A DNA stretch of 64,000 nt from Fulvivirga maritima (GTDB lineage Bacteria > Bacteroidota > Bacteroidia > Cytophagales > Cyclobacteriaceae): positions 1,549,501 through 1,613,500 of the forward strand of contig NZ_CP089980.1 in the NCBI RefSeq assembly GCF_021389955.1, given 5' to 3'. Both the position numbers and the translations under genes were made by a program. The notes under the pieces are model-generated. The model did no database searches, had not been told where the DNA came from, and saw nothing but the letters and a program-made list of their open reading frames with translations. Below are positions 1 through 64,000 of this stretch, one piece after another; the first letter of the stretch is position 1, and each line of letters opens with the position of its first letter.

Positions 1-428
1 GGTTTGTATCTCCCGAATTATTTCAATACTTCCCTCGTCACCTGACTTGTGGACATGTAATAGCCACTGCTTTTTATCTTAGAATGGTATCTATTCCGGC
101 ATTACCCAATGACCGAAAAGAGAAAATTCTGCAATGGATGAACCTTTTTAATATTGATCAATATTTTAACGAAAAATTCTATTCCGTTTCTATCAACATT
201 CAGCGCTTATGCCTATTAGCCAGGGCTTTGATCACCAATCCGGTGCTACTAATTTTAGACGAACCATTTCAAGGCTTTACTCATAATCAGAAAATGTACC
301 ATAAAAAAATTATAGATACCATTTGCGAACAAAGCGACATTACACTCATTTTCGTTAGCCACTATGAGGAGGAAATACCTGAAAGTGTTACTAACACAAT
401 CAGGCTAATAGATGGAAAACAGGCCTAA
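1..428 (+). CDS. ABC transporter ATP-binding protein, ModF-like, 3' part
   Basis: The reading frame is open from the first bases of the window, so only the C-terminal part of the gene is present and the first ATG inside (84) is not the real start. Visible is the second half of an ABC ATPase: a degenerate signature region (VSINIQRLCLLARAL), Walker B LLILDEPFQG and an H-loop FVSHYEEEIP. This combination resembles E. coli ModF, a soluble double-ABC protein of uncertain function linked to molybdate genes. The signature does not read LSGGQ, which is common in the second ABC of this group. No permease gene is visible here. Confidence 0.75.
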   Translation, partial: FVSPELFQYFPRHLTCGHVIATAFYLRMVSIPALPNDRKEKILQWMNLFNIDQYFNEKFYSVSINIQRLCLLARALITNPVLLILDEPFQGFTHNQKMYHKKIIDTICEQSDITLIFVSHYEEEIPESVTNTIRLIDGKQA

Positions 429-429
429 C

Positions 430-912
430 TTATAATTCAGGCCATTTTATGGTATCGTCATCAATAAACTGAGGAGACCACTGTATCTCATCTAATCGTC
501 CTTCATTTATCCAAAAATTAACTGAGTGAGAATTGGATTCAATTAACTTATGATCTGGACTTTCGGCAGACGACCAGTCTTCCATTTCCAGGTCATCCAT
601 TCCTACTTTAGCCAATACTTCCTTCAACTTTTCCTCACTTTGACCAATTAACGTTTCACCCTCTAGCTGGTAAAAATCAGAAGTTACTGAAATTACTATC
701 AGACGCCAATCATCTTCTTCATCAAAATTAAGAGACAAACTCAACTCCTTATAATCCCATGATTCGGTAAGATCTTGATCAGAATCAGTATAAGAATAGC
801 TCTCTACCACATCTGCTTCGCCTAATATTTCCTTAACCTGGTCACGAGTCATACCAAATTTTATAGTACCTAAACCTTCTCCTGGTTTTATATCTTTTAG
901 TTCTATATTCAT
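430..912 (-). CDS. hypothetical protein with FGMT-type motif
   Basis: A 160-residue acidic, cytoplasmic-looking protein without signal peptide or membrane segment. Residues 14-31 read GLGTIKFGMTRDQVKEILG, the GxxxGMTxxQVxxxLG pattern seen in SmpA/BLIP-like folds and in many small Bacteroidota immunity-like proteins. The ATG start at 912 is followed directly by this motif region. It is convergent with the ABC ATPase (stops 1 bp apart) and divergent from the pseudouridine synthase gene. Function is unknown; immunity or scaffold roles are only possibilities. Confidence 0.7.
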   Translation of the reverse strand: MNIELKDIKPGEGLGTIKFGMTRDQVKEILGEADVVESYSYTDSDQDLTESWDYKELSLSLNFDEEDDWRLIVISVTSDFYQLEGETLIGQSEEKLKEVLAKVGMDDLEMEDWSSAESPDHKLIESNSHSVNFWINEGRLDEIQWSPQFIDDDTIKWPEL

Positions 913-1010
913 AACGTTTATTTTAAAGCAAATCTAACCATAATAAAATCAGCATCTCACTTTTTATCCACTAAGCTGACACTGTTTCCTTACTATCAAC
1001 ATTATATTAT

Positions 1011-1018
1011 TACTTTTG
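1011..1018 (+). promoter_or_regulatory. candidate -7 promoter box
   Basis: TACTTTTG fits the Bacteroidota -7 consensus TAnnTTTG, 26 bp before the ATG of the pseudouridine synthase. The -33 box is only loosely matched (TTTC near 985), so the call rests on one element and its position. Confidence 0.4.
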
Positions 1019-1043
1019 CATAAAACGGGTTATAAAAAATTAT

Positions 1044-2066
1044 ATGGAGGATATTGATATTATTGAAGACGATGAGTTATACGAGCATCATCGTATAGTG
1101 GCTGACCCCAAGCAGCAATTACTAAGGATAGACAAGTTTCTGATGGACAGGCTCCCTAATGTAACCCGAAACAAGCTGCAGTCGGCCATAAAGGACGGAT
1201 TTGTAAAAGTGAATGATCAGGAAATAAAACCTAATTACAAGGTAAGGCCTGATGACATTATAACGATTGCTCTGCCTGAGCCTCCGAGAGAAACCGAAGT
1301 AGTACCGCAAGATATACCTCTCAACATAGTTTATGAAGATAAGCATGTGCTTGTGGTGAACAAAGAAGCGGGCATGGTAGTGCACCCTGCTTACCAAAAC
1401 TGGGAAGGCACATTGGTAAACGCTTTGGCATACCATTTTAAAAATCTGCCAGAAATGGAGGGCAATGAGGGCCGACCAGGACTAGTACACCGCATAGATA
1501 AAGACACCAGCGGCTTGCTTGTAATCGCTAAAACTGAACAAGCCATGAATGGACTGGCCAAGCAGTTTTATGATCACTCTATTGAAAGAACCTACTATGC
1601 GCTGGTGTGGGGCTCTCCTGAACCTAATGAAGGTACTATACATATTAACCTGGGCAGAAGCCTGAAGGACAGGAGGATTACTGTGGCTTATGAAGATGAT
1701 ACCATAGGCAAAAATGCCATCACCCATTATAAACTACTGGAAGACCTCAGGTATGTTTCATTAGTGCAGTGTAACCTGGAAACAGGCCGTACCCACCAAA
1801 TCAGAGCCCACATGAAACACATAGGCCATGAGCTGTTTAATGATGCTACTTACGGTGGAGATAAAATTCTAAAAGGCACTCCTTTTTCTAAGTACAAAAG
1901 CTTTGTAGATAACTGTTTTAAAATATTACCCAGACAGGCCCTGCATGCTAAATCCTTAGGATTTGTTCACCCTATTACTAAAGAGTTTATGCAGTTTAAC
2001 AGCGAGCTGCCTGAAGATTTCTCACAAGTATTAGAAAAGTGGAGAAGTTATGTGCAGTATAATTAA
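1044..2066 (+). CDS. rluD: RluA-family 23S rRNA pseudouridine synthase, RluD-like
   Basis: Converts specific uridines in 23S rRNA to pseudouridine. The 340-residue protein has an N-terminal S4 RNA-binding domain (about residues 26-85) and the catalytic domain with HRIDKDTSG at residues 149-157, where D152 is the expected catalytic aspartate, followed by GRTHQIRAHM near residue 250. Length and domain order match RluD-type enzymes. A TAnnTTTG box lies just upstream. A short hairpin (GGCTAA/TTAGCC) follows the stop codon and may act as a weak terminator. Exact target uridines cannot be assigned from sequence, so the symbol is by family resemblance. Confidence 0.9.
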   Translation: MEDIDIIEDDELYEHHRIVADPKQQLLRIDKFLMDRLPNVTRNKLQSAIKDGFVKVNDQEIKPNYKVRPDDIITIALPEPPRETEVVPQDIPLNIVYEDKHVLVVNKEAGMVVHPAYQNWEGTLVNALAYHFKNLPEMEGNEGRPGLVHRIDKDTSGLLVIAKTEQAMNGLAKQFYDHSIERTYYALVWGSPEPNEGTIHINLGRSLKDRRITVAYEDDTIGKNAITHYKLLEDLRYVSLVQCNLETGRTHQIRAHMKHIGHELFNDATYGGDKILKGTPFSKYKSFVDNCFKILPRQALHAKSLGFVHPITKEFMQFNSELPEDFSQVLEKWRSYVQYN

Positions 2067-2229
2067 ATGAAAGGCTAAGTGGTTAGCCTTGGTTTAGTTT
2101 AAGCTGGTTGTTAGTTTTAGTGGGAATGCAGATTGGCGTTCGGTAACTTATGCCCTTCATGCAATTGCAATCATTACTATGCTAGGCTGATTAGGCAGAT
2201 ATTAAACATTTTATTAACTTTAACAAACA

Positions 2230-2327
2230 TGGGGATTAGCTTAACAGGTAAAGCTAGGCAACTGACATATGAATTGCTAATTCATGAGTCAATTGCCGAG
2301 TTGTAGGTTCGAGTCCTGCATCCCCTC
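2230..2327 (+). ncRNA. tRNA-like RNA with extended anticodon stem (GCU loop)
   Basis: All tRNA parts are present except that the anticodon stem is about 17 positions long instead of 5. Acceptor: 2231-2236 pairs with 2320-2325 (6 bp, position 1 is U-U). U8 and A9 follow; D stem GCTT/AAGC (2239-2242/2251-2254) with loop AACAGGTA carrying A14, G18G19 and A21. The arm then runs 2257-2273 against 2281-2297: 5 bp, C-A mismatch, 4 bp, A-A mismatch, U-G, 5 bp, closed by the seven-base loop TTGCTAA (2274-2280), a normal anticodon loop with anticodon GCU. Variable region GAGTT is 5 nt; T stem GTAGG/CCTGC holds loop TTCGAGT. The added 12 positions equal about one helical turn. It lacks the long variable arm of a real tRNA-Ser, so it is called tRNA-like. 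It overlaps the 5' end of the next gene. Confidence 0.6.
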
Positions 2328-3276
2328 AATTGCCTTGGAACAATCAAACTCATATATCTCATTCAAAAATCGAACACAAGAAATTTTTGACTTTGCTGTT
2401 CTAATAACGAGTAGCGTTCCCACTTTTAAGCACAACCTTAAACTTTTTGAATCGGGTGAGATTAATAGACTTTCAGAACCAGATTATTTTCAGCCGTCTG
2501 TCATTTATGAGATAACTCAGTCAACCCTAGTTGATCTAGAAGGTAAAGGTTTAATTGAAGAAAAACTGGAAAAGCTTAGTGATTTAGTGAATATCCCACT
2601 CAACAATAGGGAATTCAAAGAATCCATTATTGCTCGAATTGGAAAAGATAACTATCAGAAGTACCGGAACACCTTGAAACGTCAAAGCGCCGATTACATC
2701 AAAAATTTGCGCGAATGCTCTAAAGCTTACCAAAAGAAGTTAGCATCCTATCTATATTTCTCACTTTTCTCTTATTTTGAAGCTTTCATAGGAGATCTTG
2801 TTAACGAGGTGATTAATGACTTCAATAAACTAAATATTCCAAAACACCTTGAGAAGGTATCAAACATTGATTTTGAGAAAGAAATTAGAATATTGGATAG
2901 AAAATATGACCCACGAAAAATTGATAGATACAAAAAGTATAGCGAACAACTAATTAATAAAGGATATGTAAAGCCAGAGCATCTGATGTTTTCTTCAATG
3001 TTAGATATTCTAAAAGATTCTAATGAAAATATGAAGGCCAATGACATTCCTGACTTTTTGAAAAAATTCTTCTTTTTTGAACTTAGCCCATCAGATAATG
3101 AAATCTACCACAATTTAAAAAGTAATAGAAACTCATTGGGACATGGAGGCACAACATTCACTCCAACTCTTAAAAGTGTAATAGACTCAAATAAATTTTT
3201 TAAACGAATCAGCAAAAAAATAGATACTCATGTCACAAGAAATTTCATGAACCTAAATAACTTTAAAACACCCTAA
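2284..3276 (+). CDS. HEPN-motif protein, putative RNase
   Basis: A 330-residue soluble protein if read from the ATG at 2284. Near its C terminus it has R282-N283-x3-H287 (RNSLGH), the R-x4-6-H motif of HEPN ribonucleases, and an upstream helix-rich region (SLFSYFEAFIGDLVNEV) typical of the first HEPN helices. HEPN proteins are often toxins or defence RNases that cut tRNA or mRNA. The only ATG near the beginning lies inside the anticodon-arm region of the tRNA-like RNA; no other in-frame ATG occurs until about residue 238, though ATT 2329 and TTG 2335 could serve. Either translation starts within the RNA, or the start is non-canonical, or the 5' end has been replaced. AT-rich base use suggests acquired DNA. 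Family assignment rests on the motif only. Confidence 0.65.
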   Translation: MSQLPSCRFESCIPSIALEQSNSYISFKNRTQEIFDFAVLITSSVPTFKHNLKLFESGEINRLSEPDYFQPSVIYEITQSTLVDLEGKGLIEEKLEKLSDLVNIPLNNREFKESIIARIGKDNYQKYRNTLKRQSADYIKNLRECSKAYQKKLASYLYFSLFSYFEAFIGDLVNEVINDFNKLNIPKHLEKVSNIDFEKEIRILDRKYDPRKIDRYKKYSEQLINKGYVKPEHLMFSSMLDILKDSNENMKANDIPDFLKKFFFFELSPSDNEIYHNLKSNRNSLGHGGTTFTPTLKSVIDSNKFFKRISKKIDTHVTRNFMNLNNFKTP

Positions 3277-3576
3277 AACTATTACTAATAAGAAGACAAC
3301 TCTTACTTCAATAGAGCCTGAAATCACCGTTCACACCAGTTTCGCTACACTCAAAACCCTAATCCTCTCCACCTGTAATAAAACCAAATTCATGGATTTT
3401 TTAGTACATTTAAACAACTGATATTCAGTTTATTAAATACAGGAAATCACTTTTGGCATGGCTCTTGATTAATTCACACTATAAGTTATTTACTGATATC
3501 ACTTTATAACTTCTTTAGTTCATGAGATCCCGACTTATTGATTTCATGTAGATGTTAAATCTAAATTTTTAAGGAC
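3277..3576. other. gene-free interval, nothing recognised
   Basis: About 300 bp between the HEPN gene and the next gene. I see no ORF longer than a dozen or so codons, no tRNA and no strong terminator. A small inverted repeat (AAGTTAT/ATAACTT around TGATATCA near 3483-3511) is present but too short to interpret. It probably holds the promoter for the secreted protein that follows. Confidence 0.5.
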
Positions 3577-4239
3577 ATGAAGAAGGTTGCATTACTTATC
3601 GTATTCACTGCATTTATTGCAGGATCTGCTTTAGCTGAAAAAGCTGCAGCTACATTTAGAACAGACAAAGGAGAAAAAATTCAGGTGATTATTAATAATA
3701 AGGTTATCAATCACCAACCAAAATCAATAGTAAAAGTTCAGGGAGGCGGGGGCCTGCTAAACGTGCAAATTAAAGTCTACAACAATCATAATACCTTAAC
3801 CTTAAGAGATAGACTAGACATAAAGCCTGGTTTTAAAAGTGATTTTGTGATTATAAAAACAGGCAGAAATGCTGAAATTCAAAAATCTGCTACAAAACGT
3901 ATTTATAATAATCACTACAGAAGACCAGAAGAGCTGTACAATAAAAAGTATTTTGCACTGATAAGTGAAGAGGGTATGAATACTTTAATGAACCGAATGG
4001 AACGTGCGCATAATGATCAGGATAGATTATTAACCGCAAGAAATAATATTGGTGATAAAAAAATAACCACTTATGATCTGGGTGAAATCTTAACCTCTTT
4101 AGAAGAGGAAGAATCTAAATTAAAATTTGCCAAATGGGCATATAAAAGAACGCTTGATCAGAACAATTACGCCGATATACACACCGCTTTTAAATTCAGA
4201 ACCAGTATAATAGAACTCGATAGATTTATTTACGGTTAG
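3577..4239 (+). CDS. secreted protein, DUF4476-like
   Basis: A 220-residue exported protein with a clear N-terminal signal peptide (MKKVALLIVFTAFIAGSALA). The N-terminal half is beta-rich and lysine-rich; the C-terminal part (about 130-220) is a helical module of the DUF4476 type common in Bacteroidota, with alternating short helices ending in a charged tail. No catalytic motif is visible. It is a single-gene unit closed by a strong terminator right after the stop. Function unknown. Confidence 0.75.
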   Translation: MKKVALLIVFTAFIAGSALAEKAAATFRTDKGEKIQVIINNKVINHQPKSIVKVQGGGGLLNVQIKVYNNHNTLTLRDRLDIKPGFKSDFVIIKTGRNAEIQKSATKRIYNNHYRRPEELYNKKYFALISEEGMNTLMNRMERAHNDQDRLLTARNNIGDKKITTYDLGEILTSLEEEESKLKFAKWAYKRTLDQNNYADIHTAFKFRTSIIELDRFIYG

Positions 4240-4248
4240 TTAATGTTG

Positions 4249-4287
4249 AAAAAAAGCCCTTCAGATTTCTCCGAAGGACTTTTTTTA
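4249..4287 (+). terminator. rho-independent terminator
   Basis: AAAAAGcCCTTC pairs with GAAGGaCTTTTT around a loop of about 10 nt, followed by a run of T. It follows the DUF4476-like gene and can work in both directions, also serving the convergent gene at 4330. Confidence 0.8.
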
Positions 4288-4329
4288 CACTCAAAAATTG
4301 ATCACCATTCCCTCATGATTAAAAGGGTA

Positions 4330-4743
4330 TTATCTTCCTAAAGTCATATTCAAGTCTTTTGGAGCATAAACTGAACTCACCGAAAAATTATAATTTCTAT
4401 AATTATTCAAAAGCTGAGAAGCTTTCACCTCAATAGATTCTTCACAGCCGGGAGTCCAATCTCCGGTGGTAGCCAGCATTATTTCATAATCAGCCACCCC
4501 AACATCAAACTTATAGCTACCGTTGTTATCTGTATAGACTTTTTCACCTCCTATGAGCAGCGCCATTCCAGGAAGTATCTTCTCTCCAACATCATAAACA
4601 CAATTGTCATTTTCATCTACGAAAACCACTCCAGAAATAGTTAATGTTTCTGGCTCTCCACACGCCTCTTCTCCTTCTCTTCCAGTAGCATACATATTCA
4701 CCGCGCTGCTAAGGGCAAATATGGCAAGTAACAATTTCCTCAT
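4330..4743 (-). CDS. secreted SdrD B-like domain protein
   Basis: From the ATG at 4743 the protein is 137 residues and begins MRKLLLAIFALSSAVNMYA, a normal signal peptide; a second ATG nine bases upstream (4752) is less likely. The mature part contains one Ig-like SdrD B/Cna-B type fold: ISGVVFVDENDNCVYDVGE, a calcium-binding-like DxNDNxxxD segment, then YTDNNGSYKF. Such modules are usually structural parts of surface adhesins. Here the module stands alone with a short C-terminal tail lacking an obvious sorting signal. Function unknown. Confidence 0.7.
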   Translation of the reverse strand: MRKLLLAIFALSSAVNMYATGREGEEACGEPETLTISGVVFVDENDNCVYDVGEKILPGMALLIGGEKVYTDNNGSYKFDVGVADYEIMLATTGDWTPGCEESIEVKASQLLNNYRNYNFSVSSVYAPKDLNMTLGR

Positions 4744-4950
4744 TATTAGCATTTTTTAAGTTGTGAAAATGTTATTACATGGGTTGTGCCTAAATATTAA
4801 TTGATTGATTTACAGTTAATTAAGATAATAACCATTTGAAAAAATGTTCCAAAACGCAAAAGACATTCCCAATTCTGGAAGGCAATCCAAAATAGTAAAC
4901 GTTAGGAAATAGTATAAATTGAAAGAAAAAGAGCGGTTACTTTAATAAAA

Positions 4951-6115
4951 CTACTCTGCGTTGCTCTCCACCATTTGACCCACAAGGCTTTCTGAGCGCT
5001 CTTTCTGCTCACGGGTTTCCCTTATAACCTGCTGCAGTTCCTCTTCATTAATAAAGCCTTTGCTATAAGCATGCTGAGCTGCTACAGCTGTATCAGAGAC
5101 TAGAAGCATATCTACATTTAAGGCTTTTATACCTTCAGCCTGCTTTAGCACTTTTTTCTCCTTGCGCTTTTTAGAAACATCTCTAATGTAAATAGCTTTA
5201 ACTCTATCTGGAAATTCCTGTGTTATCTGTGCATAGAGCTCAGAATCTTTCTGGCCGCTATCACCAATAAGGATAAATGATAAATCATCATACAGATCAA
5301 ACAGGTGTCTTATTTTTATCAGTTTATGATTATGAGTGCCTCCTCCAGAGCTCATCAGCTCCCAGAGGCTGGTTTTCAATTCTTGTAATAAAAAAGGGCC
5401 TTTGGGAATATTCCGCACCTCACAGAAGTTTTCAAGAAAATCATAAAGATTCCACTCACTGCTACTGACATAAAATATGGGATTAGAAGCATCGCTCTTG
5501 GTGCCTCGTCGCAGCGCATCATAAAAAGCGGCCACACCGGTAAACGGTAATCTGGTTTTAGAATTTTTAGTAAGGATAAGCCTCAGCTTTCGCAAGGTTT
5601 GGGTAGCGTGAGAAATAAGGATAGTATCATCTACATCAGAGATTATTCCATAGCAAGAATTAGCCTCTTCCAAATATACCTCTGTCTCGGTTTCTATCTC
5701 TTTCTGATCATCTACAATCTTATCTAACACCTTGAAACAGGCCTTATGCCAGCCCTGTTGTGGCAGCTCCTCTTCAAACTCAAATACCGCTTCAAAAAGG
5801 CCATTTTCATTGGTCACTACTTCTTTTTCATAGCCAAACAGTCTTACCTGCACTCTTACATCAGGAATGGCTTCACTGAGATAGCGGCTTATCATGGCTC
5901 TAAAATTCTTCCTCCGCCTATCGCCTTCATTTGATTCATAAAGCACCCTATCATCCAGCACATGGCCCCGCAGGTACACCTTCTTTCTTGAGCCATAACC
6001 CCGATAAGGAATTATGGTAGGTGGGGTAAGTACGCCTAGCCATTTTTTTAGCCTTAATGACAGCTTTTTAACCGGTTTTCTAATTAACTTTTTGATAGAT
6101 ATCTGTTTTCTTCAT
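4951..6115 (-). CDS. App1-family phosphatase (DUF2183), likely frameshifted start
   Basis: Phosphatidate phosphatase App1-like HAD enzyme. With the first in-frame alternative start (GTG at 5979), SDVDDT occupies residues 114-119, followed by VSSSEWN and ILIGDSGQKDSE, the three HAD motifs. The frame remains open upstream of 5979 for more than 120 bp and encodes PYRGYG, usual at the N terminus of this family, but without any ATG. An ATG at 6115 lies one frame off: removing one A from the AAAA run at 6106-6109 gives a start MKKQISIKKLI that joins the frame. So the gene is probably 4951-6115 with a one-base insertion or sequencing error. It neighbours a lipid kinase, divergently oriented, which suggests lipid metabolism. 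Confidence 0.8.
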
Positions 6116-6151
6116 AACCATTTATAATCCCTTAATGTTATTTGAGGACGT

Positions 6152-7030
6152 ATGAGCCACTTATTGTTTGTAATAAACCCTATTTCAGGAGGAATTGATA
6201 AGTCTGACTTGCAGAAGCAGATAGAGAGCTGTTGCAAAAAGCAGCAAGCCGAATATTCCATTATTGAAACCAAAGGTAAAAATGATCAAGAAAGAATATC
6301 AGATCGTATTAAAGAAATCTCTCCTGATACTGTGGTGGCCTGTGGCGGTGACGGCACTATTAACCTGGTAGCCAATGTGCTTTTAGGTTATGACAATATC
6401 AAACTGGGCATTATGCCCCTGGGCTCTGCCAATGGCTTGGCCACTGAGTTAAACATACCTGAAGATGTGGAAGATTCGCTGGAGATCATTCTTGCTGGCA
6501 AAACCATTCATATGGACATCTTGCGAATAAACAAGGAACATATTTCACTTCATTTGAGTGACATTGGTTTTAACGCCACTTTAATAAAAAGATTTGAAGC
6601 CAGTGGCTCGCGAGGTAAAATGGCTTATGCAAGACATTTTTTCACTACGCTATTTAAAAAGAAAGCCAGAAAATATCAGTTCGATTTAGGTTATACTAAA
6701 TTTAATCAAAGGGCAGAAATGGTGGTTTTTGCTAATGCTACTAAATATGGCACTGGCGCCGTAGTAAACCCCGAAGGCCAATTGGATGACGGTAAATTTG
6801 AAATCTGCATTTTCAAACCATCTCCGTGGTATGCTATGTTCAGCCTGGCATATCATTTTTTTACCGGGAATATGAAAAGATCGCGCTATGTCTCCATTCT
6901 AACAGCGGAAGAACTGCGCCTGTATACTAAAAAAGCAGATACTCTTCAGATAGATGGTGAAGATTTGGGCGAATACACAGAAGTTTATGTGCAGATAGAA
7001 CCTGCACAGCTGCACGTGATAAGAGGCTAA
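6152..7030 (+). CDS. diacylglycerol/lipid kinase family protein
   Basis: Phosphorylates a lipid such as diacylglycerol using ATP, on the cytoplasmic membrane face. The 292-residue protein carries the DAGK catalytic motif GGDGT at residues 65-69 and PLGSANGLA at 89-97, equivalent to the nucleotide-binding PLGTxN motif. The C-terminal domain ends with LQIDGEDLGEY, typical of the YegS/BmrU fold. It lies divergent from the App1-type phosphatase with only 36 bp between the proposed starts, so the two may share control and act on related lipids. The actual substrate is not readable from sequence. Confidence 0.88.
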   Translation: MSHLLFVINPISGGIDKSDLQKQIESCCKKQQAEYSIIETKGKNDQERISDRIKEISPDTVVACGGDGTINLVANVLLGYDNIKLGIMPLGSANGLATELNIPEDVEDSLEIILAGKTIHMDILRINKEHISLHLSDIGFNATLIKRFEASGSRGKMAYARHFFTTLFKKKARKYQFDLGYTKFNQRAEMVVFANATKYGTGAVVNPEGQLDDGKFEICIFKPSPWYAMFSLAYHFFTGNMKRSRYVSILTAEELRLYTKKADTLQIDGEDLGEYTEVYVQIEPAQLHVIRG

Positions 7031-7114
7031 CCTCAGCACTAACTACCAAATAACCAAGCATACCTCCACTCAAACAAAGCCTGTTTTTAGTAAAGATGAA
7101 TTGCTTATTTTTAA

Positions 7115-9484
7115 ATGACTAAAACTCATTACTATGATAAGAATTCTCTGTTTACTGCTATTTCTTTTGCCGCCAAGGCGCAGTACTCCTCCACATTGTC
7201 TATCCCTGAAATAATGAAGGGAGAAGATTTTGTAGGTTATCTGCCCGAAAGAGTGCAATGGAGCCCAGATAGCAAATACATTTATTTCTCCTGGAACCCC
7301 GACCATGAGCTGATTAGAAGCATGTATAAGGTAGAAATAGCCACAGGAAAAATCAGCAAAATGACTGATGAAGAGCAAAAAGCCAGAGTATATATTGATA
7401 CTTACAATGATGATCGCAGCCTGATGGTTTATAATAAAGACGGAGATTTATTTCTGTACAACACTAAAACAGGCAAAGCAAAACAGATTACCAATACACT
7501 AGAAAGCGAAAGTGGCCCCGAATTTTCTGGTGACCAAAAGCAGATCATCTATTCTGTAGGTAAAAATTTATTTGCCTGGTCTATTGCTGATGGCACCACT
7601 CGTCAGCTCAGTAATTTTAAATCAGGCTCTGAGAGAAAGGAATCTAAGGAATCACCACAACAGGGATGGCTAAAAAATGACCAGCTGGCTCTGTTTGAAG
7701 TGCTCAACAAAAGAAAGGAAGAAAGTGAACTGAGCAAGGAGCAAAGAGAAAACTTAAAGCCAGAAAGGCCTTTAGAAATTTACGTGGGTGATAAAGATGT
7801 TTTTGGCCAAAAAGTGAGCCCTGATTTGGCCTACATCACCTATAGATTAAGAAAAGAGGCGAAGCAAAAGAATACTGAAGTAACCCATTTTGTAACAGAG
7901 TCTGGCTACACTACTCAAAGCCCGGCGAGATCAAAAGTAGGCATAGAAGAGGACACCTATGAAATGGGCATCTATGACATTAAAAATGACACTACTTATA
8001 CCTTGGACACTAAGCAAATAGAAGGTATTTATGACAAACCAGCCTTCTTAGAAGATTATGCTGATGGAGATTTCGATCCTAAATATGAAACACCGAGAGA
8101 GGTAATTTTTCATGGCCCATTCTTTTCTAAAAATGGTAATGCCTTTGTTGATATCCGCTCTCAGGATAACAAAGATCGTTGGATTATGCTGCTAGATCTG
8201 GCTAGCGGTAAGCTTACACTAGTAGATCATCAACATGATGATGCCTGGATTGGAGGCCCCGGCATCAGCTCCTGGAATTTCTTCCCTGGCAATCTGGGTT
8301 GGCTGGCTGATAACGAAACCATATGGTTTCAATCTGAAGAAACCGGATATTCACATTTGTATACCTATAACATTAAAAGCAAAAAGAAGAAAGCACTCAC
8401 TAAAGGTGATTTTGAGATAAGAGAGGCTAAACTTTCTAATGACAAAAAACACTTTTACCTACAAAGCAACAAGGTATCTCCTCATGTGAACCACTTCTAC
8501 AAAATGCCTGTAACCGGAGGTAAAATGATGCAGATCACCTCTTTGGAAGGCCGAAATGATGTTACTATCTCACCTGATGAAAAACAGCTGGCAGTATTAT
8601 ACTCTTACAGCAATAAACCTACGGAGCTGTACCTCATGAAAAACAGTGAAGGGGCGGCTATGAAACAACTTACGAACTCTACAACAGAAGCGTTCGATGC
8701 CTATTCCTGGAAAGATCCTGAAATCATTCGCTTTGAAGCGGAAGATGGCGCAAAAGTACCCGCCAGAATTTATAAGCCAGAAAAGCCAAATGGTGCAGCA
8801 GTAATATTTGTTCATGGCGCCGGCTATCTACAAAATGTACACAAATGGTGGAGTTCTTATTATCGTGAATTTATGTTTCATAACTACCTCACAGATATGG
8901 GCTATACCGTTTTAGATATTGATTACCGTGGCAGCGATGGTTATGGCAGAGACTGGCGCACAGGCATATACCGATGGATGGGAGGCAAAGATCTTTCCGA
9001 CCAGGTAGATGGAGCTACTTATTTAGTAAAAGAACAAGGAATTGATAAAGACAGAATAGGCGTCTATGGAGGGTCTTATGGCGGCTTCATTACTCTTATG
9101 GCTATGTTTACCGCTCCTGACACCTTCCAAAGTGGCGCGGCACTGCGTTCGGTTACTGATTGGGCACACTATAATCATGGATATACTGCCAATATTTTAA
9201 ATACGCCTGCCCAGGACAGCATTGCTTATGCTAAAAGCTCTCCTATTTACTTTGCCGAAGGCCTAAAAGGGAAGCTGGTAATGCTTCATGGTATGGTAGA
9301 TGATAACGTACAGTTTCAGGATGTGGTAAGACTATCACAAAGGCTCATTGAATTAGGCAAAAAAGACTGGGATTTGGCCGTTTTCCCTATGGAGAGACAC
9401 GGCTTTGTAGAAGCAAGCAGCTGGGCTGATGAATACAGAAGAATTTATGAACTCTTCGAAGAAACACTGAAAAAAGAAGAATAA
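7115..9484 (+). CDS. S9 family prolyl oligopeptidase/DPP-type peptidase
   Basis: Exported serine peptidase of about 790 residues with an N-terminal beta-propeller (roughly 40-530) and a C-terminal alpha/beta hydrolase. The nucleophile is S654 in YGGSYGGF, the acid lies in MVDDNVQ (D729/D730) and the histidine is H762 in ERHGF. The ATG at 7115 gives an N terminus without a proper signal peptide. The ATG at 7134, one frame off, gives MIRILCLLLFLL, and the 7115 frame then reads AAKAQ. A single missing base near 7165-7172 would join them into a good signal peptide with cleavage AKA|Q. So the N terminus is either frameshifted or mis-sequenced. Confidence 0.9.
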   Translation: MTKTHYYDKNSLFTAISFAAKAQYSSTLSIPEIMKGEDFVGYLPERVQWSPDSKYIYFSWNPDHELIRSMYKVEIATGKISKMTDEEQKARVYIDTYNDDRSLMVYNKDGDLFLYNTKTGKAKQITNTLESESGPEFSGDQKQIIYSVGKNLFAWSIADGTTRQLSNFKSGSERKESKESPQQGWLKNDQLALFEVLNKRKEESELSKEQRENLKPERPLEIYVGDKDVFGQKVSPDLAYITYRLRKEAKQKNTEVTHFVTESGYTTQSPARSKVGIEEDTYEMGIYDIKNDTTYTLDTKQIEGIYDKPAFLEDYADGDFDPKYETPREVIFHGPFFSKNGNAFVDIRSQDNKDRWIMLLDLASGKLTLVDHQHDDAWIGGPGISSWNFFPGNLGWLADNETIWFQSEETGYSHLYTYNIKSKKKKALTKGDFEIREAKLSNDKKHFYLQSNKVSPHVNHFYKMPVTGGKMMQITSLEGRNDVTISPDEKQLAVLYSYSNKPTELYLMKNSEGAAMKQLTNSTTEAFDAYSWKDPEIIRFEAEDGAKVPARIYKPEKPNGAAVIFVHGAGYLQNVHKWWSSYYREFMFHNYLTDMGYTVLDIDYRGSDGYGRDWRTGIYRWMGGKDLSDQVDGATYLVKEQGIDKDRIGVYGGSYGGFITLMAMFTAPDTFQSGAALRSVTDWAHYNHGYTANILNTPAQDSIAYAKSSPIYFAEGLKGKLVMLHGMVDDNVQFQDVVRLSQRLIELGKKDWDLAVFPMERHGFVEASSWADEYRRIYELFEETLKKEE

Positions 9485-9488
9485 TATC

Positions 9489-9522
9489 AAGGGCGGACAT
9501 TTGAATGAATGTCCGCCTTATT
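9489..9522. terminator. bidirectional terminator
   Basis: A 10-bp stem (GGCGGACATT/AATGTCCGCC, loop TGAATG) sits between the convergent S9 peptidase and dehydratase genes, with a T-rich stretch on the plus-strand side. Confidence 0.8.
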
Positions 9523-9526
9523 ATTT

Positions 9527-10483
9527 CTAAAATGGCAGTGAGGCTAAGTCCACATTACCTCCACTAATAATTATCCCTACCTTCTTCCCTTCAAATAGAC
9601 TTTTATTTCTAAACAATACAGCCAAAGGAACAGCTGCACTAGGTTCTATAATTATTTTCATCCGCTCCCAAACCATTTTCATGGCTGCTGCTATTTCATT
9701 ATCATTGGCCAATAAAATAGCGGACACATGTTCTTTAATTATATCAAAAGGCTTTTCTCCTAATGAAGTTCTGAGACCATCAGCAATAGTATCAGGTTTC
9801 ACCATAGGCACCAATGTTTTGGTTTGAAAAGACCTAAAAGCATCATCAGCACCCTCGGGCTCACAACCAATCACTTTGGTGCTATTTGACCAATAATGCG
9901 CACTGAGCGAGGTGCCGCTCAAAAGACCTCCACCACCCACAGGAGCTAGAATATAATCTAAAGGCTCATTTACTGATTCTATTAACTCTTTGGCCGCTGT
10001 AGCTTGTCCCTGAATAATATGATAATCGTTATACGGATGGATCATAGTAGCACCAGTCTCATTAATTACCTGCTGCAAAGTGTCCTCCCTAGCCTGAAGG
10101 GTGGGCTCACATTCTATGAGGTTAGCACCATAGCCTCTCACGGCATCCATCTTCACTTTAGCAGAATTAGAAGGCATAACAATATGAGCAGGTATGCCTT
10201 GCAACTGAGCGGCTAAGGCTACAGCCTGAGCATGATTCCCGGAGCTGTGAGTTGCCACTCCTTTACTTTTCTCTTCATCTGATAAAGACAACACAGCATT
10301 CATGCCTCCACGTGCTTTAAAAGCACCTACTTTCTGAAAGTTTTCACACTTAAAGAAAATTTGTGTTCCTGCTATTTTATTAATGCTTTCCGATGAATAA
10401 ACCGGAGTGTAATGAATGTAAGGAGCCACACGATCGTGTGCCATTTCAATTTCTTGAGCGGTCGGTTTGGTGTTCATACTCAA
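9527..10483 (-). CDS. PLP-dependent threonine/serine dehydratase or serine racemase-like enzyme
   Basis: Fold-type II PLP enzyme of 318 residues. K56 in AFKARGG is the Schiff-base lysine, SSGNHAQ binds the substrate and cofactor, and GGGGLLSG binds the PLP phosphate. The protein ends near residue 318 without the C-terminal ACT regulatory domain of biosynthetic IlvA, so it resembles catabolic threonine dehydratase or serine racemase. It probably acts on L-threonine or serine (threonine to 2-oxobutanoate, or racemising serine). ATG start at 10483; a second Met (residue 3) is equally possible. It stands alone, with no isoleucine pathway genes nearby. Confidence 0.87.
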   Translation of the reverse strand: MSMNTKPTAQEIEMAHDRVAPYIHYTPVYSSESINKIAGTQIFFKCENFQKVGAFKARGGMNAVLSLSDEEKSKGVATHSSGNHAQAVALAAQLQGIPAHIVMPSNSAKVKMDAVRGYGANLIECEPTLQAREDTLQQVINETGATMIHPYNDYHIIQGQATAAKELIESVNEPLDYILAPVGGGGLLSGTSLSAHYWSNSTKVIGCEPEGADDAFRSFQTKTLVPMVKPDTIADGLRTSLGEKPFDIIKEHVSAILLANDNEIAAAMKMVWERMKIIIEPSAAVPLAVLFRNKSLFEGKKVGIIISGGNVDLASLPF

Positions 10484-10518
10484 AAATAGGGGATATTCAT
10501 TTAATCAGTTATGATTTG

Positions 10519-10605
10519 CTAAATGAATAACACCACTATGACCAGAGCTATCAGAATTCCAAAAATGAGAAGGCCGGTTTGGTTTGCTTTTTTCATGGTT
10601 TCCAT
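10519..10605 (-). CDS. small single-span membrane protein
   Basis: A 28-codon ORF: a short basic start (METMKKANQ) followed by one hydrophobic span GLLIFGILIALVIVVLFI, then a stop. Such small membrane proteins are common in bacteria. It lies upstream of the dehydratase gene on the same strand. No family is recognised; the call rests on the charge and hydrophobicity pattern. Confidence 0.4.
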   Translation of the reverse strand: METMKKANQTGLLIFGILIALVIVVLFI

Positions 10606-10708
10606 CAGATATGCTACAAAGATCACATCCTAAACAAAACGAAAAAAGCGAAACCTCCTCAACCACCCAATTTATGGAGTGAACCGTAGAAATTTACCGG
10701 TAAAAGAA

Positions 10709-13510
10709 TTAATGGGCTTTAAGCCAATTGTCACCTACGCCAGCTTCTACATCCATAGGCACTTCAAGCTTCACGGCTGAAGTCATTAGCTCTATCACCT
10801 TAGGCTGCACTATTTCCAGTTCATCTTTAGGCACATCAAACACCAATTCATCATGCACCTGCATAATCATTTTGGTTTTCAGGCCTTCATCGCGTAGCCA
10901 TTGATGAATTTTTACCATAGCTATTTTAATAATATCTGCCGCACTACCCTGAATAGGAGCGTTAATAGCATTTCGCTCAGCATAGCCACGCATGGTAGCA
11001 TTTTTAGAGTTAATATCTCTCAGATACCTTCTTCTGCCTCTTATGGTCTCCACATATTCCTTTTCACGAGCCTTTTCAATACAAGCATCCATATAATCCC
11101 TTATTGAAGGAAATTCCTTAAAATATGATTGAATGATCTCACTAGCTTCAGATCGAGGTATGTTTAGGTTTTGCGATAAGCCAAAAGCTGAAATTCCATA
11201 TATAATACCAAAATTCACCTCTTTGGCCTTTCTTCTCATATTCGAATCTACTTCCTCTACCGGCACATTAAATACTTTAGCCGCGGTAGTAGCATGAATG
11301 TCTCTGCCTTCTTTAAAAGCAGCTATCATGTCCTTATCATTCGCAAAAGAGGCCGCTATTCTCAATTCTATCTGGCTATAATCGGCAGCCAGCAGCACAT
11401 GATTATCATCTCTGGGAACAAAGGCCTTTCTTATTTCTCTTCCCTTCTCAGTTCTGATAGGAATGTTTTGAAGATTAGGATTATTAGAGCTAAGTCTTCC
11501 TGTAGCTGCCACTGCCTGACCATAATCGGTATGAACCCGACCATCACCACTAATTAGCTTAGGCAAAGCATCTACATAAGTAGACTTCAGCTTTTGGTAT
11601 TCTCTAAAATCAAGAATTTTGCTGCATATCTCATGCTCAGAAGCTAATCGGCTCAATATTTCTTCTCCAGTAGCATACTGACCTGATTTAGTCTTTTTAG
11701 GCTTATCTACCAGTTTAAGCTTATCAAAAAGCACCTCCCCAAGTTGCTTAGGAGAAGCAATATTAAATTCCTGTCCTGCCAATTCATAGATCTCTTGCTG
11801 CACTTTTAAGCTAGCCTCCTGCAACTCCTTAGACATATCAACCAGCGCATCTTTGTCTATTCGCACTCCCTCAAACTCCATATCAGCAAGTACGGGCACC
11901 AGCGGGTATTCCACTTCATCAAGAAGCTCTGCTAATTTCTCTTCCTTTTTGATTTCCTTATCCAGCACTTCTTTTAGCTGTAAAGTAATATCAGCATCTT
12001 CTCCAGCATACTCCACTACCTCCTCAGGCGCAAGGTCTTTCATATTTAACTGCTTCTTGCCTTTCGGCCCCAGCAGGTCAGAAATAGGAACAGGTATATA
12101 ATTTAGGTATTGCTCTGCGATCATATCCATGCTATGCTTGGTTTCGGGCTCCAGCACATAATGAGCTAGCATAGTATCGAAAAGCTGCCCTTGCACATGA
12201 ATATCATATTTCTTCAAAACCAGAATATCATATTTCAAATTCTGGCCTATTTTAACAATATCAGTATCTTCTAAAACCTCTTTGAAGTCATTTAGCACCT
12301 CTTTGGCCTGCTCTCTATCTAAAGGCACGCTTACATAAAACGCTTCCCCTTTTACATATGAAAAAGCAATACCTACTACTTCTGCCTCTACGGCATCAAT
12401 ATTAGTAGTCTCGGTATCGAAACAAAATTCCTTTTGCTTTTTAAGATAAGTAGCAAGCTCCTTCCTTTTCTCCGGGGTAGTGATCAGATGGTATTCATGA
12501 GCCACCGTTTTTATTGTGCTCTTCTCCGTTACTACTTCTTCTTCTACCTCTATAGCCTGTTTACTCTCGGCACTAAACATAGAAAGTTGCCCTGATGACG
12601 ATGCACTTGAAGCGCTAGCGGAAGAAGCCTCCTCACCAAAAACTCTTTTAAGTAAGGTTCTAAATTCCAACTCATCAAAAATAGGTTGTAGCTTCTCTTT
12701 ATCAGGACCAGTGTATAATAGGTCTTCTTCATTAAACTCTACCGGCACTTCAGTATTGATAGTAGCCAGTTCTTTAGAGAGTATTCCCTGAGCTCCGAAA
12801 TTCTGTACATTCTCTTTCTGCTTACCTTTAAGATCATCTGCATGCTCTACCAGATTCTCTACTGAGCCATAAGTTTTTATAAGCTTAGCAGCGGTTTTCG
12901 GGCCGATTCCCGGTATACCAGGAATATTATCTGAAGCATCTCCCTGTAAACCCAGCATATCCGCCACCTGATCTACAGATTCTATGTCCCACTTTTTGCA
13001 GACCTCTTCTACGCCTAAAATATCTACCGCATTACCCATGTAGGCAGGCTTATATAAGTATACATGCTCCTGCACCAGCTGACCATAATCTTTATCGGGA
13101 GTCATCATAAACACCTCAAAATTATTTTCAGCGGCCTTTTTAGATAAAGTACCTATAATGTCATCAGCCTCATAGCCATCTAGCTCTATCACAGGTATGT
13201 TAAATGCCCTTACAATATCTTTCACTATCGGAATACCCGTCTTAATATCTTCGGGAGTCTCCTCACGGTGCGCTTTATACTCCACATATCGCTCATGCCG
13301 AAAGGTAGGAGCTGAAGTATCAAAAGCTACTGCTATGTGAGTGGGCTTTTGTTTATGCAAGACTTCCAAAAGGGTATTGGTAAAACCAAACATTACGCCG
13401 GTGTTAATCCCTTTAGAACTAATTCTAGGGCTTTTACTAAAGGCAAAATGGGCTCTATATATTAATGCGTAAGCATCTAACAGGAAAAGTTTTTTCTCGG
13501 GTTTACTCAT
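10709..13510 (-). CDS. polA: DNA polymerase I
   Basis: Full-length family A polymerase, 933 residues, for Okazaki-fragment processing and repair. The N-terminal part (1-about 300) is the 5'-3' exonuclease (LLDAYALIYRAH, GYEADDIIGTL, GDASDNIPGIPGIGPKTA). The middle 3'-5' exonuclease domain keeps acidic residues in CFDTETTN and IGQNLKYD, so proofreading is probably active. The C-terminal polymerase has motif A DYSQIELRI, motif B KEVNFGIIYG and motif C HDELVF. A serine/alanine-rich linker (about 295-315) separates the first two domains. Single gene, ATG start. Confidence 0.97.
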   Translation of the reverse strand: MSKPEKKLFLLDAYALIYRAHFAFSKSPRISSKGINTGVMFGFTNTLLEVLHKQKPTHIAVAFDTSAPTFRHERYVEYKAHREETPEDIKTGIPIVKDIVRAFNIPVIELDGYEADDIIGTLSKKAAENNFEVFMMTPDKDYGQLVQEHVYLYKPAYMGNAVDILGVEEVCKKWDIESVDQVADMLGLQGDASDNIPGIPGIGPKTAAKLIKTYGSVENLVEHADDLKGKQKENVQNFGAQGILSKELATINTEVPVEFNEEDLLYTGPDKEKLQPIFDELEFRTLLKRVFGEEASSASASSASSSGQLSMFSAESKQAIEVEEEVVTEKSTIKTVAHEYHLITTPEKRKELATYLKKQKEFCFDTETTNIDAVEAEVVGIAFSYVKGEAFYVSVPLDREQAKEVLNDFKEVLEDTDIVKIGQNLKYDILVLKKYDIHVQGQLFDTMLAHYVLEPETKHSMDMIAEQYLNYIPVPISDLLGPKGKKQLNMKDLAPEEVVEYAGEDADITLQLKEVLDKEIKKEEKLAELLDEVEYPLVPVLADMEFEGVRIDKDALVDMSKELQEASLKVQQEIYELAGQEFNIASPKQLGEVLFDKLKLVDKPKKTKSGQYATGEEILSRLASEHEICSKILDFREYQKLKSTYVDALPKLISGDGRVHTDYGQAVAATGRLSSNNPNLQNIPIRTEKGREIRKAFVPRDDNHVLLAADYSQIELRIAASFANDKDMIAAFKEGRDIHATTAAKVFNVPVEEVDSNMRRKAKEVNFGIIYGISAFGLSQNLNIPRSEASEIIQSYFKEFPSIRDYMDACIEKAREKEYVETIRGRRRYLRDINSKNATMRGYAERNAINAPIQGSAADIIKIAMVKIHQWLRDEGLKTKMIMQVHDELVFDVPKDELEIVQPKVIELMTSAVKLEVPMDVEAGVGDNWLKAH

Positions 13511-13590
13511 AAGGCATAAAGGTAGCTAATTGACCTAACAGATGGCAAATTTAAATTATAATTCATCTGATAATGCCCTGCAGAAACCCG

Positions 13591-14844
13591 TTAAAAGATG
13601 CCTCTTAATCGGCTAAAAGAATCTTCTTTTTCCCGCTCCAAATGATTTATTTTCTGATAAGCAATTACAAAATGATAGGCTATAACTAATGAATTGAGAA
13701 AAAATATAGCCAGATAACCTAAGTTAACCACTACAACATTGACCTTAAACATAAAAATATAAGCCGTGAGCTCATAAGCAAAAGATAATATCCCCACTAA
13801 AATACCTGCTGCGCTGAACCAAGCCTCTTTCTGCTTATTCAATAATGCCTGAACGATGATCACCATGATGTAAATTAGGTTAATCATTAAAAAGAATTGA
13901 TATGCTGGCAAAAGTGAAGTAAAGAAAACAGGAGGAAGAATTAAGGTGATGGCTATAAAAATATAATTAATAGTAATGATGATCCATTTAATAAGACCCT
14001 TTACCATATTCTGAAAAGATTTGGTAATGAAAAGCACGCCCACCAAAGCACTGGCATAAAGAGATAAATATTCTATTCTTATAGAAAGATTCCAGGGTAA
14101 GCTCACTATCTCTGGTATCAGATAAAGGTTTGAAAATAGTGCTCTCACGGCCCAAAGCAAACAGAAAATGCCAAAGTACAATGTAGCCAACTGCCTTTTC
14201 CTTATAAAGAAGAATACTATAAAGAAACAACCTAATACTAATAAGCCCCCAACAGAAAGTATATTGGCGGCGACCAGATTCTGCTGACTATGAGCCAATT
14301 GCTCCGGCACTCCTAATTTTAGTGGCTTATGAATACCGCCTCTATGATGATGAAAATTGGCCACCTGCCAAATGATCTCCAGCTGGTCTCCTTCACAAAT
14401 GAAGGTTTTGTAGATAGGTCGCCACTCTGGCTTTACCTCATCTTTTGATTTTCCTACATTACCATTCTGTGCTATCAACTGCCCATTAACATACAAACGA
14501 TGGGCTGTATACACATTCGGCACATATACAGCTAACAAATTATCTGCAGGCTTCTTATTAATAACAAGACGATAAGTGGCAACTCCCTGCCCATTTAACA
14601 TGATACCCTTATAGCGCATATCATTCCAAATGGCTGGTACTTCTGCATATGCAGTATCTACGCCCTCTATAAAATCTTCTGAATAGAGAAGTTGATTATA
14701 ATAAAATTCCCATTCACCAGAGAGGTCAAGGGTTCCTAATTCACTGATATCTTTCTGTGACAAGTCAAGTCGGCCTTTATTTATTTGAGACAGATCTTGG
14801 GCATAAAGTGAAAAAAAAACAGAAAGTAGACGAAAAAATGACAA
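13591..14844 (-). CDS. 7TMR-DISM receptor without output domain
   Basis: Membrane sensor of the 7TMR-DISM group: an exported N-terminal ligand-binding beta domain (about 30-185; LSGEWEFYYNQL at the start) followed by seven membrane spans (about 190-390). The protein stops after a short coiled tail (LEREKEDSFSRL) with no kinase, GGDEF or DNA-binding domain. The annotated start is a TTG giving a very short signal peptide. An ATG at 14878, one frame off, encodes a longer hydrophobic leader which would join this frame by a one-base slip in a nine-base run (A on plus, T in the coding strand) at 14811-14819. This could be phase variation or a sequencing error. Confidence 0.8.
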   Translation of the reverse strand: MSFFRLLSVFFSLYAQDLSQINKGRLDLSQKDISELGTLDLSGEWEFYYNQLLYSEDFIEGVDTAYAEVPAIWNDMRYKGIMLNGQGVATYRLVINKKPADNLLAVYVPNVYTAHRLYVNGQLIAQNGNVGKSKDEVKPEWRPIYKTFICEGDQLEIIWQVANFHHHRGGIHKPLKLGVPEQLAHSQQNLVAANILSVGGLLVLGCFFIVFFFIRKRQLATLYFGIFCLLWAVRALFSNLYLIPEIVSLPWNLSIRIEYLSLYASALVGVLFITKSFQNMVKGLIKWIIITINYIFIAITLILPPVFFTSLLPAYQFFLMINLIYIMVIIVQALLNKQKEAWFSAAGILVGILSFAYELTAYIFMFKVNVVVVNLGYLAIFFLNSLVIAYHFVIAYQKINHLEREKEDSFSRLRGIF

Positions 14845-14991
14845 ATATTATCTGCCAAAAAGCTTTAACTATAGACATTAATAGACAATGTTACTAACCC
14901 ACCATCTTGCAAAGTAAACGGAATGTACCTTACTTCCTACTAATAATAATCAGAAAAGGTACATGACATTGACAGTGGGTATAGAAATAGA

Positions 14992-15852
14992 TTAATCGAG
15001 CACCCGTTTTAAAAACCCTATTGATTTATGATATGCATCTTCAGCCGCCTTTTTATCATAATCAGGATTACTGGGGTTAGCAAAAGCATGCACGGCATCA
15101 TAAAAATGAATTTCTATAGATTTAGAAGCACTTTTCATGTCCTCCTCAAAGGTATTTACTATCTCAGGAGTAATGTGCCCATCTTGCTTAGCGAAAATTC
15201 CTAAAACCGGAAATTCTATTGTCTCGATCTTACTTTCATCCTTTTCGGGCATTCCATAATACATCACGGCTCCCTGAGTCTGCTCTCCGGCTATCATAGC
15301 GGCCTGCAGTGCCCAGCCTCCACCAAAGCACCAACCCAAAGTAGCAATTTCAGAACTTATTCCCGTATAGGATACTGCTCCTTCTATAATGGCCTCAGCT
15401 CTATCTGTTGAAACCGAACCCACTAGTTTAGAAGCTTCTTCTCTGGTAGTAGCTACCTTACCATCATACAGGTCAATGGCTAACACATTAATGTTTTTAT
15501 TAAACCCATGCCAGTATTTATCGGCTTCCTTTTTTATGTAATCATTAAGCCCCCACCATTCGTGAAAAATGAAAATGTAGTTGTCGATATCCGTATTGGC
15601 TTTTACCAGATAAGCCCTGGCCTTTTTACCATCAGGCGTTTCAAAAGTAATCATTTCTCCTGCCTGCTCTTTGTATTTGAAAGGTATGGGATTCATATGC
15701 TCCTTTTTAAAATCTTCATTAGAAGCAAACAACGCAAAGCTTTCAGTAGCAGAAGTTTGACATACCGTAATATTTTGGTCCAGCGTCTTCTGAGCATATA
15801 ACCCCGAACTAATAAGTAATAGAAGCGATACTAATTTTCCTATCTTTTTCAT
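14992..15852 (-). CDS. secreted dienelactone hydrolase family protein
   Basis: A 286-residue alpha/beta hydrolase with signal peptide (MKKIGKLVSLLLLISSGLYA). Catalytic triad: C175 in GWCFGGG, D224 in AKQDGH and H255 in YDAVHAF, matching the cysteine nucleophile of dienelactone hydrolases. It likely hydrolyses an ester or lactone in the periplasm; the substrate is unknown. A hairpin (ATGTACCTT/AAGGTACAT, about 14923-14965) lies downstream but lacks a T-run. Single gene. Confidence 0.85.
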   Translation of the reverse strand: MKKIGKLVSLLLLISSGLYAQKTLDQNITVCQTSATESFALFASNEDFKKEHMNPIPFKYKEQAGEMITFETPDGKKARAYLVKANTDIDNYIFIFHEWWGLNDYIKKEADKYWHGFNKNINVLAIDLYDGKVATTREEASKLVGSVSTDRAEAIIEGAVSYTGISSEIATLGWCFGGGWALQAAMIAGEQTQGAVMYYGMPEKDESKIETIEFPVLGIFAKQDGHITPEIVNTFEEDMKSASKSIEIHFYDAVHAFANPSNPDYDKKAAEDAYHKSIGFLKRVLD

Positions 15853-15911
15853 ATTGGTTTAGATTAAATGGTAATAGTATGCTTCTAACAGAAAAACTAA
15901 CCTAGTGTTTA

Positions 15912-16370
15912 TCACTTTTGCCTGCAATAGGCTATATAATCAGTAACTGGCGGGGCAAAATCCAACTCCCGTAATCTACTCATAACCTGACCTCTATGGT
16001 AAGTGCTATGGTTAAGCACATGCGATATAATTTCTCTAAGCGTGCTCTCGTATTTAGTGCCTTTAGTATTTTTATAGAAAATCATTTCCTCGAAAGTCTC
16101 TCTGGGATGCTTCTCTATAAGGTCGCGCCAATTACGGTTGCTTTCCTCATTCATACTCTTTATTTCATTGAGCTTATACTGCTCCCATAAAGGAAAGGGT
16201 GAGGTGGGCAGGTCCTTTATTCTATTTATCCAGATGATTTGAGCAGAAAGCAAATGACTAAAGAGCGTCATAATTTTATCATCTTTTACCTGGCTATCTT
16301 CCAGAGTGATCAGCAGGCGGTTATTAGCCCATTCATTATATCGGAATAAATCTAAAAAATGCTTTTTCAT
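15912..16370 (-). CDS. DinB family protein
   Basis: Four-helix-bundle DinB/YfiT-like metalloprotein, 152 residues from the ATG at 16370 (MKKHFLDLFRYNEWANNRLL). The longer frame up to 16418 adds an atypical leader and is not preferred. The expected metal-binding histidines are visible in FSHLLSAQIIWINRI and NHSTYHRGQV. Members act as thiol-dependent transferases or have unknown activity. The intergenic region upstream holds the structured RNA candidate on the opposite strand. Confidence 0.85.
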   Translation of the reverse strand: MKKHFLDLFRYNEWANNRLLITLEDSQVKDDKIMTLFSHLLSAQIIWINRIKDLPTSPFPLWEQYKLNEIKSMNEESNRNWRDLIEKHPRETFEEMIFYKNTKGTKYESTLREIISHVLNHSTYHRGQVMSRLRELDFAPPVTDYIAYCRQK

Positions 16371-16663
16371 AATCTTCAATCTTAGTAAAACAGTAGTTAC
16401 ATAAATAGTACATAGCATACACCTATCATCCGAACTAAGCTATAAAAATTTTACCTCATTCCTGAATAGTTCTTAGCTGCTTACTCACAAAATAGCAACA
16501 ATAAGCATCAAAACCTTATTTCCGAAAAACGGAAGAAACTTCCTGTAATGGAAAGAATTAAAGTATGCCAAACACACATATTTCTGAATATCAACCATTT
16601 AAAGTTTAGGCACATCTTATGACTATAGAGTATTAAATTGATTTAATTGAAAAATGGAGATGG

Positions 16664-17226
16664 AACATATACTCCCATAGATTATGAACTGATTGCCACC
16701 AAAATTTTAAGATAGTAATGGGTGAGCGTGTAAAGTAAAATGTGAAGAAGAATGATCTCATTACTATTAATGGTGGCGTTCATAATCATATATGTTTCTA
16801 AGAAGATAGTAAGTGATAAATGAAATTTTTAACAGGTCTGCTGTAAAAGAGTAAGTACAGATCAAAACTAAAGAGGAAAGAGCAAGGTAGTGGTGATTTA
16901 GAAAAGTAGTGGCTCGAAACGATTTGAGGAGATGGAATTAGTGGAGATCAAGAGGTTGAGAAAGTAGGGTTGAACACAGCAGATTCTGTTAAGAAATTGG
17001 CCATGGGCAGTGCATAAGAAGAGGAGAAAAGGTTCAGTAGTTAGCTGTAAGAGTATTTTACAGTGTGAGGTAGCAATGGTAGTAGGAAGTAACCACTGAA
17101 CTTAACTGAGGGGAAGAAAGCACTGCCCATAGTGGCCTTTTCAAATAAAAAGATGTGATGATGAGTTAAGATTGATATGTGTAGAATGGTAAGAAGCCCG
17201 GTTTCGAGTGTCGGGCTTCTTTATTT
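16664..17226 (+). ncRNA. candidate structured non-coding RNA with three rod-like domains
   Basis: No ORF of note occurs here, but three consecutive long-range stems do. Unit A: 16664-16671/16789-16796 (8 bp), 16680-16689/16778-16787 (10 bp), 16695-16701/16771-16777 (7 bp), 16712-16720/16759-16767 (9 bp), all perfect. Unit B: 16830-16835/16986-16991 (6 bp) and 16837-16844/16976-16983 (8 bp). Unit C: 16999-17003/17133-17137 and 17004-17013/17120-17129 (15 bp), then 17032-17038/17095-17101 (7 bp) and hairpin 17045-17050/17058-17063. Unpaired parts are purine-rich and poor in C. A terminator oriented for the plus strand ends the interval although no plus-strand gene precedes it. I cannot match it to RNase P, tmRNA, SRP or a confident 6S RNA. 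No convincing promoter box was found. Confidence 0.55.
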
Positions 17227-17230
17227 TATT
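17191..17230 (+). terminator. rho-independent terminator of the RNA candidate
   Basis: Perfect 10-bp stem AAGAAGCCCG/CGGGCTTCTT (17191-17200/17213-17222 region) followed on the plus strand by ATTTTATT. On the minus strand the sequence after the stem is not T-rich, so it mainly stops plus-strand transcription. The stop codon of the minus-strand DUF2911 gene overlaps its edge. Confidence 0.8.
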
Positions 17231-17769
17231 GAAAAAGGAACTACAATTAATGTATTTTCCCACATCATGATCATTTCTACCTCATCTCCCATAGTTTCTA
17301 AAGCTATGGTAAACTGATTAAACACATTAGAAGTATAGATAGGCTTCACTTGCAGCACTAAAGCATCTTTTTCTGGATCTCTATTGGCAGATTGAGAAAA
17401 TACATCGATACCCCACTGACCTGTTTCCTTATTAAACATCACCTGCCAGTAGTCTTTGCCGGGCACAGTAAAAACAGAATAAGAACCAGCTTTTAGTTCT
17501 TTTCCATTGATTTTTAAATCCTGATTTATAGTTAGAACAGTGGCTTCATTAGCACCGGTTCTCCAAACTTTACCGTAGGGAACCAGTTCTCCAAAAATAA
17601 CTCTATCCTTTATGAATGGCCTGCTGTATTTCACTTCCATAGTCACGCTATCACTCTCATAAGTAACAGTGTCTTGCGGACTGAAAGATTTTGTGTAAAT
17701 CCTAAAAACAACTAGAAATATGGCAATGATAGCCACTATGCTACCAACAAAAACAATTAGGTTCTTCAT
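17221..17769 (-). CDS. DUF2911 domain protein, membrane-anchored
   Basis: A 182-residue protein with an N-terminal transmembrane anchor (LIVFVGSIVAIIAIFLVVF) and a periplasmic DUF2911 domain, recognisable by YSRPFIKDRVIFGELVPYG, VWRTGANEAT and the KAGSYSVFTVPG segment. DUF2911 is widespread in Bacteroidota; function is unknown. It lies 18 bp downstream of the MORN/YwqK gene on the same strand and is probably cotranscribed with it. Confidence 0.85.
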   Translation of the reverse strand: MKNLIVFVGSIVAIIAIFLVVFRIYTKSFSPQDTVTYESDSVTMEVKYSRPFIKDRVIFGELVPYGKVWRTGANEATVLTINQDLKINGKELKAGSYSVFTVPGKDYWQVMFNKETGQWGIDVFSQSANRDPEKDALVLQVKPIYTSNVFNQFTIALETMGDEVEMIMMWENTLIVVPFSIK

Positions 17770-17787
17770 TACCTGATTCCCATCCTT

Positions 17788-19197
17788 TTATTCATACGTC
17801 TGCGAGTCTTGCAATGAACCGTTTCTATAGTAGTATAGCCAGCGTCCGGTTTCCTCCCCCTCTTTATATTCTCCATATGATTGTCTATTCCCATTGTCAT
17901 AATAATAAGTCCATGTACCTGTTTTTAGGCCATTTTCAAATTGACCTTCTTCTGCCAGTTTTCCATTATGGTAATAGTACTTCCAGCTACCATCAGGCAA
18001 TCCATTTTTAAATTCGCACTCTATTTCCTTCTGTCCATCAATGTAATAATTGATTTTAAGGCCAGTGCCGTTCTTTAAATTTCCTGCCGAAAGGGTATCT
18101 CCGTATATGGTATAGTAGTCACTTACACTCATGAGCATACCGGAAACCCATTCTTCTTCCTGCATAAGTAAACCTGTAGTATGGAATATGCCCCACTTAC
18201 CATTTTCAAGACCCGCTTCAAAAGAACCTATGCTTTTGAGCTCTCCTTTATCATAATAAGTAAACCACTGGCCACTCTGCTCTCCGTTTAAATAATGTCC
18301 CTCTTCCAACAAGTAACCTTTTTCATTAAAAAATCTCCAATTTCCTTCTTTTAGTCCATATTCATATACTCCCTGTATCTCAGGCTTGCCATTTTCAAAG
18401 AAGGTAAGGTATACGCTGTCCTGCAATCCATACTTATAAAAACTGAGCGATTTCAAATCTCCATCGAGATAATACTCTCTCCATTTTCCTTCTGGTTTGC
18501 CATTTTTAAAATGCTTTTCTGATAGCACCTGACCATTAACCGAATATTCTAACCATGTACTGTCTGGTGATCCCAGCTTATAATGTTCAACTGCCCTTAG
18601 CTGACCAAATTCATAAAACTCTTTCCAGGTGCCTACTTTTATACCATTACTATAGTCACCATCTACAGCAAGTTTGCCATATTCATTATATAGCTTCCAA
18701 TCCCCATCGGTAGTGTCATTAGCATATTCGGCTTCGAGCATAAGCGTACCATAGTAGTCAAACTCCCTGGTTACACCTTTTTTCTTGCCTTCTTCGTACT
18801 CTACCTTAGCCTTTACCTTTCCATTGGGGTGATAGCTGGTCCAGACACCAGATTTCAAACCATTCTCAAACTGCCCGGCTTCAACGGTAGTACCACGCTG
18901 ATCGTACTCCAAATAATCTTGAGGCTCACCATTTTCATATTTTACCTTGGCCATGATTCTGCCATTAGGGTATAAAATATTCCAAACGCCTTCCCGCTTA
19001 TCATTCTCAAATTTTCCTTCTTCAATTTTTACATTATCCTTATTGAAAAATTGCCACTTGCCGGTTTTCTTGCCCTCCACAATATCTCCTATGGCATATA
19101 CGGAGCTGTCCTGAGTAAAAAGTGTTGTTTTCTGAGCAAAGGCAGGTATGAAAATAATGCTCAAGCCAAATGCTATAAGTATATTCTTTAGTTTCAT
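17788..19197 (-). CDS. secreted MORN-variant (YwqK-like) repeat protein
   Basis: A 469-residue exported protein with signal peptide (IAFGLSIIFIPAFAQ) and about 17 tandem MORN-2/YwqK repeats of roughly 23 residues, each with a core like G-x-W-x-Y-x-x-N/D-G and E-G-x-Y/F-x-N-G. Such repeats form an elongated beta sheet. Database names call this family a toxin-antitoxin YwqK protein, but nothing here suggests a toxin partner. A periplasmic or surface structural role is more likely. It probably heads a two-gene operon with the DUF2911 gene. Confidence 0.85.
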   Translation of the reverse strand: MKLKNILIAFGLSIIFIPAFAQKTTLFTQDSSVYAIGDIVEGKKTGKWQFFNKDNVKIEEGKFENDKREGVWNILYPNGRIMAKVKYENGEPQDYLEYDQRGTTVEAGQFENGLKSGVWTSYHPNGKVKAKVEYEEGKKKGVTREFDYYGTLMLEAEYANDTTDGDWKLYNEYGKLAVDGDYSNGIKVGTWKEFYEFGQLRAVEHYKLGSPDSTWLEYSVNGQVLSEKHFKNGKPEGKWREYYLDGDLKSLSFYKYGLQDSVYLTFFENGKPEIQGVYEYGLKEGNWRFFNEKGYLLEEGHYLNGEQSGQWFTYYDKGELKSIGSFEAGLENGKWGIFHTTGLLMQEEEWVSGMLMSVSDYYTIYGDTLSAGNLKNGTGLKINYYIDGQKEIECEFKNGLPDGSWKYYYHNGKLAEEGQFENGLKTGTWTYYYDNGNRQSYGEYKEGEETGRWLYYYRNGSLQDSQTYE

Positions 19198-19573
19198 TAG
19201 GTTTTAGTTAAGCTATAGGTCTTAATAACGCGTTTTGTTACTATTCTCCCCACAAATACCATACGATAGTTTTCAATATCGGATACGTTTTTGATCCATT
19301 ATCGTATTTCAGGGCTAATTTACTTGATATTTTTGGTCTGAATGAGAATTATCAATATCATATTTTGATAATCGGGTCTCCAAATCCTATTCAATTAGCA
19401 CGTTTAAAGCTCCTGATTAATATAATTATCATAAGCCTCTCATTGTTCAATATTGAACGCTCTTATGGGCTATGATCGTACAGAAACTCAAAATAAAATT
19501 GCCTTAAAAGCCCAATTAGGCATAAAAGGTTAATGGTACGCTCTTTGAATTAAGACTATGAAAGGGGAGCAAT
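19198..19573. other. 376-bp gene-free interval with palindromes
   Basis: Between divergent genes. It contains a perfect 14-bp palindrome GTTCAATATTGAAC (19445-19458), an ATACGATA/TATCGTAT inverted pair (about 19260-19307) and an ATTATCA/TGATAAT pair (about 19342-19368). No ORF, tRNA or terminator was seen. The palindromes may be operators for the flanking genes; this is a guess. Confidence 0.45.
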
Positions 19574-20083
19574 ATGTTTAAAAAAAATGCCATAATTACT
19601 ATTCGAAAATTCAAAAGCAACCTGCCATTTAGGTTGGCTGCCATTGTTCTACTGAGCCTGGGAGATCTATCTCTGCTATTAAATATAAGCCTTTGCAGAA
19701 GTAGCATGGCTCACATTTCTTTTAGCCTGGCGGCCATTTCATTTTTTATATCAGGCGTACTTATACAGATTATGCCAGAGCATGGTCACCGCAAAGAAAT
19801 GGGGATGAGAAAAATATTTGGAGCCAACATAAAAAGCCTCTTCGAATTACACTTTCTAGGCCACCTGCTAAACTCCTTTCTGGCTCTTATACTTTGCCTA
19901 ATTATTTATAACAATAAAAAATTCATAGAAGTACTTTCTGGTATACCTCATAGCTACATCCTGCATTACATAGACCTCGCTATTATTATGATTTTCTCAC
20001 TTATAATCAGCATATTAAGCAGTTTGATATACAGTTATATCGGGGCCAATGTAAACATCATGCGCTTACTGCGGAAGAGATAA
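19574..20083 (+). CDS. miniature FtsX-like permease domain protein
   Basis: A 169-residue membrane protein with about four spans. Residues from about 55 to the end align by eye with the C-terminal FtsX domain of MacB-type ABC permeases: KEMGMRKIFGANIKSL corresponds to the usual KEIGIRKVLGAS segment, and the end NIMRLLRKR corresponds to NPVxSLRxE. The N terminus also resembles the start of such permeases (MFKKNAIITIRKFKSN), so the protein looks like a full permease with the whole periplasmic domain and second FtsX domain deleted. No ATPase gene is nearby. It may be a remnant or a small partner subunit. Confidence 0.6.
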   Translation: MFKKNAIITIRKFKSNLPFRLAAIVLLSLGDLSLLLNISLCRSSMAHISFSLAAISFFISGVLIQIMPEHGHRKEMGMRKIFGANIKSLFELHFLGHLLNSFLALILCLIIYNNKKFIEVLSGIPHSYILHYIDLAIIMIFSLIISILSSLIYSYIGANVNIMRLLRKR

Positions 20084-20185
20084 TGATTAGAGCGGTTAGG
20101 TTTATTAAATAAACACAAAATGAACGGCAGGCATCATACATAACTGCTAAAAATTGCTTAAATTTTAGTAAGAACGCATAAGTGC

Positions 20186-21424
20186 ATGAAGACCTATACA
20201 ACAGCCATAATTTCACTATTTATTTATCTGGCTTGTCCTTCTTATGCGCAGCAGTTAGGCTTCAGCATTAGTAATAATAAAAAGAAAGTTGAAATACCGT
20301 TTGAAATCTATAATAACCTAATTATAGTGCCGGTAGTGCTTAATGATGAACTGCCTCTAAAATTTATTATTGACACGGGCGTAAGAACCAGCATACTCAC
20401 CGAAAAGGCATTTGGAGATATCATTAACCTTTCGTATTCAAAAAAATACACTATTTCAGGACTCGGCGGAGAGCAACTTATAGACGCTTACATCACTAAC
20501 AATGTATCTATAACCCTGCCCGGCGTAACAGGCCGAGGACATGCCTTGCTAGTGTTAGCAGAAGATTACCTGGAGCTAAGAAATTATCTGGGCACCGATG
20601 TACATGGCATATTAGGTTATGAGCTCTTTAGCCGCTTTGTGGTAAAAATCGATTATGATCGTAAAATAATGACTCTCACTACGCCAAAGCATTTTAAGCC
20701 TGGTAGAAAATATAGAGAAATACCCATGGACGTGCATGATACCAAGCCTTACATTACCGGCCGCATTATTTATGGGCCTAATGATGTGCACAGCGCCAGG
20801 CTTATGGTAGACTCGGGTGCCAGCCACGGATTAAGACTGGACCCCAATAGTGAAAGTGACATTTATATTCCTGAAAATAATATTAATGCCATATTAGGAA
20901 GAGGCCTCGGTGGTGTAATGAAAGGTAAGATAGCCCGGATACCTATGCTCCAGCTAGAAGATAAAATCTGCTGGGAAGATGTAATAACCAGCTTCCCTGA
21001 TGACCATGATTTTCTTGATAGCCTGAAAAGCTCCGGCACTAACAGAAATGGAAGTATAGGAGGCGAAATATTAACCAGGTTCATCACTGTTTTTGATTTT
21101 CCCGAAGAAAAACTGTTTCTCAAACCAAGCAAAGATTATAAAGATCGATTTTCTTATAATATGAGCGGGCTCACTGTAAAAGCAAAAGGCAGCTTGCTCA
21201 GTACTTTTGAAATAGTAGAAGTAAGAAAAAATTCATCTGGAGATTTGGCCGGCCTTAAGAAAGGTGACCTCATTCTGAAAATCAATGGCATGGATGCCGC
21301 TTCATTACACCTGAACGTCATTAATAGTATTTTGAACTCCAAAGAGAACAAAAAAATAAAGCTAGTTATTCAAAGAAGTAATGAAAAACTAGCCTTCAAA
21401 TTTCGTTTACACAGCCTTATTTAG
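20186..21424 (+). CDS. secreted retropepsin-like aspartic protease with PDZ domain
   Basis: A 412-residue exported protein (signal peptide to about residue 22). Two aspartic protease half-sites are visible: FIIDTGVRTSIL near residue 64 and LMVDSGASHGLRL near residue 210, so the catalytic fold forms within one chain. The first site reads DTGV rather than the common DTGA. A PDZ domain follows (about 325-400; SSGDLAGLKKGDLILKINGM). It probably cleaves or binds periplasmic peptides. Its 3' end overlaps the convergent receiver-like gene by 8 bp. Confidence 0.85.
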   Translation: MKTYTTAIISLFIYLACPSYAQQLGFSISNNKKKVEIPFEIYNNLIIVPVVLNDELPLKFIIDTGVRTSILTEKAFGDIINLSYSKKYTISGLGGEQLIDAYITNNVSITLPGVTGRGHALLVLAEDYLELRNYLGTDVHGILGYELFSRFVVKIDYDRKIMTLTTPKHFKPGRKYREIPMDVHDTKPYITGRIIYGPNDVHSARLMVDSGASHGLRLDPNSESDIYIPENNINAILGRGLGGVMKGKIARIPMLQLEDKICWEDVITSFPDDHDFLDSLKSSGTNRNGSIGGEILTRFITVFDFPEEKLFLKPSKDYKDRFSYNMSGLTVKAKGSLLSTFEIVEVRKNSSGDLAGLKKGDLILKINGMDAASLHLNVINSILNSKENKKIKLVIQRSNEKLAFKFRLHSLI

Positions 21425-21890
21425 AAAAGAATTGCGTTATTCTTGACTTCTCCTTTTTATACTGCTTATACAGATAAGCATGCATGCTCTTAAATTTAAT
21501 AGCATTCAAAATGGATCTTGATAATGACTCTGAGGTAATGCCATCTTTAAGAATATACTCTTGCGCATCAGCCAGGTAGGCTTCAGAATAATTTGAGTTT
21601 TTAATGATGGTAATAGGAATATGCCGAGTTTTCATACCTGAAGACAACCTTTTCACCAGGCTCTTCATATAACTCCTGTCAAAATTATCATCAATTAAAA
21701 TGCAGCTGGGGTTAGAATTAATAATCTTTTTATACAGCCCTTTAAGATTAAAGCCTATCTCTGCATGATAGGTTTTGTGCTTAATTTGCTTAAGTTTATC
21801 ATAGATGTGACCCAGCTCAATAGGATTATTACCTACTAAGAAGATATTCAAAGAGTCTCTTTTCTTATCCGGAGTTGTTAAGGCTTGCAT
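21417..21890 (-). CDS. receiver-like protein, degenerate response regulator
   Basis: A 157-residue protein with the size and secondary-structure pattern of a CheY-like receiver: a hydrophobic first strand IFLVGNN, the phospho-acceptor region SCILIDDNF and a final ITIIKN / EYILKDG segment with the conserved lysine. The usual acidic pair after strand 1 is missing (VGNN instead of DD), which suggests it is not phosphorylated in the normal way. A C-terminal helical tail (about 130-157) carries no recognised output domain. Partner kinase not visible. Confidence 0.6.
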   Translation of the reverse strand: MQALTTPDKKRDSLNIFLVGNNPIELGHIYDKLKQIKHKTYHAEIGFNLKGLYKKIINSNPSCILIDDNFDRSYMKSLVKRLSSGMKTRHIPITIIKNSNYSEAYLADAQEYILKDGITSESLSRSILNAIKFKSMHAYLYKQYKKEKSRITQFFSK

Positions 21891-21990
21891 AGATTGTGAT
21901 GTTTCAAATGGTTAACGGATAATCGAATAATTTGTTAATGACTAAAAGCTCATTTTTATTACACCGTACTGATCTAACTAAAATCTGGTT

Positions 21991-23100
21991 TTGAGACAAA
22001 TAATCATTATAGGTGGCGGGTTATCAGGGTTGATTTGCTCTATGGATTTACAAAATTCCGGCTTCCAAACCTTAGTAATAGAGAAAAAAAATTATCCGTT
22101 TCACCGAGTTTGTGGAGAATATATTTCTAATGAAGTCAGGCCATTTTTAAGCACTCTGGGCATACACCCTGAGGAACTGGGAGCCGCCACATTCAATCAT
22201 TTTCAACTTAGCTCTATTACTGGTAAAGAATTAAGACTCCCTCTGGATTTGGGAGGTTTCGGTATAAGCCGTTTCTCTTTAGATCAATATTTTTATGAGA
22301 AAGCCCAAGCAGCCGGTGTCACTTTCATCACCGGCAAAAAGGTGCAGAATGTACAATACCTTCAAGATCATTTTGAAGTAGAATTACAAGGCGGAGCCAT
22401 TGAAAAAGGCCAATTTGTGATAGGAGCCTATGGCAAGCGCTCAAAGCTTGACCAAGTAATGAAGAGACCGTTTTTCAGCAAAAGATCTCCTTACATGGGA
22501 GTGAAATATCACATTAAATACCCGGATCAACCTGCTGATCTGATTTCATTACATAATTTTAAAGATGGCTATTGTGGTATAAACAAAGTAGAAGGCAATG
22601 CTTATAACCTATGCTACCTCACCGCTCGCAGCAATTTAAAAACTACCATTTCGGAAATGGAGGAAAACACATTATACGCCAATCCATTTCTTAGAGAAAT
22701 TTTCACTTCAGCCGAATTTGTATTTGAAAAGCCATTGGTTATCAATGAAATATCTTTTGAAACCAAAGAACCGGTTACTAACCACATGCTTATGTGCGGA
22801 GATGCGGCTGGTATGATTACCCCGCTATGTGGCAATGGCATGGCTATGGCTATACATTCGGCAAAAATCCTTAGTGAGGTCATTATCAAATATGCTCTCG
22901 AAAAAGATGCACAACTCATTCTTGAAAAAGCCTATACTAAAGCATGGAATCAGTTATTTAAAAACAGACTTTGGAAAGGCCGACAAATACAAAAATTATT
23001 CGGCCACACTTGGGCTTCAGAATTGAGTGTAGACCTGGCGAATAAAGTACCGGCCATTGGCAATTTCATAATGAAGCAAACGCATGGCGATGTATTTTAA
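21991..23100 (+). CDS. FAD-dependent oxidoreductase, geranylgeranyl-reductase-like
   Basis: Group A flavoprotein of 369 residues starting at TTG 21991, right before the dinucleotide-binding motif IIGGGLSGLICSMDL. Further FAD motifs are RVCGEYISNE and the second site MLCGDAAGMITPLCGNGMAM. This places it in the squalene-monooxygenase/geranylgeranyl reductase superfamily. It lies beside a UbiA prenyltransferase and a type III polyketide synthase, so it probably oxidises or reduces the polyketide or its prenyl chain. It ends overlapping the convergent UbiA gene by 4 bp. Confidence 0.82.
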   Translation: MRQIIIIGGGLSGLICSMDLQNSGFQTLVIEKKNYPFHRVCGEYISNEVRPFLSTLGIHPEELGAATFNHFQLSSITGKELRLPLDLGGFGISRFSLDQYFYEKAQAAGVTFITGKKVQNVQYLQDHFEVELQGGAIEKGQFVIGAYGKRSKLDQVMKRPFFSKRSPYMGVKYHIKYPDQPADLISLHNFKDGYCGINKVEGNAYNLCYLTARSNLKTTISEMEENTLYANPFLREIFTSAEFVFEKPLVINEISFETKEPVTNHMLMCGDAAGMITPLCGNGMAMAIHSAKILSEVIIKYALEKDAQLILEKAYTKAWNQLFKNRLWKGRQIQKLFGHTWASELSVDLANKVPAIGNFIMKQTHGDVF

Positions 23101-23993
23101 AACCCTTTAATAGCCTGTAAAATCTGAGTTCTATCTATAAAAAAATAGATAAAAAAGGCACTAAGACATATCGCTGATATCATATTAAGCCACATGGTAT
23201 GTTTATAGTCAGCCTTAGCACTATCTTGATGAACTCGCAAGTACCAAAAGGCAAAGTACATCACTACAGGAAACATACTGCCCACAAAAATCCAGGCATA
23301 TTTAATTTGCTGATACTCCATAAAATAAAACACAAAAGCAGCTACGGCCACGGAAAAAGCGGCGGCAGTAAAATAAAAAGTGCCCTTGATACCCAATTTC
23401 AAACTAAGCGTATTATCTCCCCGTTTAGCATCCTCCTCATGTTGGTAAATCTGAGTCATAGGGTAGGAGCCCCATAAAATCAGAGAGCTCAAGATGGCCG
23501 GAATAACCACCTGAGGCAATAAAAACACATTAAAGCCAAAACCATTAAGCCCCATATATGCCATAACTAAGGTAAAAGCCCCCTGAAATAAACCCGCGAT
23601 GAACCAGCTAAGCAATGGATATTTTTTAAGACGGATAGAAGGATGACTATAAGCTTTCGACACCAAACCATATACGAATAACATGATAGCCAATGGCCAA
23701 CTGATGTAAAGCCCCAACAAAATGGCGATGATATCAAAAACTAATGCCAGGTAATAAAGCCCTTTAGAAACCTTCGGTGGATTTTTAAGTCCTCCAATGC
23801 TCTTCTCATCCTTATCAAAATAGCTATTATAACCATTGCTGGCAGGGTATAGAAAAAAATGTAAAGAAAGAAAAACAATGAGGAGGTTACTTTCCTTAAT
23901 ATTTGGTGAAATACTGAGAGCAAATAGAAAAACAGGCAGAAGAAAAAAAGAAAATGGTATTCTTAAGTGCAGCCAGGAAGATTTCTTAAACAT
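23097..23993 (-). CDS. UbiA-family prenyltransferase
   Basis: Integral membrane enzyme with about nine hydrophobic spans that attaches a prenyl chain to an aromatic acceptor. The first Asp-rich motif is NGYNSYFDKDEKSIGG and the second is HEEDAKRGDNTL, both fitting the UbiA diphosphate-Mg sites. I prefer the ATG at 23993 (MFKKSSWLHLRIPFSF, 298 residues) over a TTG at 24014. It is divergent from the type III PKS gene with a 50-bp shared promoter region. The neighbourhood suggests the acceptor is the polyketide made by the PKS (inference). Confidence 0.88.
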   Translation of the reverse strand: MFKKSSWLHLRIPFSFFLLPVFLFALSISPNIKESNLLIVFLSLHFFLYPASNGYNSYFDKDEKSIGGLKNPPKVSKGLYYLALVFDIIAILLGLYISWPLAIMLFVYGLVSKAYSHPSIRLKKYPLLSWFIAGLFQGAFTLVMAYMGLNGFGFNVFLLPQVVIPAILSSLILWGSYPMTQIYQHEEDAKRGDNTLSLKLGIKGTFYFTAAAFSVAVAAFVFYFMEYQQIKYAWIFVGSMFPVVMYFAFWYLRVHQDSAKADYKHTMWLNMISAICLSAFFIYFFIDRTQILQAIKGF

Positions 23994-24043
23994 AAAAAAA
24001 TTAGTTTTCTCCAAGATATTGATTTTTTAGTATTATTGAATGA

Positions 24044-25132
24044 ATGAACGTATACATTACTGCCACAGGCACCGCCAATCCTAAATACAAAATACCACAG
24101 GCTGAGGTTTGGGAATTTATGTCCAAAGCTCACCAAATGAATGAAACTGAAAGCCGGCAGCTACAAATGCTTTATCGGGCTACAGGCATACAAAACAGGT
24201 ATTCGGTTATTCAGGATTATGCCGCTCAAAATGTAAGAAATTTTTACCCGGACACCGATGATCTGGAACCTTTTCCTACTACAGAAAGCCGATCTCACTT
24301 ATTTCAGAGAGAGGCAAAAAAGCTCGGGGCAGAAGCCGCCGAAAAAGCACTTGCAGGAATAAAAAGAGAAGAAATAACCCATCTTATTACCGTAAGCTGC
24401 ACAGGCATGTATGCTCCGGGTATTGATATAGAGCTAATTGATCAACTGGGATTAAATAGCACGGTAGAAAGAACAGGCATTAACTTTATGGGTTGCTATG
24501 CGGCCTTTAACGCTATAAAAGCAGGCCGTTCTATTTGTCTGGCTCAGCCAGAAGCTAAGGTGCTTATTATTTGCGTGGAACTCTGCAGTATTCATTTTCA
24601 AAAAGAAAAGATTGAAGACTACCTGCTGGCCAATGCCATTTTCGGAGATGGAGCCGCAGCTTTAATAATGGAGGGAAAACCTTCAAACAAACCTGCCTTG
24701 CAAGCTATGGCTTTTCACTGTGACCTTAACCCTGGGGGCAAAAAAGATATGGCCTGGCGCATTGGTAATTATGGTTTTGAAATGCGCTTATCATCTTACA
24801 TCCCTTCTCTGATAGAGAAAGATATTCTGCTTTTAACTAATCGATTAAAGCAAAAATTAAGCATTGAAACTTTTCAATATTATGCTATTCATCCGGGAGG
24901 AAAGAAAATACTTGAAGTGATAGAAAACCAACTGGCTATAAGCAGAGATGATAATCGCTTTGCCTATCAGATTTTGAAACAGTATGGCAATATGTCATCT
25001 GCCACAATCATTTTTGTGCTTCATGAGATAATGAAAAACCTAACGGCCGACGATAATAATAAAAAGCTACTGTCCTTGGCTTTTGGCCCTGGCCTTACGC
25101 TTGAAAGCATGATTTTAAATATCATCAGTTAA
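24044..25132 (+). CDS. type III polyketide synthase
   Basis: Chalcone-synthase-like homodimeric enzyme that extends an acyl-CoA starter with malonyl-CoA and cyclises the chain. The catalytic triad is C151 (FMGCYAAFNA), H283 (AIHPGGKK) and N316 (YGNMSSA). The 362-residue length is normal for bacterial members. The next gene, a methyltransferase, follows after 10 bp, so both form an operon. Products of related enzymes include alkylpyrones, resorcinols and acylphloroglucinols; the exact product cannot be read from sequence. Confidence 0.93.
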   Translation: MNVYITATGTANPKYKIPQAEVWEFMSKAHQMNETESRQLQMLYRATGIQNRYSVIQDYAAQNVRNFYPDTDDLEPFPTTESRSHLFQREAKKLGAEAAEKALAGIKREEITHLITVSCTGMYAPGIDIELIDQLGLNSTVERTGINFMGCYAAFNAIKAGRSICLAQPEAKVLIICVELCSIHFQKEKIEDYLLANAIFGDGAAALIMEGKPSNKPALQAMAFHCDLNPGGKKDMAWRIGNYGFEMRLSSYIPSLIEKDILLLTNRLKQKLSIETFQYYAIHPGGKKILEVIENQLAISRDDNRFAYQILKQYGNMSSATIIFVLHEIMKNLTADDNNKKLLSLAFGPGLTLESMILNIIS

Positions 25133-25142
25133 CAGAACTTAT

Positions 25143-25856
25143 ATGGCCTCAAAATTTGACCACCGTAGCAATGATCCTGAACTTATGGATGACCTTAACA
25201 GCTCAGGCCAGGTAATAGAGCAGACGCTCAAGGAGCTGGAGGTGATCAATAAATGGCTGGGAGGCAACTATGTTACCACCAACGGACTTTCCAAATTGGT
25301 GTCACGTCAAGAGTTAAGTTCGTCTCCCCTGGTTATCCTTGATTTAGGCTGTGGGAGTGGAGATATGCTTAAGCGCATGGCCAACTGGGGCAGAAAAAGA
25401 AATATAAAGCTTCAGCTCATCGGGATTGATGCTAACCCTAATATTATTGAATGGGCTAAAAACAACAGCAAAGATTACGAAGAGATTAGTTTCAAGTGCC
25501 TGAATATATTCTCTGAAGACTTTAAAAATATTCCTTGTGATATTATAACCTCTACACTCTTCACCCACCATTTTACTGATGAAGAATTAATAATACTTTT
25601 AAAGCAATTTAAAGAGCAAGCTAAGATGGGATTGGTGATCAATGATTTACACCGGCATTGGTTTGCATTCTATTCTATAAAAATTTTAACATCGGTTTTC
25701 TCAAAATCGCCGATGGTAAAATATGATGCAGCTCTTTCTGTATTAAGATCATTTCGAAAAAAGGATATTCAAAAAGTCTTAACCGAAAGTGGCTGCAAGC
25801 AATATTCATTAAGGTGGCTTTGGGCTTTTCGCTGGCAATTAGTGATCAGATTCTAA
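25143..25856 (+). CDS. class I SAM-dependent methyltransferase
   Basis: A 237-residue Rossmann-fold methyltransferase with motif I VILDLGCGSGDML (about residues 62-74), an acidic residue after strand 2 (IGIDANP) and motif IV IITSTLFTHHFTDEEL. It is 10 bp behind the type III PKS and probably methylates its product on oxygen or carbon. The stop lies 10 bp from the convergent DUF2267 gene. Confidence 0.87.
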   Translation: MASKFDHRSNDPELMDDLNSSGQVIEQTLKELEVINKWLGGNYVTTNGLSKLVSRQELSSSPLVILDLGCGSGDMLKRMANWGRKRNIKLQLIGIDANPNIIEWAKNNSKDYEEISFKCLNIFSEDFKNIPCDIITSTLFTHHFTDEELIILLKQFKEQAKMGLVINDLHRHWFAFYSIKILTSVFSKSPMVKYDAALSVLRSFRKKDIQKVLTESGCKQYSLRWLWAFRWQLVIRF

Positions 25857-25866
25857 TGTCACTAAT

Positions 25867-26328
25867 TTAAGCGGCTGAGCTTACCTCCAGCATAGTTTCC
25901 TGCAGCTCTCTTTTTAAGTTGTAATGAAAGCTAGGAAAATTCAACAAGTCCACATGCTTATTTAGCGTTTTTAAAACGGTGATAACAGCGGTAAGGGCAT
26001 CTACCTCTTTGAAAAACACCTTATGCTCACTATTATCATCTTCATTGAGCACTTCTTCAGTAAACTCATCCAGATGTCTCAGCTGTATTTTCTCCTCTTT
26101 AGGTTTCCAGTTCATTACAAACATCACCTTCAGATACTCAGGCAATCGCTTAATAAACTCAGCTGACTCCTGATACGACAAACTTTTTCTTATGGTGTGT
26201 AAAACACGACTTACTGCTAAACCGGCCTTTTCAGGATTATTGAAACCCAAGACCTGGTTTATTTCTTTGATCAGGCCATTATCCTTCAGCGCAAGATCAG
26301 AATAGTTTAGAGCTATTGTATTTTCCAT
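25867..26328 (-). CDS. DUF2267 domain protein
   Basis: A 153-residue helical protein. The DUF2267 signature region AGLAVSRVLHTIRKSLSYQE with EFIKRLPEYLKVMFVMNW is clear in the N-terminal half. Function unknown; members often occur near stress genes. Its start codon at 26328 lies next to a long perfect inverted repeat that could hide the translation start. Confidence 0.85.
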   Translation of the reverse strand: MENTIALNYSDLALKDNGLIKEINQVLGFNNPEKAGLAVSRVLHTIRKSLSYQESAEFIKRLPEYLKVMFVMNWKPKEEKIQLRHLDEFTEEVLNEDDNSEHKVFFKEVDALTAVITVLKTLNKHVDLLNFPSFHYNLKRELQETMLEVSSAA

Positions 26329-26330
26329 AT

Positions 26331-26385
26331 ATTTACCTGATGCTAAATATGTTACTATTTATTTCTCATGTAGCATCAGGTAAAT
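26331..26385 (-). promoter_or_regulatory. perfect 15-bp inverted repeat covering the translation start region
   Basis: ATTTACCTGATGCTA (26331-26345) and TAGCATCAGGTAAAT (26371-26385) are exact reverse complements with a 25-nt loop. In the minus-strand mRNA the second arm ends 2 nt before the ATG of the DUF2267 gene and contains its only AGG. Folding would sequester the ribosome landing site. It could equally be a protein operator on DNA. Confidence 0.65.
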
Positions 26386-26497
26386 AATCGTGCCAACCCG
26401 TTCCGGGGCGATTTAAATGACAAATTAGCAGTATCAGCCCTCCTTTATGGCAGGCTTTACGTAGACTGATTTCACATTGTGGTGAGGCGTTATGCCA

Positions 26498-27076
26498 CTA
26501 TTCCACAACCCATTCTACTTTGTCTGCAATGTCCTTTCTTCTTCCCTGTGGCCATTTGTCAGACTTAGGCATACCTATGTATAAAAACCCCAGCAGCTTG
26601 TCATCTTCTCCCAGGTTAAAAAACGGCTTTACTTCTTCATTAAAAGTAATGCCACCAGTACTCCAATAGCAACCAATTTTATGAGCCGAAGCTGTAAGCC
26701 ACATATTTTGCACAGCACAAGCAGTAGCACACACTTCTTCTATTTCTGGTAGAATAGGCGTTCTTTTCATGCCAATAGCTATAATATGAGAGCACTCTAA
26801 CGGCTTGGATAACAGCTTTTCATATTTTTTCTCATCAAATGAGTCTTCGTTTTGACTCTTATAAAAGTCTGCCTGAAACTGACCTAATTTTTTCAATCCT
26901 TCTCCTTTGAAAACGGTAAATCGCCATGGCTCTGTAAGCTTATGAGTTGGTGCCCAGTTAGCATTTTCCAGCATTGTTTGTATTATGGAGTCATCTACCT
27001 CTTCACCAGAAAACATATTGGTATAAATAGATCGTCTCTCTCTAATCATCTCGTTAACCGCTGTTGTAAAATCCAT
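26498..27076 (-). CDS. nitroreductase family protein
   Basis: FMN-dependent oxidoreductase of 192 residues. Family features: RRSIYTNMFSGEEVDD at the N terminus, NWAPTHKLTEPWRFTVF for FMN binding, and GCYWSTGGITF followed by LGFLYIGMP near the C terminus, matching the YdjA/NfsB-type small nitroreductases. It reduces quinones or nitro compounds with NAD(P)H. The divergent M14 peptidase starts 85 bp away. Confidence 0.9.
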   Translation of the reverse strand: MDFTTAVNEMIRERRSIYTNMFSGEEVDDSIIQTMLENANWAPTHKLTEPWRFTVFKGEGLKKLGQFQADFYKSQNEDSFDEKKYEKLLSKPLECSHIIAIGMKRTPILPEIEEVCATACAVQNMWLTASAHKIGCYWSTGGITFNEEVKPFFNLGEDDKLLGFLYIGMPKSDKWPQGRRKDIADKVEWVVE

Positions 27077-27160
27077 CTGTTAATCTTTTATTTATTATTT
27101 AATTTTCAACCTCTAATCTCGGGTCAGAGTTTACCTAATATAAAATTTAAAGTTAAGCCA

Positions 27161-28903
27161 ATGAAGTTTTTTATCGCATGCCTTTCTTTGCTTTTGTTTA
27201 TAACTCCTTATACACAAGGCCAGAAAAAGTTTTTAAAAACCGTTTTTGAGAAATCTGACGGCAAGCAAACAGGCACTTACGAGCAAACTATTCAATACTA
27301 CAAAGAGCTCTCTGCTGAGTCTCCATATATATCTATGCAAGAGGTAGGCGAAACGGACAGTGGCCACCCTCTGCATCTGGTGCTATTTGATACTGATAAA
27401 AACTTTGACCTGGAAGCCGCCCGATCTAAAGGAAAAACCATTATTCTGATCAATAACGGCATACACCCGGGAGAGCCCGATGGTGTAGAAGCCTCAGAAA
27501 TGTTGCTGAGAGATTATGCCACTAATAAAAAAAGAAGAGGGCAGTTGAAAGATATTACACTTGCCATCATACCATTATATAATATTGGCGGGGCGCTCAA
27601 CAGAAATGAGCACAGTCGTGCTAACCAAAACGGTCCTGAGTCATATGGATTTAGAGGTAATGCCCGAAACTATGATCTAAACCGTGATTTCATAAAGGCT
27701 GACAGCAAAAATGCCCGAGCTTTTTATGAGATCTATCAAATGGTATTACCTGATATTTTTATTGACACCCACGTGAGCAACGGTGCTGATTACCAATACA
27801 GTATCACTCACCTGGCTACTCAGCATAACAAGCTAGGTGCAGACATGGGCGGATATCTGCATGAAGAATTTACTCCTGCTCTTGAGCAAAAAATGACTGA
27901 AAAGAAAAGTGAAATCACTCCGTATGTGAATGTTTTCAACACCACACCTGATTCTGAAGGCATCATCCAATTTATGGATTACCCACGCTACTCTACTGGC
28001 TATACCACACTTTTCAATACGCTTGGCTTTATGATAGAAACACACATGCTGAAGCCTTTTGATGTAAGGGTAGAAGCCACTTATAATTTCTTAGAAAGCG
28101 TAATAGAGTTGGCGATTAAGGATGGAAAAGAAATTCAACAACTACACCATAGCTATACTTTAAACCCTGGAGATTTACACTATCTGGACTGGGAAATAGA
28201 CAAGGAAAATCCGGAAATGTTTGCTTTCAAGGGCTATGAAGGAGAAATGATAGAAAGTAAATTCACCGGACAGAAAAGGCTTTTTTATGATAGAGAAAAG
28301 CCCTTTACCCGAGAAATACCCTATTACAATAATTTTAAAGGCACCACAGAAGTAATAGTACCTAAGGCCTATATTATTCCACAAGGCTGGCATGAAGTTA
28401 TTGATCGTTTAAAATGGTCTCAAGTAGAGTTTTCCAGATTTGAAAATGATACCATTATTAATGTTGAGGGTTATCGTATTAAAAATTATAACACTGCCTC
28501 CAGACCATATGAGGGGCACTACAGGCACACAGACATAGACGTAATTAAAGACAAAAAGAATATCGATTTCCGTAAAGGAGATTACATCTTCTATATCAAT
28601 CAACCTGGTGGCCGGTTTTTGATAGAAACACTAGAACCACAAGCTCCTGATTCTTACTTCAGTTGGAATTTCTTTGATACTATTTTGCAGCAAAAAGAGC
28701 ACTTCTCTCCTTACGTTTTTGAAGATATTGCCTATGAGCTTTTACAAAATGACCCGCAGTTAAAAGAAGCCTTTGAAAGAAAGAAAAATGAAGATGAAGA
28801 GTTTGCCGCTAGTAGCTACAGGCAGCTGAGCTTTATTTATGAGCACTCGCCTTACTACGAAGAAGCACACCTGAACTACCCTGTTTATAGGTTGGTAGAT
28901 TAA
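27161..28903 (+). CDS. secreted M14 family zinc carboxypeptidase
   Basis: From the ATG at 27161 the protein is 580 residues and begins with a signal peptide (MKFFIACLSLLLFITPYTQG); the frame is open further upstream but those residues are not gene-like. Zinc ligands are in NNGIHPGEPDG (H and E) and IDTHVSNGADY (H). The candidate catalytic glutamate is in FMIETHML. The C-terminal 200 residues form an extra beta-rich part. It likely trims C-terminal residues from peptides in the periplasm. Confidence 0.88.
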   Translation: MKFFIACLSLLLFITPYTQGQKKFLKTVFEKSDGKQTGTYEQTIQYYKELSAESPYISMQEVGETDSGHPLHLVLFDTDKNFDLEAARSKGKTIILINNGIHPGEPDGVEASEMLLRDYATNKKRRGQLKDITLAIIPLYNIGGALNRNEHSRANQNGPESYGFRGNARNYDLNRDFIKADSKNARAFYEIYQMVLPDIFIDTHVSNGADYQYSITHLATQHNKLGADMGGYLHEEFTPALEQKMTEKKSEITPYVNVFNTTPDSEGIIQFMDYPRYSTGYTTLFNTLGFMIETHMLKPFDVRVEATYNFLESVIELAIKDGKEIQQLHHSYTLNPGDLHYLDWEIDKENPEMFAFKGYEGEMIESKFTGQKRLFYDREKPFTREIPYYNNFKGTTEVIVPKAYIIPQGWHEVIDRLKWSQVEFSRFENDTIINVEGYRIKNYNTASRPYEGHYRHTDIDVIKDKKNIDFRKGDYIFYINQPGGRFLIETLEPQAPDSYFSWNFFDTILQQKEHFSPYVFEDIAYELLQNDPQLKEAFERKKNEDEEFAASSYRQLSFIYEHSPYYEEAHLNYPVYRLVD

Positions 28904-28904
28904 A

Positions 28905-28962
28905 AAAACGAGGTGGTATCAAAATTACTTTTAGGTATATTCATTTGATACCACCTCGTTTT
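28905..28962. terminator. bidirectional terminator, 19-bp perfect palindrome
   Basis: 28905-28923 pairs exactly with 28944-28962 (core GAGGTGGTATCAAA/TTTGATACCACCTC), flanked by A-run and T-run. It separates the convergent M14 and M16 peptidase genes. Its core loosely resembles the two hairpins at 37189 and 50751. Confidence 0.85.
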
Positions 28963-28977
28963 AAACACTATAGAATT

Positions 28978-31740
28978 TTAATTTTCCTGTTCAATATCCT
29001 TTTTGTCGAAGTCTCCTGCTTTGATATAAATCATATCATCAGCGTCTATGTATTTTTTCATAGCCGCATTAATTTGCTCAACTGTTAATGACTCTATTTT
29101 CTTTTCAAAATCTTTATCCCACTCCATGGTTCTGTCGAGATATAAGTATTCATTAAGCATAGAAGCCAAAGATCTATCCTGAGAGCGCGTAACCTGGCGA
29201 GATTGTAAGTACCCAGACTTAGCTGCGGCTACCTCCTCTTTAGTAAAACCTTCAGTAACTACTTTATTTATTTCCTCCTTAAAAGCCTTTTCTAATGCCT
29301 CCGCATTTTCCGGAGCATAAATAGCATATGCACCAAACATGGCATAGTCATCTTTAGAAGCTGCGCTAAAGAACGAGCCTACACCATAACTTAAGCCTTC
29401 TTTTTGTCTTATTCTGGTTGCCAATCGTGAATTCAAAAATCCACCACCTAACATATAATTACCCAGCACCATAGCGGCATAATCCGAGCTGCCATCGCTT
29501 AAAGGCAATTGCATACCGGCCATGAACATAGCATTAGCCTTGTCTGGTGTTTCAATGGACTTGTTCATAGGCTTAGTTTTTACATATTTGCTGGCTATAC
29601 GCTCAAACTCTGAGGGAGATTTCCAGCTGCCAAAAATATCGTACACCTTTTTCTTAATAGGCTCCTTTTCAAAATCACCAACAATAGAAACCTCCGCATA
29701 GGTAGCACCGAAGAAATCCTTATAAAACTTCTTCACATCTTCCAGCTTGGTCTCTTTGGCCAATTTTATCTGCTCTTCGAAAGTAGGGGTATACCTGGGA
29801 TCATCAGGAGAATAAGAATTCAAATTTCTATCAAATGCCAGAGAAGCTAATGACATAGGTTCACTCAGCTGCTCTTCTGCACTGGCCAGCTTTTCTTCTT
29901 TCAACTTATCAAACTCTTCTTGTGGAAATGATGGGTCTTTTAAAATCTCACCAACCAAATCAAGTACTGCTGGCAGGTTTTCCTTCACTGTTTCAATATA
30001 TACCGAAGTCTGAGAATAACTACCATAAATACTTAACTGAGCTTTTAGCTGATCAAACTTATCACTAATCTCCTGGCGAGACATGGTAGACGTTCCTTTG
30101 TTAAGCATATCAGCCGTAAACTCAGCTGTCATCGCTTTATTTTTAAGCTTATTCAAGCTGCCATAGCGCAGAGTTATCTTAGCATTTACTGCCTCACCTC
30201 TGTTTTTCTTGGGCAGCAAAACTACACTAAGCCCCTTCTTGGCGTCTTCTCTTTCAAGCCTCTTTTCTATGTTAGATGGCGATGCATCAAAGGCCTCACC
30301 AGCGGCTATCTCTACATTACCTTTATAATCTTTCACTAAGGCCGCTACATCTGGCGTTTCTGGTATTTTTGCTCTCTCAGGGTTTTCTGTAGGTATGAAA
30401 TAGCCCACTGTACGGTTAGAGCTTTTTATATACTTGTTAGCCACAGCCTGTACCTTTTCAGTAGTCACTTCTTTTAAACGGTCACGATTAATAAAGAATA
30501 ATCTCCAGTCACCTGAAGCAATGTACTCACTCAAGGTTAAACCAATACGATCTGAGCTATTGTAAGCTAGCTCTATATCTTTTAAAAGCTTAGTCTTTGC
30601 CCTTTCTACTTCTTGATCAGTAATCGGTTCTACATCTACATTATCCAAAGTAGAGAGAAATACGGAACTGGCATCATCTAAAGGTTGCTCCTTACGCACG
30701 GTGGAGAAGAAATATAAAAGGCCTGGCTCTTTAAGCGGAAAAGCAAAACCATAAACATCAGTAGCTTTCTTTTTATCAACCAAATTTTTATACAATCTGC
30801 CGGAAGGTTCATCCGCCATTATTTCAGCTATGATATCAATGCTCTGAAAATCTTCATGAGAGGCAGCAGGAATATGATATGCCGCCATTACCGCCTGAAT
30901 ATCTCCCACCCTTCTGAGTGTTACCATGCGTTCACCGTCTTGAGTAGGTTCTTTGGTATAGGCATCTTGTAAAACACGTTCTGGCTTAGGAATGGGGCTA
31001 AAATACTTATCAACCAATTTTAATGTTTTCTCTGGATCGATCTTTCCTGCAATGGTCAGCACAGAATTATCAGGCTGGTAATATTTGTGATAAAAGGCCT
31101 GCAGTCTATCAATAGGCACATTTTCTATATCAGCGCGGGCTCCAATAGTAGTATTTCCATAGTTATGCCATAAGTATGCAGAAGAAGCTACACGCTCCAT
31201 TAAAACACCAATGGGTGAATTTTCTCCCATTTCAAATTCATTTCTTACCACAGTCATTTCACTGGTAAGGTCTTCTTTAGAAATGTAAGAGTTAACCATC
31301 CTGTCAGACTCCAGGTCTAAAGCCCATTCCAGGTTTTCATCAGTAGCCGAAAAGGTCTCAAAATAATTGGTTCTATCATACCAGGTGGTTCCATTAGGGC
31401 GGGCACCATGCTCTGTAAGTTCTTGAGGAATATCTTCATGTCTGGGAGAGCCCTTAAAAACAAGGTGTTCTAACAAGTGAGCCATACCGGTTTCTCCGTA
31501 GTTTTCATGCTTTGAGCCTACTTCATAAGTGATATTTACCGTAATGGTGGGCTTACTCTGATCGGGGAATAAAAGGACTTTTAGTCCATTAGAAAGCTGG
31601 TATTCTGAAATACCTTCTACTGTGGTAACATATTTAATACCTTCCTGAACATTTTTAACCTGCGCGGACACAACGCCAGCAAACAGAAGTAAAAAACCAC
31701 AAATGCCGGAAAGCACAAGGTTGGATTTTTGGTTTAGCAT
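28978..31740 (-). CDS. secreted M16 family zinc peptidase (two-domain)
   Basis: A 920-residue exported insulinase-type peptidase with signal peptide (LSGICGFLLLFAGVVSAQ). The active first half has the inverted zinc motif H88-LL-E91-H92. The second half (about 500-920) is a homologous inactive lobe lacking HxxEH; it keeps the SRLATRIRQKEGLSYGVG segment typical of these lobes. Such proteins degrade peptides in a closed chamber. Single gene, convergent with the M14 peptidase. Confidence 0.92.
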   Translation of the reverse strand: MLNQKSNLVLSGICGFLLLFAGVVSAQVKNVQEGIKYVTTVEGISEYQLSNGLKVLLFPDQSKPTITVNITYEVGSKHENYGETGMAHLLEHLVFKGSPRHEDIPQELTEHGARPNGTTWYDRTNYFETFSATDENLEWALDLESDRMVNSYISKEDLTSEMTVVRNEFEMGENSPIGVLMERVASSAYLWHNYGNTTIGARADIENVPIDRLQAFYHKYYQPDNSVLTIAGKIDPEKTLKLVDKYFSPIPKPERVLQDAYTKEPTQDGERMVTLRRVGDIQAVMAAYHIPAASHEDFQSIDIIAEIMADEPSGRLYKNLVDKKKATDVYGFAFPLKEPGLLYFFSTVRKEQPLDDASSVFLSTLDNVDVEPITDQEVERAKTKLLKDIELAYNSSDRIGLTLSEYIASGDWRLFFINRDRLKEVTTEKVQAVANKYIKSSNRTVGYFIPTENPERAKIPETPDVAALVKDYKGNVEIAAGEAFDASPSNIEKRLEREDAKKGLSVVLLPKKNRGEAVNAKITLRYGSLNKLKNKAMTAEFTADMLNKGTSTMSRQEISDKFDQLKAQLSIYGSYSQTSVYIETVKENLPAVLDLVGEILKDPSFPQEEFDKLKEEKLASAEEQLSEPMSLASLAFDRNLNSYSPDDPRYTPTFEEQIKLAKETKLEDVKKFYKDFFGATYAEVSIVGDFEKEPIKKKVYDIFGSWKSPSEFERIASKYVKTKPMNKSIETPDKANAMFMAGMQLPLSDGSSDYAAMVLGNYMLGGGFLNSRLATRIRQKEGLSYGVGSFFSAASKDDYAMFGAYAIYAPENAEALEKAFKEEINKVVTEGFTKEEVAAAKSGYLQSRQVTRSQDRSLASMLNEYLYLDRTMEWDKDFEKKIESLTVEQINAAMKKYIDADDMIYIKAGDFDKKDIEQEN

Positions 31741-31941
31741 AGATTATTAATTTATAGTGTAATAATTAAATTAGAGAATCATAAGCAGGAATATTAATAA
31801 GTTAAATGTAATTTAATATTTAAAAGTGAATATTAATTTTAATACGGATAATGTAATGATTAGTTTTCTTACGCAGAAGCTTTTTTACATCAGGCATTGT
31901 GCGCAATCAAAGTAATTGCTTATTTAGTGGTACCATAAAAT

Positions 31942-32016
31942 GGGATGTTAGCTCAGTTGGTTCAGAGCACTGCCTTGACAGGGCAGGGGTCGTTGGTTCG
32001 AGTCCAATACATCCCA
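31942..32016 (+). tRNA. tRNA-Val (GAC)
   Basis: Regular 75-nt cloverleaf: acceptor GGGATGT/ACATCCC, D arm GCTC/GAGC, anticodon stem CTGCC/GGCAG with loop TTGACAG (anticodon GAC), T loop TTCGAGT, discriminator A. CCA is not encoded. Confidence 0.95.
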
Positions 32017-32189
32017 CTTTTCACCTTCCTGCGCGTTATTAGCCGTTTTTGACTTTCATTTTGAAACATTATCCCCCCTAAAAAAGTGGATTTGTCTACC
32101 CTCTATGCCGCTTTTGTTTTATTTTTATTGACAAAAAACTATTAATTTTCACTGTAGAAACTAAATATATTATTTACACATAATTTTTC

Positions 32190-34475
32190 ATGAAACCCTC
32201 AGCTATGAAACCAAACCCCAAAACCACTTTTTTCGCAATGGTGGGCATGCTATTATTCTGCTTGTGCTCTAACAGCCATGGTCAGAAAAAAGCAGCGGAT
32301 ACGGACAAGAAGATAGACGAACTGCTTTCCAAAATGTCAATCGAGGAAAAGGTAGGCCAAATGACACAGGTTACTATAGACCTGATATTAAAAAACAATT
32401 CCACTACCGAAATCGATTCAGATAAATTAAACCATGCTTTATTAGAGAAACACGTAGGCTCCATATTGAATGTAAAAGAGCATGCTTATACTATAGAAAC
32501 ATGGCATAAAATTCAAAAGGCCATTCAAGATGTTGCTACTAAAAAAACGGAGCATAAAATACCTTTAGTTTATGGTATAGATGCTATACACGGAGCCAAT
32601 TACATTCAGGGGGCTGTGCTTTACCCACATAACATAGGTATGGCAGCTACTCGTAACCCCGAGCTAGTAAAAGAATCCGCTCACCTTACCGCTATAGAAA
32701 CCAGAGCCAGCGGCATCCGTTGGAATTTCGATCCGGTTTTAGGCCTGGGCAGACAGCCTTTATGGTCTCGTTTTGAAGAAACCTTTGGTGAAGATGTTTA
32801 TCTGGTTTCTGAAATGGGAAGCGCGGCAATAAAAGCTTATCAGGGCGATGACCTTACCGCTTACTCTTCTGTAGCGGCTTGTCTGAAGCACTTCCTGGGT
32901 TATTCTTTACCTGCCAGTGGTAAGGATAGAACACCTGCATATATCACTGATTATACTATCAATGAGTACTTGCTACCTCCTTTCCAGGCAGCAGTAGATG
33001 CCAATGCTGCAACAGCTATGATCAACTCTGCTGAAATTAATGGCGTGCCCGTTCATGGTAGCAAATATTACCTGACAGAAGTTTTAAGAAACCAATTAGG
33101 ATTTAAAGGAGTGGCTGTTTCTGATTGGGAAGATGTAATCAGATTACACACCAGACATCATATAGCTGCTACGCCTAAAGAAGCCGTAAGAATAGCAGTA
33201 GAAGCAGGCCTTGACATGAGCATGGTACCATTAGATTATTCATTTTATGATCTGCTGGTAGAATTAGTTAAAGAAGGAACTATATCAGAATCAAGAATAG
33301 ATGTTTCTGTAAAAAGAATTCTGAAATTGAAATATGACTTAGGTCTATTTGATAATGCTTATCCTGAAAAGCAAGCTTTGAAATTGGTAGATAGAGAAAA
33401 AGAAGAAGAAGTGGCTAAAACAGCGGCTTTAGAATCTATGACTTTATTGAAAAATGAAAATAATGTATTGCCACTACCTAAAAATGCTAAAGTGTTACTA
33501 GCAGGCCCTGCTGCCAATGACGTTACTTCATTACACAGCTCTTGGTCTTATGTGTGGCAAGGAAGTGATGCCAGCAAATATCCTAATAGCACTAAAACTA
33601 TAAAGCAAGCACTTGAAGCTAAACTTGGAGCTGGAAATGTGACTTGCCAATCTACTTCAGATTATGCCGCTGAAGCGAATTATGATGTTGACCAATTTAA
33701 AAACAAAGCTGCTGGTTATGATTATATTGTGCTTTGCCTGGGAGAAAAAGCTTACGCAGAAAGCCCTGGTAGCATTAACGATCTTACCTTGCCACAAGAG
33801 CAAATAGATCTGGCTAAAGCCGCTATTGCTACTGGCAAAAAAGTAATTTTAGTATTAGTAGAAGGGCGTCCGCGCATTGTTTCTTCTTTTGTAGACGAAA
33901 TCCCTGGTGTATTAATGGCTTACAGACCTTCTACAAAAGGAGCCGATGCCATTGCAGATGTACTGGTAGGCGACTATAACCCTAATGGTATATTGCCTTA
34001 TTCATATCCTAGATACACTGGTGACCTTATTAAATATGATTTCAAATACAGTGAGGCGATTAAAGAAGATGTGCCTAATGAATATACATTGGGAGAATTT
34101 AGTGGTCAGTGGCCGTTTGGTCATGGCTTGAGCTACACCACTTTTGAGGTGACAGATCTTAAGTCTGATAAAACCATTTTTAGCCAATCTGATGAGCTTA
34201 ATATTACTGCAAAAGTGAAAAACACAGGCAAAAGAGAGGGCAAAGTGACTATTGAATTATATTCAAGCGACTTATATGCTTCTATTACTCCTAATAACAA
34301 AAGGTTAAAAAGATTTGAGAAAATCAGCCTTAAGCCTGGAGAAGAAAAAACGGTAAGCTTTAAAATAGCTCCCAAAGACCTGGCTTTCGTAAATGCAGAA
34401 GGTAAAAAAGTAACTGAACCTGGTGATTTTGTATTCACCGTAAAGGATAAGAAAGTAAAAGTAACTTATAAATAA
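32190..34475 (+). CDS. bglX: glycoside hydrolase family 3 beta-glucosidase
   Basis: A 761-residue exported enzyme that removes terminal beta-glucosyl residues. The GH3 N-terminal barrel carries the nucleophile D312 in GVAVSDWED; substrate-binding KHFLGY and the GIDAIHG segment are present. The alpha/beta sandwich follows (about 400-620) and then a C-terminal fibronectin III-like domain. Signal peptide near residues 10-30; the second Met (residue 6) is an alternative start. An IS1595 element is inserted a few bases after the stop codon, so the coding sequence is intact. The symbol is by resemblance to E. coli BglX. Confidence 0.9.
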   Translation: MKPSAMKPNPKTTFFAMVGMLLFCLCSNSHGQKKAADTDKKIDELLSKMSIEEKVGQMTQVTIDLILKNNSTTEIDSDKLNHALLEKHVGSILNVKEHAYTIETWHKIQKAIQDVATKKTEHKIPLVYGIDAIHGANYIQGAVLYPHNIGMAATRNPELVKESAHLTAIETRASGIRWNFDPVLGLGRQPLWSRFEETFGEDVYLVSEMGSAAIKAYQGDDLTAYSSVAACLKHFLGYSLPASGKDRTPAYITDYTINEYLLPPFQAAVDANAATAMINSAEINGVPVHGSKYYLTEVLRNQLGFKGVAVSDWEDVIRLHTRHHIAATPKEAVRIAVEAGLDMSMVPLDYSFYDLLVELVKEGTISESRIDVSVKRILKLKYDLGLFDNAYPEKQALKLVDREKEEEVAKTAALESMTLLKNENNVLPLPKNAKVLLAGPAANDVTSLHSSWSYVWQGSDASKYPNSTKTIKQALEAKLGAGNVTCQSTSDYAAEANYDVDQFKNKAAGYDYIVLCLGEKAYAESPGSINDLTLPQEQIDLAKAAIATGKKVILVLVEGRPRIVSSFVDEIPGVLMAYRPSTKGADAIADVLVGDYNPNGILPYSYPRYTGDLIKYDFKYSEAIKEDVPNEYTLGEFSGQWPFGHGLSYTTFEVTDLKSDKTIFSQSDELNITAKVKNTGKREGKVTIELYSSDLYASITPNNKRLKRFEKISLKPGEEKTVSFKIAPKDLAFVNAEGKKVTEPGDFVFTVKDKKVKVTYK

Positions 34476-34478
34476 ATA

Positions 34479-35451
34479 TGATTATCCGTAATTACCCATA
34501 ATGTAAAAAAAGTATTAAATTAGTGTATGGATATATTCAGTTTCACTACCCACTTCAGTGATGAACAATCATGCAGAGAGCATTTTAAAGGAGAACGAGA
34601 CAAGTTAGGAGTTATATGTCACCGTTGCGGTCATGATCAGCATTATTGGATAAAAAGCCGATGGAGCTATGAGTGTAAAGCTTGCCGAAGTAGAACTTCT
34701 TTACGTAGCGGCACGATCATGCAAGACTCTAACCTTTCTTTTCTGGTTTGGTACAAAACAATGTTTTTAATGAGTGTTACCAAAAAAGGTTTTTCCAGCA
34801 AGGAGATTCAGAAGCAATTGGGATTGAAACGATATGAGCCCGTATGGGCAATGGTTCATAAACTGAGAAAAGCCATGGGAAATCGAGATTCCAGATACAC
34901 TTTAGAGGGAATGATTGAGATGGATGAGGGCTATTTTACAGTGGAATCAACTGAGATCGAGAAGAATAAAGGGAAAAGAGGTAGAGGAGCGGCAGGAAAA
35001 CAAAATGTAGCAGTAATGGCTGAATCTACTCCTTTAGAAGACTTGGAAACAGGAAAAAAAGAACGCCAATGTCGTTATTTCAAAGCTAAAGTACTTAAAG
35101 GCCACAGTTCACAGGAAGTAGATCATGTATTACAATCATCCATTGATGAACAAAGTATTGTTTTTTCAGACCAAAGCACTTCCTATGTTAACATTGCTGA
35201 TTATATAGAGCTTCACATTACTGAGAAATCTAATAAGCAAACCACTAACGAGACACTTAAATGGGTGCATATCACCATTAGCAATGCCAAAAGAACATTT
35301 CTAGGGAACTACCATAAGATTAAAGGAAAGTACCTTCAATTGTATCTCGATGAGTTTGTTTACAAACTCAATAGACGATACTTTGGTGATAAGCTCTTTG
35401 ATAGGCTCGTTATAGCTAACATTACAGCATATGACTAATTACGGATAATCA
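34479..35451 (+). mobile_element. IS1595-family insertion sequence
   Basis: Bounded by 16-bp perfect inverted repeats TGATTATCCGTAATTA (34479-34494) and its complement (35436-35451), enclosing one transposase gene. AT-rich near-duplications (TATAAATA at 34467 and 35452) flank it and fit the 8-bp target duplication of this family, but on the left four extra bases separate it from the repeat, so the duplication is approximate. It lies between the GH3 gene and a second insertion sequence. Confidence 0.85.
34527..35438 (+). CDS. IS1595 family transposase
   Basis: A 303-residue ISXO2-like transposase. N terminus: zinc ribbon with C31, C34, C50 and C53, then a helix-turn-helix segment (KGFSSKEIQKQLGLKRYEPV). 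The catalytic domain has MDEGYF (first Asp about residue 132), VFSDQSTSY (second Asp) and a C-terminal KYLQLYLDEFVYKLNRRYF segment. The stop codon lies inside the right inverted repeat. The gene looks intact. Its N-terminal region is homologous to the C terminus of the receptor gene at 39422. Confidence 0.92.
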   Translation: MDIFSFTTHFSDEQSCREHFKGERDKLGVICHRCGHDQHYWIKSRWSYECKACRSRTSLRSGTIMQDSNLSFLVWYKTMFLMSVTKKGFSSKEIQKQLGLKRYEPVWAMVHKLRKAMGNRDSRYTLEGMIEMDEGYFTVESTEIEKNKGKRGRGAAGKQNVAVMAESTPLEDLETGKKERQCRYFKAKVLKGHSSQEVDHVLQSSIDEQSIVFSDQSTSYVNIADYIELHITEKSNKQTTNETLKWVHITISNAKRTFLGNYHKIKGKYLQLYLDEFVYKLNRRYFGDKLFDRLVIANITAYD

Positions 35452-35522
35452 TATAAATAGGGCCTCCCTTTTAAATAAAAAACACTGAAATACAGTTACT
35501 TATCAGTATTAAAGCATAAAAT

Positions 35523-35568
35523 AAAACCCCGAAATTAGCTATATAAAGCTTTTTTCGGGGTTTTTGAT
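35523..35568 (+). terminator. terminator at left edge of second insertion sequence
   Basis: AAAACCCCGAAA pairs with TTTCGGGGTTTT across a loop of about 18 nt, followed by a T-run. It would block read-through from the upstream IS into the next transposase; part of the stem may also be the left IS end. Confidence 0.65.
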
Positions 35569-35610
35569 TTGTTAAATTGTAGTGCCTAATCACAATTAAC
35601 ACTGCAATAT

Positions 35611-36948
35611 ATGAGAGATCAAGAGCTTTTCCAACCGCAAGATTACTTAACTCCAAAATGGTACTTATTCAAGAATAGCAAATTAGGTAAGGTTTATAAT
35701 ACTATTCCTTGGAGTCAACTTTCAGAATGTTTGCCAAAGGAAAATAGAGGCCCAGGCGCACCCCGCTGGTTTTCGGCCCAAGGCATGTTTGGTCTAATGT
35801 TTCTAAAATCTTATTTAAACCTGAGTGACGAGAAGTTAATAGAACGATTTAATACTGACTGGAGCCTTCAGCTTTTTTGCAATAAATTGTTGGATGATAA
35901 CCAAAGAATTAAGGATAAGGCCATTTTAAGTAGAATAAGGACGTATATGGCTGATAATACTGATTGGCAACAACTTCAGGAAGTACTCATTCATCATTGG
36001 AAAAGAGATATGAATAATACGCATGTTCTCTTAATGGATGCCACTTGCTATGAAAGTTATATTCGTTTTCCTACCGACGTTAAGCTAATCTGGGAAAGTT
36101 GTCAATGGGTGTTTGAAAAACAGCTTTACAGATGGTGTAAAATATTAGGTGTAAAGAGGCCTCGCTCCAAATATATAGATCAAAAACGCAAGCAGATGTC
36201 TTACGATCGTAGTCGAAAAAAGACATACAAAGCTGGACGCAAGCGTAAAAAGGCATTGATATATCTACTGTCCAAAGGGCTTGGACAGCTGCAGTACTTA
36301 CTCAATGAAAACCCACAAATACAGCTTCACTTTCAAGAGCGATCATACCTAAAAACAATAAAGAAGGTACTTGAGCAACAGCAATTCTTGCAGCATCATC
36401 CAGCTAAAGAATTGAAAAACAGGATAGTATCGCTTCCCAGACCTTATGTCAGGCCTATCGTACGAGGCAAAGAAACTAAAAGGGTTGAGTTTGGAATGAA
36501 AGCCCACATGCTTCAGGTTGACGGCATCTGCTTTATTGATGCCATGGAGTTCAGGGCATTCAATGAAAGTACCAGACTAAAAATAAGTAGTTTAAAACAT
36601 AGATCGATATTTGGCTCCCTTCATCAGCTGGGGGCGGATCGTATTTATGCCACTAACGCCAACAGAAAGTATTTAACAGTAAGGAAAGTGTTCACTTGCT
36701 TTCCAAAGAAAGGCCCCAAGGTAAACAAACCTCAGGAAAGCAAACTCAGAAGCCTCATCTCTAACCAGAGAGCAACCGTGATGGAAGGAAGCTTTGGTAC
36801 CCATAAAACGGCTTACGGCCTGAATAAAATCAAGGTTAAGGGAGAAAAACGAGAAATGATACATGTATTCTTTGCCGTTATGATGGCCAATGCTGTTAAG
36901 ATGAGCAAAAAGAAATCAGAAGACATACCACTACTTCAGGCCGCCTAA
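35611..36948 (+). CDS. DDE transposase, IS5/IS1182-like
   Basis: A 445-residue transposase. The N-terminal region (SAQGMFGLMFLKSYLNLSDEKL) is the InsH/DUF772-type helical domain. Putative catalytic acids: LLMDATCYES, GADRIYATNANR and a C-terminal EGSFGTHKTAYGLNKI, which carries the E and the Y-x-L-x-K/R signature. A basic insertion (RKKTYKAGRKRKK) sits in the middle. The reading frame is intact. Exact family is uncertain. Confidence 0.75.
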   Translation: MRDQELFQPQDYLTPKWYLFKNSKLGKVYNTIPWSQLSECLPKENRGPGAPRWFSAQGMFGLMFLKSYLNLSDEKLIERFNTDWSLQLFCNKLLDDNQRIKDKAILSRIRTYMADNTDWQQLQEVLIHHWKRDMNNTHVLLMDATCYESYIRFPTDVKLIWESCQWVFEKQLYRWCKILGVKRPRSKYIDQKRKQMSYDRSRKKTYKAGRKRKKALIYLLSKGLGQLQYLLNENPQIQLHFQERSYLKTIKKVLEQQQFLQHHPAKELKNRIVSLPRPYVRPIVRGKETKRVEFGMKAHMLQVDGICFIDAMEFRAFNESTRLKISSLKHRSIFGSLHQLGADRIYATNANRKYLTVRKVFTCFPKKGPKVNKPQESKLRSLISNQRATVMEGSFGTHKTAYGLNKIKVKGEKREMIHVFFAVMMANAVKMSKKKSEDIPLLQAA

Positions 36949-36959
36949 ACCTAAATCAG

Positions 36960-37103
36960 AAAAGCCCCAGGGATCGGTGTGTCTATACTATTCTAAATCG
37001 ATATTCCTTCAGATTTATTAATAAAACCACTCACGATTTTGCACTTTTCGAAGACGCTAAAGCGGAAGGTGTTCAGATTTATAACAAAAAAAGCTGGACT
37101 TAA
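36960..37103 (+). pseudogene. possible 3' remnant of an unidentified gene
   Basis: In the frame ending at TAA 37101-37103 the last residues read FRFINKTTHDFALFEDAKA and then EGVQIYNKKSWT. The stop lies inside the loop of a terminator hairpin, a usual arrangement for real genes. No start belongs to it, because the frame runs back into the transposase gene. It may be the end of a gene cut off by the insertion sequence. No family recognised. Confidence 0.3.
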
Positions 37104-37117
37104 TCAGTCCAGCTTTT
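37089..37117. terminator. rho-independent terminator
   Basis: AAAAGCTGGAC/GTCCAGCTTTT with a 7-nt loop TTAATCA; 11 bp, perfect, A and T runs on both sides. Confidence 0.8.
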
Positions 37118-37188
37118 ATATCTTGTTTTGATTTATGCAATTATCAAGGGAGGCCTAAATAAACCAACTTACTTATTTTAACAATTCG

Positions 37189-37250
37189 GGAGCTGCCTCA
37201 AAAGTAATTACTTCATTAGTGAGTGTTACTTTTGAGGCAGCTCCTTTTTT
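37189..37250 (+). terminator. 19-bp perfect palindromic hairpin, terminator-like
   Basis: GGAGCTGCCTCAAAAGTAA (37189-37207) pairs exactly with 37226-37244 and is followed by TTTTTT on the plus strand, reaching the stop of the minus-strand kinase gene. Its core CTGCCTCAAAAGTA recurs, with a compensated base change, in the hairpin at 50751. Confidence 0.75.
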
Positions 37251-39228
37251 ATTCCTCCTTAGCATAGTTGATGGGAATTCTTACTCTAAAGTGAGCAATA
37301 TTAGCTTCATTAGTCACTAAAACCACACTACCTCCAAGCCTGGCAGCGGCCAAGTTCACCATATAAAGCCCCAAGCCAATAGAACCATGAATAGCTGCCG
37401 CTCGTGTGAACATTTCAAAGAGGGAAGGAATATCTTCTTCTTTTATGCCAATACCATTATCCACTAAATTGATTTCAAGCATATCTTCCACCGTTCGTGC
37501 TGAGATCTCAATAATATGCTCTTCCTTTTCCGGGTCAATAAATTTAATGGCATTATCCAGCAAATCAGAAATAACAAATTTCAATAGGCCCGGGTCAGAG
37601 TAAACCACAAGTTCTGCCTGTACGCTCTTCTCCACAGTAAATGGTTCGAGTCTTAATTTATTTTCTCTAAGCAACTGATCTAATAATGAATTAACATCTA
37701 CTTGCTGCGGATCTACTCTGGCTGCACTAATATCATGCACTGATGATAACCTCGATAGAATTTTATTAAGGTATTTAGTATCCTTATAGAACATATCAAA
37801 ATAGGCTCTGGCCTTCTTTTCCTTTATCTCCATTAAAGCCAGATTAGACAAGCCCATAAGCCTGGCCAGCGGCCCCTTTATATCATGGGCCGTTTTATAA
37901 ATAAAAGTATCCAGCTCTTCATAAGACCTTTCCAATTCCTTATTTTTCTGCTGTATAATCTTTCTCTTCTCCTGAGCTCTCCGGGTTTCTAACCTTTCAT
38001 TTTCTAAGGCTTGCTCTGCCAGCACATTCTTAATCACATTTATCCTATCGGCCAAGCCAACAGAAAGCAAGGCTATTTCAAGAAGAATGGCTATCTGGAC
38101 AGCATATTGACCGAAGTCATTGGGTAATGATCCACTTAATCGTTCTAAGGCAAACACAATACCTACTAATAAAAAGAGGGCATTGGCCGCCAAAAAATAT
38201 CGGGCAGGAGTAAAACCACGCCTGACATTCTTAATTGCCAATATAAAAATGAGAATGAAACTAGTGGCAGCAGAAATGATGACCAGTGTGCGTCCTGTTT
38301 TCCAAAAACCAAGTAACATGATAATCATTAAAACCACTTCCAAAATCATCATCATAAGGGTCACTTTACCCAGTTTTGGATTTCTGTTACGGGTTTGTAA
38401 AAAACTTCTGGCAAATGACAGATAGGTAAGTGTAACAAAAGCCGGAGATAAAAACCTGATATAAAGGTCCATTCTTGGTGCACTTGATAACAAGGTATCT
38501 GCTAAATAGCCCCCATTGGAAGAGAAAAACACGATAAGAAAAAATAAAAAAACAATGTAGTACAGGTAGCTGGAGCTCCTAACCATGATCAGAAGAAAAA
38601 AATTATAAAAGAACATGATAAAAAGGGCGCCGTAGAATAACGACTGATATATCTTTTCCTTTTCAAAACTCAGGTAATAAGTATTGCCTGTGTATAATTT
38701 TATAGACTTTAAGGTGAAGCTTTTAAACTGATAAGAAATATTAGTAGTGCTTTTAAGCTTCACATATACTTTACGCATCTCATTCGCGGGAATTTCAATC
38801 TCATGAAAAACCATGAGACCAGATTTCACAGGCCTATCACTTACATGAATCAAATCACCACTTTTCGCCTGATCTATTACTCGATCATTTTCATCCAACA
38901 CATAGAAATCTACCCAATCCGTAAAGGTGAAGTTAATCTTGCCTTGCATGGTCTCTTGGAGTTGATTTTCTATGTTAAAAGAAATCCATTGCATTTTATC
39001 TAACGATTTACCTTCTTCATATGGCGCAAAATCACCTTGCGTTAAGGCTTGTTCTAAAGATGTGTTTTCACTGGTATTCCAATATCTTAAATAAGGAGTA
39101 AGGTCAATTATACTATTGTCCTCATTTAAAATAAGTGCATTATTTTGCGCTATTCCTTGAGAAGAAATAACCCAAAACATGAGGATGCTACATACCGCAA
39201 TTACTGGTTTAAAAGTCATTAAAATCAA
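37249..39228 (-). CDS. 7TMR-DISM sensor histidine kinase
   Basis: A 659-residue membrane kinase. Signal peptide, then an exported DISMED2-like beta domain (about 35-185), seven membrane spans (about 195-395), a coiled coil (RLETRRAQEKRKIIQQKNKE) and a histidine kinase core. The H-box is FIYKTAHDIKGPLARL; N, G1 and G2 boxes are LLDNAIKFI, NLVDNGIGI and GSIGLGLYMV. No receiver domain or partner regulator is adjacent. Start may be residue 4 (39219). It is divergent from, and paralogous in its sensor half to, the receptor at 39422. Confidence 0.9.
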   Translation of the reverse strand: MILMTFKPVIAVCSILMFWVISSQGIAQNNALILNEDNSIIDLTPYLRYWNTSENTSLEQALTQGDFAPYEEGKSLDKMQWISFNIENQLQETMQGKINFTFTDWVDFYVLDENDRVIDQAKSGDLIHVSDRPVKSGLMVFHEIEIPANEMRKVYVKLKSTTNISYQFKSFTLKSIKLYTGNTYYLSFEKEKIYQSLFYGALFIMFFYNFFLLIMVRSSSYLYYIVFLFFLIVFFSSNGGYLADTLLSSAPRMDLYIRFLSPAFVTLTYLSFARSFLQTRNRNPKLGKVTLMMMILEVVLMIIMLLGFWKTGRTLVIISAATSFILIFILAIKNVRRGFTPARYFLAANALFLLVGIVFALERLSGSLPNDFGQYAVQIAILLEIALLSVGLADRINVIKNVLAEQALENERLETRRAQEKRKIIQQKNKELERSYEELDTFIYKTAHDIKGPLARLMGLSNLALMEIKEKKARAYFDMFYKDTKYLNKILSRLSSVHDISAARVDPQQVDVNSLLDQLLRENKLRLEPFTVEKSVQAELVVYSDPGLLKFVISDLLDNAIKFIDPEKEEHIIEISARTVEDMLEINLVDNGIGIKEEDIPSLFEMFTRAAAIHGSIGLGLYMVNLAAARLGGSVVLVTNEANIAHFRVRIPINYAKEE

Positions 39229-39421
39229 AGGTTAACAATAGACCCTTATTACAGTGGATTTTACAATCAATAAAAAATATTCTATAATGAAATATAATAA
39301 ATTTTCAATTGAATATTATTTTGAAATGAAATTGTAATTACTTCCTTTACTGCACTGGCGGTTAACGATTTATTTCTCGATTTTCACTGTTACAGAAAAC
39401 GTTACCTACTTTTTTATTCTC

Positions 39422-41269
39422 ATGAAGCTACTTAGAATTTTTTCTATCAGTATACTTTTTTTGCTGATTTGTGCGGAGGCGGAGAGTCAGACCATCAGAC
39501 TTAACAGTGAGCAAGAAGAAGAAATTGTGGCTATCAATCAATTGAAATTTTTTCAGGATGCCACTGGAAAAACTTCATTCGAAAAGCTAAAACAAGAACC
39601 TGAGCTTTTTCGAAGTAATCAAAATTTTGCCGTTAAAGACTTTGATCCCAGCTCTACCTATTGGGTAAAAATGAAGGTTCGTTTTCCTGAACAGACTCAA
39701 AAACAATGGATTATAGAGTTTTATGATCAAACTATTGACCACATAGAAGCTTATATCCCCGATAAAAATGGCAAGTATAAAAAACTTGTTTTAGGAGACT
39801 TATACAATTTTGATCAGAAACCATTTCTTCATAAAAACTTCGAAATACCATTAGACTCTGAGCTTAAAGGCACTCAAGAGTTTTATTTCATGTTTCGATC
39901 AGCCACCAAGGCCGATGTAAGAATTGCTTTGAGAACCATCAACAGGTTTGTGCATTATTCGCTCAATGAGTATTACCTCTACGGTCTGTTTTATGGTATG
40001 ATTCTGATCATAAGTCTATATAACCTACTGATTTTCACAGCCATTCGCGAAAGCAAATATCTTTTTTATACTTTCTACATTCTAAGTGTAGGCGTTTATG
40101 CTATGTGTGTAGATGGTGTAGCCTATCAATATCTGTGGCCTACCTCGCCTGAGTGGAACCAGATAGCCTACGGCTTTGCCCTATTCCTGCTTATTTTCTG
40201 GGCTTTAGTTTTTGGCCAAAGGTTTTTGAATACCAAAGTGAGGGCTCCTAAGCTACATGCCATATTACAGTGGACTATTGTGCTCAGAACGGCCCTATTT
40301 TTATATGCCCTTTTTATTGATAACTCTATGTTCGAGAAAAGAAACATAGAGATTATTCCGCTGTCACTTATATTTTATGCAGGCATTTATGTACTGATAA
40401 GGGGCTATAAACCTGCCCGTTTTTTCGTGATGGCTTATGGTATGTTATTCCTGGGCTTCTTGTTTAAGGCGCTGCTCAATCTCACCTTTTTGCCTTTTAA
40501 TATCATTACTTATTACAGCTTGCACATTTGTTTCTTGTTCGAAATGTTATTCCTAAGTTTTGCACTGAGCGATAGGGTAAGAATTCTTAAAGATAACCGT
40601 GACAGAGCTCTGAAAAGAACACTTATACAGCACCAAGAAAATGTAAAACTGAAAGATAAGGTCAATAAAGAGTTGGAAAATCTGGTGGCCAAAAGAACCC
40701 GACAGCTAGAAGAAAAAAATCTGCTGTTAGAGCAGAGCAATCAGAAGTTGTATGAACAGACCAATGAGATTAATAAGATCAACTCTTTGTTAGATCTTGA
40801 TAACTGGAAGCTGAAAAATAATATAAAAGAAATCCTTCAGGACAGGCTGATCAATAAAAACCTGACCTTAGAGCAGTTTAACAAGATCTTTCCTGATAAA
40901 ATCAGCTGCTATAAATTTCTAGAAAAGCTAAAATGGGGGCAAGGTTATGAATGCCAGAAATGTGGTAACACCAAATACTCAGATGGCCACTCTAAGCTAG
41001 CCAGAAGATGCTCCAAGTGCGGTTATGATGAATCCATTACCAGCCACACCGTTTTCCACAGAATCAAATTCCCTATTGAAAAGGCCTTTTATATACTTTA
41101 CATTACCAATAACAAAAATGTAGACTACACCCTGGATGAGCTCAGTGAGATGCTGGACCTGCGTCGTAATACGGTTTGGAACTTCAAAAAGAAAATTGAA
41201 AGTGTGTATCAGTCAGCAGACAGCTCTAACATACTCATCCATGATTTATTTACCGCTCACCTGAATTAG
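39422..41269 (+). CDS. 7TMR-DISM receptor fused to IS1595-type zinc ribbon and helix-turn-helix
   Basis: A 615-residue protein: signal peptide (to about 23), exported beta domain (about 30-180), seven membrane spans (about 185-385), coiled coil (about 400-475), then a cytosolic DNA-binding-like domain. This domain has C496, then a zinc ribbon C511-x2-C514-x15-C530-x2-C533, and a helix-turn-helix DELSEMLDLRRNTVWNFKKK (573-592). The IS1595 transposase 4 kb away has the same order and spacing (C16, C31-x2-C34-x15-C50-x2-C53). The DDE catalytic domain is absent. It looks like a membrane-bound one-component regulator with a domesticated transposase DNA-binding region. Single continuous frame. Confidence 0.85.
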   Translation: MKLLRIFSISILFLLICAEAESQTIRLNSEQEEEIVAINQLKFFQDATGKTSFEKLKQEPELFRSNQNFAVKDFDPSSTYWVKMKVRFPEQTQKQWIIEFYDQTIDHIEAYIPDKNGKYKKLVLGDLYNFDQKPFLHKNFEIPLDSELKGTQEFYFMFRSATKADVRIALRTINRFVHYSLNEYYLYGLFYGMILIISLYNLLIFTAIRESKYLFYTFYILSVGVYAMCVDGVAYQYLWPTSPEWNQIAYGFALFLLIFWALVFGQRFLNTKVRAPKLHAILQWTIVLRTALFLYALFIDNSMFEKRNIEIIPLSLIFYAGIYVLIRGYKPARFFVMAYGMLFLGFLFKALLNLTFLPFNIITYYSLHICFLFEMLFLSFALSDRVRILKDNRDRALKRTLIQHQENVKLKDKVNKELENLVAKRTRQLEEKNLLLEQSNQKLYEQTNEINKINSLLDLDNWKLKNNIKEILQDRLINKNLTLEQFNKIFPDKISCYKFLEKLKWGQGYECQKCGNTKYSDGHSKLARRCSKCGYDESITSHTVFHRIKFPIEKAFYILYITNNKNVDYTLDELSEMLDLRRNTVWNFKKKIESVYQSADSSNILIHDLFTAHLN

Positions 41270-42321
41270 AATAGCCGATAGTGGCCTCCTCTCCTAAAAA
41301 GCGAGGTATCCATAGCAGGAACATGCCGCCCCTTCATATGCCTGTCTACAGAAGCATGGAAAAGTTGTGATATTATGTCAGATATCTGCCCCGCACCACG
41401 CATCCTGCGGCCAAATTCACTATCATTTACATTGCCACCGTGAACTTCACAGATTTGGTTCCAAACCTTATCAAACCGATCAGGGAAATTTTTCCTTAGC
41501 CAGTCTTCAAATACTTCTCCTATATAGCCATTGAGCCTCACCACAGTGTAGCCAGCAGAAACAGCTCCATGATCTGCCGCAGCTTTTATGATCTGAGGAA
41601 TTTCATGATGGTTTAAGCCCGGAATAATCGGCGCGTTCATAATAGACACCGGCACTCCCGCTTTAGTCATTTGCTCTATAGCCTTGAGCTTTCTGGCCGC
41701 ACTTGCCGTGCGAGGCTCCAGCTTAGCCCTCAGTTTCTCATCTAAAGAGGTAATAGACAAGGTAACTCGCACCAAATTAAGCTGAGCTAACTCTCTAAGA
41801 AGGTCCAGGTCTCTGAGCATAGTCACATTTTTAGAAATAATGCCTACCGGATTTCTGTATTTTAAAAAAATCTCAAGAAGTTTTCTAGTAATGCCCAGTT
41901 TACGCTCTAATGGCTGGTAGCAATCAGTATTCCCAGAAAGCATAATGGTTTCTGGTTGCCATGATTTTTGAAGAAAATGCTTCTCCAATAATTCAGGTGC
42001 ATTTTTCTTTACTATGATTTTAGTTTCAAAATCAAGGCCGGCATTATAGCCCCAGTATTCATGCGTGCGCCGTGCATAGCAATAGATACAGCCATGCTCA
42101 CAACCCTGATAAGGATTTAGCGAATAGGCCATCCCCACATCAGGACTTTCTACTTTATTAACTATCTTTTTGGGAGTCTCATATAACACCTGGGTAGGAA
42201 TCTGCTCCATAAGTAATTCTTCATCGAGCCCTTCCCAATGTTCTGTTACATACTCCTGACTTAAATAAGGATTTTTAGTTTGAATTTGTGATCCTCTTCC
42301 TTTTCTATACTCTTCGCCCAT
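41266..42321 (-). CDS. PA0069 family radical SAM protein
   Basis: Radical SAM enzyme of 351 residues with the cluster motif CEHGCIYCYAR (CxxxCxxC, about residues 74-81), resembling the SplB-like/PA0069 group. ETIMLSGNTDCYQPLE and VRVTLSITSLDEKL are the usual following barrel segments. Function is unknown. It overlaps the convergent receptor gene by 4 bp. The N-terminal region YRKGRGSQIQTKNPY is typical of the group. Confidence 0.88.
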   Translation of the reverse strand: MGEEYRKGRGSQIQTKNPYLSQEYVTEHWEGLDEELLMEQIPTQVLYETPKKIVNKVESPDVGMAYSLNPYQGCEHGCIYCYARRTHEYWGYNAGLDFETKIIVKKNAPELLEKHFLQKSWQPETIMLSGNTDCYQPLERKLGITRKLLEIFLKYRNPVGIISKNVTMLRDLDLLRELAQLNLVRVTLSITSLDEKLRAKLEPRTASAARKLKAIEQMTKAGVPVSIMNAPIIPGLNHHEIPQIIKAAADHGAVSAGYTVVRLNGYIGEVFEDWLRKNFPDRFDKVWNQICEVHGGNVNDSEFGRRMRGAGQISDIISQLFHASVDRHMKGRHVPAMDTSLFRRGGHYRLF

Positions 42322-42368
42322 TAAGTAAAATTACTATTTATTTTAGTAATTGCTACTTTTAATAGGTT

Positions 42369-43046
42369 TTAGCATAAAAATTTAAAGCCTACTCCATGTT
42401 GGTTAATAATCTCCACTGTAGGATCATCTTTCAGATATTTCCTAAGTTTAGAAATAAAAACGTCCATACTTCGGCCTAAAAAATAATCATCGCTGCCCCA
42501 TACATGTTTTAAAATATCTTCTCTCTTTACTACCTCTCCTTTATGAGAGCATAAAAATTTCAGAACATCGGCCTCTTTCTGGGTGAGCATTTTCTCGGCT
42601 CCGGCTAATTTCAAACAAAGGTTTTCATAATCGAAAACGTACTTCCCAATTAAAAAAGTGCCGCTTTCAGCTTTACGCTGAGTTCTTTTAAGGAAAACTT
42701 CTATTCTGTAAATAAGCTCTTTAATATGAAATGGCTTAGTTATATAATCATCACCACCTACCTCAAAGCCTGTCAGTTTATCTTCCTGCATGGCCTTAGC
42801 GGTTAAAAAAATAATAGGCACTTCACTATCCATTTTTCTCAGCTCTTGGGCTAGCGTAAAGCCATCCTTTTTAGGCAGCATTACATCTAAAATACATAAA
42901 TCAAAGGCCTCTTTCTGATAGGTAGATAACCCCTCATCGCCATCATGGCAGCGCGATACTTTATAACCATGCTGCACCAGGTTATCCTGAATTACAAAAC
43001 CCAGGCTATTATCATCTTCTACCAGTAAAATATTTCTATTTGACAT
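42369..43046 (-). CDS. rprY: OmpR-type response regulator, RprY-like
   Basis: A 225-residue regulator with an N-terminal receiver (acidic pair LVEDDNS, phospho-acceptor D in CILDVMLPKKDG, conserved K in DDYITKPF) and a C-terminal winged helix (EADVLKFLCSHKGEVVKRED). It overlaps the end of the histidine kinase gene by 11 bp, so the two form one operon. The receiver sequence closely follows Bacteroides RprY; the symbol is assigned on that resemblance. Confidence 0.87.
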   Translation of the reverse strand: MSNRNILLVEDDNSLGFVIQDNLVQHGYKVSRCHDGDEGLSTYQKEAFDLCILDVMLPKKDGFTLAQELRKMDSEVPIIFLTAKAMQEDKLTGFEVGGDDYITKPFHIKELIYRIEVFLKRTQRKAESGTFLIGKYVFDYENLCLKLAGAEKMLTQKEADVLKFLCSHKGEVVKREDILKHVWGSDDYFLGRSMDVFISKLRKYLKDDPTVEIINQHGVGFKFLC

Positions 43047-44301
43047 TTAAAAAACTGATTTCAAAAGTACTTCCCTGATCTGGTTCACTGTCTACTTTTA
43101 TGGTTCCTTTATGGGCTCTGGTCACTATTTTAACATAATTCAGCCCCAAGCCAAATCCTTTCACATCATGAATATTGCCAGTAGGAACCCTAAAAAACTG
43201 ATCAAATATTTTAGACTGATGCTGCTTGTTTATACCTACACCATTGTCTTTCACTTCAATAAAGAGCCGGCCATTTTCATTATACGTCCTAATTTCCACC
43301 TTGGGTACGGTATTGCAGTATTTAATAGCGTTATCTATCAGGTTAAAAATAACATTAGTGAGATGCAGCTTATCGCCAATCATTTCAGCATTGTCTGCTT
43401 CCAATTTGCAAATAATCTCACCACCTTTTTCGCCTAAGCTAAGCATCATACTCTTCTGAGTATCTTCTATGATATGATGCACATTGACCACCTCTGATTT
43501 CAGACTAATCTCCTGCTTGTTTAAATTAGCCATTTGCAACACTCTCTCCACCTGATGTTTCAATCGCAGGTTTTCATTTTCTATGATCATAGCATAGTTT
43601 CTTAACCTTTCTGGCTGCTCTACAATATTCGGATCCTTCAGCACATCGGTAGACAAGGCTATTGTAGAAATCGGCGTTTTAAACTCATGAGTCATATTAT
43701 TAATAAAATCCTTCTGAATTTCAGAAAGCCTCTTTTGCTTTAAAATCACAAAAAGTGCATAAGCAAAAAATATGACTACGGTAAAAAGTACGGTAGAAGA
43801 AAATATCCATATACCCATTCTATCAGTGATAAAAGAAGCCTTATTAGGAAACTGTACACCAAAATAGTAATTCTGATTTTCCCATTTGGGCAACATAGAA
43901 GTGGAGGAAACCGGCCTATCGGGAGTCATAGAGACATAGCTACCATAGACCATTTTATCACTGGTACAGTCATAAATACCATATTCAAAATCTGCAGTAA
44001 TATTCCGTTTTTCAAATTCAGCCCTCAATAGATGCTCTAAAAGACCAGCATCTATTTCATTATTAATCATTACCACATAATAATTAGTAGAAAGTTGTTT
44101 GATGGGATTGTTGGCAGGTTCTGCATCACTGAGTTTAAAGAAGCTTTGTGCCACATGATAAAGTGCCGTGTTTACTTCTCTATCAAAACGCTCCGTCTCG
44201 GTATTAAAGGCTTGCTTAAACCAATAGACCTGAGTTACTACAATACCTATTATAGAGATAGCAGCCAATATTACCAGCAAACGAATGGTTGTCCTTCTCA
44301 T
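43036..44301 (-). CDS. rprX: sensor histidine kinase, RprX-like
   Basis: A 421-residue kinase with two membrane spans (about 7-27 and 165-188) around a periplasmic sensor domain. H-box NNMTHEFKTPISTIALS, N-box IFNLIDNAIKYC, G1 EVKDNGVGI and G2 GFGLGLNYV are all intact. It is the first gene of the operon with the RprY-like regulator. The promoter region is shared with the divergent MarR gene 273 bp away. Symbol by resemblance. Confidence 0.87.
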   Translation of the reverse strand: MRRTTIRLLVILAAISIIGIVVTQVYWFKQAFNTETERFDREVNTALYHVAQSFFKLSDAEPANNPIKQLSTNYYVVMINNEIDAGLLEHLLRAEFEKRNITADFEYGIYDCTSDKMVYGSYVSMTPDRPVSSTSMLPKWENQNYYFGVQFPNKASFITDRMGIWIFSSTVLFTVVIFFAYALFVILKQKRLSEIQKDFINNMTHEFKTPISTIALSTDVLKDPNIVEQPERLRNYAMIIENENLRLKHQVERVLQMANLNKQEISLKSEVVNVHHIIEDTQKSMMLSLGEKGGEIICKLEADNAEMIGDKLHLTNVIFNLIDNAIKYCNTVPKVEIRTYNENGRLFIEVKDNGVGINKQHQSKIFDQFFRVPTGNIHDVKGFGLGLNYVKIVTRAHKGTIKVDSEPDQGSTFEISFLNVK

Positions 44302-44518
44302 AACCCAAAGCTACGTATTATTAAAAACTGATAAGATAACACCTTTCAAAGAAAGAACATTATAAAAATATACTACGGTTTTTCTTATATTAATTCACTT
44401 AATTGATCGTTTTAAGCTCAAATCGACTAATTTGAAGTGCTGTTTAATCCTAAAAAGCAGCTCAATTTGTCCCCAAACCGCATTTTATCGCCTCATTAAA
44501 AATTTCCTGCTCATTTAG

Positions 44519-44549
44519 TATGCATGCATAACATATTTAATTATATTTG
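44519..44549 (+). promoter_or_regulatory. MarR gene promoter with palindromic operator candidate
   Basis: TATATTTG (44542-44549) fits the -7 box TAnnTTTG. The perfect 12-bp palindrome TATGCATGCATA (44519-44530) sits where the -33 element should be, 45 bp before the MarR start. Its position suggests autoregulation by the MarR protein. Confidence 0.5.
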
Positions 44550-44574
44550 TTAAGCGCACTTTAAATCGATTGCA

Positions 44575-45045
44575 GTGAAGAGAGAAGAAACGATAGATCA
44601 TAACATCAAGACCACCTGGCATGCTATATCCAGAATGTATAACCAGCAGGCGGCTAAAGAAGAAATTACAACGTCCATAGGATTTGTACTTCTCAACATA
44701 TCATCTAAAGAAGGAACACCTGCAACCAAAATAGCGCCTCTGATGGGCTTGGAATCACGAAGCCTTACCAGGGTACTTAAAAATATGGAGGAAAAGGGGC
44801 TGGTGTATAGACAGCCAGATGCCACTGACAAAAGATCGGTGCGAATACACCTAACTGATGTGGGAAAGCGAAAAAAAGAATTCTCCAGGCAAACGGTACT
44901 GGCTTTTAATAACCACCTCAAAGAAGAAATCTCTGATGATAAATTAGCAGCCTTTTTTGAAGTAATAGAAGCCATTAACAAGACCATAGAACACAATAAA
45001 ATATACAAAACGGAAAACCATAAAATCAACAATGAGAAGAATTAA
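44575..45045 (+). CDS. MarR family transcriptional regulator
   Basis: A 156-residue winged-helix repressor starting at GTG 44575. Core motifs: TKIAPLMGLESRSLTRVLKNMEEK (recognition helix region) and the wing DATDKRSVRIHLTDVGKR. It overlaps the following beta-oxidation gene by 14 bp, so it is the first gene of that operon and probably senses an acyl-CoA or fatty acid (inference from context). Confidence 0.88.
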   Translation: MKREETIDHNIKTTWHAISRMYNQQAAKEEITTSIGFVLLNISSKEGTPATKIAPLMGLESRSLTRVLKNMEEKGLVYRQPDATDKRSVRIHLTDVGKRKKEFSRQTVLAFNNHLKEEISDDKLAAFFEVIEAINKTIEHNKIYKTENHKINNEKN

Positions 45046-47431
45046 CAAAGTAGCCGTGTTAGGTTCGGGAATCATGGGTTCTCGGATTGCATGTCACTTC
45101 GCGAATATTGGAGTACAGGTGCTCTTGTTGGATATTGTCCCTCGTGAACTCAGCGAGCAGGAACAGAAGAAAGGGCTCACCCTTGAAGACAAAGCAGTAA
45201 GAAACAGAATTGTACAACAATCTTTTGACACTGCTATAAAATCTAAACCTGCACCACTGTATGACAATGCCTTCGCCAGCAGAGTTTCTCTAGGAAACTT
45301 TGATGATGACATGGAAAAGATCAAAGACTGCGACTGGACCATAGAGGTTGTAGTAGAAAATCTGGATATTAAGAAAAAGGTATTTGACCAGGTAGAAAAA
45401 TACCGTAAGCCAGGCACGCTCATCACCTCTAACACTTCCGGTATTCCTATCCACCTTATGCTGGATGGCCGAAGCGATGACTTCCAAAAACACTTCTGTG
45501 GTACACACTTCTTTAACCCTCCACGCTATCTTAAGCTACTAGAAATTATTCCAACCCCTAAAACAGATCCTGAAATCATAGATTTCTTCATGCACTATGG
45601 AGATCTGTATTTAGGAAAAACCACCGTATTGTGTAAAGATACTCCGGCCTTTATAGCTAACCGTGTAGGTATTTATGCCATTCTTAAGGTAATAGATACT
45701 ATGCAAAAACTTGATCTCAATGTAGATGAAGTAGACAAGCTTACCGGACCAGTAATAGGCAGACCAAAATCAGCTACCTTCAGAACATCTGATGTAGTAG
45801 GTCTTGATACTTTGATAAAAGTAGCCAATGGTCTGTATCAAGGGCTCCCTAATGATGAAGGAAGAGAGATTTTTAAACTACCAGAAGTAGTAGCCAAATT
45901 AGAAGAAAACAAATGGCTGGGAGATAAAACAGGTCAGGGTTTTTATAAAAAGACCAAAGATGAAAAAGGTAAAACTCAAATTCTTACCTTGGATCTTAAG
46001 ACTTTAGAATATCACCCTAAAGCCAAGGCCAGCTTCGCTACCCTTGAAGCTACCAAGCCCATCGATAATTTAAAAGAAAGGTTCAAAGCTCTATTTGCCG
46101 GTAAAGACAAAGCTGGTGAATTCTACAGAGACTCATTCTATGCTTTATTCACTTATGTTTCTAACCGAATACCAGAAGTGGCCGATGAGCTTTACAAAAT
46201 AGATGATGCCATTTGTGCTGGTTTTGGCTGGGAAGTAGGTCCGTTTGCTACCTGGGATGCCGTAGGTGTAAAAAAATCCATTGAAAAAATGGAAGAGATG
46301 GGCTACAAACCCAACCAATGGGTATATGATATGCTCGATGCCGGATTTGATTCTTTCTACACTGTTAAAGATGGCCTTAAGCATTATTATGACATCGATT
46401 CAAAATCATACAAAGCCATACCTGGAGCTGAAGAATACATTATCCTGGATGATATCAGAGGAAGCAAAAAGCTTTGGAGCAACGCTGGCGCCTCTATATT
46501 TGACCTTGGAGACGGTGTCCTCAACATAGAATTTCATAGCAAAATGAATACGCTGGGCAGCGAAGTGGTAGAAGGTATTAACAAAGCGATTGATATGGCC
46601 GAAAAAGATTATCATGGACTGGTAATCGGGAATCAAGGAGCTCAGTTCTCTGCCGGAGCCAATCTAGGTCTGATCTTTATGTATGCCATAGAGCAGGAAT
46701 ATGATGAAGTAGACTTCATGATCAGACATTTCCAAAACACCATGATGCGGGTAAGGTACTCTTCCGTACCGGTGGTAGTGGCTCCTCACGGACTTACCTT
46801 GGGTGGCGGGTGTGAAATGACCATGCATTCAGATGTAGTACAAGCTGCTGCAGAAACTTATATAGGTCTGGTAGAAGTAGGCGTGGGCCTAATCCCTGGT
46901 GGTGGCGGCACTAAAGAGCTTACCAAAAGAGTATCTGACTCACTAGAGGCTGGTGATGTAGAGCTCAATGCATTACAAAATTCATTCATGAACATAGCCA
47001 CAGCTAAAGTAGCTACGTCAGCTCATGAGGCTATTGGCATGAACATTCTTAGTTCAAAAGATAAAATAACCATTAATAAAGACCGACAAATAGCTGAAGC
47101 CAAGGCTACAGTGCTGGAGTTGGCCGAAGCAGGTTATACTCAACCTATTCAGGCTACCAATATTAAGGTACAAGGAAAAACGGGTATGGCTCTGTTTATG
47201 GCTGGTGTTCACGGTATGAAAATGGGAAGATACATCTCTGACCATGATGTGAAAATAGCCAATAAAATAGCTTATGTAATGAGTGGCGGCGACCTTTCTT
47301 ACCCACAAGAAGTATCAGAACAGTACCTTCTTGACCTGGAAAGAGAAGCCTTCCTTTCCTTAACCGGAGAGAAGAAAACACTGGAAAGAATTCAGAGTAT
47401 TTTAACCACTGGTAAACCACTGAGAAATTAA
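45032..47431 (+). CDS. 3-hydroxyacyl-CoA dehydrogenase / enoyl-CoA hydratase
   Basis: Bifunctional beta-oxidation enzyme of 799 residues. The NAD-binding dehydrogenase comes first (LGSGIMGSRIACHFANIG at residues 10-27; HFFNPPRYLKLLEI), the hydratase lies at the C terminus (GAQFSAGANL, HGLTLGGGCEM). This order is that of Bacillus FadN, opposite to E. coli FadB. It hydrates enoyl-CoA and oxidises the hydroxyacyl-CoA to feed the thiolase encoded next. Confidence 0.93.
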   Translation: MRRINKVAVLGSGIMGSRIACHFANIGVQVLLLDIVPRELSEQEQKKGLTLEDKAVRNRIVQQSFDTAIKSKPAPLYDNAFASRVSLGNFDDDMEKIKDCDWTIEVVVENLDIKKKVFDQVEKYRKPGTLITSNTSGIPIHLMLDGRSDDFQKHFCGTHFFNPPRYLKLLEIIPTPKTDPEIIDFFMHYGDLYLGKTTVLCKDTPAFIANRVGIYAILKVIDTMQKLDLNVDEVDKLTGPVIGRPKSATFRTSDVVGLDTLIKVANGLYQGLPNDEGREIFKLPEVVAKLEENKWLGDKTGQGFYKKTKDEKGKTQILTLDLKTLEYHPKAKASFATLEATKPIDNLKERFKALFAGKDKAGEFYRDSFYALFTYVSNRIPEVADELYKIDDAICAGFGWEVGPFATWDAVGVKKSIEKMEEMGYKPNQWVYDMLDAGFDSFYTVKDGLKHYYDIDSKSYKAIPGAEEYIILDDIRGSKKLWSNAGASIFDLGDGVLNIEFHSKMNTLGSEVVEGINKAIDMAEKDYHGLVIGNQGAQFSAGANLGLIFMYAIEQEYDEVDFMIRHFQNTMMRVRYSSVPVVVAPHGLTLGGGCEMTMHSDVVQAAAETYIGLVEVGVGLIPGGGGTKELTKRVSDSLEAGDVELNALQNSFMNIATAKVATSAHEAIGMNILSSKDKITINKDRQIAEAKATVLELAEAGYTQPIQATNIKVQGKTGMALFMAGVHGMKMGRYISDHDVKIANKIAYVMSGGDLSYPQEVSEQYLLDLEREAFLSLTGEKKTLERIQSILTTGKPLRN

Positions 47432-47451
47432 AGAATATAGTATTGAGCAGA

Positions 47452-47588
47452 TAGTAATTAGTACATAGAAGTTAGTAACAATTTAAAAATGAGTAGCTAT
47501 AAGGATATAAAGATTGGGCAAAAAGCAGTGTCTAGCCTTTGAAAAGGTCCTAATAGACTATGAGCTATTTACTAAATACTAATCACTA
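47452..47588. repeat. imperfect inverted repeat pair in intergenic DNA
   Basis: TAGTAATTAGTA (47452-47463) and TACTAATCACTA (47577-47588) pair at 11 of 12 positions plus one G-U and bound most of the spacer between the hydratase and thiolase genes. Looks like a degenerate Bacteroidota intergenic repeat; no function assigned. Confidence 0.35.
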
Positions 47589-47602
47589 AAACTAAAGAAA
47601 CA

Positions 47603-48778
47603 ATGAATGCATATATAATAAAAGGATTTAGAACAGCAGTAGGCCGAGCTAAAAAGGGTGGCTTCCGCTTCACTCGACCTGATGACTTGGCTGTGGAAAC
47701 TATCAAGCATTTGGTAAGCTCTATTGATGGCCTGGAAAATGAAATGGTAGATGACCTGATAGTGGGTAATGCCGTACAGGAAGCTGAGCAAGGCATGCAA
47801 ATGGGTAGAATGATATCACTCATGGCCTTAGGCATAGACACTCCCGGAATGGTGATCAACCGCTACTGTGGCTCGGGCTTAGAGGCTATTCATCTGGCTT
47901 CAGCAAAAATTAATGCTGGCATGGCAGATGTAGTAATAGCAGGAGGTACGGAATCCATGTCAATGGTGCCTGTAATGGGCTATAAAACAGCCTTAAATTA
48001 TAAAATAGCCGCTGAACATCCTGACTATTACACCAGCATGGGCCTCACCGCTGAACAAATAGCTCAAGAATGGAAAATTTCAAGAGAAGATCAGGATGAA
48101 TTTGCTTATAACTCGCACATGAAAGCGGTTACAGCTCAGAAAGAAGGTAAGTTCAAAGATGAAATTTTGCCCATTAATGTAACTGAAACCTATGTAGAAG
48201 AGGGGAAAAAGAAAACCCGTGAATATACAGTAGATACTGATGAAGGCCCAAGAGCTGATACCAGCAAAGAAGTATTAGGCAAGCTAAAACCAGTGTTTGC
48301 AGCGGGAGGGTCAGTAACAGCCGGTAACTCATCTCCTACTAATGACGGTGCTGCCTTCGTAGTGGTAATGTCAGAAAAAAAGGTGAAAGAACTGGGGCTG
48401 GAGCCAGTAGCCAGACTAGTGAGCTATGCTGTAGCTGGTGTAGAGCCTCGCATTATGGGGGTTGGCCCTACTTATGCGGTGCCTAAAGCACTAGATAGAG
48501 CGGGCTTAAAACTGAAAGACATTGATCTGATTGAACTCAATGAAGCCTTCGCAGCACAATCTTTATCCGTTATTCGAGACCTTGAAATGGATATGTCTAA
48601 GGTAAACGTAAATGGAGGTGCTATTGCTCTGGGTCACCCGCTTGGTAGCACTGGCGCACGCCTATCTCTCACCTTATTAAACGAAATGAGAAGAAGACAA
48701 GGCAGCAAATACGGAATGGTCACCGCTTGCGTAGGTGGCGGACAAGGTGTAGCAGGTATTTATGAATTCCTGAAGTAA
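47603..48778 (+). CDS. fadA: acetyl-CoA C-acyltransferase (thiolase)
   Basis: Cleaves 3-ketoacyl-CoA with CoA in the last step of beta-oxidation. Active-site cysteine in INRYCGSGLEA (about residue 91), GHPLGSTGA histidine and TACVGGGQG second cysteine are intact in the 391-residue protein. It is the third gene of the MarR-headed cluster, with 171 bp of spacer before it. Confidence 0.94.
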   Translation: MNAYIIKGFRTAVGRAKKGGFRFTRPDDLAVETIKHLVSSIDGLENEMVDDLIVGNAVQEAEQGMQMGRMISLMALGIDTPGMVINRYCGSGLEAIHLASAKINAGMADVVIAGGTESMSMVPVMGYKTALNYKIAAEHPDYYTSMGLTAEQIAQEWKISREDQDEFAYNSHMKAVTAQKEGKFKDEILPINVTETYVEEGKKKTREYTVDTDEGPRADTSKEVLGKLKPVFAAGGSVTAGNSSPTNDGAAFVVVMSEKKVKELGLEPVARLVSYAVAGVEPRIMGVGPTYAVPKALDRAGLKLKDIDLIELNEAFAAQSLSVIRDLEMDMSKVNVNGGAIALGHPLGSTGARLSLTLLNEMRRRQGSKYGMVTACVGGGQGVAGIYEFLK

Positions 48779-48900
48779 AAGAAGTGCAGATATTTTAATA
48801 TGAAATTCACTTTTTAAAAGAAGATTAAGACAACATAACATTCGATTTGAGCAGATGATGCCTCAATACTCTCTACTCAAAACTAAAAATCTAATTACTT

Positions 48901-50718
48901 ATGAGCACTACAGCAACGGAACAATCACAAGAAACATCAGAAGCCATAAAAGGTGGTGAGTTTTTAATCAAAGAAACAGAAGCTAAAGAAGTTTTTATTC
49001 CTGAAGAATGGAATGAAGAACAAAAGATGATAGCTCAAACCTGTAAAGATTTTCTTAAACAAGAAATTCTTACCCGGCTAGACGAGATAGACTCTATGAA
49101 GCAACCAGAGCTTATGCCTTCTTTACTTGACAAGGCCGGCGAGTTGGGTCTTTTAGGAACCTCAGTGCCGGAAGAATATGGTGGCTTCGGAATGAATTTT
49201 AACACTTCTATGCTGGTAACAGAAGTGCTTGGTGCAGGCCATTCTTTTGCTGTAGCCATTTCTGCTCACACAGGCATAGGTACACTGCCTATTTTATATT
49301 ATGGTAATGATGAGCAAAAAGCTAAATATCTACCTAAACTAGCTTCTGGCGAATGGAAAGCATCTTACTGTCTCACTGAACCAGATTCAGGCTCTGATGC
49401 TAACTCTGGGAAGACCAAAGCCAAGCTTACTGATGACGGCAAGCACTACATTATCAACGGCCAAAAAATGTGGATAACCAACGGTGGCTTCGCCGATGTA
49501 TTTATTGTATTCGCAAAAATTGATGATGACAAAAACCTTTCTGCTTTCATTGTAGAAAAAGGCTTTGGTGGCATCACTATGAATGAAGAGGAGAAAAAAA
49601 TGGGTATCAAAGGTTCTTCTACCCGACAGATCTTCTTCAACGACTGCAAAGTACCTGTAGAAAATATGCTTTCTGAAAGGGAAAATGGATTCAAAATAGC
49701 GGTTAATATTCTCAATATTGGCCGAATAAAACTTGGTGCTGCTGCCATAGGCGGTAGCAAAGGCGTGATTGATAACGCAGTAAACTACGCCAATGAAAGA
49801 AAGCAATTTGGCACTTCCATTTCCAACTTTGGAGCTATTAAACACAAATTGGCAGAAATGGCCACTAAAGTTTATGCCTCTGAGTCTGCGCACTACCGTG
49901 CAGGACAAAACATTGATGATGCTTATGACAGATTGGTAGAAAAAGGTGTGGAACCCGCTAAAGCCAGACTGAAATCAGTGGAAGAATTTGCCATAGAATG
50001 CGCCATACTTAAGGTTCATGGCTCTGAGGTATTGGACTTTGTTACTGATGAAGGCGTGCAAATATATGGAGGTATGGGTTTCTCAGCAGAAAGCCCTATG
50101 GATCGTGCCTACCGTGATGCTCGTATTAACAGGATTTTTGAAGGTACTAATGAGATTAACAGAATGCTTTGCATAGACATGCTCCTAAAAAGAGCTATGA
50201 AAGGCCACTTAGATCTTATGAAGCCTGCCATGGAAGTGCAAAAAGAGCTCATGTCTATTCCTGACTTCGGAGCTTCTGACGATGAGACCTTGTTTGCTAA
50301 AGAGAAAAAGGCATTGCTAAACCTGAAAAAAGCTGGCCTTATGGTGGCAGGAGCTGCCGTTCAAAAGTTCATGCAAAAGCTGAGCAGCGAACAGGAAATT
50401 TTAATGAACCTGGCTGATATGCTTATTGAAGGTTATGTAGCAGAATCATGTCTATTGAGGGTAGAAAAACTCGCTGCACAAAAAGGCGAAGAAGCCCTGA
50501 AAATAGAAACCGATATGATGAAGGTTTACCTCTATGAAGCAATAGAAAAAGCAGCCTCTGCTGGTAAAGAAGCTATTTATGCTTTTGCCGAAGGTGACGA
50601 GCAGCGCATGATGCTTATGGGATTGAAAAGATTTACTAAGCTGGAACCTTTTAATCTGAAAGAGGCTCGCAGAAGAATTGCAGACCATATCATTGCTAAA
50701 AATGAATATACCTTCTAA
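48901..50718 (+). CDS. acyl-CoA dehydrogenase
   Basis: FAD enzyme of 605 residues for the first step of beta-oxidation. Acyl-CoA dehydrogenase motifs: CLTEPDSGSDANSGKTKA, MWITNGGFADVFIVFAK and QIYGGMGFSAESPMDRAYRD, and the glutamate-bearing FEGTNEINR. The C-terminal extra 200 residues place it with the VLCAD/ACAD9-like long forms. Last gene of the operon, followed by a strong hairpin. Confidence 0.93.
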   Translation: MSTTATEQSQETSEAIKGGEFLIKETEAKEVFIPEEWNEEQKMIAQTCKDFLKQEILTRLDEIDSMKQPELMPSLLDKAGELGLLGTSVPEEYGGFGMNFNTSMLVTEVLGAGHSFAVAISAHTGIGTLPILYYGNDEQKAKYLPKLASGEWKASYCLTEPDSGSDANSGKTKAKLTDDGKHYIINGQKMWITNGGFADVFIVFAKIDDDKNLSAFIVEKGFGGITMNEEEKKMGIKGSSTRQIFFNDCKVPVENMLSERENGFKIAVNILNIGRIKLGAAAIGGSKGVIDNAVNYANERKQFGTSISNFGAIKHKLAEMATKVYASESAHYRAGQNIDDAYDRLVEKGVEPAKARLKSVEEFAIECAILKVHGSEVLDFVTDEGVQIYGGMGFSAESPMDRAYRDARINRIFEGTNEINRMLCIDMLLKRAMKGHLDLMKPAMEVQKELMSIPDFGASDDETLFAKEKKALLNLKKAGLMVAGAAVQKFMQKLSSEQEILMNLADMLIEGYVAESCLLRVEKLAAQKGEEALKIETDMMKVYLYEAIEKAASAGKEAIYAFAEGDEQRMMLMGLKRFTKLEPFNLKEARRRIADHIIAKNEYTF

Positions 50719-50750
50719 TAAGAAGTAAAAATATTCTCTTGTAACTGTAA

Positions 50751-50812
50751 GAGGCTGTCTCAAAAGTATTTATTCTGGCTAGTAAATACTTTTGAGACAG
50801 CCTCTTCTTTTT
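50751..50812 (+). terminator. 22-bp perfect palindromic terminator
   Basis: GAGGCTGTCTCAAAAGTATT and two more bases (50751-50772) pair exactly with 50783-50804, followed by TTCTTTTTTT. It ends the beta-oxidation operon. Core shared with the hairpin at 37189. Confidence 0.85.
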
Positions 50813-50901
50813 TTAATAATGCCAAAAGCAGAAACGTTATTTTTAAAATAATTGTTATAGTATTTCACACACTTAAACCCAACCTAGTGCATAAAAAGAG
50901 G

Positions 50902-51363
50902 GTGAAATATTTCGCTTATGGATCCAACATGGATTTAGAGCATCTGGAACTGCTAAAAGTAAAGGTGTTTAAAGCGCAGCCTGCCCTTTTGCAAGAGTAC
51001 AAACTCACTTTTAATGTAAAAGATAACGACCTCACAGGTGTAGGATATGCCAACATCATGCAAAGTCCCACTAATGAAGTAGAAGGCATTTTGATTACTA
51101 CTGACGAACATTCAGTAACTTATATAGATCTATATGAAAACTTCCCTGTAGACTATAAAAAGGAAAACCAGCAAGTAAAGCTAAGAAGCGGACAAACAGA
51201 AACCGCCTTTCTATATATTGGTAACACCTCCCGATGTAAGGAGGGGTTAAAGCCGCTTAACAATCATTTACTCCATTTGCTCAAGGGAAAGCACTTTCTC
51301 AGTCAGGAATATTATGAGAAACTAATGCAAACAGACTCTATCCCGGTGTCTGAGTATCAATAA
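50902..51363 (+). CDS. gamma-glutamylcyclotransferase-like protein
   Basis: A 153-residue protein. The GTG at 50902 gives MKYFAYGSNMD, the standard N terminus of the AIG2/GGCT fold, so I choose it over an upstream GTG at 50887. The YGSN loop binds the gamma-glutamyl group. The expected catalytic glutamate may be in DLYENFP, where the family usually has D/E-x-x-E-G. Role: gamma-glutamyl amine or peptide turnover; substrate not certain. It is followed closely by the photolyase-like gene. Confidence 0.8.
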   Translation: MKYFAYGSNMDLEHLELLKVKVFKAQPALLQEYKLTFNVKDNDLTGVGYANIMQSPTNEVEGILITTDEHSVTYIDLYENFPVDYKKENQQVKLRSGQTETAFLYIGNTSRCKEGLKPLNNHLLHLLKGKHFLSQEYYEKLMQTDSIPVSEYQ

Positions 51364-51394
51364 CTTTCAATAAACTCATGCTGTTAACCTTAGC

Positions 51395-52855
51395 ATGGAA
51401 GCCACTATCATATTTCCTCATCAGCTATATGCTTCTCATCCTGCCATAGCTGCTAAAAGGAAGATCTACCTAATTGAGGATCACCAATATTTCACTCAAT
51501 TCAAATTTCATAAGAAAAAAATAGGATTACACAGGGCTTCAATGAAATACTATGAAAGCTTTCTAAATCAAAAAGAGTATACTACAAAATATATCGAGGC
51601 TCATGATCATATTGATATCGCTGACGTTTTTGAAAACCACCTTGATAAGCGAGTCGACATTATTCATTATGTAAAACCGGCAGACTATCTTCTTGAAAAA
51701 AGGATCAAAGAAGCGGCAAGTAAATTTTCCATTGAACTAATAGCCTACAATAGCCCAGGATTTCTATCCACACCAGAAGACTTAAAAGAAATGCTGCCAG
51801 ATAGAAAGTATTTTATGGCTAGTTTCTACAAAAAGCAACGAATTAAACACGATATCCTTATCCAAAATGGTGAGCCTGAAGGAGGAAAATGGAGCTACGA
51901 TGATGAAAACAGAAAAAAATTACCAAAAGACATATCTATTCCTAAACCTTATCAACCACAGGAAAATCATTACGCTCAGGAAGCTAAGCAATACGTAGAA
52001 AATCATTTTGATCAAAACTATGGTGAATTGTATGGCTTTGACTATCCTATAACGCACTACCAGGCTGAAGAAGCACTAATCGATTTTCTGGATAATCGCA
52101 TGCAGCTCTTTGGAGATTACGAAGATGCTATAAGTAAAAATGAATCTTTCCTCTTCCATTCCCTTCTTACCCCCGCTTTAAATATCGGCTTAATTACTCC
52201 AAAACAGATATTAAACACACTTTTCGAAAAACATAAAGCACATCATTATCCCCTTAATTGCCTGGAAGGGTTTGTAAGACAAATTATAGGATGGAGAGAA
52301 TTTATGCGGGGCGTTTATGCTTTTGAGGGCGTTTTTGAAAGAACAAATAACCATTTCAACCATCAGAGAAAAATACCAGAAACATTTTGGAATGGCACCA
52401 CAGGTATAGAACCTATAGACCATACCATTAAAAAAGTGCTACAAACGGGCTACTGCCATCATATAGAGCGACTAATGATTTTGGGCAACTTCATGCTGCT
52501 ATGCGAATTTGATCCTGATGAAATTTACTCCTGGTTTATGACCCTTTTTATTGATGCTTATGACTGGGTAATGGTACCTAACGTTTATGGAATGACGCAA
52601 TACACTGACGGCGGACTTATTACTACCAAGCCATATATTTCCAGCTCTAATTATGTGCTCAAAATGAGTGATTATAAAAAAAGCCAATGGTGTAAGGTGT
52701 GGGATGGCCTTTATTGGAGGTTTTTAAAAATCCATGAAAATGAATTCAGCAAAAACCACCGCATGTCTTTTATGATCAAAATGTTAGAGAAAATGGATAA
52801 AAAAACTCTTCAGCACCATATTGACATTGCTGAAGAGTTCTTGAATAACTTTTAG
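51395..52855 (+). CDS. cryptochrome/photolyase family protein (DPRP/FeS-BCP type) lacking cluster cysteines
   Basis: A 486-residue flavoprotein of the bacterial photolyase-related group (PhrB type), expected to bind FAD and repair or sense light damage. The N-terminal region IIFPHQLYASHP and the C-terminal FAD part (FVRQIIGWREFMRGVY, GYCHHIERLMILGNFMLL, YGMTQYTDGGLITTKPYISS) are clear. In known members a 4Fe-4S cluster is held by four cysteines, one before the CHHI-like helix and three after the KPYxSS segment. Here the first position reads TTGIEPIDH and the second reads MSDYKKSQWCKVWDGLYW, with a single Cys and a shortened loop. A cluster is therefore unlikely. Confidence 0.85.
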   Translation: MEATIIFPHQLYASHPAIAAKRKIYLIEDHQYFTQFKFHKKKIGLHRASMKYYESFLNQKEYTTKYIEAHDHIDIADVFENHLDKRVDIIHYVKPADYLLEKRIKEAASKFSIELIAYNSPGFLSTPEDLKEMLPDRKYFMASFYKKQRIKHDILIQNGEPEGGKWSYDDENRKKLPKDISIPKPYQPQENHYAQEAKQYVENHFDQNYGELYGFDYPITHYQAEEALIDFLDNRMQLFGDYEDAISKNESFLFHSLLTPALNIGLITPKQILNTLFEKHKAHHYPLNCLEGFVRQIIGWREFMRGVYAFEGVFERTNNHFNHQRKIPETFWNGTTGIEPIDHTIKKVLQTGYCHHIERLMILGNFMLLCEFDPDEIYSWFMTLFIDAYDWVMVPNVYGMTQYTDGGLITTKPYISSSNYVLKMSDYKKSQWCKVWDGLYWRFLKIHENEFSKNHRMSFMIKMLEKMDKKTLQHHIDIAEEFLNNF

Positions 52856-54492
52856 AGAGACAGTATTTTCATGGTTATAGTTACTGGCTTCTCGGCAGCT
52901 TCATTTTGGCCTTTACTCCATTTCAGCTTTATCCTATTTGCCTTTACCCCTCTGCCTTCAATATAAGTTTTAATGGCTTCTGCCTGCTTTTCAGCTCGGT
53001 CATTATGGTATACCTTAGTAAGTGTCATAGTAGGTTCATGCTCTTCTACTTTTGCACTATCTACATTTATTATTAAAGCATCGGCTCTTTTTACACTTTT
53101 TACAGAGTCTAATGACACCTCTTTGTAAGAAGTTGCCTGAAATGTGGTATCTATCCTTACTTCAGATAATACGTCTGATTCCACAGAATCTTCCTCATAA
53201 TTATTTAAAACCACCTCGACCTCTACTTTCATATCCTCATTTTTACGAAGCAGGTCAGAAACACGCCTTAATTCAAAAACACCATCTTCATTTAGTTCTG
53301 CTGAATTTTCCTCAAACAAAACATCTAATGGATACTGCGCTCCAATTTTCATAGGTTCAAGAGCGATATTCAACACCTCCTTATCTCGAGACCCCACTTC
53401 TTTAAGATCATATATTTTTGAGAAATACATGTATCCTTTGTCTTCTACATCTAATGAAATATCATATACTGAGCCTTCTTTAAGCACTATAGTAAACTCT
53501 CCTTGCTTGCCCACCTTCTCATTCCATAAGCGATCTCTCATATCCACATTAAAAACGGTAAGGTTGGCATTTAAAGGTTCTCCACTCACTCCATCAGTCA
53601 CTTTTCCCTGAATTCTCATGACCTTATTCGGTTGAAATTCTTCCGGAATAAGCACCTCCGCTATTTCTCGGTCTTTTATACCATCTATTTCCCCATATAA
53701 ATACCTTCCCTTAGCGGGAATACTTATAAACTGATCATCTTTTTCAGTATTAATAAAATCCATAGGAACAGGATCTGACCAGCCATCGTCTTCTTTACGG
53801 CTCATAAATAAATCAAAACCTCCTTTTCCTCCCATCTGATCAGAAGAAAAAACTAACGTTTCTCCATCTGCCAAAATCCTAGGGGCTTGAGAATTTCCGG
53901 TATTAATATTAGCAGGCAAAGGCTCTGGTTCCTCCCAGCCATTATACGTTTTTTTAGCCACCATAAGCTTACAACCACTTGCTCCGCTATAGGCTTCCAT
54001 CTGGTCACATCTCATAAAATAAAGATATTCCCCATCAGGTGATAGCATACCGCAACCATCATTGGTATCACTATTTATAGGTTTTCCGAAATTCTTAGGA
54101 GCCTCCCAGTCATTGCCTTTTCGGGTACTGTACCATAAGTCAAAGCCACCCAAACCAGATTTTCTTGAGGTGAAAATCATGAGATCACCATCAAAGCTAA
54201 GACTATAACCTCCTCTGAAGTTTAAAGTAGCTCTGTTTATCAGCTTATTAACTTCTAAACCATCATTCCAGGTAGAAATGGTCTTTTTGGTAGCCCATCG
54301 CATGCTATGATATCCGTCATCAGTATAATCAGATAAAAACAGTATGGTTTTTCCATCGCCACTAATAAAAGGGGCAAACAAGTTAATAGAAGGCCGATTA
54401 ATGTTAGGAGGAAGCGGGCGAACCTCTGTTTGAGAAAACCCATTTAAAGCAACAACATAGCACAAAAGCACTGACAAAAAGATGCCTTTCAT
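52852..54492 (-). CDS. exported PD40/OmpA-like protein
   Basis: A 546-residue exported protein: signal peptide, a WD40-like PD40 beta-propeller (about 40-270; repeated LSPDGEYLYFMR-type motifs), a carboxypeptidase-like regulatory domain (about 275-375), then an OmpA-like C terminus beginning PLDVLFEENSAELNEDGV. The OmpA domain is interrupted by a serine/valine-rich insertion with VDSVKSVKRAD and ends with TYIEGRGVKANRIKLKW. It probably binds peptidoglycan at the outer membrane. It is divergent from the WD40-caspase gene. Confidence 0.85.
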   Translation of the reverse strand: MKGIFLSVLLCYVVALNGFSQTEVRPLPPNINRPSINLFAPFISGDGKTILFLSDYTDDGYHSMRWATKKTISTWNDGLEVNKLINRATLNFRGGYSLSFDGDLMIFTSRKSGLGGFDLWYSTRKGNDWEAPKNFGKPINSDTNDGCGMLSPDGEYLYFMRCDQMEAYSGASGCKLMVAKKTYNGWEEPEPLPANINTGNSQAPRILADGETLVFSSDQMGGKGGFDLFMSRKEDDGWSDPVPMDFINTEKDDQFISIPAKGRYLYGEIDGIKDREIAEVLIPEEFQPNKVMRIQGKVTDGVSGEPLNANLTVFNVDMRDRLWNEKVGKQGEFTIVLKEGSVYDISLDVEDKGYMYFSKIYDLKEVGSRDKEVLNIALEPMKIGAQYPLDVLFEENSAELNEDGVFELRRVSDLLRKNEDMKVEVEVVLNNYEEDSVESDVLSEVRIDTTFQATSYKEVSLDSVKSVKRADALIINVDSAKVEEHEPTMTLTKVYHNDRAEKQAEAIKTYIEGRGVKANRIKLKWSKGQNEAAEKPVTITMKILSL

Positions 54493-54591
54493 AGATAAAG
54501 CTATTTAATTATAAATCTAAATATAAGGATTTTAGCAAAAACATTTCCAAAACAAATTCCTAACTTCAAACTTAGAAACAAGAATAAGCCA

Positions 54592-57500
54592 GTGAGATTT
54601 TACTTACTTTTAATCATCAGCTGCCTGCTTTGTTCTCCTTTTTTAGGCAGGGCACAAAAGCTGGAGACTGTAGTTCAAAGAGGCCATTATGGGCCTATCA
54701 AATCAGTAGCCATCACCCCAAACGGAAAATACCTGCTCACAGGCAGTAAAGACAATACCATTAAACTCTGGGATTTTGAATCGGGTCGTGAGATAAGAAC
54801 TTATTTTGGACATACTGCTCCTGTAAGAGATCTGGAAATCACCTCTGATGCGCTCCATTTCATTAGTGGTAGTGAAGACGGAACCGCCAAATTATGGGAA
54901 ATAGTTTCCGGCAAAATTATTCGCTCTTATGAAACACCCAAAACCCAGCTCAACAAAGTGGCCATAAGTAATGATGATCAGCTGCTTTTCACAGGCGGAT
55001 ACTCATGGAAAGGTTATATATGGAACCTACAATCAGGAGATACCATCAGAAGTTTCAGAACCGACTCTGACCACAGTATGGGCTATGGTATTTCTGCCGC
55101 TTTTAGTAAAAATGGCAAATACCTGGCTATAGGTAATGATAACAATACCACTACTATATTTGATGTCGAAAGCGGAGAACAACTGGGAGAAAACCAGCCA
55201 CAAGATCACAGCTGTGCGGGCTGTGCTACCAAAGTTCAGTACAGCTCTGACGGAAAGCTGCTGCTTATGGCTCCCAACAGAGGCCCTATCCAAATACAAT
55301 CCTTGGAGACTAATGAAGGTTTTATCATTAATACTAACCTGCCTCATTATGAAGGTGTAGACATAAATTTCGACAATAGTGCCATTTTAGCTTTGGGTGA
55401 AGATTCATTAAAAGTATATCGTTGGCCTCAAAAAACACTTCTGTATGCTATCCCTCTTAATTATAAGGAACCTGCCACTGATGCTGTCTTCAGTCCAGAT
55501 GGCGAGCATGTTATAGTGGTAAGCGATGACCAGAGCATTAATGTATATGATGCACTCACTGGTCTGCTAATCAAAAAAATGGGGGGATACCTGGTCAATC
55601 AGGATAAAGGAGGCCTAGACTACGACCCTAATTCCAGATGGGACTATTACATAAAAAAATACACTGACCTCAAAAATGATTTTGCCATTTCTCCTGACGG
55701 GAATTACCTGGCCAAAGGAAAAATAGGTAATGTAGTAAGATTATGGGACATAAAATCAGGCACCCTTATACGCGAGTTCATTGGTCATGAAAAAGCAATA
55801 TTAACGCTGGCATTTACTGAAGATGGCCAACAACTCATTACTGGCAGTGCTGACCGTACCATTAGAATCTGGGATGTAGCTAGCGGCGAGCAGCTAAAGG
55901 TATTAGAAGGCCATAGAGATGTGATATTTTCACTCAATGTAGATCAGGAAATCGGCCAAATAATAAGCGGAAGCTGGGACGGCACCGCCAAAAGATGGGA
56001 TTTAAACAGCGGAGAGCTTCTCAAAAGCTACAGCTTTAGCCAGGCGTCTCCTTATAAAATAGATTTCTTTCAATCAGACCTGTATGCTATAGTAGCTAGT
56101 CTTGATCAAAAATTAAGCTTATATGAATTAGATTCTGACACACCTGCCCGAGAATTTATAGGCCACACTGATATTATTAGCTCCTTCTCTGTTACTCCAG
56201 ACAAACAAAATATAGCCTCTGTATCTTGGGATGGCATGGTGAAGGTTTGGAATGTAACTACCGGATTGCAAGAGTGGAGACTCAATTTTAAAGTGCCTCT
56301 TTATTCGGTTAGTTATAATGATAATGGCAGCCTCTTAGCTGTCGGCGGAAGTGATAGATCCATCCGCATTATTGATCCTTCAACCCAAAAAGTAATCAAA
56401 ACCTTAAAAGGGCACCAGGCAGCCGTCACCAACCTTTCTTTTACTAAGGATAATGACTACCTCATCAGCTCCAGTGAAGATGGTATGATTAAAATTTGGG
56501 ATCCTGAAAACGGTCAAGAGGTAATAACATACATCATTTTAAATGGCAAAGACTGGATGGTAATCAGCCCGAAAGGCTACTTTAATGGCACGCCAGATGC
56601 CTTTGACAAAGTAGCTTTTGTAGATGGTATGAAAAGCTACAGTGCCAGTCAGTTTTTTGAAAAATACTATCAGCCAGATTTGTTGGAAAAAGTGTTCAAC
56701 AAGTCATCTAAAAATCATTTACACATCAATGAGCAGATCAAAAAGTCTCCTCCTCCTAAAATAGAGATACTTACTCCTCATCAGGGAGAAACCTTTAAAT
56801 CAGGCAAAGCCTCTGTACTCATGCGCATTATTGATCAGGGTGGAGGCATAGATGAAATTACACTCATGAACAATGGCAAAGCTATACCCATTGATAATCA
56901 GGTTGAGAAAGGCAAAACCATAGTTATTAATCAGGAGATAGACTTGGTGCCAGGAAAAAATGAAATTTCTGCCATAGCTTTTAGCGAAGGCAGGGTACAA
57001 TCAGACGCCCAAAAGGTAAGCATACAGATGGAAGGGCGCCTTACTTCCACGCTTTACATGTTGTCTATAGGTATCAATAAATATAAAAACACCGATCTTA
57101 ATCTCAACTATGCGGTGGCCGATGCTTCTGGGTTTTCCGACATTATTTCCCATAAATCAAAAAAGCTTTTTGAGCGAATAGAAGCCATCTCACTGATAGA
57201 TGAAGACGCTTCTCGCGAAAAAATACTGGCTACACTAGACCTTTTGGCTAAACGGGCTAAACCTCAGGATGTATTGTTTTTTTATTATGCAGGCCACGGC
57301 AGCATGTCAGATTCAGAATTTTACTTTATACCATCTGATAACATAAAGCTATATCATAAAGATAAACTGGTTAAGGATGCTATCAATGCCCAGGAAATTC
57401 AAAGTAAGCTAAAAGCCATTGCCGCTTTAAAACAGGTTCTTTTTATTGACGCCTGCCAGTCAGGTAGCGGCGTAGAAGTATTGGCTGACCGTGGTTCTGA

Positions 57501-57801
57501 AGAGGAAAAGGCATTGGCTCAGCTATCCAGAAGCACGGGTACCCACGTACTCGCATCAGCGGGTAGCGATCAGGCAGCTGTGGAGTTTAAAGAACTAGGT
57601 CATGGAATTTTCACTTATGTGCTACTAAAAGCACTTGATGGAGCTGCTGACGGCGCCCCAAAAGATGGAAAAATAACCGTTTATGAACTCAAATCCTTTT
57701 TAGAAGATCAGGTGCCAGAGTATTCTAGAAAATATAAAGGTAAAATGCAGTTTCCTCATTCATTCTCCCATGGCCATGATTTTCCCATAGTTATAGATTA
57801 A
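54592..57801 (+). CDS. exported WD40-repeat caspase-like protein
   Basis: A 1069-residue protein starting at GTG 54592 with a signal peptide (RFYLLLIISCLLCSPFLGRAQ less its last residues). WD40 repeats fill about 30-650, typically ending in IKLWD. A linker and Ig-like part follow (about 700-820), then a peptidase C14 caspase domain: H902 in YYAGHGSMSD and C955 in FIDACQSG form the catalytic dyad. The domain order propeller-then-caspase is found in several bacterial groups. Being exported, it probably acts in the periplasm or at the surface; no target is evident. Confidence 0.88.
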   Translation: MRFYLLLIISCLLCSPFLGRAQKLETVVQRGHYGPIKSVAITPNGKYLLTGSKDNTIKLWDFESGREIRTYFGHTAPVRDLEITSDALHFISGSEDGTAKLWEIVSGKIIRSYETPKTQLNKVAISNDDQLLFTGGYSWKGYIWNLQSGDTIRSFRTDSDHSMGYGISAAFSKNGKYLAIGNDNNTTTIFDVESGEQLGENQPQDHSCAGCATKVQYSSDGKLLLMAPNRGPIQIQSLETNEGFIINTNLPHYEGVDINFDNSAILALGEDSLKVYRWPQKTLLYAIPLNYKEPATDAVFSPDGEHVIVVSDDQSINVYDALTGLLIKKMGGYLVNQDKGGLDYDPNSRWDYYIKKYTDLKNDFAISPDGNYLAKGKIGNVVRLWDIKSGTLIREFIGHEKAILTLAFTEDGQQLITGSADRTIRIWDVASGEQLKVLEGHRDVIFSLNVDQEIGQIISGSWDGTAKRWDLNSGELLKSYSFSQASPYKIDFFQSDLYAIVASLDQKLSLYELDSDTPAREFIGHTDIISSFSVTPDKQNIASVSWDGMVKVWNVTTGLQEWRLNFKVPLYSVSYNDNGSLLAVGGSDRSIRIIDPSTQKVIKTLKGHQAAVTNLSFTKDNDYLISSSEDGMIKIWDPENGQEVITYIILNGKDWMVISPKGYFNGTPDAFDKVAFVDGMKSYSASQFFEKYYQPDLLEKVFNKSSKNHLHINEQIKKSPPPKIEILTPHQGETFKSGKASVLMRIIDQGGGIDEITLMNNGKAIPIDNQVEKGKTIVINQEIDLVPGKNEISAIAFSEGRVQSDAQKVSIQMEGRLTSTLYMLSIGINKYKNTDLNLNYAVADASGFSDIISHKSKKLFERIEAISLIDEDASREKILATLDLLAKRAKPQDVLFFYYAGHGSMSDSEFYFIPSDNIKLYHKDKLVKDAINAQEIQSKLKAIAALKQVLFIDACQSGSGVEVLADRGSEEEKALAQLSRSTGTHVLASAGSDQAAVEFKELGHGIFTYVLLKALDGAADGAPKDGKITVYELKSFLEDQVPEYSRKYKGKMQFPHSFSHGHDFPIVID

Positions 57802-57859
57802 TTAGTGACTATTGCTTAGCATAAACGTTAACTTAGCAAAGTAGAACCTAATAGTTATT

Positions 57860-58624
57860 ATGGAATTAAATTATAAAGTAATAGGAGAGGGAAAGCCTCT
57901 AATTATACTACACGGCGTATTCGGATCAGCAGATAACTGGCTCACTATAGCTAAAGAACTAGCAGAACATCACTTTAAAGTATATTTATTAGATCAAAGG
58001 AATCATGGAGATTCACCCCACATCGATGAGTTCTCTTACCAGGCTATGGCCGATGATCTGCATGAGTTTATAGAGAAGCATGAGCTTGATAAGCCATTTA
58101 TCTTAGGCCACTCCATGGGTGGAAAAGCGGCTATGAAATTTTCTGTTAACTATTCTGATGAATGGGAAAAAATGATAGTGGTAGATATTGCGCCAAAGGC
58201 TTACCCTGTACATCATGATAAAATATTGGCAGGATTAAAATCAATTGATCTAGATGCCATTAAATCTAGGGGAGATGCGGATAAGCAACTGGCTGAGCAT
58301 GTTCCTGACTTAGGCACCAGACAATTTCTACTAAAAAACCTTGCCAGGAATGACAGCGGTGGCTATAAGTGGAAGCTTAATCTGGAGGTAATAGATAAAA
58401 ATATAGAAGCCATTGGAGAAGGCCAGGAAGATAGACTTGCTATCGAGAAAGAAGTTTTGTTTATCAGAGGTGGTAAATCAGACTATGTAAAAGATAGCGA
58501 TATTATCCTTATCACTCAGCTATTTCCTAACGCTGAAGTAAAAACCATAGCAGGCGCTGGCCACTGGGTACATGCAGAAAAAAGTAAGGAAGTGATAGAG
58601 CTTATTCTGGATTTCCTCAGATAA
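57860..58624 (+). CDS. alpha/beta hydrolase, YbfF-like
   Basis: A 254-residue cytosolic esterase-type hydrolase. Oxyanion HGVFGS at 18-23, nucleophile S85 in LGHSMGGK, and histidine in GAGHWVHAE. It resembles YbfF/EPHX-like acyl hydrolases, including the DNWLTIAKELAEHH segment and QRNHGDSPH. Substrate unknown. It follows the caspase gene by 58 bp on the same strand. Confidence 0.88.
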   Translation: MELNYKVIGEGKPLIILHGVFGSADNWLTIAKELAEHHFKVYLLDQRNHGDSPHIDEFSYQAMADDLHEFIEKHELDKPFILGHSMGGKAAMKFSVNYSDEWEKMIVVDIAPKAYPVHHDKILAGLKSIDLDAIKSRGDADKQLAEHVPDLGTRQFLLKNLARNDSGGYKWKLNLEVIDKNIEAIGEGQEDRLAIEKEVLFIRGGKSDYVKDSDIILITQLFPNAEVKTIAGAGHWVHAEKSKEVIELILDFLR

Positions 58625-58633
58625 AGAAAAACA

Positions 58634-58846
58634 TTACCCTTTTAACTTCTGGATAATGTAAATAATTAATGATAACAGCACACTTAATATTATGCTGGTC
58701 ATTACAGGAAAGTAAAATCGAAAGTTTTCCCTTTTGATGTTAATATCACCAGGGAGCTTTCCTAATAAAGGTATTTTTATTTCGAAGTGGAGTATTATAC
58801 CTATTATAATAAGAACCACTCCTATAATGATCAGCACTTTTCCCAT
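58634..58846 (-). CDS. DUF2905 small membrane protein
   Basis: A 70-residue protein with two membrane spans flanking the signature LLGKLPGDINIKRENFRFYFP. DUF2905 members are widespread small inner-membrane proteins of unknown role. Convergent with the hydrolase gene, 9 bp apart. Confidence 0.88.
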   Translation of the reverse strand: MGKVLIIIGVVLIIIGIILHFEIKIPLLGKLPGDINIKRENFRFYFPVMTSIILSVLLSLIIYIIQKLKG

Positions 58847-58884
58847 ACCTTAAAATTGATAAACAATTAGCAAAAGCACAAAAT

Positions 58885-58910
58885 AAAAAAACCGCCTCTT
58901 TCGAGACGGT
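58885..58910 (-). terminator. rho-independent terminator
   Basis: Stem ACCGcCTC/GAGaCGGT with loop TTTC; on the minus strand a run of seven T follows. It ends the secreted-protein gene at 58940. Confidence 0.75.
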
Positions 58911-58939
58911 CTTTCCCTCATGAATAAACGCTACTACTG

Positions 58940-59542
58940 TTATTGTATATCAATTGATTTCGTAAATAATCTGCCTGCCAGGTTAAATTTCAAAGTGTAA
59001 ATACCTGGATCAAGCTTCGACATATCATATCTTTTGTTAACAGATTGGCTATCAGCCAAAGTGTCTTCATAGATAATGTCGTTGGTGTTGTTAAGAATGC
59101 TAAACTTCATTGGTACGTTTAAGTACTTTAGCATTGCTATGTCCACCTGGTTTCCTTTTTGGAATACCTGAGGTTTGAAGATAGCTACTCTATTCTCGTT
59201 CTCTATGCTTAACTCCCCTTGAGCTATCTCTAATGAATAAACATCTATTTTCTGAGCATTTTCAATTTCAAGAAAATAGTTACCATCAGGCAAATCGGCT
59301 ACATCGAACTTTTTGGCGTAACCGTCTTTTACATCGGCATGTCTCTCACTGTAAAGTTCATAGTCATTTCTGTCTCTTAATGAAATCTGCAGATCAGTAG
59401 GATTAGCAGATTTTACTATGACTACAAATTTCTTCGCATCATATCTCTTTACCTTTACATATGGAGAAGCACCGAAGGCAAACGAAAGTAGTGATGTTGA
59501 AAACAAGATCACTAGTAGGCTGTTTTTAATAAGTTGTTTCAT
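58940..59542 (-). CDS. secreted protein with two sorting-domain-like beta modules
   Basis: A 200-residue exported protein (signal peptide to about residue 25, SFAFGA). Two similar beta modules follow; each contains a turn-and-strand pattern, LPDGNYFLEI (about 85-94) and LDPGIYTLKF (about 180-189), and the second ends RLFTKSIDIQ at the C terminus. This resembles the beta-sandwich of T9SS C-terminal sorting domains, but the protein is mostly these modules with no cargo. Function unknown. Confidence 0.65.
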   Translation of the reverse strand: MKQLIKNSLLVILFSTSLLSFAFGASPYVKVKRYDAKKFVVIVKSANPTDLQISLRDRNDYELYSERHADVKDGYAKKFDVADLPDGNYFLEIENAQKIDVYSLEIAQGELSIENENRVAIFKPQVFQKGNQVDIAMLKYLNVPMKFSILNNTNDIIYEDTLADSQSVNKRYDMSKLDPGIYTLKFNLAGRLFTKSIDIQ

Positions 59543-59701
59543 CTCTTATTGCGTTTTGTTTGCAAATAAATCTTTTACAAACATAGACGTAAAAATGACG
59601 GTTCACTACTACCCGATTTACAACTTTATGTGCTAAATTAACTTCATATAAAGTTAACATATTACACCTGGTTAATATTGCATATAAGGGGGTTAATTTT
59701 A

Positions 59702-59709
59702 TATATTTG
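59702..59709 (+). promoter_or_regulatory. candidate -7 promoter box of the AraC gene
   Basis: TATATTTG matches TAnnTTTG; TTG at 59678-59680 lies 21 bp upstream as a -33 candidate. The start codon is 36 bp downstream. Confidence 0.5.
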
Positions 59710-59744
59710 CGCTATTAAAGCGTGATTTTTAAAGGGTCTTGGAG

Positions 59745-60614
59745 ATGGCAAAAAAACCTAGAATAGAAAAGATTAACCCTGCGTTTGGAACATCATTTCA
59801 TGTGAAAAGATACGCAGATCCGTGCAGAAATAAGCTACCATACTGGCATATACACCCAGAAATGGAAATTGCATATGTAAAAGGAGGTAGTGGTAAAAGA
59901 CATATAGGTAATCAGATGTCCTATTTTAGCAATGGAGATTTGATATTTATAGGTGCTAATTTACCACACTTTGGATTTACTGACAGGCTTACGGCCAACA
60001 GCTCAGAAACCATTATCCAAATGAGAGAGGATTTTTTGGGCCCTGGCTTTTTTGATTTGCCAGAAATGTCTGTAATTAAAAAGTTAATAGAACGCTCTAA
60101 AAGAGGAATAGTATTCCATGGTGACACTAAAGAGCAAACAGGTGAAAAAATAGAAAACCTGGTAAACCTGGAACCTCTGGAAAGAATTGTTAGCCTGCTA
60201 GGCATTTTGAAAGAACTCGCCATTTCAGAAGAATACACTGTTCTTAATGTAGATGGCTATGCTATGGAAATAGAACCTCAGGATAATGAAAGGATCAATT
60301 CTGTATATCAATATGTGAGACAAAATTTCCAAAGAGCCATAAGTCTGGAAGAAATATCAGATAAAGTGAGCATGACCGTTCCTGCTTTTTGTAGGTACTT
60401 TAAAAAAATATCCGGCAAAACTTTTACTCAGTTTGTAAATGAGTACAGATTGGTACATGCCTCTAAATTGCTTTCAGAAAGCCATACCAGTATTACAGAA
60501 ATATCTTTCGAATGTGGATTCAATAACTTTTCGCATTTCAATAAGCAGTTTAAAGCCTTTACAGGAAAAAGCCCTTCTAAATACAGAAGCGAATTAAAAA
60601 AAGTATTGAATTAA
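59745..60614 (+). CDS. AraC family transcriptional regulator with cupin domain
   Basis: A 289-residue regulator. The N-terminal cupin (about 15-120; YWHIHPEMEIAYVKGGSGKRHIG) senses a small ligand; the C-terminal AraC helix-turn-helix pair spans about 185-285 (SLEEISDKVSMTVPAFCRYF, SITEISFECGFNNFSHFNKQFK). I choose the ATG at 59745 over a TTG two codons upstream. It is 10 bp ahead of the methyltransferase gene, so cotranscription is likely though functional linkage is unclear. Ligand is often a sugar in this group. Confidence 0.88.
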   Translation: MAKKPRIEKINPAFGTSFHVKRYADPCRNKLPYWHIHPEMEIAYVKGGSGKRHIGNQMSYFSNGDLIFIGANLPHFGFTDRLTANSSETIIQMREDFLGPGFFDLPEMSVIKKLIERSKRGIVFHGDTKEQTGEKIENLVNLEPLERIVSLLGILKELAISEEYTVLNVDGYAMEIEPQDNERINSVYQYVRQNFQRAISLEEISDKVSMTVPAFCRYFKKISGKTFTQFVNEYRLVHASKLLSESHTSITEISFECGFNNFSHFNKQFKAFTGKSPSKYRSELKKVLN

Positions 60615-60624
60615 TTTCCGATAA

Positions 60625-61332
60625 ATGGCAAATGGCATTTTATACTTGATACCCTCAAGTATTTCAGAAAACCAAACTGACGTAATACCCGAACAAGTAA
60701 GGCAAGTAATAAAACACACAGAATACTTTGCTGTAGAAAATATAAGAACGGCCAGGCGATTTATAAGTAGCCTTAAACTAGGACTTACTATTGAAGACCT
60801 GCAGTTTGAAGTTTTGGACAAAAAGACGAATGACACTGCTGTAGAAAAAATTCTTAAGCCCCTTCTTAGTGGTAAAAATGTAGGGGTTATATCAGAGTCT
60901 GGCTGTCCGGGTATAGCTGACCCGGGTTCTAGAGCAGTAGCCTATGCGCATAAAAAAAATATCAGGGTTGTTCCTTTAGTGGGGCCATCCTCTATTTTCC
61001 TGGCCTTAATGGCTTCCGGTTTTAGTGGGCAGAAATTTGCCTTTCATGGCTACCTGCCTATAAAAAAGAAGGAGCTGGAAACCGCTATCAGACAGCTGGA
61101 AACGGAATCGCGTAAGCATTTGCAAACTCAAATATTTATTGAGGCTCCTTATAGAAACAATCAGATGCTGGAAACCCTGGTAAAAACCTGCAGCCCTTCT
61201 ACTCAAATATGTGTAGCCAAAGATGTTTCAGGAACGGAAGAGTTTATAAAAAGCCAAACCGCCTCAGAGTGGAAAAAACAGAAAGTAGAGTTACACAAAG
61301 TACCTACTGTATTTATTTTATTTTCTTCGTAA
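60625..61332 (+). CDS. SAM-dependent methyltransferase, RsmI-like tetrapyrrole methylase family
   Basis: A 235-residue enzyme of the RsmI (YraL) type that methylates the ribose of 16S rRNA C1402. Motifs: VGVISESGCPGIADPGS (about 90-106), VVPLVGPSSIFLALMASGF and GYLPIKKKELE. It is shorter than E. coli RsmI and lacks its C-terminal domain, as in a second Bacteroidota subgroup, so it may modify another target. Confidence 0.8.
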   Translation: MANGILYLIPSSISENQTDVIPEQVRQVIKHTEYFAVENIRTARRFISSLKLGLTIEDLQFEVLDKKTNDTAVEKILKPLLSGKNVGVISESGCPGIADPGSRAVAYAHKKNIRVVPLVGPSSIFLALMASGFSGQKFAFHGYLPIKKKELETAIRQLETESRKHLQTQIFIEAPYRNNQMLETLVKTCSPSTQICVAKDVSGTEEFIKSQTASEWKKQKVELHKVPTVFILFSS

Positions 61333-61415
61333 TCTGAGCAATTAATAGGATTTTTTTTTACTTTAAATTCAGGTAATTTAGCACGACTTTAAACCCAAAC
61401 AATTATAGATAACGA

Positions 61416-62669
61416 ATGCCCTACTTATTTACTTCCGAATCGGTTTCAGAGGGACATCCTGATAAAATAGCAGATCAAATCTCTGATGCACTAATAGATA
61501 ATTTTCTTGCTTTTGATGCTAACTCTAAAGTAGCCTGCGAAACACTGGTAACTACCGGACTTACCGTACTTAGCGGTGAGGTAAAATCTGAAGCTTACCT
61601 TGATGTACAGCAAATAGCTCGAAATGTCATCAATCAAATTGGCTATACTAAAGGCGAATATATGTTTGATGGCAACTCTTGTGGTGTTATTTCAGCTATT
61701 CATGAGCAGTCTCCTGACATTAACCAGGGAGTTGACAGAGGCAATCCTGAAGAACAGGGAGCAGGAGATCAGGGTATGATGTTTGGCTACGCTACCAGCG
61801 AAACCGATGATTATATGCCTTTAGCGCTTGATCTATCTCACAAGATGCTTAAAGAACTTGCTGTTTTAAGAAGAGAGGGCAACGAAATAAGCTATTTGAG
61901 ACCGGACGCTAAAAGTCAGGTAACTATTGAATACTCTGACGATAATGTTCCTCAGAGAATAGTAGCCATAGTATTGTCTACTCAGCATGATGACTTTGAT
62001 ACAGAAGAAAAGATGCTGGCAAAAATCCGTGAGGATATCATTAATATTTTGATCCCTAAAGTGAAAGCACAGCTGAAGCCAGAGATTCAAAAATTATTTA
62101 ATGATGATATCAAATACCATATCAACCCTACCGGAAAGTTTGTAATAGGCGGTCCTCATGGTGACACTGGTCTTACTGGCAGAAAAATCATTGTAGATAC
62201 TTACGGAGGCAAAGGCGCTCATGGTGGTGGGGCTTTTTCAGGTAAAGATCCTTCAAAAGTAGATCGATCTGCGGCTTATGCCACCAGACACATCGCTAAA
62301 AACCTGGTAGCAGCAGGAGTAGCTGATGAAGTATTAGTGCAGGTTTCTTATGCTATTGGCGTAGTAGAACCTATGGGAATTTTCATCAATACTTATGGTT
62401 CATCTAAAGTAGACCTCACTGATGGCGAAATAGCTAAGAAAGTAGAAGAGATCTTTGACATGAGACCTTATGCCATAGAAACAAGACTTAAGCTCCGTAA
62501 CCCTATTTACTCAGAAACGGCTGCTTATGGCCACATGGGTCGTGAAAACAAAGTAGTTACAAAAACCTTTGTAGCTGCTAATGGTACAGAAATCACAAAA
62601 GAAGTAGAGTTGTTCCCTTGGGAAAAACTAGACTTTGTAGATAAAGTAAAAGAAGCATTTGGCCTTTAA
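61416..62669 (+). CDS. metK: S-adenosylmethionine synthetase
   Basis: Makes SAM from methionine and ATP. The 417-residue protein has the three-domain MAT fold: [19 protein letters not shown] at 6-24, the [12 protein letters not shown] hexapeptide loop and [19 protein letters not shown]. It directly follows a SAM-using methyltransferase gene. Stop overlaps the convergent channel gene by 4 bp. Confidence 0.97.
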
Positions 62670-63760
62670 TGGTCAAATGTCTTTTCCCTTTTTAAATCCT
62701 CAATGTTATCTCCACCCAGCACAGCTCTGGTTTGTGGTAAGCATTGAGGATAATTTTTTTGTATAAAATCTATCATATGCTCCCTCACATGACACCTTAG
62801 ATCAAAAGCCGTAGGGGAGTTTTTAGCAGTCATTAGCAACCTTACGGTCATAGTGCGTTCACTGGTATCTGTAATCTGAAAAGCTTTGGCATCTTTATCC
62901 CAAAGATCCGTTCCGGCCAGCACTTCTTCAAAATGTTTTCTTAAAGGATCCAATGGCAAGGTATAGTCAACATATAAAAATACTGTTCCTAAAATCTGTG
63001 CTGTAGTTCGTGTCCAGTTTTGAAAGGGTGTTTCCGTAAAATAAGTAATAGGCAATACTAATCTTCGCATATCCCAAATACGCACCACCACATAAGTAAG
63101 ATTAATTTCCTCTATCCAGCCCCACTCGTTTTCAAGCACCACGGCATCATCTATTTTTATAGGCTGAGTAAAGGCAATCTGTATACCGGCAAATAAATTA
63201 GCAAGTGTTTTTTGTAAGGCAAAACCGATGATAATACCAGCCACCCCTGCACCAGTAAGAATAGTGGCTCCATATTTTCTAACGCTATCAAAGCTGAGTA
63301 AAATTACTGCTACCGCTATTACCGCCACCACCACCATAGCCATTTTTTTTACGTAAATAATCTGAGTTCTGGCTTTCCTGGCTTTTAGGTTATCCGCTTT
63401 AGACATGTCATATTTGGCAAAAAGCACATCTTCTACCACTCCTATGAGCCTAATGAGGATAATGGCTATAGAAATAATAATCACTACCTCTAATATCTTC
63501 TTGGTAATGCCCACATATTGCGGATCCAGGTAGAGATAACCAATGGCAATATGAAGCACTATGCAGGGAAAAAACAAAAACAGAGAACCTTGCAACCGCC
63601 TTTTCAAAGACCCAAATAAAATTCGATCCTGAGTTCGGGTATAGTGCTTTAGCACTTTAAACATAATGGACCGACCAATCAGTGTAAACAAAAAAGCCAG
63701 AATAAATATGCATATAGCACTGATAATCGGATGAGCCTCCATAAGTGTTTTAAGATCCAT
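62666..63760 (-). CDS. mechanosensitive ion channel, MscS family
   Basis: A 364-residue membrane protein with about five N-terminal spans and the MscS core: pore helix region [20 protein letters not shown], the [20 protein letters not shown] segment and the cytosolic beta domain with [20 protein letters not shown]. It opens under membrane tension to release solutes. The four-to-five span sensor places it outside classical three-span MscS. Confidence 0.9.
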
Positions 63761-63788
63761 AGTAAACGGTTTTTAGGCAATAAAATAA

Positions 63789-63818
63789 AAAAAGGGGATC
63801 ATTTCTGAACCCCTTTTT
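63789..63818 (-). terminator. rho-independent terminator
   Basis: AAAAAGGGG/CCCCTTTTT with a 12-nt loop, with T-rich ends both ways; located downstream of the hpf-like gene on the minus strand and upstream of the MscS gene. Confidence 0.8.
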
Positions 63819-63841
63819 GAAATTTATTAAAAATTAACGCC

Positions 63842-64000
63842 TTAATGCGCCATTTGTTTAACCTTAAATTTTCTGAGTTGTCTTCTTAATGCTTCAGTAG
63901 CCAGGTCAGTGGCCTCCTCAAAACTTTTCGCATCTTCTTTAGCAAAAAGCTGATTCCCTGGTATATTTAGTTTTATTTCTACGGTTTTGTTTTCAACTCC
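63842..64000 (-). CDS. hpf: ribosome hibernation factor HPF/RaiA, C-terminal part
   Basis: Open to the window edge; only the last 52 residues are present (ending FKVKQMAH). The visible segment VEIKLNIPGNQLFAKE, then SFEEATDLATEALRRQLRK, is the C-terminal strand and helix of the short HPF/YfiA fold, which binds 30S subunits in stationary phase. The protein ends directly after this fold, so it is a short form without the dimerisation domain. Confidence 0.85.
   Translation of the reverse strand, partial: GVENKTVEIKLNIPGNQLFAKEDAKSFEEATDLATEALRRQLRKFKVKQMAH

Follow-up and report, generated by a model that had tools for sequence, protein, structure and literature searches.

A tRNA-like RNA with an extended anticodon arm precedes a HEPN ribonuclease-type gene in Fulvivirga maritima: a candidate RNA-controlled module

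Introduction

An Rx4-6H motif is the signature and catalytic motif of HEPN proteins, and motifs of the form RN...H are read as HEPN-type by the same rule. In addition to this shared motif, several members of the group have been connected with tRNA, with phage defence or with control by RNA. The superfamily of HEPN proteins includes anticodon nucleases (PMC3710099), and the domain HEPN_RiboL-PSP (PF18735) is listed in the phage-defence systems PD-T4-2, PD-T4-5, PD-T7-3 and ApeA (PMC10952713). The closest studied case to the locus described here is the AbiF/AbiD-RCd22 system of Clostridioides difficile (PMC12373285), in which the upstream non-coding RNA RCd22, with a major form of 98 nt, neutralises the HEPN-like AbiF both in cis and in trans (PMC12373285). 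Moreover, RNA-controlled HEPN-like nucleases have been proposed as ancestors of RNA-targeting CRISPR effectors (PMC12373285).

Here, a stretch of 64,000 nt of the Fulvivirga maritima genome (contig NZ_CP089980.1; referred to as the window) was analysed with regard to a tRNA-like RNA that lies directly upstream of a gene with a HEPN_RiboL-PSP domain. The fold of the RNA, its conservation and genomic context, and its likeness to other tRNA-like RNAs were used to weigh the possible roles of the gene pair, which the comparison suggests to be a toxin or phage-defence module of a new, RNA-controlled kind.

Results

Structure of the tRNA-like RNA

In the Rfam scan the RNA (Table 1) was matched by the tRNA family RF00005 with 37.3 bits against a gathering score of 29, which is the lowest of the 43 RF00005 matches in the genome, a single contig of 6.39 Mb; ARAGORN made no tRNA call at 2230-2327. 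The minimum free energy is -39.2 kcal/mol with z = -5.45, and none of 200 shuffled sequences was equally stable. The first acceptor pair is a U/U mismatch in the window and reads G-C and A-U in the relatives described below. Absence of an encoded CCA end is normal for this genome, since CCA is found at the annotated end of only 1 of its 42 other tRNAs. As far as positions can be read from the sequence, the RNA has the D-loop GG, the T loop UUCGAGU, U8, A14 and a variable loop of 5 nt, and a tRNA elbow of the kind whose contacts are described in PMC7609411 should therefore form. No family of direct repeats of at least 12 nt was found in the RNA.

The anticodon arm consists, in order, of 5 bp, a C/A mismatch, 4 bp, an A/A mismatch and 6 bp beginning with U-G. 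This amounts to 15 pairs in 17 positions and makes the arm about one helical turn longer than normal, so that the RNA departs from the 5-bp anticodon stem and 7-nt loop of a decoding tRNA. In the minimum-energy fold two extra A-U pairs are placed within the loop UUGCUAA. The fold and the RF00005 match thereby confirm the original prediction of a tRNA-like RNA with 15 pairs in 17 positions, two mismatches and this loop. Its view that the RNA is not a decoding tRNA is likewise borne out: elsewhere the genome encodes a regular tRNA-Ser(GCT) whose variable arm is long, and the long variable arm that had been noted as missing for the anticodon GCU is indeed replaced by the 5-nt loop. Comparison with the 42 host tRNAs gave no clear isotype for the RNA.

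Table 1. Features of the locus, with positions counted from the first base of the window
Feature	Position	Strand	Basis or remark
Variable segment holding the RNA and the HEPN gene	2077..3363		Absent from the same-genus genome G286
Bacteroidota -7 promoter-like box TAACTTTA	2215..2222	+	One mismatch to TAnnTTTG; 7 nt upstream of the RNA
tRNA-like RNA with extended anticodon arm	2230..2327	+	RF00005, fold, homologues in L003 and L004
Acceptor stem, 5' strand	2230..2236	+	Pairs with 2320-2326
D arm GCUU-AACAGGUA-AAGC with G18G19	2239..2254	+	Identical in L003 and L004
Extended anticodon arm	2257..2297	+	Loop UUGCUAA at 2274-2280
T arm GUAGG-UUCGAGU-CCUGC	2303..2319	+	Rfam match, alignment
Acceptor 3' strand and discriminator base C	2320..2327	+	CCA not encoded
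HEPN gene, predicted TTG start, 313 aa	2335..3276	+	PF18735 match; conserved TTG
Catalytic-type motif R-N-S-L-G-H (Rx4H)	3127..3144	+	Protein alignment

The HEPN gene and its predicted transcript

In the longer reading frame 2284-3276, HEPN_RiboL-PSP (PF18735) was matched over residues 136-317 with E = 3e-9 and 37.5 bits against a cut-off of 28.4. The residues R, N, S, G and H of the motif RNSxGH are invariant in all three proteins of the family. The window protein had no NCBIfam match, and the PADLOC-DB protein models returned 0 families for the proteins of the window and of L003. The best match of the PDB profile search had an E-value of only 0.049, and the AlphaFold model of the HEPN protein, built from the 3-row alignment, reached a mean pLDDT of 52.3.

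The gene of the window starts 7 nt downstream of the RNA. Counting from base 1 of the RNA, a TTG codon occupies position 106 in the window as well as in L003 and L004, and the distance of this codon from the discriminator base is 6-7 nt across the three loci. An in-frame stop lies within the RNA of L004 and therefore no HEPN start lies inside the RNA there; from these positions, TTG 2335 is probably the true start. In each of the three loci the stretch directly before the TTG, the 3' strand of the acceptor, is predicted to be paired.

The sequence TAnnTTTG is the Bacteroidota -7 consensus and was confirmed in Flavobacterium johnsoniae (PMC7366714). In addition to the box of the window, exact TAnnTTTG boxes are located 4 nt before base 1 in L003 (TAAATTTG) and 3 nt before base 1 in L004 (TAACTTTG). 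No -33 box was seen by eye upstream of the RNA, and a sigma-70 type scan of 2050-3600 gave no promoter on the plus strand. The pattern scan of the same interval found terminator-like sites at 2071-2090 only, and no terminator between the RNA and the HEPN gene. The -7 box and the constant 106-nt offset of the TTG suggest that RNA and HEPN gene probably share one transcript, of which the RNA is probably the 5' part, starting at or near RNA base 1.

Conservation of the RNA in three lineages

When species genomes were scanned with the frame 2284-3276, two relatives emerged, in Pedobacter psychroterrae (L003) and in a Flavobacterium MAG (L004), with best segments that are 63% identical. In both, the RNA is located directly 5' of the homologous gene (L003:2447-2544, 45.6 bits; L004:566-664, 44.0 bits), so that RNA and gene are linked in 3/3 full-length members found of the HEPN protein family of the window. 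Since the structure recurs beside the same gene in L003 and L004, it is not a product of chance.

For the three sequence pairs, whole-RNA identity is 79/98, 79/98 and 93/98. The identity of the RNA core in the same pairs is 66/67, 64/67 and 65/67 columns, the core being columns 8-39 and 61-95, which were picked after viewing the alignment and omit the acceptor and the arm tip. At the fourfold-degenerate codon sites of the gene, 22/56, 12/49 and 36/66 positions are identical (24-55%), and the constraint on the RNA therefore far exceeds that on the adjoining near-neutral sites. In the three-RNA alignment 98.9% of pair cells hold standard pairs, and four of the 30 pairs change on both sides, three in the acceptor (of 7) and one in the anticodon arm (of 14). 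This count of four was reached by 5 of 500 shuffles, and slid versions of the alignment gave 0-2. Within the arm a UGAC/GUCA helix is invariant, with a conserved C/A mismatch below it. The arm tip varies, and the folded loops of L003 and L004 contain neither U33 nor a recognisable anticodon. A covariance model of the three RNAs scores its own members, which match by construction, with 119.7-123.5 bits; below these, its top scores in the three genomes go to a tRNA-Met (41.6 bits) and an odd tRNA-like RNA of 122 nt (40.2 bits), and ordinary tRNAs in wider samples score up to about 50 bits.

Comparison of the three lineages thus establishes, at the level of sequence, selection on the RNA and its linkage to the HEPN gene. 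The original prediction of a conserved tRNA mimic is upheld, as L003 and L004 keep the long stem and a normal 5-bp stem occurs at 0/2 homologous loci. Display of an anticodon, which had also been proposed, found no support: GCU is specific to the window.

Rarity, variable site and genomic context

Protein and profile searches found the gene in 1/291 genomes of the order, the window's own, and not in the same-genus genomes G253, G274 and G286. It was found in 1/301 genomes of the L003 family, L003 itself, and in 2/395 genomes of the phylum, namely the window's own and L011, the latter with a partial match of 19 bits. A DNA search with the RNA likewise matched 1/291 genomes, the own one. PF18735 was matched in 15/148 genomes of the phylum, the window's own among them. 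At 16 other HEPN_RiboL-PSP loci and L011 no tRNA match was found and the RNA model scored at most 15.5 bits, and within the sample the RNA is therefore limited to the HEPN subfamily of the window. Near a weak HEPN match, a Group II intron domain (RF02001) was observed at L030:2947-3120.

The genome G286 aligns with window positions 1-2076 at 98.8% and resumes at 3364 with 91.4%, with 582 other bases in between. Window positions 4267-4946 are also unaligned to G286, and a minus-strand frame of 140 aa there weakly resembles SdrD_B. The L003 locus lies near genes for a relaxase, MobC and a serine recombinase; among the 8 window proteins at 84-9484 no mobility gene was recognised. Plasmid and phage records searched with the proteins and with the L003 RNA, and viral contigs searched with the proteins and the exact D-arm string, yielded no match.

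A divergent RNA beside a different gene

Searches with the RNA model were run independently of the protein with E ≤ 1e-8. They matched 3/279 genomes of the L004 family, L004's own included, and 9/267 genomes of the L003 class, L003's own included. Eight of the 10 new hits are ordinary tRNAs according to ARAGORN, and the other two are L092 and L101.

The L092 RNA (genome G1202, of the L004 family) has an anticodon arm of 18 pairs and z = -3.69. The stop codon of a 282-aa gene (L092:669-1517) shares bases with the start of this RNA, which therefore lies at the gene's 3' end. The protein had no Pfam, NCBIfam or PADLOC match, and hhalign of A4 against it gave a probability of 0.7%, that is, no relation. 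A relative on a Vibrio plasmid, 23% identical and encoded in second position after the anti-phage gene hhe, retains the HEPN-type RN...H motif RLRRNxIxH; no tRNA match was found nearby in the Vibrio stretch. Gene and RNA of L092 are flanked by 41-nt direct repeats that are 71% alike (L103:5626-5666 and 6721-6761), which are reminiscent of cassette (attC-like) ends.

When L092 is included, 95.8% of pair cells are standard and 11/30 pairs are altered on both strands, 7 of the 14 arm pairs among them, in an alignment that was fitted to the model and thus leans toward it. Eleven such changes were reached by 0/500 shuffles, with 1-4 in slid versions. The compensating arm changes expected by the original prediction are accordingly few among the three close members (1/14) and become clear with L092 (7/14, model-fitted alignment). 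The D-arm strings GCUUAA and GGUAAAGC are common to all four RNAs and occur in 0/42 host tRNAs.

Odd tRNA-like RNAs without HEPN neighbours

The second non-ordinary hit, L101 (genome G1319, 48.9 bits), has a long arm and sits in a tRNA cluster on a phage-like contig, among whose scanned proteins no HEPN was recognised; on these grounds it was left out of the module count. On L104, a phage-like contig of 13.2 kb (head maturation protease, PHROG 94), seven tRNA matches were observed, some with enlarged arms. They include matches at L104:4901-4992 (minus), at L104:4492-4583 and elsewhere, and one has an anticodon stem of 10 bp, a bulge and 6 bp. The L104 RNAs could be phage decoys against tRNA nucleases.

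A pattern of D arm and T arm yielded six viral loci (L105-L110) with tRNA-like RNAs of 29.9-40.3 bits. The model matches span 100-113 nt, one 77 nt, and share the GCUUAA/GGUAAAGC D arm and a tRNA T arm; their central regions are irregular, and a single 17-position arm is present in 0/6 minimum-energy folds. A loose scan within 1.5 kb of these RNAs gave six matches of R[NDH]x3-5H in five frames at three loci, and nothing HEPN-like was noticed in the five frames. Ten viral loci found by a stem pattern scored at most 22.6 bits with the RNA model, or had no score, and were set aside as chance.

The 122-nt RNA of the L004 genome (L111:1230-1351, minus, G292:C271) combines an acceptor and a T arm of normal form with an unusual central part, and its weak tmRNA match lies below the gathering score. 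ARAGORN called no tRNA there, and no HEPN motif was recognised in the neighbouring frames listed. A frame of 332 aa begins about 230 nt downstream of the RNA.

The D stem GCUU/AAGC is therefore not unique to the gene pair, which weakens the case for L092 as a homologue rather than a parallel. Because six viral RNAs share the D-arm strings and have no such arm, common descent of the L092 RNA is not proven; and since odd tRNA-like RNAs without HEPN match the same model, the HEPN-type neighbour of L092 could be a coincidence.

Discussion

The explanation favoured here, with a probability that we place just short of even, is a two-part toxin or defence module: the tRNA mimic would bind the HEPN_RiboL-PSP ribonuclease and keep it in check. 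It is supported by the linkage in 3/3 members, the conservation of the RNA, the compensatory pairs and the HEPN domain with its invariant motif. The promoter-like box, the 106-nt offset, the variable site and the mobile contexts also support it, as do the AbiF/RCd22 precedent, the presence of PF18735 in phage-defence systems and the HEPN-type neighbour of L092. Counted against it are the small number of close members (three) and the slight variation of the arm pairs (1/14), the other HEPN_RiboL-PSP loci without a tRNA match and the odd RNAs without a HEPN neighbour. The L092 protein without database match, the Vibrio relative without tRNA match, the absence of a PADLOC match for the window protein and the lack of a terminator between RNA and gene, unlike RCd22, also weigh against it.

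We infer that the RNA is transcribed and neutralises the HEPN protein. Processing of the tRNA 3' end, of the RNase Z type, would cut the RNA out of the transcript, and its tRNA-like shape would let the free RNA outlive the mRNA. It would then bind the HEPN protein as a pseudo-substrate, the long arm occupying the RNA-binding site and offering no cleavable anticodon loop, and would so hold the nuclease silent. If transcription or tRNA processing were disturbed, for example by a phage, the RNA would be lost, and the freed nuclease would attack tRNA or other RNA, with dormancy or abortive infection as the outcome. The RNA fold just before the TTG may also restrict HEPN translation in cis. A decoy for a tRNA-acting enzyme, as originally suggested, is plausible in so far as the RNA adjoins a gene for a predicted RNase whose superfamily has anticodon nucleases among its members (PMC3710099).

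Autorepression through the leader is the main alternative to such a module, although we consider it unlikely. The RNA would then be a 5'-UTR operator only, and the HEPN protein would bind or cut its own leader and repress translation, in a manner reminiscent of thrS, where the synthetase binds a tRNA-like operator. The TTG follows 6-7 nt after the discriminator base, the acceptor 3' strand is predicted to be paired at each of the three loci, and transcription probably begins with the RNA, all of which would suit an operator. However, the conserved tRNA elbow and acceptor exceed the needs of an operator, and the RNA of L092, if this is a true relative, overlaps the 3' end of its gene and cannot block initiation. 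A leader-only role is therefore not general, and, on the same condition, a role in trans is the likelier one, given that one family has the RNA 5' of its gene and the other 3' of it.

The RNA might instead be an activating cofactor or sensor that the HEPN protein requires, so that cutting of the arm by a phage tRNA nuclease or by processing would switch the enzyme on. The linkage in 3/3 members and the invariant UGAC/GUCA helix with the conserved C/A mismatch below it would fit this role, but the literature matches listed hold no HEPN precedent for a tRNA-shaped activator, and we regard it as distinctly unlikely. A functional tRNA with a short insert spliced out of its anticodon loop is very improbable: the remainder of the RNA is tRNA-like, yet the lower arm is invariant with no conserved anticodon, no clear isotype emerged among the 42 host tRNAs and the host has a full tRNA-Ser(GCT). 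A functionless tRNA that decayed at the integration site of an element is barely credible, for although tRNA genes are common integration sites, the locus is a variable spot and other odd tRNA-like RNAs exist, the core columns are near-identical while the fourfold sites are far diverged, the acceptor pairs are compensated and three lineages share the long arm. Both of these readings, the spliced tRNA and the integration-site relic, were rejected, as was that of a decoding tRNA.

Beyond the two-part module of the window, the loci may represent a new module class, an extension that we put forward tentatively and hold to be possible rather than probable. Here, an antitoxin RNA in the shape of a tRNA, its anticodon arm overlong by one helical turn, would be paired with more than one HEPN-type ribonuclease, taken as two families, RiboL-PSP with the RNA 5' and an unclassified one with the RNA 3'. 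Mobile elements and cassettes would spread the pairs. The mimic would hold the nuclease in a substrate-like, uncleavable pose and would at the same time sense damage to tRNA or its processing. If the control of the HEPN protein by the RNA is true, it would show how a tRNA mimic can hold a nuclease, would point to a tRNA substrate and would explain how the tRNA fold can be repurposed through a change in one arm only. It would also be a caution that an odd tRNA call of low score may belong to such a module.

With AbiF/RCd22 the locus shares a HEPN-type protein and, ahead of its gene, a structured RNA of about 98 nt that is co-transcribed at the 5' end of the transcript (PMC12373285), the transcript being a predicted one here, as well as the phage or mobile context (PMC12373285). 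It differs in that RCd22 consists of two abiF hairpins and a terminator and is not tRNA-shaped, and AbiF belongs to another HEPN family; the abiF motif RF03085 had no match in a gathering scan of the window or an E-value scan of 2100-3350. Type III toxin-antitoxin systems (ToxIN, TenpIN, CptIN, AbiQ) also have an RNA gene directly 5' of an RNase gene, and the arrangement of the window with its -7 box would fit their one-transcript organisation. Their antitoxins are described as tandem repeats of 34-50 nt and their toxins as ToxN homologues (PMC12373285), whereas the RNA of the window is a single tRNA-like unit with no repeat and no terminator between RNA and HEPN gene.

PrrC and RloC are HEPN RNases with a tRNA substrate (PMC3710099), and a tRNA mimic is therefore a sensible inhibitor of such an enzyme. 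They differ from the present pair in being held by restriction-modification proteins or their own ATPase and not by RNA. The operator of thrS is similar as a tRNA-like element just 5' of a start codon; here, no synthetase gene is present, the whole elbow and acceptor are kept, and the L092 RNA lies 3' of its gene. Departures from the 5-bp rule are also described for tRNA-Pyl, mitochondrial tRNA-Ser(UCN), tRNA-Sec-like RNAs and allo-tRNA (PMC7609411), but the stems of tRNA-Pyl and mitochondrial tRNA-Ser(UCN) have 6 bp (PMC7609411) as compared with 15 pairs in 17 positions beside a nuclease gene here. An RNA of this form was absent among the literature matches listed, from a search that was light on subscription journals. 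With a function that is one we infer, the locus thus joins what is known, a HEPN nuclease controlled by an RNA, with what is new, the architecture of that RNA.
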